From a virus, in the IMG/VR virus record IMGVR_UViG_3300043568_000912, positions 1 to 29,975 of that record: a DNA stretch of 29,975 nt. One strand, given 5' to 3'. Positions within the stretch are counted from its first letter, which is position 1, and each line of letters opens with the position of its first letter. The notes beneath the pieces were generated by a model. It worked only from the letters and a program-made list of their open reading frames with translations, was not told the origin of the DNA and ran no database searches. Below are positions 1 to 29,975 of this stretch, piece by piece. A program made the translations under genes and the position numbers.

Positions 1-493
1 TATTGCCTGAATTATTATCTCCATTGTTGTCCTGGTTCGTATTCGACTGTGAATTTCCATCTTCTTTGTTATTCGAAGTACTGACCGATCCTGAACCTGT
101 TGAAGTAGTTCCACCTATGTTTGTTCCCACTGAAGTAAATGACCCAACATTGGCAATAGCGTTTAAGTTCATTACACTATTAACAACGTTTGAAGCCAGG
201 TTCGTCGATGTGGTTGTTGTAGTTGTAGCTACTGCCCCTTGACATGGAGAGGTTGACTTGTATTTGTTATAAATATCGGCCATCCATAAGTCAAAAGTTC
301 CATCTGATAATTCAGTGTAGCTAAACGTTCTGACCTGATTATAATAAACAACCACGATTGGGCTGTTCATGTCTGCTGTAATAAATTTAGTCTCCTTAGT
401 ACAAGGATCAACGTATGAATAAAGAAAGGACTGCCCGTTTAAAGACAGTCCTATCATAAATAAAAAAAATAATATTTTAGTTTTTAAAGACAC
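1..493 (-). CDS. Secreted Ser/Thr/Asn-rich protein, 3' end off window
   Basis: This frame stays open from a GTG at 493 to the window edge, giving 164 codons with the C-terminus missing. I chose the GTG because it places a basic residue and a hydrophobic run (KTKILFFLFMIGLSL) ahead of NGQS, a good signal peptide that starting at the ATG at 457 would shorten. The mature part begins FLYSYVDPC and contains two cysteines (VDPC and SPCQ) about 60 residues apart. From about residue 90 it becomes low complexity: a run of Thr, then Ser, Gly, Thr, and finally Asn, Gln and Asp. It overlaps the end of the CsgG-like lipoprotein gene by 17 nt, so the two are probably translated together. Low-complexity secreted proteins of this kind are often adhesins or fibre-like, but I recognise no family. 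Export by the neighbouring lipoprotein is speculation. Confidence 0.7.
   Translation of the reverse strand, partial: MSLKTKILFFLFMIGLSLNGQSFLYSYVDPCTKETKFITADMNSPIVVVYYNQVRTFSYTELSDGTFDLWMADIYNKYKSTSPCQGAVATTTTTTSTNLASNVVNSVMNLNAIANVGSFTSVGTNIGGTTSTGSGSVSTSNNKEDGNSQSNTNQDNNGDNNSGN
421..453 (-). terminator. Hairpin with T-rich tail inside the start of the secreted-protein gene
   Basis: On the coding strand a 7-bp stem (AGGACTG / CAGTCCT, 446-452 with 427-433) with a 12-nt loop is followed by TTTCTTT. It looks like a weak intrinsic terminator after the CsgG-like gene. However, it lies inside the signal-peptide region of the next ORF, so it could instead attenuate that gene or be chance. Confidence 0.35.
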
Positions 494-1163
494 CGTTCCT
501 GATCAAGCTTTCAATTACTTTAGTTGTAGCAGTCTCTAAAGACTTTCTAGTTGCCTTACCAACAGTACTCTGTGAAAACTTCATATCAAGAGATTTTAAG
601 AACGATTCTCCTACTTTTGTTGACTCTCCCTCTCCTGATCCAATGTAGACCTGTCCCGTTGTAGCATCAACGAACCTAACTTGGAGACGTATGAAAGTAG
701 TAACAACAACTTTGCTTTTGCCTTTTTCCACAGTCTCGTCTTCATCAACAGCAAAATCGGCCACAGTAACATAAACAAAGTAACGAGCAGCTTTAATCTT
801 ACCCTTTCCATCAATGGGCTCTTCGAAGACTCCTTTTTTAGAAGCTTTGAATTGGGTAACCATTCTTTCCTTGATTTCTGATTTTTCTTCTGTAAATATA
901 AATCTTCCTGTTTCATCTAAATAATCTAACACTGATTCGGCAAATCCTAACCCAACATTCTTTTCTTGAAGGTCTGGGTATAAAGCTAAAACTTTAGTCA
1001 TATCAACGTTAATTACTTGAACAGCATATTTCAAGCTATCTGTGTAATTTGATACTGAAGAAATATCTTTAGTTTCAATAACGTCTTGTTCGGTTGTGGT
1101 TTTCATTGAACCACATCCAATCATAATAACTAATAAAAAAGCAACAAGGATATTTCTTACCAT
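477..1163 (-). CDS. CsgG-like lipoprotein
   Basis: The 228-residue product begins with a lipoprotein signal peptide (hydrophobic residues 5-16, then Cys17 in MIGCGS), so it should be lipidated at the envelope. The mature part has the look of the CsgG/FlgT superfamily: a strand with TGRFIF near residue 65, an 'AARYFVYVTVADF' strand, then FIRLQVRFVDATTGQVY followed by G-G-E residues, and a C-terminal helix ending ESLIRNGVF. In curli systems CsgG forms the outer-membrane channel that exports amyloid subunits. Whether this copy forms a channel cannot be told from sequence. Its start overlaps the end of the 108-residue membrane protein gene by 7 nt, and its end overlaps the secreted low-complexity protein gene by 17 nt. 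The fold call rests on recalled patterns, not a search. Confidence 0.6.
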   Translation of the reverse strand: MVRNILVAFLLVIMIGCGSMKTTTEQDVIETKDISSVSNYTDSLKYAVQVINVDMTKVLALYPDLQEKNVGLGFAESVLDYLDETGRFIFTEEKSEIKERMVTQFKASKKGVFEEPIDGKGKIKAARYFVYVTVADFAVDEDETVEKGKSKVVVTTFIRLQVRFVDATTGQVYIGSGEGESTKVGESFLKSLDMKFSQSTVGKATRKSLETATTKVIESLIRNGVFKN

Positions 1164-1483
1164 GGATCTTCTTCTTTAGGTTCAGGCTTAGCAGCAGGAG
1201 CAGGGGTAGCAGCAGCAGGCTTTTCAACTACACGTTCTTTAATAACTGTGTTTGTTCCACCTGAAGATTGTTTCTGCTGGTTGGTGTTGTTGTTCTGCAA
1301 GTTAATCACAACAGGAGCAGCAGCTGCACCTTGTTCTGTTTTAGCTTCTTCTTTAGGCTCTTCGCCACCGCCTAAGTGGGTTGCAAACCAGGCACCGCCG
1401 GCTGTAACTGCTGTAGTGATAGCACCAATGATTGCTTTCTTGGTAGCTGACATTACGCTTTCTTCTTGTTGTTCTTCTGACAT
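1157..1483 (-). CDS. Small single-TM protein with Gln/Asn- and Pro/Ala-rich tail
   Basis: The 108-residue protein has an acidic N-terminus, one Ala/Gly-rich hydrophobic helix at about residues 16-37, and a long low-complexity tail. The tail is acidic and lysine-rich, then Gln/Asn-rich (NNNTNQQKQ), then Pro/Ala/Lys-rich, ending EEDPW. Met11 is a possible alternative start. It lies just after the two-TM holin-like gene and overlaps the lipoprotein gene by 7 nt. Its layout would suit an envelope-spanning lysis accessory or a small structural membrane protein, but I recognise no family. Confidence 0.6.
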   Translation of the reverse strand: MSEEQQEESVMSATKKAIIGAITTAVTAGGAWFATHLGGGEEPKEEAKTEQGAAAAPVVINLQNNNTNQQKQSSGGTNTVIKERVVEKPAAATPAPAAKPEPKEEDPW

Positions 1484-1495
1484 ATTATTTATCTT

Positions 1496-1879
1496 TTAAT
1501 CTTCTTCTTTTTTACTATACTTAGCTGCTAAAACTTCTGGGGTATCATCTTCTTCGTCTACCTTAGCTATTAACATTTTATCTCTGTCTTCTGAATTGAA
1601 CCAGTAATCAACTACTTTGTTTAAGTTACCAACGAAGGCACCTAACAAAATAAGTAGCATCTCTTTCCAATCCTCTTGAATAGATGCTCCGAAGAATACT
1701 GCAGCATTAATGCCGACAATGATTAATGTAAACAATCCTAAAACGATTGCTGTGATCTTCCAGCGATTGGACTGCATTTGCTGTAACATGTAGTAGAAAC
1801 GATTTTTATCATCTACCTTAACAAATGCTTCGGGTTTGGTTAACCCTGCTGCGTTTTTTAGTGTTTCTTTTAAACTCAT
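1496..1879 (-). CDS. Two-TM membrane protein, candidate holin
   Basis: The 127-residue protein has a charged amphipathic N-terminus, a strong TM helix at about residues 42-64, and a second hydrophobic segment at about 74-88. The second segment runs into VVDYWFNSEDRDK, then a highly charged tail. A TM segment followed by an aromatic 'YWF' and a polar/charged stretch resembles several phage holin families, and the size fits. It starts in an ATGA overlap with the T9SS cargo gene, so the two are translationally coupled. No lysozyme or amidase gene adjoins it here, so the holin role is inferred from topology alone. Confidence 0.5.
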   Translation of the reverse strand: MSLKETLKNAAGLTKPEAFVKVDDKNRFYYMLQQMQSNRWKITAIVLGLFTLIIVGINAAVFFGASIQEDWKEMLLILLGAFVGNLNKVVDYWFNSEDRDKMLIAKVDEEDDTPEVLAAKYSKKEED

Positions 1880-3768
1880 TTAGTTATAATTATTTTAGAG
1901 GTTGAGATTTTTGTATCGGTTTTAACTGATACTAAATAGAAGCCATCGGTCAATTGTGTTAAATTAACAACGTATTTGTATTCTCCGGCAGGCATTTTGG
2001 TGTTAATTACCTCCATTACCTTTCTTCCTACTAAGTCACTAACGGCAACTTCTGTTTCTGATTCTTGATCAACTCTGAATTGAATCATTACTTCTCCGTC
2101 GGTTGGGTTAGGGAAGATAAGAATGTTTTCTAAGTCATTCAACTTAACAGGCTTTTTAATTTTACGTACTTCAATCACTCCCATTGCAGGAGTAATGTTC
2201 ATATCTCTTGCATCATTACCGCCAACGTATTTAGGTCCAGTCCAGATAGCTGCTGTTGCCCATTCTGATTGTGGCTTCTTAGCAATGAATTGCATAGTGA
2301 AAAGCTGTTCACCGTCGTTTACTAATTGATTACCTTTCAAGTCAGCAGCACCAAAAGCAACTACTCCGTTAGATGGGTTAGTATATGAAGTCCAGTTTAT
2401 CATTTTGTCACTCAAATCAATTTTCTTGAACTCAAGTAATGCTGTATCGTACTTTAATTCTAATTGAACTGCTCCTAATTGTTTTCCGTCTGTTAACATT
2501 TTAACAGGAACGTTAACTAAGTTACCTTCGTCAACTTTAACTTTAGGCATATTAACCTCAATAGTCTCAGTTACGTCGTCATACTGAACTGAATTATCGA
2601 TGATGTAGTTTTTAGCATTAGCAGGGTTAACAATCTTGATAGGAGTCAAACGAGCCATCTTAAATCCTGTTGAGTTAGCATCACCCTTAACAGCTACGTA
2701 GTAAGTAGTTGAATCTTGACCGTCAATTGAGAATGTTAGGTTGTTGATTGTAGAGTAGGTTGAAGTTAAGTTGGTAGCAGATCCGTTAATTGAATTGTAT
2801 TCGGCAACTGTGAAGAACATTACATCCTTCTTAGAATTAGGCCAAGATGAGAATCTACCTGCCAATCTTCCATAAACTGAATAAACGTCTGCAATGCTGA
2901 TTGTTCCATCAGTTCCGTTAACGTCCATTGTGTAGAAATCAAATCCTGTAGGAGTGTATTGAGCTAAGATTGATTGGTTGATCTTTTGAGCATCTGCAGT
3001 AGAGAATACGTTACCAGGAGTCATTGTATCTCCTTTAATCGCCATTCTAACATCCCAGTAAGTAGTATCCAAGAATTTTCTGAATACAACAACGCCGGTT
3101 GAGTTAGTAGCTTTAGCTTCTACTTGAGACCAAGTTGAAGAACCTTTTGCTCTCTTCTCTAAAGATACCCACAAATTCTTAGCATCTGAACCTGTAACGT
3201 TCTTAAATTTAGCAGCAAATCTTAATACTTTCTGGTTGAAACGACCACCGTAAGAATAAACTACCAATGTAGTATCATTACCCCAGTTAGTAGCAGCCTT
3301 GTTTGAGAATGCTTTAACGCCTGAAACTTTTAATGTCTTGATAGAATCTAAGTTGTTCCAGATAGCTTCACCGGCATGAGTGAAAGTAAGATCGAAGGTT
3401 GCTCCATTAGAATAGTTGAAAGTTGAACTAGTACCAGTGTAAACCAAAGTAACTGTTAAGAACCCTTGAGCATTACTGTCAACATACTGTAGGTATTGAT
3501 CAGTAGTAGAGATCTTCAATGAAGGAACAACTGCCGTGAAGGCTGTGTTATCATAAAATACTCTGTACTGAAGACCTGTAATCTTCTCAGATGTTGATGT
3601 GTTGTAGAAATAAAGAGGGGCAACAGTCTGTCCGGCAGTAGTAGTTGCTACTTGGTAACCAGAGTCAATCACCACCCAGTGCCCTGTTCCGGGAGAGGTT
3701 GAAGCTGATTGTGCCGATACTCCGAAAACGGCTAATGCCGTCAAAAGGAATGCGATGAGTTTTTTCAT
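1876..3768 (-). CDS. T9SS-exported protein with cohesin- and dockerin-like regions
   Basis: The frame opens further upstream (3813), but the ATG at 3768 is preferred. It gives a classic signal peptide, MKKLIAFLLTALAVFGVSAQ, and an ATGA overlap with the preceding gene. In the 630-residue product, beta-rich sequence fills about 40-170. A Ca-loop-like stretch (MDVNGTDGTISIADVYS, about 280-296) preceded by FSTADAQKINQSI resembles a type I dockerin. About 406-500 resembles a cohesin (LGAVQLELKYDTALLEFK). About 545-630 is a T9SS type A sorting domain (ILIFPNPTDGEVMIQF through GFYLVSVKT and the closing ISTSKIIITK). In Bacteroidetes such domains direct export across the outer membrane and surface attachment. 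A phage gene carrying one probably works on the host surface; the actual role is unknown. Confidence 0.85.
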   Translation of the reverse strand: MKKLIAFLLTALAVFGVSAQSASTSPGTGHWVVIDSGYQVATTTAGQTVAPLYFYNTSTSEKITGLQYRVFYDNTAFTAVVPSLKISTTDQYLQYVDSNAQGFLTVTLVYTGTSSTFNYSNGATFDLTFTHAGEAIWNNLDSIKTLKVSGVKAFSNKAATNWGNDTTLVVYSYGGRFNQKVLRFAAKFKNVTGSDAKNLWVSLEKRAKGSSTWSQVEAKATNSTGVVVFRKFLDTTYWDVRMAIKGDTMTPGNVFSTADAQKINQSILAQYTPTGFDFYTMDVNGTDGTISIADVYSVYGRLAGRFSSWPNSKKDVMFFTVAEYNSINGSATNLTSTYSTINNLTFSIDGQDSTTYYVAVKGDANSTGFKMARLTPIKIVNPANAKNYIIDNSVQYDDVTETIEVNMPKVKVDEGNLVNVPVKMLTDGKQLGAVQLELKYDTALLEFKKIDLSDKMINWTSYTNPSNGVVAFGAADLKGNQLVNDGEQLFTMQFIAKKPQSEWATAAIWTGPKYVGGNDARDMNITPAMGVIEVRKIKKPVKLNDLENILIFPNPTDGEVMIQFRVDQESETEVAVSDLVGRKVMEVINTKMPAGEYKYVVNLTQLTDGFYLVSVKTDTKISTSKIIITK

Positions 3769-4226
3769 TTTTGTATGTTTGTTAATTGTTTTATTGCATG
3801 TTGTTTTAACCAAGGTTCAGGATTCTTAAGCTTACCAATAAAGGTAAGCTCATACCTGTAACACCATGCTTCCTCTTGTTCAGGAGCAACGATGTACCCT
3901 TTTTGTAAAACATGTAAGTGTAAACTCTCATGAACCATCACTACTGCGAGGTTGTTAATTGAGTTTAACTGCACATCTTTAACAGCAACTAGGATCGTTC
4001 CTTTCTTTCCATAACTTCCTTCGTTAGAAGAAAACCCAGAAGACCAGAATTCCACTCTCTCACAAACACTGTCGATTAGTTGAAATTTTTCAATATCGAC
4101 TTCTTTAATTAATTGTAATGCTGAATCTATCTTAAGGTCCCATCCATTACCTGCTTTGTCTATTTTAATTTGACCAAAGGCTAGATTGGCTATGAATAAC
4201 ATACTGGTTAGAAATAGACCTTTCAT
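3765..4226 (-). CDS. Secreted HExxH putative metallopeptidase
   Basis: The 153-residue protein starts with a signal peptide (MKGLFLTSMLFIANLAFGQ), predicting export from the cytoplasm. Residues 99-103 are HESLH, an HExxH zinc motif in a helix (VVMVHESLHLHVLQ). The downstream EQEEAWCYRYE, residues 116-126, could supply the third ligand as in gluzincin-type folds. It is short for a full protease and I do not recognise a named family, so activity is uncertain. It is the first gene of the secretion/envelope module, sits just after a terminator, has its own TATTTATA element, and overlaps the T9SS cargo gene by ATGA. Confidence 0.6.
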   Translation of the reverse strand: MKGLFLTSMLFIANLAFGQIKIDKAGNGWDLKIDSALQLIKEVDIEKFQLIDSVCERVEFWSSGFSSNEGSYGKKGTILVAVKDVQLNSINNLAVVMVHESLHLHVLQKGYIVAPEQEEAWCYRYELTFIGKLKNPEPWLKQHAIKQLTNIQK

Positions 4227-4234
4227 AATTCTAA

Positions 4235-4242
4235 TATAAATA
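4235..4242 (-). promoter_or_regulatory. TATTTATA late-promoter-like motif before the HExxH gene
   Basis: The coding strand reads TATTTATA, followed by TTAGAATT and the ATG at 4226 (8-nt gap). The preceding GIY-YIG gene has a terminator directly upstream of this motif, as expected if transcription restarts here. Confidence 0.55.
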
Positions 4243-4271
4243 GAAAAAGGCCTGCGTTAACAGGCCCTTTC
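4243..4271 (-). terminator. Terminator after the GIY-YIG gene
   Basis: On the coding strand GGCCTG-TTAACG-CAGGCC forms a 6-bp GC-rich stem flanked by AAAG and TTTTT, a standard intrinsic terminator with an A tract that could also pair with the T tract. Confidence 0.75.
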
Positions 4272-4291
4272 TTAAACTTTTTCGATGAAGA

Positions 4292-5083
4292 TTATTTTAC
4301 TTCTGAGTTTTTAAATTTGAAGGTGATACCGTAATGCTCTTTTGTCTTCTTGACGCATTTGTAAGACTCACCTGATCTTGCTTTTTCCCTTATTGTGTGT
4401 GCTGGAATGTTTAGTGCTTCGCTTGCCTCTTTTGCTGTTTCATATTCTTGAATCAGTACATTGTTAATATCAAAAACCTGTAGGTATCCTAGCCACCTGC
4501 TATTTGATTTACCTGTTGCATTCTCACTCTTCTTAGCTCGCATCTCTGCTGTGTTATGTATTTCTTTTTGCTTTTGCTTTCCCGTAAGTTCCGCTTCAGT
4601 GTAAATGCCAGCTGCTCGTCTCATCTGTACCGCTTCAGCTTTTGTTATTTCTCCTGCTTCGAGTTTTTCAAAAAGACCTGGGATTTGTTTGTATATTTGG
4701 GGGTTACTTTCTCTTTTCTCTTTGTAGTTTTTTTGCTTATATTTCTTTCTATGCTCATCCCAACGTTCTGAGGGCCAGTGTTTTTTAGTATTGCCGCCGG
4801 TTCCGCCTTCTGCTAAGTTATACCCGTCTGGGTATTTTGATAATAGCTCGATTAATTTTTTTTCCTGTGCATCAACTAGTTCTTCTGTTGTTTCAAAGAC
4901 TATTTCAAATGTAAAATTTTCTATTCCGTATTTTCTTATTGCATCATACAGCGGATGTTGTCTTCCTTGTTCTACATTTCGTATATGTTCTGCCCAACGA
5001 CGCTCACAGCTTTTCGCTTTTCCAATATAAACTTTTCCATTAACGTTGTTAAAAATCCTATAAATAAAATACCGACTACTCAT
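4292..5083 (-). CDS. GIY-YIG homing endonuclease
   Basis: The 263-residue protein has an N-terminal GIY-YIG nuclease domain (residues 1-95): FIYRI, then VYIG at 18-21, Arg29 and His33 in ERRWAEH, the acidic residue in AQEKKLIEL near 74, and the closing GYNL. These match the catalytic set of I-TevI-type nucleases. The middle is lysine-rich, and the C-terminus has a NUMOD-like helix-turn-helix (YETAKEASEALNIPAHTIREK) for DNA recognition. It lies directly after the ribonucleotide reductase gene, and nrd genes are frequent homing sites in T4-like phages. No intron boundary is evident, so it is probably free-standing. Its start codon lies in the loop of a perfect inverted repeat. Confidence 0.88.
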   Translation of the reverse strand: MSSRYFIYRIFNNVNGKVYIGKAKSCERRWAEHIRNVEQGRQHPLYDAIRKYGIENFTFEIVFETTEELVDAQEKKLIELLSKYPDGYNLAEGGTGGNTKKHWPSERWDEHRKKYKQKNYKEKRESNPQIYKQIPGLFEKLEAGEITKAEAVQMRRAAGIYTEAELTGKQKQKEIHNTAEMRAKKSENATGKSNSRWLGYLQVFDINNVLIQEYETAKEASEALNIPAHTIREKARSGESYKCVKKTKEHYGITFKFKNSEVK

Positions 5084-5101
5084 ATAATATAAATAGTCGG
5101 T
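5071..5101 (-). repeat. Inverted repeat enclosing the GIY-YIG start codon
   Basis: ACCGACTA (5071-5078) and TAGTCGGT (5094-5101) form a perfect 8-bp stem with a 15-nt loop. The loop holds the ATG (5083-5081) and most of a TATTTATA motif. In a transcript entering from the RNR gene this would sequester the start codon. Confidence 0.6.
5088..5095 (-). promoter_or_regulatory. TATTTATA late-promoter-like motif before the GIY-YIG gene
   Basis: TATTTATA lies only 4 nt before the ATG. If it is a -10-like element, the transcript would be almost leaderless and lack the upstream arm of the hairpin. Confidence 0.5.
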
Positions 5102-5135
5102 ACTTGTGAAATTGAGTAAGCGGTTGTGAAATTAC

Positions 5136-6998
5136 TTAAAGAGTTGTAACCGTGCAGGCTCCTCCGGCGCAGGCAGCTTCTCCTGCTAGGTCAGTCATAT
5201 CCTCTAACTCAATAACTTTACTTAAGTCAACATCACGTAAGGTAGTCATCAATCGATTATACTCTTCTTCAGTGCAATCCTCGAAAGGAGCTTGAACGTA
5301 AGTATGTCCATCGTAAGGTAATACTGAAAGCCCGTTATAAAACTTCCTATTCTCCCACATCCATTCTCCAACTGCATCCCATTCGTCGCTTTTAATTGAG
5401 ATTGTAGCTGAAACGTTATGGGTATTGTTTCCTTTTCTATGGCCAGGCTTAATCCACTCCTTAGTTACTTTCTTTACTCTCTCTAAAAGATCAAAAGGTG
5501 ATTCTGTTCTCAAGATTGCACCTTCAGGAGCCTTTTGAGGTACTGTAATGATTGCAGTATCGTGAGGACGGAACTTATCATCTTCCAATAATTCTGGATG
5601 GTAGATGTTTAAGTAAGTGTAAATTGCTTCGTTCTTACCTACTCTTACTCTTCTTAAATAGAAGTCGTTATGCCAGGCATGAATTCCACTAGAGGTTCCA
5701 AGTGTTAGAGAGGTTGTGCCTGCTGGCTTAACTGTAGTACATCTTGCGGCACTGTTGATTCCTAAAAGCTTAGCAACCCTTTCATTCTCTTCTTTTACTA
5801 CTTCGGCTGCTTTAGCCATATCATACTGAGTAACAACTCCTGATCCAATACCGGTCATTGATACTCCGATCAAAGCTTCTTTCTCTGTAGTACGTTTCCA
5901 AACCTCTCTCAAGTAATGGAAGTCAGAATAACCGGCCTGCAAAGTTCCGATCAAGGCTGCTGCCCTAACTCTATTGTTTAGATCCTCTTGAGACTGAATA
6001 TCCGAAACGTTTACTTCGCATAAGTTACAGAACTGGAAAGGCTTCAAAGCAATCTCACAGCATGGATTAGTTCCCCACTCGATATTATTGGTAAAGTATA
6101 TTCCAGGTTCACCTGCTCCTGATGCTTCAATTCTCTTCCAAATATCCCAGAATTGATCTTTCTCAGTAATTGATCTCAATAGAACAGCTGAGTTATTAGC
6201 TCTTCCACGTTGAGGATTCAATTCCCACCAAGCACCTGACTTACAAGAAATCATCTCATCATCGTCGGGAGAGAACAAACAGATCAAAGCAGCTCTTCTG
6301 ATACCACCTGCCAATACTGCATCAGCAATATGACAAACCATATCATGAACTTCGATAGTGGATAACTTATCTCCGTCCTGCTTAGTATCTAGAATACCTT
6401 GCAACTTAACCAAACACTCTCTCAAAGGTGCTGGTCCTGGTGCTTTACCGCCGGCAGTAATCAATCTTGCTCCTTTTGGTCTGATATCTGAGAAATCAAA
6501 CTCAATAGAAGAAGTTCCTGTAAAGTAAGATTTCATTAGTACTTTAACTGCATCAGCCCATCCTTCGATAGAATCTCCGATAAGGAATCTCTTTTTACGA
6601 TTCTGTTTAGGCTTTCTAATTTCAGGTAACTTTTCGATGTGGTCGTTCTGAACTGAATAACCAACCCCGGTTCCTCCTAGCAATAGGAACATTACTTCAC
6701 CAAAAGCTCTCCAATCATCAATAGGTAAGAATGCGCAGTTGTAAATACGTGCCGGGTTTACTTCGATAGGACGTCCTGCAAACTGCATCGATCTCATGGA
6801 AGGTAAAACCTTTTTGTCATAAACGTACTTATAAGCTGCTTCAATCTCATCCGCTAGGTGCGGATATTTCTTTTGATGCATCTCTTTGTTTCTTGTTACC
6901 AACTCGTACCATGTTTCTCTCCTACTCCAATGCGGTTGGTATTTCGCATATTTCATGAAAACTGTGATCTCGCTTAAAATTTTTGTTGAAATGTTCAT
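5136..6998 (-). CDS. nrdJ: Class II (B12-dependent) ribonucleotide reductase
   Basis: The 620-residue enzyme would reduce ribonucleotides for phage DNA synthesis using adenosylcobalamin, with no small subunit. By comparison with the monomeric RTPR type: Cys88 in YNCAFLPI and Cys324 in FQFCNLCEV are the likely redox pair. NPCCE at 311-315 supplies Asn, the thiyl-radical Cys313 and Glu. The glycine-rich LLLGGTGVGYSV (105-116) and GGIRRAALI (231-239) are typical of the class, as is the C-terminal CAGGAC (610-615) that reloads the active site. The usual glycine after the radical cysteine is a second cysteine here. It is shorter than the roughly 740-residue Lactobacillus enzyme. It follows the helicase gene and precedes the homing endonuclease. 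Confidence 0.9.
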   Translation of the reverse strand: MNISTKILSEITVFMKYAKYQPHWSRRETWYELVTRNKEMHQKKYPHLADEIEAAYKYVYDKKVLPSMRSMQFAGRPIEVNPARIYNCAFLPIDDWRAFGEVMFLLLGGTGVGYSVQNDHIEKLPEIRKPKQNRKKRFLIGDSIEGWADAVKVLMKSYFTGTSSIEFDFSDIRPKGARLITAGGKAPGPAPLRECLVKLQGILDTKQDGDKLSTIEVHDMVCHIADAVLAGGIRRAALICLFSPDDDEMISCKSGAWWELNPQRGRANNSAVLLRSITEKDQFWDIWKRIEASGAGEPGIYFTNNIEWGTNPCCEIALKPFQFCNLCEVNVSDIQSQEDLNNRVRAAALIGTLQAGYSDFHYLREVWKRTTEKEALIGVSMTGIGSGVVTQYDMAKAAEVVKEENERVAKLLGINSAARCTTVKPAGTTSLTLGTSSGIHAWHNDFYLRRVRVGKNEAIYTYLNIYHPELLEDDKFRPHDTAIITVPQKAPEGAILRTESPFDLLERVKKVTKEWIKPGHRKGNNTHNVSATISIKSDEWDAVGEWMWENRKFYNGLSVLPYDGHTYVQAPFEDCTEEEYNRLMTTLRDVDLSKVIELEDMTDLAGEAACAGGACTVTTL

Positions 6999-7058
6999 TG
7001 TATTAATTTGTATTGTATTTAATAACTATCCAGTTTTTATTAAAAATTCCCGGTTTTT

Positions 7059-8429
7059 TTAAGAAAAAGATGAAAGTTTCATGAATTTCTTAGCTAATTC
7101 CTTCTTATCGAAGCTATCTACCTGGGAAAAGGTTGTGGGTGTGTTAGAAGTCGAATCTTCGTAGGTTGGCATATCTTCGGTCAATTCGATATGACCGTTA
7201 TTGGTATCGATCTTTGCACCGAAGGTCATACCGTCCATTCCATATCGATTCTTCATAACGTGTACTCGACCTGTTCCATGAACCTTATCTTCTTTCTTTC
7301 TGGATAAAGATAAACAGAAGTCGGCAACCATAATCTTATCATATGAACCTGCTGCCTTATCTCCTTCGATAATATCGTCTTTTGCTCCCATTCGGTTAAC
7401 CTGAGAAGGTGAAAGAACAACTACTTTGAATTCCTTAGCAAGTCCTTTACATGCAACGTACATATCATCAATCTCATCTTTCCTTTCAGTAAACTTCTTG
7501 GAAGGTGGTCGGAGATAATCGATGTAGTCAATTACTACCATATCAGGTTTGATGTCTGCATCAATACACTTCTGAAGGTGGGCTTTCAAGGTTGCTACAG
7601 AGGCTGCTTTAGGCGGATACTCTTTTACTACTAGCTTACCGGCCAGACCCTCAACTATGCTCTCAACCTCTGGTCTGTGGTGCTGTACTTCCTCAATTGA
7701 ATGCCCGGTAAAGTAACAGTCGAATCGTTTACCAACGTAATCTTGACCTAATTCCAAAGTATAGTAAACAACGTTGTAACCCATCTTAACTGCGTGAGCT
7801 GCCAATGCAACCATCATCCAAGATTTACCTCCTCCGGGATTACCGAATACGATACCTAAGTCACCAGCTCCAAAACCACCTTGGGTTAATTGGTTCAACA
7901 TAGGCCAGGGAGTAGGAATAGTGGGGCGATAATCCTCCCGGTAACGGGTCTCAATATCTTTATTATATTCGTGTCCAATATTCCTATCCTGTCCAGCCTT
8001 TAACGCGTTATCAATCAAGTGACGAATGTTATCGTAGTCACCTGAGTTTAGAAGGTCAACTGAATTTAATAGAGCGGTTTTTAATTGTTGGTTCTTACAG
8101 AAGGCAGTAAATTCTTCTTCTACATACTGAAGTTCATCGTCTGAATGTCGGTAAGCTTCTTTGATCTGCTCAACAATCGAAGTCTTAAGTACATCGTTAT
8201 CTAGTTTTTTCACTCCTATTTTTAGAGTATCCATTGAGATTACAGTATGGTATTTATTCCAATATTGTAAAATTTCATTGATAATCCACTTATGAGCAGG
8301 GTTTGGAAAGTGCTCATCAGATAAAATATCGTAAATGTTCTGAACGAATTCTTTTCTGGTTAATAATGCCCCGATTGTCTTGACTTGGAAAGGAGCTCCG
8401 TAATCTACTAGTGTCTTTAACGCTGCCAT
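7059..8429 (-). CDS. Replicative DNA helicase, DnaB/T4 gp41-like
   Basis: The 456-residue protein is a RecA-fold hexameric helicase that would unwind DNA at the replication fork. An alpha-helical N-terminal domain (about 1-150) precedes the ATPase domain. Walker A is GNPGGGKS (196-203), the segment YYTLELGQD follows at 222-230, Walker B is MVVID (297-301), a sensor-like VVVLSPSQVNR runs at 336-346, and NRYG (394-397) fits the arginine-finger region. Length is close to T4 gp41 (475). No separate primase is visible here. A terminator after the small tagged gene lies just upstream, so it has its own promoter or reads through. Confidence 0.92.
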   Translation of the reverse strand: MAALKTLVDYGAPFQVKTIGALLTRKEFVQNIYDILSDEHFPNPAHKWIINEILQYWNKYHTVISMDTLKIGVKKLDNDVLKTSIVEQIKEAYRHSDDELQYVEEEFTAFCKNQQLKTALLNSVDLLNSGDYDNIRHLIDNALKAGQDRNIGHEYNKDIETRYREDYRPTIPTPWPMLNQLTQGGFGAGDLGIVFGNPGGGKSWMMVALAAHAVKMGYNVVYYTLELGQDYVGKRFDCYFTGHSIEEVQHHRPEVESIVEGLAGKLVVKEYPPKAASVATLKAHLQKCIDADIKPDMVVIDYIDYLRPPSKKFTERKDEIDDMYVACKGLAKEFKVVVLSPSQVNRMGAKDDIIEGDKAAGSYDKIMVADFCLSLSRKKEDKVHGTGRVHVMKNRYGMDGMTFGAKIDTNNGHIELTEDMPTYEDSTSNTPTTFSQVDSFDKKELAKKFMKLSSFS

Positions 8430-8460
8430 TTTTTATAACTTCTTTTTATAACTTATTACT

Positions 8461-8473
8461 ATTAATATACGAA
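8461..8473 (-). promoter_or_regulatory. AT-rich promoter-like element upstream of the helicase
   Basis: Directly after the terminator T tract the coding strand reads TTCGTATATTAAT, 31 nt before the helicase ATG. Related elements precede the polymerase (TCGTATATTTAG) and gp32 (TTTCGTAAATTC) genes. It resembles the Bacteroidetes -7 box TAnnTTTG only loosely. Confidence 0.3.
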
Positions 8474-8501
8474 AAAAGCCCCTGACTTGCAAGGGCTCTT
8501 T
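8472..8501 (-). terminator. Terminator after the 96-residue tagged protein gene
   Basis: On the coding strand AGCCCTTG-CAAGT-CAGGGGCT forms an 8-bp stem (one G-U pair) followed by six Ts. It is one of three near-identical terminators. Confidence 0.85.
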
Positions 8502-8523
8502 AAAGTTTATTTTTTAATGTTTC

Positions 8524-8814
8524 TTATTTGACGAAACGGTATTTTTCAATATCGTAATCGCGCATATATTGAGCATCAAGATATGCTTTTAAATCTTCTA
8601 ATGAAGTAAATAAAGGGCGGTTGTATGGATCATCTGCCATTTCATCAAATTGATTTTCTTTAGCATCTTCAACAGAAGAAAATCCCATAATTTTTGGAAG
8701 TCCATCTTCTTCACCTACAAGCCAAGCTTTTGCCTCTGTTGCTTCAGTTACCATCTTAGAGTTAGTAGTTACTTTATTCTCTACTAAGTACTTCTTTAAA
8801 TCAAAATTATCCAT
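8524..8814 (-). CDS. Small leader-tagged protein (96 aa)
   Basis: Residues 1-19 (MDNFDLKKYLVENKVTTNS) are identical to the start of the 196-residue protein at 9966-10556, but the rest is unrelated. After the tag comes an acidic, aromatic domain (KAWLVGEEDG, then LFTSLEDLKAYLDAQYMRDYD) without a recognisable family. It is flanked by its own late-type motif pair and a terminator, so it is a monocistronic unit set among replication genes. By analogy with T4 internal head proteins, which share an N-terminal targeting sequence, it could be packaged into the capsid. That is inference. Confidence 0.75.
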   Translation of the reverse strand: MDNFDLKKYLVENKVTTNSKMVTEATEAKAWLVGEEDGLPKIMGFSSVEDAKENQFDEMADDPYNRPLFTSLEDLKAYLDAQYMRDYDIEKYRFVK

Positions 8815-8836
8815 GTTTTGTTTTAGTTATAAATAT
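8759..8836 (-). repeat. Promoter-plus-leader repeat, copy A
   Basis: These 78 nt match 10501-10578 with only three substitutions, all at third codon positions of the tag. The repeat covers the TATTTATA element, the untranslated AACTAAAACAAAAC segment and the first tag codons. Confidence 0.9.
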
Positions 8837-8846
8837 GTTATAAATA
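8828..8846 (-). promoter_or_regulatory. Tandem TATTTATA motifs before the 96-aa gene
   Basis: Two copies of TATTTATA lie at 8828-8835 and 8839-8846, one helical turn apart; the nearer one is 13 nt from the ATG at 8814. The farther copy is fused to the CGTATATT element also seen before the helicase and polymerase genes. Confidence 0.55.
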
Positions 8847-8853
8847 TACGAAC

Positions 8854-9894
8854 TTATTTGAATTTAGACAACCTAAAAAAGGTATCTGTCGCCCAGTAGG
8901 AGACATTCTTAATAAAATGTGCCAGGCCGTCCATCTCGTAAAGCTCAATGAAATGCTTCTTGTGGAACTCGTTGTTCTCTTCTTTGATAAGTCCGTTGAT
9001 ATAATCAATCTGCCTGTCATCTAGAATAGGATTCTTAAGATCCATTAACTTGTAATGGTTGAGTAGGTTCTGCCTTGCAAACAATACCCGGGCATAAATC
9101 TTATGTTCTGTTAAATGATCTTCAGCGTAATCGAAGATATCCTGCATTGACATCGGAACATCTAGAATCTCTGGGAATAGTTTCAAAAGCGTCTTTGGTC
9201 CTAATCCTTTAATGCCTTCAATCTTATCTGATTGGTCTCCAAGCATTGTTTTGTATATAATAAAATTATCCGGATGAACCATAAATTCTCTCTTAACGTC
9301 TTGTGGTCCGTAAAATACTTTTGTAACCGGTCTGTAGAGAGTTACGTGGTCGTTAACCAACTGAAGGTAATCCTTATCAGATGAAACAATAATCATCTGA
9401 GAATTAAATCTTCTTGGAAGCTCTTTAGACATATAAGCAATCATATCATCTGCCTCTGCCTTATCAATCATTCCAACTTTAACCGGCAGACACTGAAGGT
9501 AGTGAATGATCCTGGTTATTTGTCCAACCTTTGCATCATTCTCATCATCTAAAGATTCAAAAGCATCCCAGTTTGTAATTCGGTTAATGCCTCTGTTTGA
9601 CTTATACTCAGGTAGTAAATTCTTTCTGTTAGTAGAAGAACCTACTCCGTCAAAGATTACATAAACTCCTGTGGGATTCACCATCTGAATTAATGAACCT
9701 AATGATCTAATAAATCCGGCTAGACCTCCAATATGAGCTCCGTCGTTGTTGACCATGTTGATGGTTGCAAAGTTTCTAAAGAATAGATTCAATGCATCAA
9801 TAACTAATACGCGGGAGTGAAAATTTTCTTCTGTGGGTATTACCTCGTCTACCTCCTTGATGTTATCAAGTAAGGTTTTATATGCTGCTCTCAT
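8854..9894 (-). CDS. 5'-3' exonuclease, FEN/T4 RNase H-like
   Basis: The 346-residue protein has the full acidic set of flap/5' nucleases: Asp33 (VLVIDALNLFFR), Asp82 (YVIFDG), the Glu147/Asp149/Asp150 cluster (DKAEADDMI), and Asp173 and Asp175 (SSDKDYLQL). Asp220 and Asp223 (MLGDQSDKI) follow. The helix-three-turn-helix at about 226-245 (EGIKGLGPKTLLKLFPE) binds duplex DNA. It would remove RNA primers and flaps from lagging-strand fragments. T4 carries this activity as a separate gene too, and here it complements a polymerase with no 5' nuclease domain. A terminator lies just upstream, and no TATTTATA element precedes it, consistent with early expression. Confidence 0.92.
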   Translation of the reverse strand: MRAAYKTLLDNIKEVDEVIPTEENFHSRVLVIDALNLFFRNFATINMVNNDGAHIGGLAGFIRSLGSLIQMVNPTGVYVIFDGVGSSTNRKNLLPEYKSNRGINRITNWDAFESLDDENDAKVGQITRIIHYLQCLPVKVGMIDKAEADDMIAYMSKELPRRFNSQMIIVSSDKDYLQLVNDHVTLYRPVTKVFYGPQDVKREFMVHPDNFIIYKTMLGDQSDKIEGIKGLGPKTLLKLFPEILDVPMSMQDIFDYAEDHLTEHKIYARVLFARQNLLNHYKLMDLKNPILDDRQIDYINGLIKEENNEFHKKHFIELYEMDGLAHFIKNVSYWATDTFFRLSKFK

Positions 9895-9912
9895 AACTTA
9901 TACTAATATAAT

Positions 9913-9942
9913 AAAAAAGCCCTTGACTTGCAAGGGCTCTTT
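9913..9942 (-). terminator. Terminator after the 196-residue tagged protein gene
   Basis: On the coding strand AGCCCTTG-CAAGT-CAAGGGCT is a perfect 8-bp stem followed by six Ts. It differs from the 8472-8501 terminator by one base in the stem. Confidence 0.88.
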
Positions 9943-9965
9943 AAGGTTTATTTTACTAATAAGGT

Positions 9966-10556
9966 TTAATCTTCTAACTGACTGTTAATGTGGTTAACAA
10001 TAATTTGAGCTTTGTTTGCAGATAAGCCTGTTTCCGACATTACCTGCTCTAACGTTACTGGCTCACCACCAACGTCCACACTTACTGTTAGAGATTTATT
10101 ACCTAGGGTGATAATGTAGTACTGTGTGTCTTGTAAGCTTGACTCTTCACCTACTGAAATATCAACACCGTCTGCAGAGCCTATCTTTATACCTGCTTGG
10201 TCTCCTTGTTCTCTTTCACCTTTTTCGTAGTTTGTAGAATCTTTTAGTAACTGAACTAGCTTTTTTGCTGCTCCTATGTCGCTCATTTTCTTGCTACTAT
10301 ACTGTCTAAGTAGCTCTGCAATACCTGCTCTCATTTTATCATTAAACATTCCCTCAGGTACTGCTTCACCTTCTAGAGATTCTAGAGCCATTTCTCCTAC
10401 TAAGTCTGCAACATCTTCTGGAGAGTCTTCTTGGGAGTAGGTGCTAATTACGTTACCTATCTCTTCATAAGCTTCTCTGCTTATTTCATTTACCATCTGT
10501 GAGTTAGTAGTTACTTTGTTTTCTACCAAGTACTTCTTTAAATCAAAATTATCCAT
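9966..10556 (-). CDS. Leader-tagged protein (196 aa)
   Basis: It begins with the same 19-residue leader as the 96-residue protein. An acidic helical segment follows (about 25-110, for example EDVADLVGEMALESLEGE). Then comes a hydrophilic linker (EKGEREQGDQAG) and a small domain with YYIITLGNKSLTVSVDVGGE and a final helical QVMSETGLSANKAQIIVNHI. No family is recognised. It lies between UvsX and the exonuclease but has its own TATTTATA motif and terminators on both sides, so it is probably transcribed late. An internal virion protein is a reasonable hypothesis because of the shared tag. Confidence 0.75.
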   Translation of the reverse strand: MDNFDLKKYLVENKVTTNSQMVNEISREAYEEIGNVISTYSQEDSPEDVADLVGEMALESLEGEAVPEGMFNDKMRAGIAELLRQYSSKKMSDIGAAKKLVQLLKDSTNYEKGEREQGDQAGIKIGSADGVDISVGEESSLQDTQYYIITLGNKSLTVSVDVGGEPVTLEQVMSETGLSANKAQIIVNHINSQLED

Positions 10557-10578
10557 GTTTTGTTTTAGTTATAAATAT
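10501..10578 (-). repeat. Promoter-plus-leader repeat, copy B
   Basis: This is the partner of 8759-8836, with 75 of 78 positions identical. It includes the motif, the 13-nt leader region and the tag codons; similarity stops where the tag ends. Confidence 0.9.
10570..10577 (-). promoter_or_regulatory. TATTTATA motif before the 196-aa gene
   Basis: TATTTATA lies 13 nt before the ATG at 10556, spaced exactly as in the 96-aa gene. A degenerate second copy (TATTTAGA, 10581-10588) lies upstream. Confidence 0.55.
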
Positions 10579-10592
10579 AATCTAAATATAAG

Positions 10593-10622
10593 AAAAAAGC
10601 CCCTGCAAGGCAAGGGCTCTTT
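10593..10622 (-). terminator. Terminator after uvsX
   Basis: On the coding strand AGCCCTTG-CCTTG-CAGGGGCT forms an 8-bp stem with one G-U pair, followed by six Ts. It shares its stem with the terminators at 8472-8501 and 9913-9942. Confidence 0.85.
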
Positions 10623-10640
10623 CTAAAAGTTTTTGGAATT

Positions 10641-11720
10641 CTATTCCGGCTCTTCCTGGAAGTAACCGGGTGTTGAATCCTCATAAGCTTCTTCTACCAC
10701 ATCGAAGTCTCCTCCTCCTAGAATAGCTGACCATTCCTTTGAGTGAGCGTCTTTATAATTCTTAAGCTGCTTTTCATCATCGTTGATAAATCCGTGAGGT
10801 GTCATAATGATTCTACCTCGAGTTGTAATTCCGTTGATATGATTCTTATCAATCTGGATATTAGTTCTCTTGGCAAATTCCACCTGTTTACCATCCTTGA
10901 TTGCTTTAATCTTAGAAGTACCTGCGTTCATAATGTTACCAAACGTTACTACGAAGGTAGCATCATACCACATGGCAAATCCTCCTTTGTTCATAAGCTT
11001 GGGTTGACCCATTGGTGATTCAGGCTTTTGAGTCCATACCTTGTTTACTACTACTAATGTATTAGTGTACGGTGAAGACTCTTTCCTTGACATTACAATC
11101 CGTTGGTTTACTCCATTACCGAACTGAGTTGACATTGCACCTGCATTCCATTCGTTGTTGTTCTTGTTAGAACGTACTGAAAGTTCGCAAGGTACTGAAC
11201 CGATTGAATCCCAGAGGAACAAGAGGTCATGAGGTAAGCTTCCTTTCTTCTGCTCGTCAATCAAGTCTAAAATGAATCCAGCAACATCCTCAATGGTGTT
11301 TAGAGTCTCTCTATCAACGTAGATAAAGAATCCACCGTAATCAACAACTTCCCCGGTCTCTTCGTCAGTAGTTTGTTCTACTTTCAATCCCATCTGGATA
11401 GCATGTTCCCAATTCCATTTCATCTCAGTGATGATGAATACCGGAAGAATGCCTGCTTTTTGAGCTGATACTGCTGCTTCAAGCAATGCTGTGGTCTTTC
11501 CTGTATCGGAATGACCTCTCAGCATTACAATGTGACCCATTGGAATTCCTGGAATCGATGTCACCTCTTGGAAGGATGGTGATAAAGGTATCCACGCCTG
11601 GGATTTAAATTTTACATTGCTTTTAAGAAGCTTCTTCTCTTTGAACTTATCTAAAGAGAATCCTTTCTTAAGTTCTGCAGATACTGCCTCCGTCAAAGAT
11701 GCTTTTTCTTTCTTAGCCAT
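10641..11720 (-). CDS. uvsX: UvsX/RecA-like recombinase
   Basis: The 359-residue protein is a RecA-fold strand-exchange protein used in recombination-dependent replication and repair. Walker A is GHSDTGKTT (69-77), Walker B is LLFLWD (166-171) in HDLLFLWDSIGS, and the N-terminal helices (SLTEAVSAELKKGFSLDKF) and acidic C-terminus fit the family. Length is near T4 UvsX (391). A loop-like stretch (SNKNNNEWNAGAMSTQFG) after Walker B fits the DNA-binding loop region. It begins 6 nt after the gp32-like gene ends, so the two are co-transcribed and match their joint role on single-stranded DNA. UvsY is not seen here. Confidence 0.9.
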   Translation of the reverse strand: MAKKEKASLTEAVSAELKKGFSLDKFKEKKLLKSNVKFKSQAWIPLSPSFQEVTSIPGIPMGHIVMLRGHSDTGKTTALLEAAVSAQKAGILPVFIITEMKWNWEHAIQMGLKVEQTTDEETGEVVDYGGFFIYVDRETLNTIEDVAGFILDLIDEQKKGSLPHDLLFLWDSIGSVPCELSVRSNKNNNEWNAGAMSTQFGNGVNQRIVMSRKESSPYTNTLVVVNKVWTQKPESPMGQPKLMNKGGFAMWYDATFVVTFGNIMNAGTSKIKAIKDGKQVEFAKRTNIQIDKNHINGITTRGRIIMTPHGFINDDEKQLKNYKDAHSKEWSAILGGGDFDVVEEAYEDSTPGYFQEEPE

Positions 11721-11726
11721 AGTCTA

Positions 11727-12590
11727 TTAGAAAGGTAAGTCGTTGGTGTCGTCGTTGAATAAAGAATCGAACTTGTCGGCTTTAGATTCTACTTTCTTTC
11801 CTTGAGCTTCTAGAGTAAATGGATTCTCAGATTTCTTCCAAGGAAGTTCTTCTTTTACAGGAGCAGCAGGCTTTGCATCATCAAAGTTAGTAGCAGGCTC
11901 AGAAGAGATTGCTCCTTCTTCTTCGTCAGGTGCCAACCATTTCTGCAATACAGACTTCATATCGTCGAAAGACATTCTTGAGAATACTTTCAAAGGATCA
12001 GGCTGTTCGTTCAAGATAGTTTGCAGTAATGCATCATCTTCAGTCAAAGGAGATTCTTTAGTACGTGCACGAACGGTTGTTTTGTTAAAACCGGTTCCTG
12101 TAGTTTCAGCACCTACTGTAGTCAAGTTCAAGTCACGACCTGAAATGATGTCGGTGTAATCCCCGATGTCCTCATCTTCTACCATAGAAAGTAGTTCCAT
12201 GTAGATTTCTTTACCAAAGCCCCAAAGTTTAACTCCGTCTGCCTCTTCACCTCTAACGATAACAGGTACAAATACCCTCATTTTAGGATCGAGTTTACGT
12301 GCTAGTCTCCAAGACTCTTTGTCTTTGCTTTGACGTAACTGCTTGGCGAATTCAACGATAGGATCTTTATCACCCCAATTGGTTGGAGAGATGATTGGAT
12401 TCTTGTCGATTCCGTAGTGGAAGTACAGCTCCGAAAAAGGATTTGATTTATTGTACGCAGAAGGTACAATACGAATTGTTTGCTTGCCCACGGCAGGCTT
12501 CCAGAAGACATTCTTACGTGCCTCTCCGGAAGGACGGCTTTGCTGAGTTTGCAAAGCATTCAGCTTTGCTTTGATTGAATTGATATCCAT
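11727..12590 (-). CDS. Single-stranded DNA-binding protein, T4 gp32-like
   Basis: The 287-residue protein begins with the basic self-association segment typical of gp32 (SIKAKLNALQTQQ), then an OB-fold core (RKNVFWKPAVGKQTIRIVPS, ELYFHYG, MRVFVPVIVRG, KLWGFGKEIY). The C-terminus is acidic. It would coat ssDNA and coordinate polymerase, helicase and UvsX. Unlike T4 gp32 it contains no cysteine, so the zinc site is missing. It ends FNDDTNDLPF, very like the DDDIPF tip of bacterial SSB that recruits partner proteins. It is followed closely by uvsX. Confidence 0.88.
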   Translation of the reverse strand: MDINSIKAKLNALQTQQSRPSGEARKNVFWKPAVGKQTIRIVPSAYNKSNPFSELYFHYGIDKNPIISPTNWGDKDPIVEFAKQLRQSKDKESWRLARKLDPKMRVFVPVIVRGEEADGVKLWGFGKEIYMELLSMVEDEDIGDYTDIISGRDLNLTTVGAETTGTGFNKTTVRARTKESPLTEDDALLQTILNEQPDPLKVFSRMSFDDMKSVLQKWLAPDEEEGAISSEPATNFDDAKPAAPVKEELPWKKSENPFTLEAQGKKVESKADKFDSLFNDDTNDLPF

Positions 12591-12601
12591 AATTTTTATT
12601 T

Positions 12602-12631
12602 GAATTTACGAAACTTATTTTACAGTATCAA
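12602..12631 (-). promoter_or_regulatory. Possible Bacteroidetes-type promoter before gp32
   Basis: On the coding strand TTG (12631-12629) is followed after 20 nt by TAAATTCA (12608-12601), resembling the TTG / TAnnTTTG pair of Bacteroidetes sigma factors. The match is partial. Confidence 0.3.
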
Positions 12632-12632
12632 C

Positions 12633-13088
12633 TTATAATTCAACAATCTGATAGATCTTTGTGCGTAGAAGCTTAAGATCACCTTGTTGAGTTAATAAGA
12701 CTGTATTCTTGTAATGCTGCCAATTGATTCTGTAGTTTGTATCTACAATGCCTTCATTTAGGCTCTTGATCAATTCATTCAAAGCATTAATCGTATAGAG
12801 AGTATTTGTCTCTTTTTTCCTATGAACTAGGATGGTATTTTCTGGAATGTTGTTAATGTTAGGCTGATCAACATTATAGGTACAAACATACTCGTCATTG
12901 CTCTTAATATGCAATATGAAAATCTTATTGTATAAAATAGTGTACTCACTCGTAATCTCCTTTATAAAGGAATCCACTTCATTAAGTGGTACGAATGTGC
13001 AAAATAACTTATTATTCACGTCCCCGATGTTGATAGTTTCTCTATCATAAATATCAAAGGGGCTGTAAAGTGTCGTAGTCTGTTCCAT
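12633..13088 (-). CDS. Conserved-looking protein of unknown function (151 aa)
   Basis: The protein has a strand-rich N-terminal half (NKLFCTFVPL, KIFILHIKSN, EYVCTYNVDQ) and a helical/charged C-terminal half (NALNELIKSLNEG, then TQQGDLKLLRTKIYQIVEL). I recognise no catalytic motif or family. The start overlaps the polymerase gene end by 35 nt in another frame, and the next gene is the SSB. Its position between polymerase and SSB suggests a role in replication, but this rests on context only. Confidence 0.6.
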   Translation of the reverse strand: MEQTTTLYSPFDIYDRETINIGDVNNKLFCTFVPLNEVDSFIKEITSEYTILYNKIFILHIKSNDEYVCTYNVDQPNINNIPENTILVHRKKETNTLYTINALNELIKSLNEGIVDTNYRINWQHYKNTVLLTQQGDLKLLRTKIYQIVEL

Positions 13089-14337
13089 AACTTGTTTTTA
13101 TCTTTAAATTTCTATCGTTAAATACTTGTAATATTTGCTTAATCTTATCTTTATCTTCCTTGGATGTGTCTAGCAAAAATGCATCGTAGGTATAAAGCAC
13201 TAATTTTGTCTCACTATTATTAATAATATACAGAATTTCTTTCAATAAGGCAACGTTATTGTAAGTTTCCCAATGCTGAATTATGTAATTAAACAGTTTC
13301 TGTGGGTTCATGTTAGGTAAATCACTTTGCTTAAACACCTTTCCTGTCTGCTCAACAGTGTATTTACCTGTCTTTGTGAACGTAATCCAGATCTGCTCAA
13401 TAAGCTTCTGAGTTAACTGAAAGAATTCAAAGTCTTTATATTGATCGAATATATGCCCGTATAACTGCTTAAATACCAATCCTTTTGCTTCTGCTCGGTC
13501 CATTCCGTACTTAGCTGCAAAATCTTCGTAGATATCCCCGGTCGGTGAATCGTAACCAACCATCTGTCCAATTAACGTAGGATGGTAAGCAGTTAAGTCA
13601 ATCTCCAATAAAAAATCATTTCTCGGTACAAAAACCGATCTAGAACCGTTTTCTTTAGGTAAAGCAGCAAAGTTTAAGCTGTTAAACGTGTTGGAAGGTC
13701 GGCCGGTAGTGGTATTGAGGTTGTATTGAGTGAATGTATAAGAGTTATAGCGGGATAGAAAGGGTCTCTTTAAGTCAAAGTATCTTTCGAAGGCACTATT
13801 AACCTTCAAGCCGTTTCTTTCTATGAACCAGAATACATTAGACAAATCATCGTGATACTCATTTGGAACATATTTCTTAATTACTGAAGCATATTCCTCG
13901 AATATAATCTCACACTGCTCAAAATGCTTTACTATTGGAATTACTGAGTTAAGATCCTCTTCTGTATGGTATCTTTGAGAAAAATAACTGTGAGCATGGG
14001 TCTGCTTCTTTACTTCTTTATACTCAAACAAGTTCAGATCGTAAGTATTTGTACCAAAGTAAGTATGACTTAATGCTTTTTTATCCGGTGTATAGATTTT
14101 CTTAAACGTTCTTAGGTATTCTTTAACCTGCAAAGGGTCAAACTGCAATGCTTCTGGATGAAAGTAGTTAACTAAGAAGCCTTTCGGCTGGGTAACATCT
14201 CTAAGGTATAAACATAATGGAGCATAAATGCCTGGATGCATTTCTGGATGCCTTTGGACTGGAAGTACGAATATTTCCGGTCCTAATTCGAACTGTAATT
14301 TGTCAAACTGCTCTTGAGTCTCTATTAGCCAAAACAT
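13054..14337 (-). CDS. Compact family A-like DNA polymerase
   Basis: The 427-residue protein carries the polymerase signatures of family A in order. TTGRPSNTFNSLNFAALP (210-227) corresponds to TGRLSS..NLQNIP. Motif A is LEIDLTAYHP with Asp247. Motif B has Arg281, Lys285, Phe289 and YG at 293-294. Motif C is LYTYDAFLLD with Asp385. The motifs are closer together than in E. coli Pol I, and the Glu that normally follows the motif C Asp is Ala. The first 150 or so residues could be a worn-down 3'-5' exonuclease fold, but no DxE pair is visible. T4 uses a family B enzyme, so this is a different solution. The separate 5' nuclease and gp41-like helicase support a replicative role. Confidence 0.8.
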   Translation of the reverse strand: MFWLIETQEQFDKLQFELGPEIFVLPVQRHPEMHPGIYAPLCLYLRDVTQPKGFLVNYFHPEALQFDPLQVKEYLRTFKKIYTPDKKALSHTYFGTNTYDLNLFEYKEVKKQTHAHSYFSQRYHTEEDLNSVIPIVKHFEQCEIIFEEYASVIKKYVPNEYHDDLSNVFWFIERNGLKVNSAFERYFDLKRPFLSRYNSYTFTQYNLNTTTGRPSNTFNSLNFAALPKENGSRSVFVPRNDFLLEIDLTAYHPTLIGQMVGYDSPTGDIYEDFAAKYGMDRAEAKGLVFKQLYGHIFDQYKDFEFFQLTQKLIEQIWITFTKTGKYTVEQTGKVFKQSDLPNMNPQKLFNYIIQHWETYNNVALLKEILYIINNSETKLVLYTYDAFLLDTSKEDKDKIKQILQVFNDRNLKIKTSYGTDYDTLQPL

Positions 14338-14346
14338 AACCTTTGA

Positions 14347-14358
14347 CTAAATATACGA
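14347..14358 (-). promoter_or_regulatory. AT-rich promoter-like element upstream of the polymerase
   Basis: TCGTATATTTAG lies 9 nt before the polymerase ATG. It is similar to elements before the helicase (8461-8473) and the 96-aa gene, and contains TATATTTA, close to the Bacteroidetes -7 box. Confidence 0.3.
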
Positions 14359-14375
14359 GATTTTAATGTAGAATC

Positions 14376-15071
14376 CTACTTCTTATAGAACTTAACATAG
14401 TCTTCTTGTAAGAATCGATCGAAGCCAAAAAGCTCTAAGTTAATAATTCTTTTCTGAACAATGTTCCTATTTGTTTGGTATACTTGGGATTCCTGCCCTG
14501 CTAGTAACCAAGGAAGTGAAAAAGGAACATATTGCTCCCAAAAGAACTTAGGATCTCCGGATGCCAGGCTATCAAACTGCTGCTTATCTAACTCTAAGTA
14601 AAGATTCTCGTTTGCTTTCTTGCAGAAGTATCTTTCGTATTCTCCAATCTTATAATCATTCTCATCAGGGATAGGAGTTATTCCGTAAGGTAAGAACCGT
14701 ACTTGGTAGTCTTGAGCCGTAAATTTTTTAATAGCTGTATACTCATTAACTACCTGCTGTTGAAATACCCGGTAATTAACTGTTGGTTGGTTTTGAATAT
14801 TGTAAGAACTTCCACCCGGTCTTATGTTTGGAACATCCAAGTTAAAAGCAACTCCAACCTGTTGGTATTGAGTACCAGCGTTTGTTTCGTTATCTCCAAA
14901 GGGTAAAATCTCTCTTGCATTTGGATCCTGCGGACCTACTCCTGCAAAGAACTGTCCGGTTGCAATTTCATAATAAGGACCGAAGTAAGGTTGACCTGTA
15001 GCTCTATCGATATACTCCCCGGGATTGGCAGTTAATCCTGTTTTGACGTAATGTTTGGGTAGGTATGCCAT
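14376..15071 (-). CDS. Virion structural protein, probably baseplate (231 aa)
   Basis: The N-terminus has a short tyrosine/glycine-rich region (KTGLTANPGEYIDR, then GPYYEIATGQFFAG), a style common in phage structural proteins. A Pro/Asn-rich linker and an aromatic C-terminal half follow (FFWEQYVPFSLPWLLAG, ELFGFDRFLQEDYVKFYKK). It begins 4 nt after the 1077-residue baseplate gene, so it belongs to the same late operon. It is the last structural gene before the replication block. The exact baseplate role is unknown. Confidence 0.65.
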   Translation of the reverse strand: MAYLPKHYVKTGLTANPGEYIDRATGQPYFGPYYEIATGQFFAGVGPQDPNAREILPFGDNETNAGTQYQQVGVAFNLDVPNIRPGGSSYNIQNQPTVNYRVFQQQVVNEYTAIKKFTAQDYQVRFLPYGITPIPDENDYKIGEYERYFCKKANENLYLELDKQQFDSLASGDPKFFWEQYVPFSLPWLLAGQESQVYQTNRNIVQKRIINLELFGFDRFLQEDYVKFYKK

Positions 15072-15075
15072 AATC

Positions 15076-18000
15076 TTAGTAGTTTACATTCATTAATATT
15101 CTTTCCTTTCCGTACTGTGTCTGATTAGTAGTCGATGGGAACTTAAATGCAAAAGACTCATACGCTCCAGCTCCTATTGGACCTGTCTTAGTTAAAACTG
15201 CATTCATTAGTGCATTAAACTGTTCTCTGAATAGTCTTTTATGATCTGGGGTTAACTTACTGAGGTCTAATTTATTTTTCCAAACAGCTGGGGTTATATT
15301 CTCGTTAATTAAGCCTCTCATTCTAGCTACTGCTTCTGCTTCATCATCATTGATGGTACCTTTAGTGGCTTGAAGCAAAGGCCTCAAATTGTCAAATCCA
15401 TCCTTTAGTAAAAGCACATCGTTTAATAGTCTTGCATATTGAATGTAAATACCTCTTGAGGCTGTTCCTGGATCTGCAGAAGGTAAACTAGATGGATTTG
15501 CATATTCAACTCCGGTTCTTTCTTCAATGTATTTCTTTCCTGGTATTCCGTAAACTTCAATAATGTAAGTATCGTTTGGTGCACCGGCTGGATAGATTGC
15601 GTTTAAGATACCTCGCATTGCAGCATTCGTATCTGTATTTAAACCTCCTCTATTATCCGGTACTCCATCTCCATTCCTGTCTACTTGACTTGCAATACCT
15701 GGTAGGATACATCCGTTACTATCTTGGTACGTTACTCCTGGGTGTATTAGGATACCTGCTCTATAAGGTACATTGTCTAATCTAAGAACACTTCCTAAAC
15801 CTGGATTGTTATTTGCTTTAGATTTTGTAAAGGAATATCTTCCTGGAGGAATACAGCTTGTGGATGAACTATTTCCTTTCCATAGTAATTCAACTGTTGT
15901 AAAGCTTTGTTTTAACTTATTACCTGTATTATCATAAAGCTCTAAAACTCCCAATGTCTGTCCGATGTTTGGTGATCCAGGAGTGGTAACTTCCCTTTTT
16001 CTCATTAGCTTTAACCTTACCGGTCCAGGAGTATTTGAAGGATAAACAACTTCTCCGGTTGGTACTGCAGCAGGACCTGCCACTCCTGTTGGTCCGGCAG
16101 AAGCTTTAACTCCTCCGAAGTCTTGTGTGCTACCTAAGGTAACTACTGTATTTGGTACTGCAACTGTTTCAATATTGGTTGTCCACTGATTATTTTCAAT
16201 CCTATGTGAAATTCCTTTAATTAAAAACTGTAAAGTTGAACCGTAATTGTATGGAAGGAAGCTGCTATCCACTGCAAATTGCTGGTAGATCTTTATTCCT
16301 GATATTCCATTGATGGTCATATTAAGGTTGATAGGTAAGAATCCTAACATCCCTGTGGCTGTGTCTGTGCTAATTGCAGCTGCTGTTTGAGCAAAAGTTA
16401 GCATGTTTGTTAGTATGCTACTAAACTCTGATATCTTCTCTTCATCCCATGTGTAGTCAAGTAGGCCTTGCAGGTAGTTTAGGTACTCTTGCTGAATACT
16501 CAAGTAGGTTTGTCCTAATTGAGCTTGTTTAGCTGCTTTAGCATCCCTGTCGGCTTGTGTTTCTCCTTGGTTAGTCTTGATAGGTAGAATCCTGTCATCT
16601 AAACCTCTGTTCCATTTTGAGAATGCTGTAGCATCTTCTCCTTTGATATATCCGTTAGCCTGTGCACCAATTGTAATGGTTGATGCTAATGCATTTGTAA
16701 TTTCAGTTTTAATTCCAAAGTCTCTAACAAAAGATCCTTCCTTGTTGGGACTAAGTCCGTAAAGTTTAATTATACCGGTTGTGGATGGTTTAGGTTGACG
16801 GGAAGGAATAATTACTTCTTCTACAATATAAAATCTTCCCTCCTCAGCATCGATTGTAGGTTCTAATTTATTTTGTGCTCCTAATGAACTTTGTATGCCG
16901 TTACAGATTGATTTTAGTAAATCAAAAACAGGTACTTTATTACTACTATCTTTTAACCCATTTATTTCTTTTAGTATGTACGCCATATTAACATACACAT
17001 TCATTAACCTTCCTGCATCCTGGAATGTTGGATCTTGGAAGATTGCCTCATCTGGAATTTGTGGAAATATTTCTCCTCCGGCTGCATTGAGTAACTCTAC
17101 CGGAGTTCTGACAACACAGATTTGTGGGTTAGCAGAAACCGTATAAGGTGTTTTGTATATAAGATTAGTTGCAGGATCGTTATCTAAAGTAATAAGCGGG
17201 TTCTGTGCAGTAGCATCTACATAGATCATATTTGTATCCCACATGTACTGAAGTAATGCTCCAAACCTGATGTAAAAGTAAATTTCATTACTTTCTGCAT
17301 TGTAGATTTTTATTGCATCATACTTTTTATACCGACCTCCTTTAATCCTAAAAGGATTGGCAGTAGCTAAAGACCTACATCTAAAAGTTCCGTTTGTTGT
17401 TGTCTTAATTAAATCCTGCCTAATGTCATAGAATAATCGACCTAAAGCGCTAATGTTTTTTAAGATATCAATAACTTCGTAATCTGTCTTAGCATCTGCA
17501 AGTTTTGCTTGTTGATCTGCTTTAGCTTGTGCTTCTTGTTTTTTCTGTTCTTGAGTTAATACACCGCTGGGACTATCCTCCGGCATAACATTCATTTTTA
17601 GAGATTCAATAACATCTCCGTAACTCATTACAACTAAGGTAATCTCATAAGATCCGTCTGCAAGGAAGCTCCAAGTAAAATTGCTTACTCTTCCAAAAAT
17701 TGCATCGTAGTTAGCAGATGTATCTAGTTTCTTCTGTTCAATATCGATAAGTAACTTAGCTTGATCACCTACGTATGTGTTGTTTAAGAACTTAGATGTT
17801 AACGTATCTGTGTCCTTGAAGTTTCTAAAGTTTCCGCTGTTATCGTAATATAAACTGTTTCCAAATTCAATGAATACTGAATACCCTATTCTTAGGTATA
17901 GTAGGTCTAGTAATTCAAATTGCTTTCTGTTGTAAGCTCTCAGCTGTATTGTTGATTCTCTAACTGACCCTCTGTTGCGGTTCTTAGTTTCAAAAGAAAC

Positions 18001-18309
18001 GATACCTGGGGCTGGTCTTGGGCCTTGTTCAAAGTCAAAAGCATTGTATGAATCTAATCCTCCCAATACAGAACCGTCTTTTAAAGTGCCTCCAAATAGG
18101 CTATATCTTTTAGCTATGTCGGGATCCTTATATGGAAACTTTTCTGGGTATTTAATTACAACAGCTGAGGTAAGCTTTATCCAAGCTGAGTTTGCATTTT
18201 GCTGTAATAACTGTAAATCAGATCTTGAAGTATCTCCAAGCTGTTTTTGCCTCTGTTCTATCTGGGCTGCAACGTGTGGTCTAAAACCTTCTCCTGTAAT
18301 GTTCCCCAT
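15076..18309 (-). CDS. Large baseplate protein with DUF5675-like domain
   Basis: The N-terminal third of this 1077-residue protein has tail/baseplate-like beta sequence (SIQLRAYNRKQFELLDLLYL, YSVFIEFGNSLYY, FTWSFLADGSYEITL). A charged helical insert (QEQKKQEAQAKADQQAKLADA) and a long middle region follow. At about 764-918 sits a DUF5675-like domain: IPPGRYSFTKSK, then ILIHPGVTYQDSNGCILPG. The His near 855 and Cys near 867 recall L,D-transpeptidase active sites. The C-terminal region (about 920-1077) is helical. Presumably it sits at the tail tip and may touch peptidoglycan during infection. It begins 1 nt after the LysM/gp53-like gene. Function beyond baseplate is inference. Confidence 0.75.
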   Translation of the reverse strand: MGNITGEGFRPHVAAQIEQRQKQLGDTSRSDLQLLQQNANSAWIKLTSAVVIKYPEKFPYKDPDIAKRYSLFGGTLKDGSVLGGLDSYNAFDFEQGPRPAPGIVSFETKNRNRGSVRESTIQLRAYNRKQFELLDLLYLRIGYSVFIEFGNSLYYDNSGNFRNFKDTDTLTSKFLNNTYVGDQAKLLIDIEQKKLDTSANYDAIFGRVSNFTWSFLADGSYEITLVVMSYGDVIESLKMNVMPEDSPSGVLTQEQKKQEAQAKADQQAKLADAKTDYEVIDILKNISALGRLFYDIRQDLIKTTTNGTFRCRSLATANPFRIKGGRYKKYDAIKIYNAESNEIYFYIRFGALLQYMWDTNMIYVDATAQNPLITLDNDPATNLIYKTPYTVSANPQICVVRTPVELLNAAGGEIFPQIPDEAIFQDPTFQDAGRLMNVYVNMAYILKEINGLKDSSNKVPVFDLLKSICNGIQSSLGAQNKLEPTIDAEEGRFYIVEEVIIPSRQPKPSTTGIIKLYGLSPNKEGSFVRDFGIKTEITNALASTITIGAQANGYIKGEDATAFSKWNRGLDDRILPIKTNQGETQADRDAKAAKQAQLGQTYLSIQQEYLNYLQGLLDYTWDEEKISEFSSILTNMLTFAQTAAAISTDTATGMLGFLPINLNMTINGISGIKIYQQFAVDSSFLPYNYGSTLQFLIKGISHRIENNQWTTNIETVAVPNTVVTLGSTQDFGGVKASAGPTGVAGPAAVPTGEVVYPSNTPGPVRLKLMRKREVTTPGSPNIGQTLGVLELYDNTGNKLKQSFTTVELLWKGNSSSTSCIPPGRYSFTKSKANNNPGLGSVLRLDNVPYRAGILIHPGVTYQDSNGCILPGIASQVDRNGDGVPDNRGGLNTDTNAAMRGILNAIYPAGAPNDTYIIEVYGIPGKKYIEERTGVEYANPSSLPSADPGTASRGIYIQYARLLNDVLLLKDGFDNLRPLLQATKGTINDDEAEAVARMRGLINENITPAVWKNKLDLSKLTPDHKRLFREQFNALMNAVLTKTGPIGAGAYESFAFKFPSTTNQTQYGKERILMNVNY

Positions 18310-18310
18310 A

Positions 18311-18607
18311 TCACAAGTTTATTGCATTAAATTCATTAACTACTTCAGTTGGGTTGTAAGGTATTCTTATTTGATTTCCCGGAGGTGGTATAAGCGAGTT
18401 TTGCTTTAGTTCTTGGTTTGCAGTTGAAATAACCCACCATAGTGAACTATCTCCGTAGTATTGCTGGGCTAATAAATCAAAACGATCTCCAACGGTTGTA
18501 ATAACGTAAATATCATTTTCGTTCAAAGGTATTTCCGGATAACGAGAAGTTCTATAAGCTCGTTTTCCACTATACTTTGTTTGTGGTATGTTTTGGTATC
18601 TATCCAT
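18311..18607 (-). CDS. LysM/gp53-like baseplate protein
   Basis: The 98-residue protein has a LysM-type core: YVITTVGDRFDLLAQQYYGD, then LWWVISTAN and a closing PPPGNQIRIP. This pattern occurs in T4 gp53 wedge proteins and in the 'tail protein X' LysM hubs of contractile tails. It would help join hub and wedge rather than act as an enzyme. It lies between two large baseplate genes with almost no spacing. Confidence 0.75.
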   Translation of the reverse strand: MDRYQNIPQTKYSGKRAYRTSRYPEIPLNENDIYVITTVGDRFDLLAQQYYGDSSLWWVISTANQELKQNSLIPPPGNQIRIPYNPTEVVNEFNAINL

Positions 18608-18614
18608 GTTTTAC

Positions 18615-20750
18615 TTATCCCCTAAATCCATAGTCGGGAGAATCTGGCGGTATTGTTAACGGTCCTGCTTCCACTTTAGGTCCACTGTCATAATTATTGT
18701 CATACCCGCTATCTAAAGCAATGTACCTTTGAGGTCCGTTTCCTAATCCTGTAGTTGTTACAAAAGATCCGGCTCTGTTTTTCTGAACTTCTGGTATGAA
18801 TCTGTGAATCGGTGTGAAGTTAAAGCTTGATACTTTAATCATGTGAGGTAATTCTTTTACTAAATCATCCCCTCTATTTGTAGGGTCTGAAAAGCCTTTA
18901 TCGTTGATTCCTATTTCCCAGGTTGATTCTTCTGTTAGGTCGTAAGTTAACCCTGTAATAAATCCGGGTTGGTTGTAAAAATAACCTCCGATAGTTAACT
19001 GTACTAACACTCCTCTCATAAAACCGTTGTTGTAATCCGGTGCTAATGAAGATGCTAGGTAGTTAAGTTTTTTATACATTGGAATGAGCTCTTCTCTTGA
19101 TTGAGCGTATACTGTCCAAGATAAGGAAACTTTTCTATCAAAGCCATTATAAGTGTAAAAATTTTCTCCTCTACCAACATACTTGTGTGCTTCCCAATCA
19201 GAAGTGAAGTTATCGCTTATGTTATTTAAAAATGCTCTAAAATGAATAAAGGTCTTAACTTGAGATGTTTGAATCGTTTGTGAGTCAGCACTTGCTGCTG
19301 TGTTTGTTCCATTTGAATCCATTACTGCAATTCTAAATTTAACTAAATCATTAACGTCTTTTTCATTATCTTTAGCTACTGTGTCAGATTGATATAGAGG
19401 TAGGGCGTTTATTTTATCGAGTGCACCTAACCTATTACCTGTTATAATGTCTTTTTTACCTTTACTGTAATCACTTACGTCACCTTTCAGTCCAGGATTT
19501 CCTAAATGTACTCTTTTTTCAATATTCTGATCTGTGTAAGAAGGAGCTAATACGTTAGCACCCACTGCTTTTGCATCTGGGTTGTTTATGTTTCTTAACT
19601 GCTTTCTAAAATCTTGAATATTTGCACTTGTTCTATAAGAAGGTGCTTGCTGTAACTGTTCTTGTGTATAAGTGTAGCTCTGTAAATTAGGCTGTGCTTG
19701 TGTTTGTTTATTAGCTTCTGATGTTGGCTTTGTAAGGTCTTCAGTTCCGGTAAACGGAGTTGTACCCATTGCTTTTTCCCTAGCCGATGGTTTGTTTCCT
19801 TCGTAAAGTCCGTCTGGTGTTATGTTAGGTATAAAAAGACTAACATTTTCATCAGTATTTAAATCAGAAATAATTGTATATCTAGAGTTTTCAGTACTAT
19901 TAATTCCTGTAACTCTATCTCCCTTAGGTGCTGTCTTAGGGGTAATTAATGTGTTTGTTCCTCTAGAAGCTCCAGGAAAGTCTGCTTGTAAACCTGCAGA
20001 ATTAGAAGCTCCTAATAACTCATTAAGGTCTTTAAACCCGTTGATTTTATATAAGCCGTCTGTTAAATTGAGTGTAACACCTGTTCTTATTGTTCCTGAT
20101 GTTACATTGTCTCGGTTAATACCTGTTCTTTGCTCACCTGGGATGGTAATTCTGGTTTTGCCAATCCCTAAAATAGATCCAGGTCCGCCTGGGTAGCTAT
20201 ATAGAGTATTATCTAATGTTGGGCTATTAACAAAAGTATTTGTAAATCTTAAAAGCCTGTTGTTGGCAAGAGACTTAATACCCGGACTAAGGAAGCTACC
20301 CTCTACTACATCTGAGTATGTGGTTAAACTCCCTATACTGCCTGGAATAGGATTTTTACCGAAAGTATTAAAGTGTAATCCTTCAGCATTAACTATTGCC
20401 TGAGCAATTGTACTGGTCGGTAAATAAGCACCTTGGTTTAGACCCTTGGGACTAGCTTGAGTCTGAACGTTTTGCCTGGAAAGTACATTCTGCTTAATTG
20501 TAAAAGCAGGTCCTTGGAAGGTATCCGGTGTTAATAATAACTTAGTTAATCTAGAAGCATCATCTGCAATGCTTTGAAAGATTAAAGAACCACCACGGGT
20601 TAAAACATCTAATCCTCCTGTATTTCCGACCGCATCAAACCCATCAGGTATAGATTTTTGGACAAACGGTTGATTGCTTGATCCTCCACCTATCCTGTCT
20701 TTAGAGTATTTTAAACTCTTCAGATCAGTTTTCAGGTCGATTAATCCCAT
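18615..20750 (-). CDS. Large virion structural protein, probably baseplate/tail-tube adaptor
   Basis: The first 440 or so residues of this 711-residue protein are Gly/Asn/Ser-rich with little recognisable motif. The C-terminal part (about 500-650) is a compact beta domain with IHFRAFLNNISDNFTSDW, YVGRGENFYTYNG, RKVSLSWTVYA and GFITGLTYDLTEESTWEIG. I associate that pattern with tube-like adaptor proteins of contractile tails, although I cannot name the T4 counterpart (gp48 and gp54 are candidates). Its ATG shares a base with the stop codon of the small repeat protein gene (TAATG). The pairing with a LysM/gp53-like gene supports baseplate placement. Confidence 0.65.
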   Translation of the reverse strand: MGLIDLKTDLKSLKYSKDRIGGGSSNQPFVQKSIPDGFDAVGNTGGLDVLTRGGSLIFQSIADDASRLTKLLLTPDTFQGPAFTIKQNVLSRQNVQTQASPKGLNQGAYLPTSTIAQAIVNAEGLHFNTFGKNPIPGSIGSLTTYSDVVEGSFLSPGIKSLANNRLLRFTNTFVNSPTLDNTLYSYPGGPGSILGIGKTRITIPGEQRTGINRDNVTSGTIRTGVTLNLTDGLYKINGFKDLNELLGASNSAGLQADFPGASRGTNTLITPKTAPKGDRVTGINSTENSRYTIISDLNTDENVSLFIPNITPDGLYEGNKPSAREKAMGTTPFTGTEDLTKPTSEANKQTQAQPNLQSYTYTQEQLQQAPSYRTSANIQDFRKQLRNINNPDAKAVGANVLAPSYTDQNIEKRVHLGNPGLKGDVSDYSKGKKDIITGNRLGALDKINALPLYQSDTVAKDNEKDVNDLVKFRIAVMDSNGTNTAASADSQTIQTSQVKTFIHFRAFLNNISDNFTSDWEAHKYVGRGENFYTYNGFDRKVSLSWTVYAQSREELIPMYKKLNYLASSLAPDYNNGFMRGVLVQLTIGGYFYNQPGFITGLTYDLTEESTWEIGINDKGFSDPTNRGDDLVKELPHMIKVSSFNFTPIHRFIPEVQKNRAGSFVTTTGLGNGPQRYIALDSGYDNNYDSGPKVEAGPLTIPPDSPDYGFRG

Positions 20751-21019
20751 TACTTAGGTAAGTTGTCTAAATATGGATATTTTCCTGCGATCTTTGGTGT
20801 TAATCCGTCAAGGTCTAACTGTGATTTTTTTAGATCTTCAGGGTATTTTGAAACCTGATCGTATTCAACCGGTTTTTTACCGTCTAAATCTAATTGAGAT
20901 CCTGCTAATTGCTTAGGGTAGTTGGTTACTCCTCCGATATCATAGTATCCGGTTGGTGTAGCTCCATCTAAATTAGTCAATGTAGATCCTTGAGTTTGTA
21001 ATTTTGATAATAGTCCCAT
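20750..21019 (-). CDS. Small repeat protein, probable virion component
   Basis: The 89-residue protein contains three spaced copies of a motif of the form S-x-L-x-x-L-D-G-x-x-P: STLTNLDGATP, SQLDLDGKKP and SQLDLDGLTP. They are separated by Tyr/Pro-rich linkers, with a Tyr/Pro-rich end (GKYPYLDNLP). Each repeat could be a short linear docking element for a larger tail protein. It lies between the tape measure and a baseplate gene and has its own TATTTATA motif. No family is known to me. Confidence 0.65.
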   Translation of the reverse strand: MGLLSKLQTQGSTLTNLDGATPTGYYDIGGVTNYPKQLAGSQLDLDGKKPVEYDQVSKYPEDLKKSQLDLDGLTPKIAGKYPYLDNLPK

Positions 21020-21034
21020 TATTTATTGCTTTAT

Positions 21035-21042
21035 TATAAATA
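21035..21042 (-). promoter_or_regulatory. TATTTATA motif before the small repeat protein gene
   Basis: TATTTATA lies 15 nt before the ATG at 21019, in the short gap after the tape measure stop codon. Confidence 0.5.
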
Positions 21043-21047
21043 TTTAG

Positions 21048-23333
21048 TTATTGGAGTTTGGAAGTTCCCATACTAAATGCTGTACCTGCTTTGGTGCTGT
21101 CGATTCTAACACTACCTTCTTTTGTTAAGATCTTACCTAAAACATCTTTAACTGCTTTCAATTCTGAAATCATTGGTGCAACATCTAACGTAGCCGTTCT
21201 AGTCTCTCCAGAAGTTCTTCTGATGTTTGGTGATACTGCGATTCCATCTCTGGCATCTGTGATTGCTGTTGCTCCAAACTTATCTGTGATAGTAAAAGGT
21301 CCTTTTCCTGGTGCTGTAACTCCGTCTTGTACCGACTGTGCTGACTTGTTTGAGGATGATAATGCGCTAACAATTGCGGCAATTCCACCTATAATAGCAA
21401 CTGCAGCTACTCCAAGCGTTAATGCTGAAGCTACTCCTGCTGCACTTACTGCTCCGGCAGTTAAAGTACTTGCCATGATTGCTAAGCTTCCAATAGTTCT
21501 AGCTAAGGAAATAGCTCCAATTAATGCAATACTTCCGTAAAGTAGGCCAGCATTACTTGCTAAAGATGCAAATAATTCTAACACTGGAGTCAATGCATCA
21601 GCTACTTTTGTGATTGCTTTTTCAAGTCTCTGTTGAATAGATACCTGTTTTGCAGCCTCGTAGTTCTGTTCTCCGTAAATAGCTTTAAACTGTTCAGCAC
21701 TTAGGTTGTTTAATTCCTGTTGGTATAAAGACTTACCTAACTGTTCGGTAGTCATTCCGACTGCTTTAGCTATGGCCTCTTGCTGGAATCTATTCATTTT
21801 AGAATATTCCAATGTTGAAACATTTTGTGCTTCTAGTTCTTTTGCAAGTCCTGCTAAATCGTTATTTAAAGCAAGCTGTCTTGCTTTTTCTAAAGTTAAA
21901 TCTTTACCTGTTAGTAATTCAGCTTCAAGTTCTGCTGTTATTGAAGATTCAAACTGTAATAAATTGTCTGCAATTCCGCTTACTTCATTTAAAGTTAATC
22001 CAAGGTTCTTAGCCTCTGTTACTGCCTTCGCTATCTCAGATGTATTAAATGCAAATCTTGCACCTAGATCCTTGGATACCTTAGCAGTCTCTTGTAAAAT
22101 GGTACGGGCATTTAACGCTGTTTTGTTCTGTAAGTTAAAAGCATCAACTGCGTTATAAGCTTGATCGGCAACATCCTGTACATTCTGTCTTGTGATTGCT
22201 GAACTAGCTGCTAAATTTACTGCTTCTTCTGCGGATAACCCTAACTGGTCTCTTAGAACTGTTGCACCAACGATGTTTTTGGATCCTAAAAGGTCTCCTT
22301 GTACTCCTAACTGGTCGGTAATCTGCTGTAATGTCTTTAGTAAATCAACATTAGTTGCTAAAAACTCTCCCGATGTTACTGCTGCAACGTTTAGTTCTGT
22401 AGTTAAATCAGTTAACTCGGTTTTAGCATACCCTAATGCTCTTCCTGTCTCAACTGCTTGTTTGTTCAGGTCGAACATTTTTTTAACTAGGGTTCCAACA
22501 ACTGCAAGACCTAGTACTAAAGGATCTGTTAAACCTTTCTTCAGGCTGACAAATAGTTCATCACCTAGTAGTCGAAGAGAATCTAACTTTGAGAAAGTTC
22601 CTTGTCCGTTCTGCTTAGCCTCTTGTAAAGTTTTTGTAACTTTTTCTAAAGCTTCTTTTGCTGCATTACCTACGCCCGGTATTCTTCCAAGAAACTCTGT
22701 CAATTTACCAGCTGCTCCTAGACTTTCATCCAGTTGTTTCTGTATACCTAATTCTTTTTCACGAAGTACAAGTTGTTTTTTAAGTTCTTCGGTGTTTGTT
22801 TTTGAGTATAGTAGCTGTCTTGCTTGAGTACCTAAAGCTTCAACATTTGTACTGAGAATAGCTTCCTCTGTGGCAATCTGTGTCTGTAGTCTTGCTAGCT
22901 TAGATGCACTAATTTTCTTTCCCTCTGCAGCAGACTGTAACATCTTAGCTTCTTTAGCAGCTAGTTTTTCAACACTCTGCAAAGATTTTTCTGCTACTTT
23001 TAATTTATCCCTCTCTTCTTTTGTTAGGGAAGCAAGTATTGCTTTATTTTGCAAATCAGCTTTAAGGATTAACTCCTTATTCTTCTGAATTTGTTTTGTA
23101 ATATCTTTAACTGATGATAACCCTGTCTTTTGGTTCAGAATAGCATCTGATATTTTCTTATTAGTATTTAATAAGTTCTGATCAAAGGTAGTTTGCCTTG
23201 TTCTAATACCTAGAACCTCTTTTAATGACTCAACAACACGTACAGAAATATCATAACTCTCCTGCTGTAGGTTTTTTCCTTCTCTTAGAAGTCTATTTTC
23301 TTCCTGTAACAGTTTTATTTCTTCCGGAGTCAT
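21048..23333 (-). CDS. Tail tape measure protein
   Basis: The 761-residue protein is almost wholly helical. It has charged coiled-coil-like segments in the first 200 residues (QIQKNKELILKADLQNKAIL, VLREKELGIQKQLDESLG), helical repeats in the middle, and an Ala/Gly-rich hydrophobic region near 590-670 (LYGSIALIGAISLARTIG, ALTLGVAAVAIIGGIAAI) that could cross a membrane during DNA entry. This composition, plus its place after the tail tube and gp26-like genes, marks a tape measure. At roughly 0.15 nm per residue it would set a tail of about 110 nm. It has its own TATTTATA motif 11 nt before the ATG. Confidence 0.85.
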   Translation of the reverse strand: MTPEEIKLLQEENRLLREGKNLQQESYDISVRVVESLKEVLGIRTRQTTFDQNLLNTNKKISDAILNQKTGLSSVKDITKQIQKNKELILKADLQNKAILASLTKEERDKLKVAEKSLQSVEKLAAKEAKMLQSAAEGKKISASKLARLQTQIATEEAILSTNVEALGTQARQLLYSKTNTEELKKQLVLREKELGIQKQLDESLGAAGKLTEFLGRIPGVGNAAKEALEKVTKTLQEAKQNGQGTFSKLDSLRLLGDELFVSLKKGLTDPLVLGLAVVGTLVKKMFDLNKQAVETGRALGYAKTELTDLTTELNVAAVTSGEFLATNVDLLKTLQQITDQLGVQGDLLGSKNIVGATVLRDQLGLSAEEAVNLAASSAITRQNVQDVADQAYNAVDAFNLQNKTALNARTILQETAKVSKDLGARFAFNTSEIAKAVTEAKNLGLTLNEVSGIADNLLQFESSITAELEAELLTGKDLTLEKARQLALNNDLAGLAKELEAQNVSTLEYSKMNRFQQEAIAKAVGMTTEQLGKSLYQQELNNLSAEQFKAIYGEQNYEAAKQVSIQQRLEKAITKVADALTPVLELFASLASNAGLLYGSIALIGAISLARTIGSLAIMASTLTAGAVSAAGVASALTLGVAAVAIIGGIAAIVSALSSSNKSAQSVQDGVTAPGKGPFTITDKFGATAITDARDGIAVSPNIRRTSGETRTATLDVAPMISELKAVKDVLGKILTKEGSVRIDSTKAGTAFSMGTSKLQ

Positions 23334-23344
23334 CGTTTATATGT

Positions 23345-23352
23345 TATAAATA
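23345..23352 (-). promoter_or_regulatory. TATTTATA motif before the tape measure gene
   Basis: TATTTATA is followed by ACATATAAACG and the ATG at 23333 (11-nt gap). Confidence 0.55.
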
Positions 23353-23368
23353 TTTGAGACTCCAAGTT

Positions 23369-23623
23369 TTACTTATACTCTACTTTCCCGGGATTCATCT
23401 TAAAGGCTTCCATTTTATTTACATTTCCTGAGGAATCCATCAAGGATGTACTGTTACCTTTCTTACTTGCAGCTTTTGTTTGTTCGTTTTGTTTATCGTA
23501 ATATTCTTGAATTCTACTGAAAGTAAATTTCCTTAACCATAATGGCATACTGTAGATTGTATTATAGTCATACCCTCCCTGGCCGTGAAACACTATCTCA
23601 TGTATCTCGGAAAACAAATTCAT
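23369..23623 (-). CDS. Small tail-assembly protein, possibly a frameshift product partner
   Basis: The 84-residue ORF contains IHEIVFHGQGG and MPLWLRKFTFSRIQEYYDKQ, then a polar Lys/Ser/Asn-rich tail. The MP-W-L-R-x-F pattern follows gp26-like genes in other T4-like phages as I recall, with roles in baseplate or tail assembly. The same frame is open upstream of the ATG and would read GLTPETVSQAR directly before it, overlapping the end of the gp26-like gene in the +1 frame. It may therefore be made alone by re-initiation or as an extension of the gp26-like protein. Its position just before the tape measure is where tail-assembly chaperones normally lie. Confidence 0.65.
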   Translation of the reverse strand: MNLFSEIHEIVFHGQGGYDYNTIYSMPLWLRKFTFSRIQEYYDKQNEQTKAASKKGNSTSLMDSSGNVNKMEAFKMNPGKVEYK

Positions 23624-23642
23624 CCTTGCCTGACTAACTGTC

Positions 23643-24371
23643 TCAGGCGTCAGGCCAAAAAAAGGAGATCCCCACCGGTATAGCTACCGGAGCGTCACTG
23701 TCTTCTGGATAAAAATTTAAATCTGTGTCTGGTTGAACTTGAGAAATGTAAGTTCTTAAAGCTCTAGAGTCTCTGGCAAGTAATCTAGTGTCTACAAACT
23801 CTCTGATAGTCTTAGCTTCTTTATTTCCTTCTACCGATGTAATCATGTACTTTAAACGAGTAGAAAGCTCAGGACTTGCATCCTTACTAATCTTCTTATA
23901 CCCATCCAACTCTCTTTTGATTGCTTCTTCGTCCTTATGTGTTAAGATTTTGAAAGTTATGTTTGTTCCTGTACTCGGCAAAGTAAACTTAAACTCGTTT
24001 ACTCCTGCGGTAATTAGGCTTTCATCGAAAGGTTTATTTTCAATCTTCGATAAATCTACACTGTAGGTCTTTCCGTTGTAGGTAAAGCTGTAATCTGCTC
24101 CATAACCTAAAACTCTGGCTGCAACTAAAACTGCATTTTTGTCTCCAACAACTAAATCATCATAATTTACTTTAGAAACAATCAACGATTTTAAAAGTCT
24201 ATCTAAAACTGTTCCATTCTCAATGTAGGATTGGTTGGTTAAGATATCTTCTTCTTTTGCAGTCATATACTTCATCTCAATTTTACCTGAGGATAAAGGA
24301 TTTGATTCTGGATAGAGAAGTCCCTTAGAGGGTAATTCTACTATTTCGGTAGGCATGCTGAATTCTGACAT
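23643..24371 (-). CDS. Baseplate hub protein, T4 gp26-like
   Basis: The 242-residue protein opens with ELPSKGLLYPESNPLSSGKI and MKYMTAKEEDILTNQSY, the signature of the T4 baseplate gp26 family. A helical region (VLDRLLKSLIVSKVNYDDL) and a strand-rich centre with FKFTLPSTGTNITFKIL follow, then a helical C-terminal part ending IPVGISFFWPDA. Length is close to T4 gp26 (208). The family belongs to the hub/assembly machinery and in some phages acts like a tail-assembly chaperone. Its last codons contain a run of seven T, and the following ORF is in the +1 frame. Confidence 0.75.
   Translation of the reverse strand: MSEFSMPTEIVELPSKGLLYPESNPLSSGKIEMKYMTAKEEDILTNQSYIENGTVLDRLLKSLIVSKVNYDDLVVGDKNAVLVAARVLGYGADYSFTYNGKTYSVDLSKIENKPFDESLITAGVNEFKFTLPSTGTNITFKILTHKDEEAIKRELDGYKKISKDASPELSTRLKYMITSVEGNKEAKTIREFVDTRLLARDSRALRTYISQVQPDTDLNFYPEDSDAPVAIPVGISFFWPDA
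23657..23663 (-). other. Candidate slippery run for +1/-2 frameshifting
   Basis: The coding strand reads TCC TTT TTT TGG near the end of the gp26-like gene. Skipping one T continues through GLTPETVSQAR into the 84-residue ORF without a stop, giving about 333 residues in total. Confidence 0.35.
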
Positions 24372-24396
24372 ATACTTCTTGTTATAACTATTCTTT

Positions 24397-24404
24397 TATA
24401 AATA
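24397..24404 (-). promoter_or_regulatory. TATTTATA motif before the gp26-like gene
   Basis: TATTTATA lies 25 nt before the ATG at 24371, after the tail-tube terminator. An alternating TA run adjoins it upstream. Confidence 0.55.
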
Positions 24405-24438
24405 TATATAAATCCGGTATTTTAAAACTTTTAACAAT

Positions 24439-24473
24439 AAAAAAGCCCTCTGTAGTAAATAGAGGGCTCTTTG
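24439..24473 (-). terminator. Terminator after the tail tube gene
   Basis: AGCCCTCT pairs with AGAGGGCT across a 9-nt loop and is followed by six Ts on the coding strand. The A tract on the other side makes it potentially bidirectional. A second small hairpin (TTGCATC / GATGCAA, 24500-24523) overlaps the tail tube stop codon. Confidence 0.85.
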
Positions 24474-24504
24474 TATGTAAAGAAAGTAGAAGTTTAAAAT
24501 TGCA

Positions 24505-24993
24505 TCAAAAGTTCAAGATGCAATAATCCATTCCGATGGTCAGGTTGATGTTCTGTGCTTCTGCATCAGTATCCCAGTTAAGATCGGCAAACTTGGCAGA
24601 CTTAATGAATGCTCCTTTAACGATCCATTCTGAAACGATATCACCTACAGGACCTAAGATGTCGATAGTCAAGTCTTTCTTGTAGAAGTCACTGTAACCA
24701 TCTCTACCTGTTACTGATTCGTGGTGAAGACGTACCCACTCCATTACGGCTTGAGCACCAGAAGGAGTAATGGGATCGTACAAAGTCATTGAAATATCTG
24801 ACCATGCGTTTCTGCCCTTTACTTTTCTGTATACGTTAATGTGGTTTAACTTGATTTCCTCAGCAGTTACTTCAATTCCGGTTACACCTTTGATGAAGTA
24901 CGAAGGAATACCATCCACATACATTATAAATCTATTCGCTACTTTGGGTTCAAAGGCGGTGAAAAACACCTCGTTTGGATTTAATACTGCCAT
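24505..24993 (-). CDS. Tail tube protein, T4 gp19-like
   Basis: The 162-residue protein matches the length of T4 gp19 (163) and has its pattern. An N-terminal strand (PKVANRFIMYVDGIPSYFIK) is followed by INVYRKVKGRNAWSDISMTL, then DPITPSGAQAVMEWVRLHHE and WIVKGAFIKSAKFADLNWD with a final strand ending MDYCILNF. It polymerises into the inner tube around which the sheath contracts. It normally follows the sheath gene directly; here an HNH endonuclease gene sits between them. It has its own TATTTATA motif and is followed by a strong terminator, fitting a highly expressed unit. Confidence 0.92.
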   Translation of the reverse strand: MAVLNPNEVFFTAFEPKVANRFIMYVDGIPSYFIKGVTGIEVTAEEIKLNHINVYRKVKGRNAWSDISMTLYDPITPSGAQAVMEWVRLHHESVTGRDGYSDFYKKDLTIDILGPVGDIVSEWIVKGAFIKSAKFADLNWDTDAEAQNINLTIGMDYCILNF

Positions 24994-25016
24994 GTTGTTT
25001 TATGTTTATATTTGAT

Positions 25017-25024
25017 TATAAATA
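25017..25024 (-). promoter_or_regulatory. TATTTATA motif before the tail tube gene
   Basis: TATTTATA lies 23 nt before the ATG at 24993; the gap is A-rich (AAACATAAAACAAC) with no Shine-Dalgarno sequence. It sits just past the HNH stop codon. Confidence 0.55.
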
Positions 25025-25027
25025 GTG

Positions 25028-25711
25028 TTATTTTACAATTAATCCCCATTCCGAAAAATTAGTATTTTTACACCTGTTCCAGATAGTTGTAGCTGTACAT
25101 TTATTTGCTTTAGCTGCTTCTTCTGCTGTAGTAAAAGTTCCTGCTGGTGTTATATAGGTACCTTTTGATTTTAATTTTTTATTTGCTATAGCGATTTTAG
25201 CACCAAACCCATCTGGTTTTTTTCGTCCCTTAGACGTAGCTGATATCTGCTGTTTTTGTTCTTCTGAAATTTTTCTTCCTTTTAGGGAATCGCTTTTTTG
25301 CTTTCTCCACTCTTTAGAAGGTACCCATCCTTTTTTCTTTTCTGATATTAAAGCACGGGTTTCTTCAGAGACCTGTTTTCCTTTCATAATTTTCTGTATA
25401 TGTCTACTATGTCGTTCCCGGGCTTCTGCAACTGCTCGACTAGAAGGGGTGTACTGATGTAGTCGCTGTGCAGGTCCTAAGTTACACATCATATTAAAAG
25501 AAAAAACTCTTGCCGATGTTGGTTCTATTCGAACTAACAACCAGTGAGCTAAAAAATGCTCTCGAGCTGTTAACTTTGCTAAATTTGATATCTCGTTAGT
25601 ACCTCCTTCAGATCTTGGCTGTATATGGTGTACTTCATAGTATGTACCAACAGGAAGGGCTCTTAATTGAGCCCTTTCTATTAGTTGGTTATAGATTCTT
25701 TGGTAGTTCAA
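25028..25711 (-). CDS. HNH homing endonuclease with NUMOD3-like repeats
   Basis: The HNH core is at about residues 26-58: EVHHIQPRSEGGTNEISNLA followed by LTAREHFLAHWLL, with His28/His29, Asn43, His52 and His56. About 105-170 carries NUMOD3-type DNA-binding repeats (KGRKISEEQKQQISATSKG), and the C-terminus has a helix-turn-helix (TFTTAEEAAKANKCTATTIW). The best start is a TTG at 25711, one base after the sheath stop codon; no ATG occurs before the HNH core. It is a free-standing intruder between the sheath and tube genes, which are normally adjacent and highly conserved targets. Expression may depend on coupling to sheath translation. Confidence 0.85.
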   Translation of the reverse strand: MNYQRIYNQLIERAQLRALPVGTYYEVHHIQPRSEGGTNEISNLAKLTAREHFLAHWLLVRIEPTSARVFSFNMMCNLGPAQRLHQYTPSSRAVAEARERHSRHIQKIMKGKQVSEETRALISEKKKGWVPSKEWRKQKSDSLKGRKISEEQKQQISATSKGRKKPDGFGAKIAIANKKLKSKGTYITPAGTFTTAEEAAKANKCTATTIWNRCKNTNFSEWGLIVK

Positions 25712-25712
25712 A

Positions 25713-27443
25713 TTAACCTGGGAATGTAGCTCCTGTTGGTGTTAAATTAAAGTCAAGGTAAATGAATTCAGCAGTCTTGGTAGGCTGCAAGTAAATCTGA
25801 CCTACTAACTGGTTTCTGTCGATTACATCAGCAGTGTTGTTAGAGTCATCCATGATTACTTTGAAAGCAAAAAGACCTTGACGCTGTTGTACTGAAGTCA
25901 AATAAGGATTAACTTGAGACAAGAAGCTATTTCTGGTTGCGATGGTGTTCTGTTCGAATACCAAGTTGTCAGCAATTTGAGAAATGTAATCTTTAACTGT
26001 GATCAACAATCTTCTAACGTTTACCCGATCCAAAGCAGAAGCTTTCTTCTGTAATGTCTTCTGACCGAATACTACAACACCTTGGTTAGGGAAAGTAGCA
26101 ATTGGGTTAACATTACCTTGGTATAAAGTATCTCTGTCACCTTGAGTTAATTTTCTTTCAGCTCTTACTACTGTAGATAATCCACCTCTGTTGAATCCAG
26201 CAGGTGCAAACCAAGCCTCAGTTGAGTTATCGTTAAATGCATAAACTGCAGGAATTAAAGTAGAAGCTGGTACCCATACTGCATTACCTGTAGTAGGATC
26301 TGCTGCTTGTACCCAAGGCCAGTAAGTTGCACCGTAAGATGTATCCATTCCTAATGCTTGACCTGTTACTGTGTTCAAAGCAGTTCCGTAAGGAACCATA
26401 TCAACTACTGCGATATTGTCACCCCTGTCTTGTGCGTTAGTTACTACTGAAGAGATTTGAGTTGCAGCACTTACTCTGTTCAAACCTGGCATTGAAATTA
26501 CGTTGTAGCTGTATTCGTCAGGATTGGCAAGTAAGTTCAACATAGTAACGTAATCGCTACCTGTAACACCTTGTGAATCTGCGTTAGCAGTTAAACCAGC
26601 GTTTTCGTAGAACTTAGCCTCTCTTTGAGTGAAAGGAGTTCCTGTAGCTGCACCAAAAGTACCTGAACAAGCAGTTGGAATAGATCCGGTGTATTGAGCC
26701 TTAGCAGTTCCGTTGTTATCGAAGTAGTTTGGAGTTTGGAAGTTAACAGCCTTCACTCTTACGTAAGCAGAAGCATTAGCATAAGAACCAGAAGTTTGAA
26801 TGTAATAAGTTGAACCGTCTGTTGCAATGTTTTGAGCTTGATCTCCAATTACTCTTGAAATGTAATTAGAAGCTTTAGGATCTAATGATAAGTTAGTCCA
26901 TGTTTCTAAAACAACTTTAGAAGTACCAGTATCATCACCTTTTCTGATTAATAATCCGAAAGTTCCTGATGCTGAGTTAGAAGCAACAATTTCCCATCTG
27001 ATGTTGTCAGCAGATCCTGAAGTTAAAGTATTGTTAGTACCTTCAGTTGAAGTGCTGTTCATAATGGTTCCTTTAGATAAGGTTTCTAATACAAAAGGAG
27101 CTAATCCAGAAGAAGGTCCGCCTGACCCTGTGGTCATCATAGACGAAGTTGCTCCTGTGTAAGTACCGTTTGTAACTCTACCTACCAACAAAGAATCACC
27201 GCCGTTTTGGAAGTAGTTGTATGCCGCTATTGAGGTAAAATAGGTATAAAAATCTGAACCTGATTGAACCAGAGTTCCAAAGATGTTTTGGTATTGTGAG
27301 TAAGTAGTAACAACAGTCGGTACTGTAGGGCCTTTAACTGTAGGTCCTAAGATGGCTGCTCCGGCCTGAATAGGCTGGGCGGTCAAGAACGACTGATCGT
27401 TTTCTCTTGCTAAAACACCAGGTGATAATAAAGTTTCTGCCAT
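25713..27443 (-). CDS. Contractile tail sheath protein, T4 gp18-like
   Basis: The 576-residue protein begins LLSPGVLARENDQSF and GPTVKGPTVPTVVTTYSQY, then YFQNGGDSLLVGRV, the usual start of myovirus sheath proteins. It ends with the conserved assembly domain (WPWVQAADPTTGNAVWVPAS, YLTSVQQRQGLFAFKVIMDD, QIYLQPTKTAEFIYLDF). The middle is a variable surface region. It forms the outer tail cylinder that contracts to drive the tube through the host envelope. The gene has its own TATTTATA motif and A-rich leader, and its stop codon is followed at once by the HNH gene. Confidence 0.95.
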   Translation of the reverse strand: MAETLLSPGVLARENDQSFLTAQPIQAGAAILGPTVKGPTVPTVVTTYSQYQNIFGTLVQSGSDFYTYFTSIAAYNYFQNGGDSLLVGRVTNGTYTGATSSMMTTGSGGPSSGLAPFVLETLSKGTIMNSTSTEGTNNTLTSGSADNIRWEIVASNSASGTFGLLIRKGDDTGTSKVVLETWTNLSLDPKASNYISRVIGDQAQNIATDGSTYYIQTSGSYANASAYVRVKAVNFQTPNYFDNNGTAKAQYTGSIPTACSGTFGAATGTPFTQREAKFYENAGLTANADSQGVTGSDYVTMLNLLANPDEYSYNVISMPGLNRVSAATQISSVVTNAQDRGDNIAVVDMVPYGTALNTVTGQALGMDTSYGATYWPWVQAADPTTGNAVWVPASTLIPAVYAFNDNSTEAWFAPAGFNRGGLSTVVRAERKLTQGDRDTLYQGNVNPIATFPNQGVVVFGQKTLQKKASALDRVNVRRLLITVKDYISQIADNLVFEQNTIATRNSFLSQVNPYLTSVQQRQGLFAFKVIMDDSNNTADVIDRNQLVGQIYLQPTKTAEFIYLDFNLTPTGATFPG

Positions 27444-27471
27444 TTTATTTTAGTTTGTTAGATAGTTCTAA

Positions 27472-27479
27472 TATAAATA
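27472..27479 (-). promoter_or_regulatory. TATTTATA motif before the sheath gene
   Basis: TATTTATA lies 28 nt before the ATG at 27443. The leader ends AACTAAAATAAAATG, A-rich with no Shine-Dalgarno sequence. Confidence 0.55.
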
Positions 27480-27499
27480 GTAATTAGACCTTCAAAAAG

Positions 27500-28393
27500 T
27501 TATTGAACGTCATTGATATCACCTACCACTTCGGTAGTGAAATTCACCCTGCCTTTGGAGAAAAACTTCTTAGTTGCCACCAATTCCTTGTTAATTACAG
27601 CAGGGATTATATATCCGTACATCTTAATATTGAAAGTTGTCTTGATGAGCCTTTCTTCCCCTTGATTCACTGTTGTGTTATCAGCAAAAGAATCTATTCT
27701 TGCACGGAATTTAAATCTACTAGGATCTCCCCAGTACGAATCTGATGAGTAGTTGATTCCTTCAACGATTGAGTTCATCTGCTCTACATAGTAAGTCCAG
27801 ATAACGCATTCATAATTCAAAGTAACATAATCCGGAATAACCACTGCTTGGTAAGTAGTTACCGGTTTTCTGTTGTTTAATAAGTCAAAATTAGAGTAAG
27901 TATTGCCTTTCTGGTATGCTTTTCCTGCAATTGCGTAGTTATTTGGGTTATTTGCATCTAGTTTATTACCAACAACGTAGGATTTGTCTAACGATGTTCT
28001 CTTAAACATGATGATAGGACACATGATTTTATCATTTTTATCCCTGTAGTACCCGTCTTTCTGAACTGCTTTCCATCTTTCAGGGTTTCCGTAAACGATT
28101 GGTACCGGAATCGTAGTTCCGTTCTGGTATACCTGGGGTTTAATTACGTTATTGAAGTAATAAGCAATAGTCTCATCTATATCTCCAATACCGACGGTGT
28201 AGTCTTTACTAGTATCTCCTTTTACTGAGATCTGTTCTGCACGGTAATTCTTAGCTGTCGCTGGATCATTTTGATTAGCAAATATCGGCAACGGTACTAC
28301 CGCATTGTTTGGATTATCCAACAACGGAGTCTGTTGAGAGATAGAAATCTCCCTTTGGTTCTTTGGTACCGGTTTTCTAATCTTATCTGCCAT
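27500..28393 (-). CDS. Tail completion/sheath-stabiliser protein, probably gp15-like
   Basis: The 297-residue protein sits just before the sheath gene, where T4 places gene 15, and has a similar pattern. A short N-terminal tail leads to TIAYYFNNVIKPQVYQNG and VPIVYGNPERWKAVQKDGYY, then MCPIIMFKRTS. A beta-rich C-terminal half follows (YVTLNYECVIWTYYVEQMNS, RLIKTTFNIKMYGYIIP). gp15 forms a ring at the top of the tail and joins it to the head. Its ATG shares a base with the previous stop codon. The assignment rests on motif style and gene order. Confidence 0.65.
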   Translation of the reverse strand: MADKIRKPVPKNQREISISQQTPLLDNPNNAVVPLPIFANQNDPATAKNYRAEQISVKGDTSKDYTVGIGDIDETIAYYFNNVIKPQVYQNGTTIPVPIVYGNPERWKAVQKDGYYRDKNDKIMCPIIMFKRTSLDKSYVVGNKLDANNPNNYAIAGKAYQKGNTYSNFDLLNNRKPVTTYQAVVIPDYVTLNYECVIWTYYVEQMNSIVEGINYSSDSYWGDPSRFKFRARIDSFADNTTVNQGEERLIKTTFNIKMYGYIIPAVINKELVATKKFFSKGRVNFTTEVVGDINDVQ

Positions 28394-28887
28394 TACATTC
28401 TTTCTTTGGTTATGCCTAGTTTATCCGCAGGTTCAAGGTGAGTTGAACAAACGATACTAATTGATGAACCGAATTGATTCAACCCTTCAGAATACGAGTA
28501 TTCCGGTATTTTTCCTACGAAGTATTGGTTATCAACTACCCCATCTACTTCATAGTAGTTTTCGTACCAGAAAATAACGTCTCCAACTTCCGGAAGTATT
28601 TCAAGGTCTCTTAAATCTTCTAAAAAGAATGCAAAGGAAACTGTTCTATTTAAATCTGGTCCAAATCCATTGGTTGCTGACCAAGCTTGATCTCCTCTGG
28701 TTACTAAGCAGTTCACTAAGGCCGGTTCGCTAAAAAATTTATTAGTAGCTTCTCCGTACATATTGGTCTGTGAAGCTCCAAGACTAACTTTATAATACCC
28801 TACCTGCTGAGTTATAATGTCTGGTAATAACTCACGGTTGATACTATTGATCAGTAAAACATCTCTTTTACTTCCAAATAAAGCCAT
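28393..28887 (-). CDS. Neck protein, probably T4 gp14-like
   Basis: The 164-residue protein shows RDVLLINSINRELLPDIITQ, YYKVSLGASQTNMYGEA, TVSFAFFLEDLRDLEILPEV and GDVIFWYENYYEVDGVVDNQ. These segments recur in neck/head-completion proteins of T4-like phages, where gp14 helps close the filled head before tail joining. It is shorter than T4 gp14 (256), so the correspondence is approximate. It starts directly after the 104-residue gene and overlaps the gp15-like gene by one base, keeping the 13-14-15-18-19 order. Confidence 0.6.
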   Translation of the reverse strand: MALFGSKRDVLLINSINRELLPDIITQQVGYYKVSLGASQTNMYGEATNKFFSEPALVNCLVTRGDQAWSATNGFGPDLNRTVSFAFFLEDLRDLEILPEVGDVIFWYENYYEVDGVVDNQYFVGKIPEYSYSEGLNQFGSSISIVCSTHLEPADKLGITKERM

Positions 28888-29202
28888 TTAGATCTCCTCA
28901 ATTTTTTGTAATTGTTTGGTACTGTATTTAAATTTCTTTAGAGTAGGTATAGTTGCTAATGCTTCTTTTTTAATTAACTCAAACGTTTCTGCCCCTGGTT
29001 TTAAAGTAATTACTTTTAGTTGAAGCAATCCTCTAGGATTAAGATCTTCTTTATCTGTTTTGTTGTTTACAACTGTAACGTATCTCAAACCTCTGATTAA
29101 CTGAGCGATATCAGTAATGTTTGTTTCGTCTGAGAATTCAACGTATACCAGGGACTGGTACATTGAATAGGTTACTTCGTTTAGTAGGTCTTTTAATTTC
29201 AT
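28888..29202 (-). CDS. Conserved small protein in the neck cluster
   Basis: The 104-residue protein has alternating strands and helices suggesting a ferredoxin-like fold: SLVYVEFSDETNITDIAQLI, then LRYVTVVNN and LLQLKVITLKPGAETFELIK, ending YSTKQLQKIEEI. I have no function for it. Its ATG shares a base with the stop of the upstream structural gene (TAATG), and the neck gene follows without a gap. It may be an assembly factor or a minor virion protein. Confidence 0.65.
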   Translation of the reverse strand: MKLKDLLNEVTYSMYQSLVYVEFSDETNITDIAQLIRGLRYVTVVNNKTDKEDLNPRGLLQLKVITLKPGAETFELIKKEALATIPTLKKFKYSTKQLQKIEEI

Positions 29203-29975
29203 TATCCTATAAATATTGGTTGGGGAACCAGGTTTAATTCTTTTTGTTTGTAATCAGCTTCTAAGGATCTTCTCTCAAGTAGTTTCTCTCTTGAAGTTTC
29301 TTCTAAGTAAGACCTTAATCTGTCTAAAAGCAAGTTCTTTTCAGCAGTTGCTGCAGTAATTAGGTCTGCTGAGTTTAAGGTAACTTCGGCTCCTGGGATT
29401 GGCAAAGTGCCGTACTTTCCTCTAACGTATCCAAGCATCTCTTTTGCTAACGCTAAAGTATATTCAAAAATCCACTGTCTTCCAATAGAGTTAATTTGAA
29501 TGTACTTTGGATTTGCATAAGGAACATTAGACACGTTTGAAACTAATCCTGCTGAATTTGCCATTATAGGATTGTTTCTCTCTGAGTTTTTAATATACTC
29601 AAAGTACATTTTTCCTCCGTTTACGGTTGGAATTGGGAAAAGCCTTAATCTGTTATTTACTAATTCAAACGAGTATTGAGACTTTCTGATTTGGTCGTTA
29701 AACTCAATAGCCTGTATCTTCTGAAGATCATAGTTGATTGGCATCAGAAGGAAGTTAATGGCCGGTGAGTAGTTACCCCATCCGAATGTATCTAGGAGGT
29801 TCATCATACCCGTTCCTGTTCCTGCATAAGGATCAAAGTAACGAACGATGGCCGGGGGTGATTCGTAGAATACCCTCTTAATCTCAATTGTATCTCCGGC
29901 CGATAATGATGCAGAAGCATTTGCCCATGCTGTCATATCGTAATCCTGTTGACCGGCTTTGGTGTGAAAAGAACC
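29202..29975 (-). CDS. Virion structural protein, putative neck protein, 5' end off window
   Basis: An ATG occurs at 29936, but the frame stays open to the window edge and the extra residues (SFHTKAGQQDYDM) read as genuine protein, so the true start lies outside. Segments include GDTIEIKRVFYESPPAIVRY, FDPYAGTGTGMMNLLDTFG, FINFLLMP-like hydrophobic stretches after NYSPA, and a coiled-coil-like C-terminal part (KNLLLDRLRSYLEETSREKL). I associate the RVFYE.PPAIVR.FDPYAGTG pattern with neck-region virion proteins of T4-like marine phages. It is the first gene of the 13-14-15-18-19-like cluster. Whether it is a true gp13 counterpart is uncertain. Confidence 0.65.
   Translation of the reverse strand, partial: GSFHTKAGQQDYDMTAWANASASLSAGDTIEIKRVFYESPPAIVRYFDPYAGTGTGMMNLLDTFGWGNYSPAINFLLMPINYDLQKIQAIEFNDQIRKSQYSFELVNNRLRLFPIPTVNGGKMYFEYIKNSERNNPIMANSAGLVSNVSNVPYANPKYIQINSIGRQWIFEYTLALAKEMLGYVRGKYGTLPIPGAEVTLNSADLITAATAEKNLLLDRLRSYLEETSREKLLERRSLEADYKQKELNLVPQPIFIG
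29208..29215 (-). promoter_or_regulatory. TATTTATA motif before the 104-aa gene
   Basis: TATTTATA lies 5 nt before the ATG at 29202. It falls within the last codons of the upstream gene (PIFIG), so it may be partly coding coincidence. Confidence 0.35.

Follow-up and report, generated by a model that had tools for sequence, protein, structure and literature searches.

The DNA analyzed here, hereafter the window, is the stretch of 29,975 nucleotides that occupies positions 1 to 29,975 of the IMG/VR virus record IMGVR_UViG_3300043568_000912, a viral fragment without head genes. It encodes a T4-like gene set that includes a DnaB-like helicase, a RecA/UvsX-like recombinase, a 5′-3′ exonuclease, a gp32-like SSB, a contractile tail sheath and baseplate proteins, and its gene order pol-g151-ssb-uvsX-exo-dnaB is that of Flavobacterium phage immuto. 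The window derives from a T4-like phage that is a relative of immuto, the cultured host of which is Flavobacterium sp. LMO8. One of its proteins (1876-3768, - strand) combines a cohesin domain with a Por secretion (type IX-type) C-terminal sorting domain; by inference, the sorting domain suggests a secreted product and a Bacteroidota host. Two likely homing endonucleases were also observed, one of the GIY-YIG type with NUMOD1 (4292-5083, - strand) and one of the HNH type with NUMOD3, located between the tail tube and sheath genes (25028-25711, - strand).

Two genes located in the uvsX-exo and exo-dnaB gaps (Table 1) start with the same DNA and the same peptide, referred to here as the tag or leader. 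As had been proposed from the sequence of the window, a 78-nt repeat spans -22 to +56 of both start codons on the - strand; 75 of the 78 nt are identical, and the three differences between tagged genes 1 and 2 are silent (TTA/TTG at L10, GAG/GAA at E12 and AAT/AAC at N13). The ungapped repeat reaches 110 nt with 91% identity (8743-8852 versus 10485-10594). Residues 1-19 of the two proteins (MDNFDLKKYLVENKVTTNS) are identical and the likeness extends to residue 24 (K/Q-M-V-T/N-E). The bodies are unrelated, as expected, and were assigned to different BLAST clusters. The identity of 19 residues, together with the common upstream DNA, exceeds chance by far, and four further copies of the tag are present in immuto (gp003, gp076, gp077 and gp092), with gp003 located in the replication block. 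The initial description of the repeat as a promoter-plus-leader cassette can be refined on two points. The octamer TATTTATA is indeed found 5′ of both tagged genes, but it also precedes tail genes of the window and is not private to the cassette. In addition, a related terminator-like hairpin ends each of the two units.

Table 1. Tagged genes, their signals and the flanking replication genes in the window
Feature	Position	Strand	Evidence or remark
Gene for DnaB-like helicase; outer boundary of the exo-dnaB slot	7059..8429	-	Pfam DnaB_C 1.4e-17
Terminator-like hairpin at the end of tagged gene 1, in repeat family D2	8472..8501	-	91% identical to the 9901-9954 copy; missed by the strict hairpin scan
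Tagged gene 1: leader + 72-aa cargo body, 96 aa	8524..8814	-	Same body, 83% identity, with a different leader in locus L178
Leader 1, codons 1-24 (MDNFDLKKYLVENKVTTNSKMVTE)	8743..8814	-	Candidate protease sites after E12 (LVE) and E24 (VTE); family conservation, second-site statistics
Two TATTTATA boxes of tagged gene 1	8839-8846 and 8828-8835	-	Structural-gene (late) promoter-like
5′-3′ exonuclease gene (exo), between the two cargo slots	8854..9894	-	Pfam 5_3_exonuc_N 5.1e-32
Terminator-like hairpin closing tagged gene 2	9914..9942	-	Repeat comparison and hairpin scan
Tagged gene 2: leader + 172-aa cargo, 196 aa	9966..10556	-	Body 70% identical in loci L175/L176
Leader 2, codons 1-24 (MDNFDLKKYLVENKVTTNSQMVNE)	10485..10556	-	Candidate protease sites LVE, VNE
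TATTTATA box of tagged gene 2	10570..10577	-	Sequence
Terminator-like hairpin between uvsX and tagged gene 2	10593..10623	-	Repeat comparison and hairpin scan
Gene for RecA/UvsX-like recombinase; outer boundary of the uvsX-exo slot	10641..11720	-	Pfam RecA 2.5e-06; 68% identity to the immuto recombinase

AlphaFold produced a low-confidence model for the 96-aa protein (mean pLDDT 62) and, for the 196-aa protein (75), a model with a low-confidence leader, a helical domain at residues 27-105 and a beta domain at residues 123-194. The 196-aa model had no convincing PDB match (best Foldseek E value, 0.15), and the best Z score for its beta domain, 7.0, is inside the noise range stated for the tool. 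Neither window cargo falls in a family recognizable by Pfam, and PDB structure searches gave no recognizable fold for the 196-aa model.

A search of related phages, which the original prediction had called for, found the tag to be widespread among them. IMG/VR was scanned with a degenerate DNA pattern for FDLKK(F/Y)LxENK, which retrieved at least 120 stretches. At least 185 unique tagged proteins from all loci collected fell into at least 105 unrelated body clusters, 79 of them singletons. Among the matches listed, nearly all carry the tag three or four codons past the start codon, and the information content is about 3-4 bits in the core and at background level past the glutamate at residue 24. 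Conservation of the core arises partly by construction because the scan pattern demanded residues F4 to K14; the N-terminal position, the residue-24 boundary, the diversity of the bodies and the promoter were not demanded. The phages that bear the tag are large and T4-like, probably with hosts in the Bacteroidota. The possibility that the tag is common in cellular genomes was rejected: the same pattern had two matches in the whole bacterial and archaeal collection, one in a T4-like phage contig and the other an internal chance match. Besides immuto, no cultured phage of the collection had a tblastn match, save one at chance level (E = 10) to a cargo body, and a literature search did not find the motif FDLKKFL in any paper. 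When one representative of each body family was scanned with Pfam, PHROGs and PADLOC, almost no function could be assigned. The few recognizable domains included an HD domain (L079, 364-954, - strand), and a weak P-loop kinase-like match was seen in another tagged cargo (L041, 193-1041, + strand); the PADLOC matches to cargo bodies were weak and single, and were disbelieved. In some tagged phages, an intein-like or homing-endonuclease-like insert appears to interrupt the terminase and portal genes (L179, 3870-6623, and the portal gene of L050).

The octamer TATTTATA occurs at 13 sites in the window, every one of them on the coding (-) strand, with 3.0 expected for both strands. Both tagged genes have it upstream, as do the genes for sheath, tube, hub and tape measure, and it was not found before the window nrd, dnaB, exo, uvsX, ssb or pol genes. 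In immuto, it precedes terL, portal, gp073, sheath, tube, hub, tape measure and the tagged gp077. Among the matches listed, the octamer is located upstream of 69 of 173 tagged genes versus 1 of 162 replication genes (Fisher, 2e-22), and across the loci listed it is the most frequent upstream octamer of tagged genes; the exact form is missing from about 60% of them. Both window tagged genes thus combine a location in the replication block with a structural-gene signal. In the absence of transcription data, we infer from these sequence associations that the tagged genes are expressed late, alongside virion genes. A sigma-70 promoter scan showed no excess. The coding-strand form of the box, TATTTATA, equals in reverse complement the T4 late box TATAAATA, which is present upstream of T4 gp22 and gp24.

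The repeat could also be a mere recombination or expression cassette, consisting of a promoter, a ribosome-binding site and first codons placed before new genes, with a peptide that has no function of its own. In the window, the promoter, leader and first codons do move together, and each unit has its own terminator. Across phages, however, identity over the 24 upstream nt is only about 55%, even when two genes encode the same 16-residue tag, and it is the peptide that is conserved. The substitutions preserve the protein pattern and the terminal LxE, and a second, unrelated peptide described below bears the same cargoes. We find a functionless peptide scarcely credible. Within-genome homogenization of the tag DNA was not seen, with silent-site identities of 92% within loci and 91% between them.

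Cargo swapping, which the original prediction had inferred, is directly visible at one locus, the uvsX-exo gap, and the same cargo was also found behind a second leader. When the exonuclease was used as the anchor in 44 loci, the uvsX-exo and exo-dnaB gaps contained 0 to 4 tagged genes, and in both slots close relatives differed in the leader-bearing genes found there. Across the 151 pairs of loci whose exo is at least 93% identical, pairs that are not mutually independent, the uvsX-exo cargo differed in 96 and agreed in 30, and one slot was empty in the remaining 25. Relatives with empty slots exist, L128 being an example. These comparisons showed that tagged units are found at fixed places (the uvsX-exo and exo-dnaB gaps, beside the protease gene and near terL) and that their cargo is exchanged between phages.

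If the tag is a targeting signal removed in the head, protease sites tied to it and a prohead protease should be found, and both were. The tag contains two (L/I)xE-type sites, which match the consensus of T4 gp21, a protease that cleaves after (L/I)xE (PMC9026906). The first, LxE at residues 10-12, is present in all tagged proteins as part of the search pattern and reads LVE in leader 1. The second was absent from the search pattern and is hence independent. Among the matches listed, a second [LI]xE lay within 17 residues of the first in 141 of 167 proteins versus 15 of 167 in a control stretch further in. In the window copies, this second site reads VTE and VNE, slightly off the strict (L/I)xE. 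Short leader variants (…ENKLLKE, …ENKLNE) have the middle deleted and the terminal LxE kept. An S77 prohead protease (PF03420) scored above the cut-off in 8 of 11 records, and in 7 of the 7 searched records of at least 150 kb; the relative G001 encodes one, and that of the window itself was not seen because the fragment lacks head genes. In at least 11 loci, a tagged gene starts no more than 70 nt past the stop codon of the protease gene, and in many loci further tagged genes are located near terL (large terminase gene). The immuto S77 protease (gp070), scaffold-like gp067, gp071 and MCP all have an [LI]xE near the N-terminus. The leader is diverged in gp069, encoded by the small immuto gene that follows the protease gene, whereas the gp069 homologues of L017 and L104 bear the standard tag. 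A third recurrent N-terminus (MKKSELKKxIKEx...LSE type), possibly another leader family, was observed in immuto gp072 and some late-box ORFs.

These locations admit a reading in which targeting to the prohead core and cleavage of the leader by the protease do take place, but the cargoes serve as morphogenesis helpers or core fillers, which stay there or are degraded, and not as injected effectors. Several tagged genes of the head cluster do follow the protease gene directly, the gp069 family is a conserved small head-cluster protein that is tagged in some phages, and the T4 core proteins gp67, gp68 and gp22 are mostly degraded (PMC9026906). However, the extreme diversity of the cargoes and their presence or absence among phages with near-identical core genes suit an arms race better than a role in assembly, and large size (up to 300+ aa) and a location outside the head cluster are features of many cargoes. 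We consider helpers or core fillers an unlikely explanation.

The leader could instead be a localization or interaction tag that acts in the cytoplasm, directed to a host complex, the membrane or a replication factory, on proteins that are never in the head. Two of the slots are among replication genes, which is compatible with this idea. It had been stated at the outset that the tag on clearly cytoplasmic enzymes would refute head targeting; this was not clearly the case, since the 106 members scanned produced only the HD-domain and weak P-loop kinase-like matches. These two proteins could be cytoplasmic enzymes, and could then count against head cargo. Enzymes injected by T4 are known, such as Alt. 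A cytoplasmic tag leaves unexplained the (L/I)xE sites that end both leaders, the structural-gene box, the adjacency to the prohead protease gene and the fact that the protease, the scaffold-like protein and the MCP bear leaders of a similar kind, and we regard it as very improbable.

The body of the 96-aa window protein recurs with 83% identity in L178 (1239-2015, + strand) behind the leader MKKQILNKEFCRMQKLAGLITENELNE; the N-terminal leader of this protein reads MKKQILNKEFCRMQKLAGLITE. A scan for RMQKLAG(I/L)ITE, in which the final E belonged to the search pattern, retrieved at least 120 stretches, and the motif is located near the start of at least 116 proteins that form at least 67 clusters. 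Both leaders were found on at least 10 body clusters, including that of the 96-aa window protein, and both are in use in immuto, where gp230 and gp083 bear the second. As the same cargo bodies are found behind ...RMQKLAG(I/L)ITE, the leaders look interchangeable and are themselves modules. Homologues of the scaffold-like gp067 in L026, L069 and L119 end in RMQKLAGIIK, the same motif as that of the second leader. Mimicry of the scaffold tail by the second leader is suggested by such sequence likeness, not shown. Cargoes were also found in tandem. The product of L136 consists of a leader, a cargo A, SSSKMMNE and then a cargo 70% identical to the body of the 196-aa window protein, and internal tag remnants or whole tags are also present in L135, L166, L141, L055 and L045. 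Internal remnants that bear a cleavage site between tandem cargoes numbered 7 versus 0.8 expected. That the remnant keeps the half with the cleavage site fits processing by the prohead protease.

The tag was compared with known systems. T4 Ip1-3 have only the leader in common, and each blocks different type IV restriction enzymes (PMC12373910); in the T4 capsid-targeting sequence (CTS), residues 4 and 7 serve targeting and residues 8 and 10 processing (PMC9026906). IPII and IPIII start with MKTYQEFIAE and IPI with MKTFKEF…ITE. When the cleavage sites are aligned, T4 residues 4, 7, 8 and 10 correspond to L6, Y/F9, L10 and E12 of the tag; among the matches listed, with the core fixed by the scan pattern, residues 6, 10 and 12 are invariant and residue 9 is Y or F. 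Like the CTS of T4 IPI-IPIII, which is cut by gp21, the tag is a short N-terminal leader on otherwise unrelated small proteins, with an (L/I)xE processing site and a comparable spacing of hydrophobic or aromatic targeting residues to the cleavage site, and, as in T4, an S77 protease is encoded in the genomes that bear it. Unlike the CTS, the tag cannot be aligned beyond this pattern, has 24 residues and two sites, and is one of two interchangeable leader families; unlike the T4 IPs, the system has a far larger cargo repertoire and a late-type promoter box. No homology to T4 IPs was detected, as tblastn of phages returned no T-even record and no IP family was among the listed Pfam and PHROG matches.

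Repoila et al. in 1994 reportedly described T-even IP loci with an 11-aa leader and repeated promoter flanks of about 70 bp, proposed to mediate shuffling. The flanks of T-even IP loci contain early promoters; in contrast, the box of the tag system is that of structural genes. The polymorphic T-even IP loci hold many different IP genes with the leader alone in common (Repoila et al., cited in PMC3012670 and PMC12373910). The loci studied here are likewise polymorphic, with a leader common to different genes, but they belong to an immuto-like lineage with probably Bacteroidota hosts, and their slots lie partly between replication genes and partly within the head cluster. The head propeptides and ejection proteins of the giant phages SPN3US and phiKZ resemble the tag in being N-terminal and cut by the prohead protease, a cut that is only inferred for the tag; head targeting was inferred for these propeptides (PMC5694885), which, unlike the tag, are long (often over 100 residues) and share no portable sequence. 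Finally, like phage morons, the units are self-contained promoter-gene-terminator modules between core genes and vary among relatives: boxes and terminator-like hairpins flank both window genes, and slots are empty in some relatives. They differ from morons in belonging to lytic T4-like phages and in having a common peptide leader and the structural-gene box. In leader, site, protease and locus polymorphism, the tag system works like the T4 IPs, with packaging, processing and injection not shown.

We hold with considerable confidence, although there are no proteomics or cleavage data, that the shared N-terminus is a capsid-targeting propeptide like the T4 CTS, with core docking, S77 cleavage, release in the head and presumed ejection of a swappable cargo. 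TATTTATA would drive the tagged genes late in infection together with the virion genes, each gene forming a self-contained unit that runs from the promoter box through leader and cargo to the terminator. The leader, for which at least partial helicity is predicted, would dock the protein onto the prohead core, where the S77 protease, a homologue of T4 gp21, would cut after the (L/I)xE-type sites at residue 12, at about residue 24 or at both, as judged from their conservation, and so free the cargo within the head. On the model of T4 IPI-III, the cargo would presumably be ejected with the DNA and act early in the next cell, most plausibly by countering host defenses or aiding takeover. Prohead-core targeting and proteolytic removal of the leader are very likely. 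Delivery of the cargo into the host appears likely by analogy, and anti-defense action of particular cargoes is a guess; both of these steps remain analogy because the cargo functions are unknown. The capsid-targeting tag on a swappable cassette that was originally inferred is thus largely supported by the protease, the sites, the swapping and the second leader; what has yet to be demonstrated is that the proteins are packaged, cleaved and injected.

A broader proposal is that this lineage of Bacteroidota T4-like phages operates a platform for protein delivery in general, in which two or more unrelated packaging leaders can replace each other, RMQKLAG(I/L)I copying the C-terminal tail of the scaffold-like protein of the phage itself, with tandem cargoes as prohead-processed polyproteins and with hundreds of swappable cargo families, probably anti-defense or takeover effectors, that can be found by the leader alone. 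We put it forward as a tentative possibility, serious enough to keep in view.

Injected phage proteins are hard to recognize because they have no sequence in common. A 20-residue signature, or its second form, flags more than 100 uncharacterized small protein families as probable head cargo. These families belong to abundant aquatic phages whose infection biology and host defenses are poorly known. To our knowledge, the T4 internal-protein strategy is known in detail from coliphages only; the present findings suggest that it is widespread and modular, and immuto, a phage with a cultured host, offers packaging leaders for testing.
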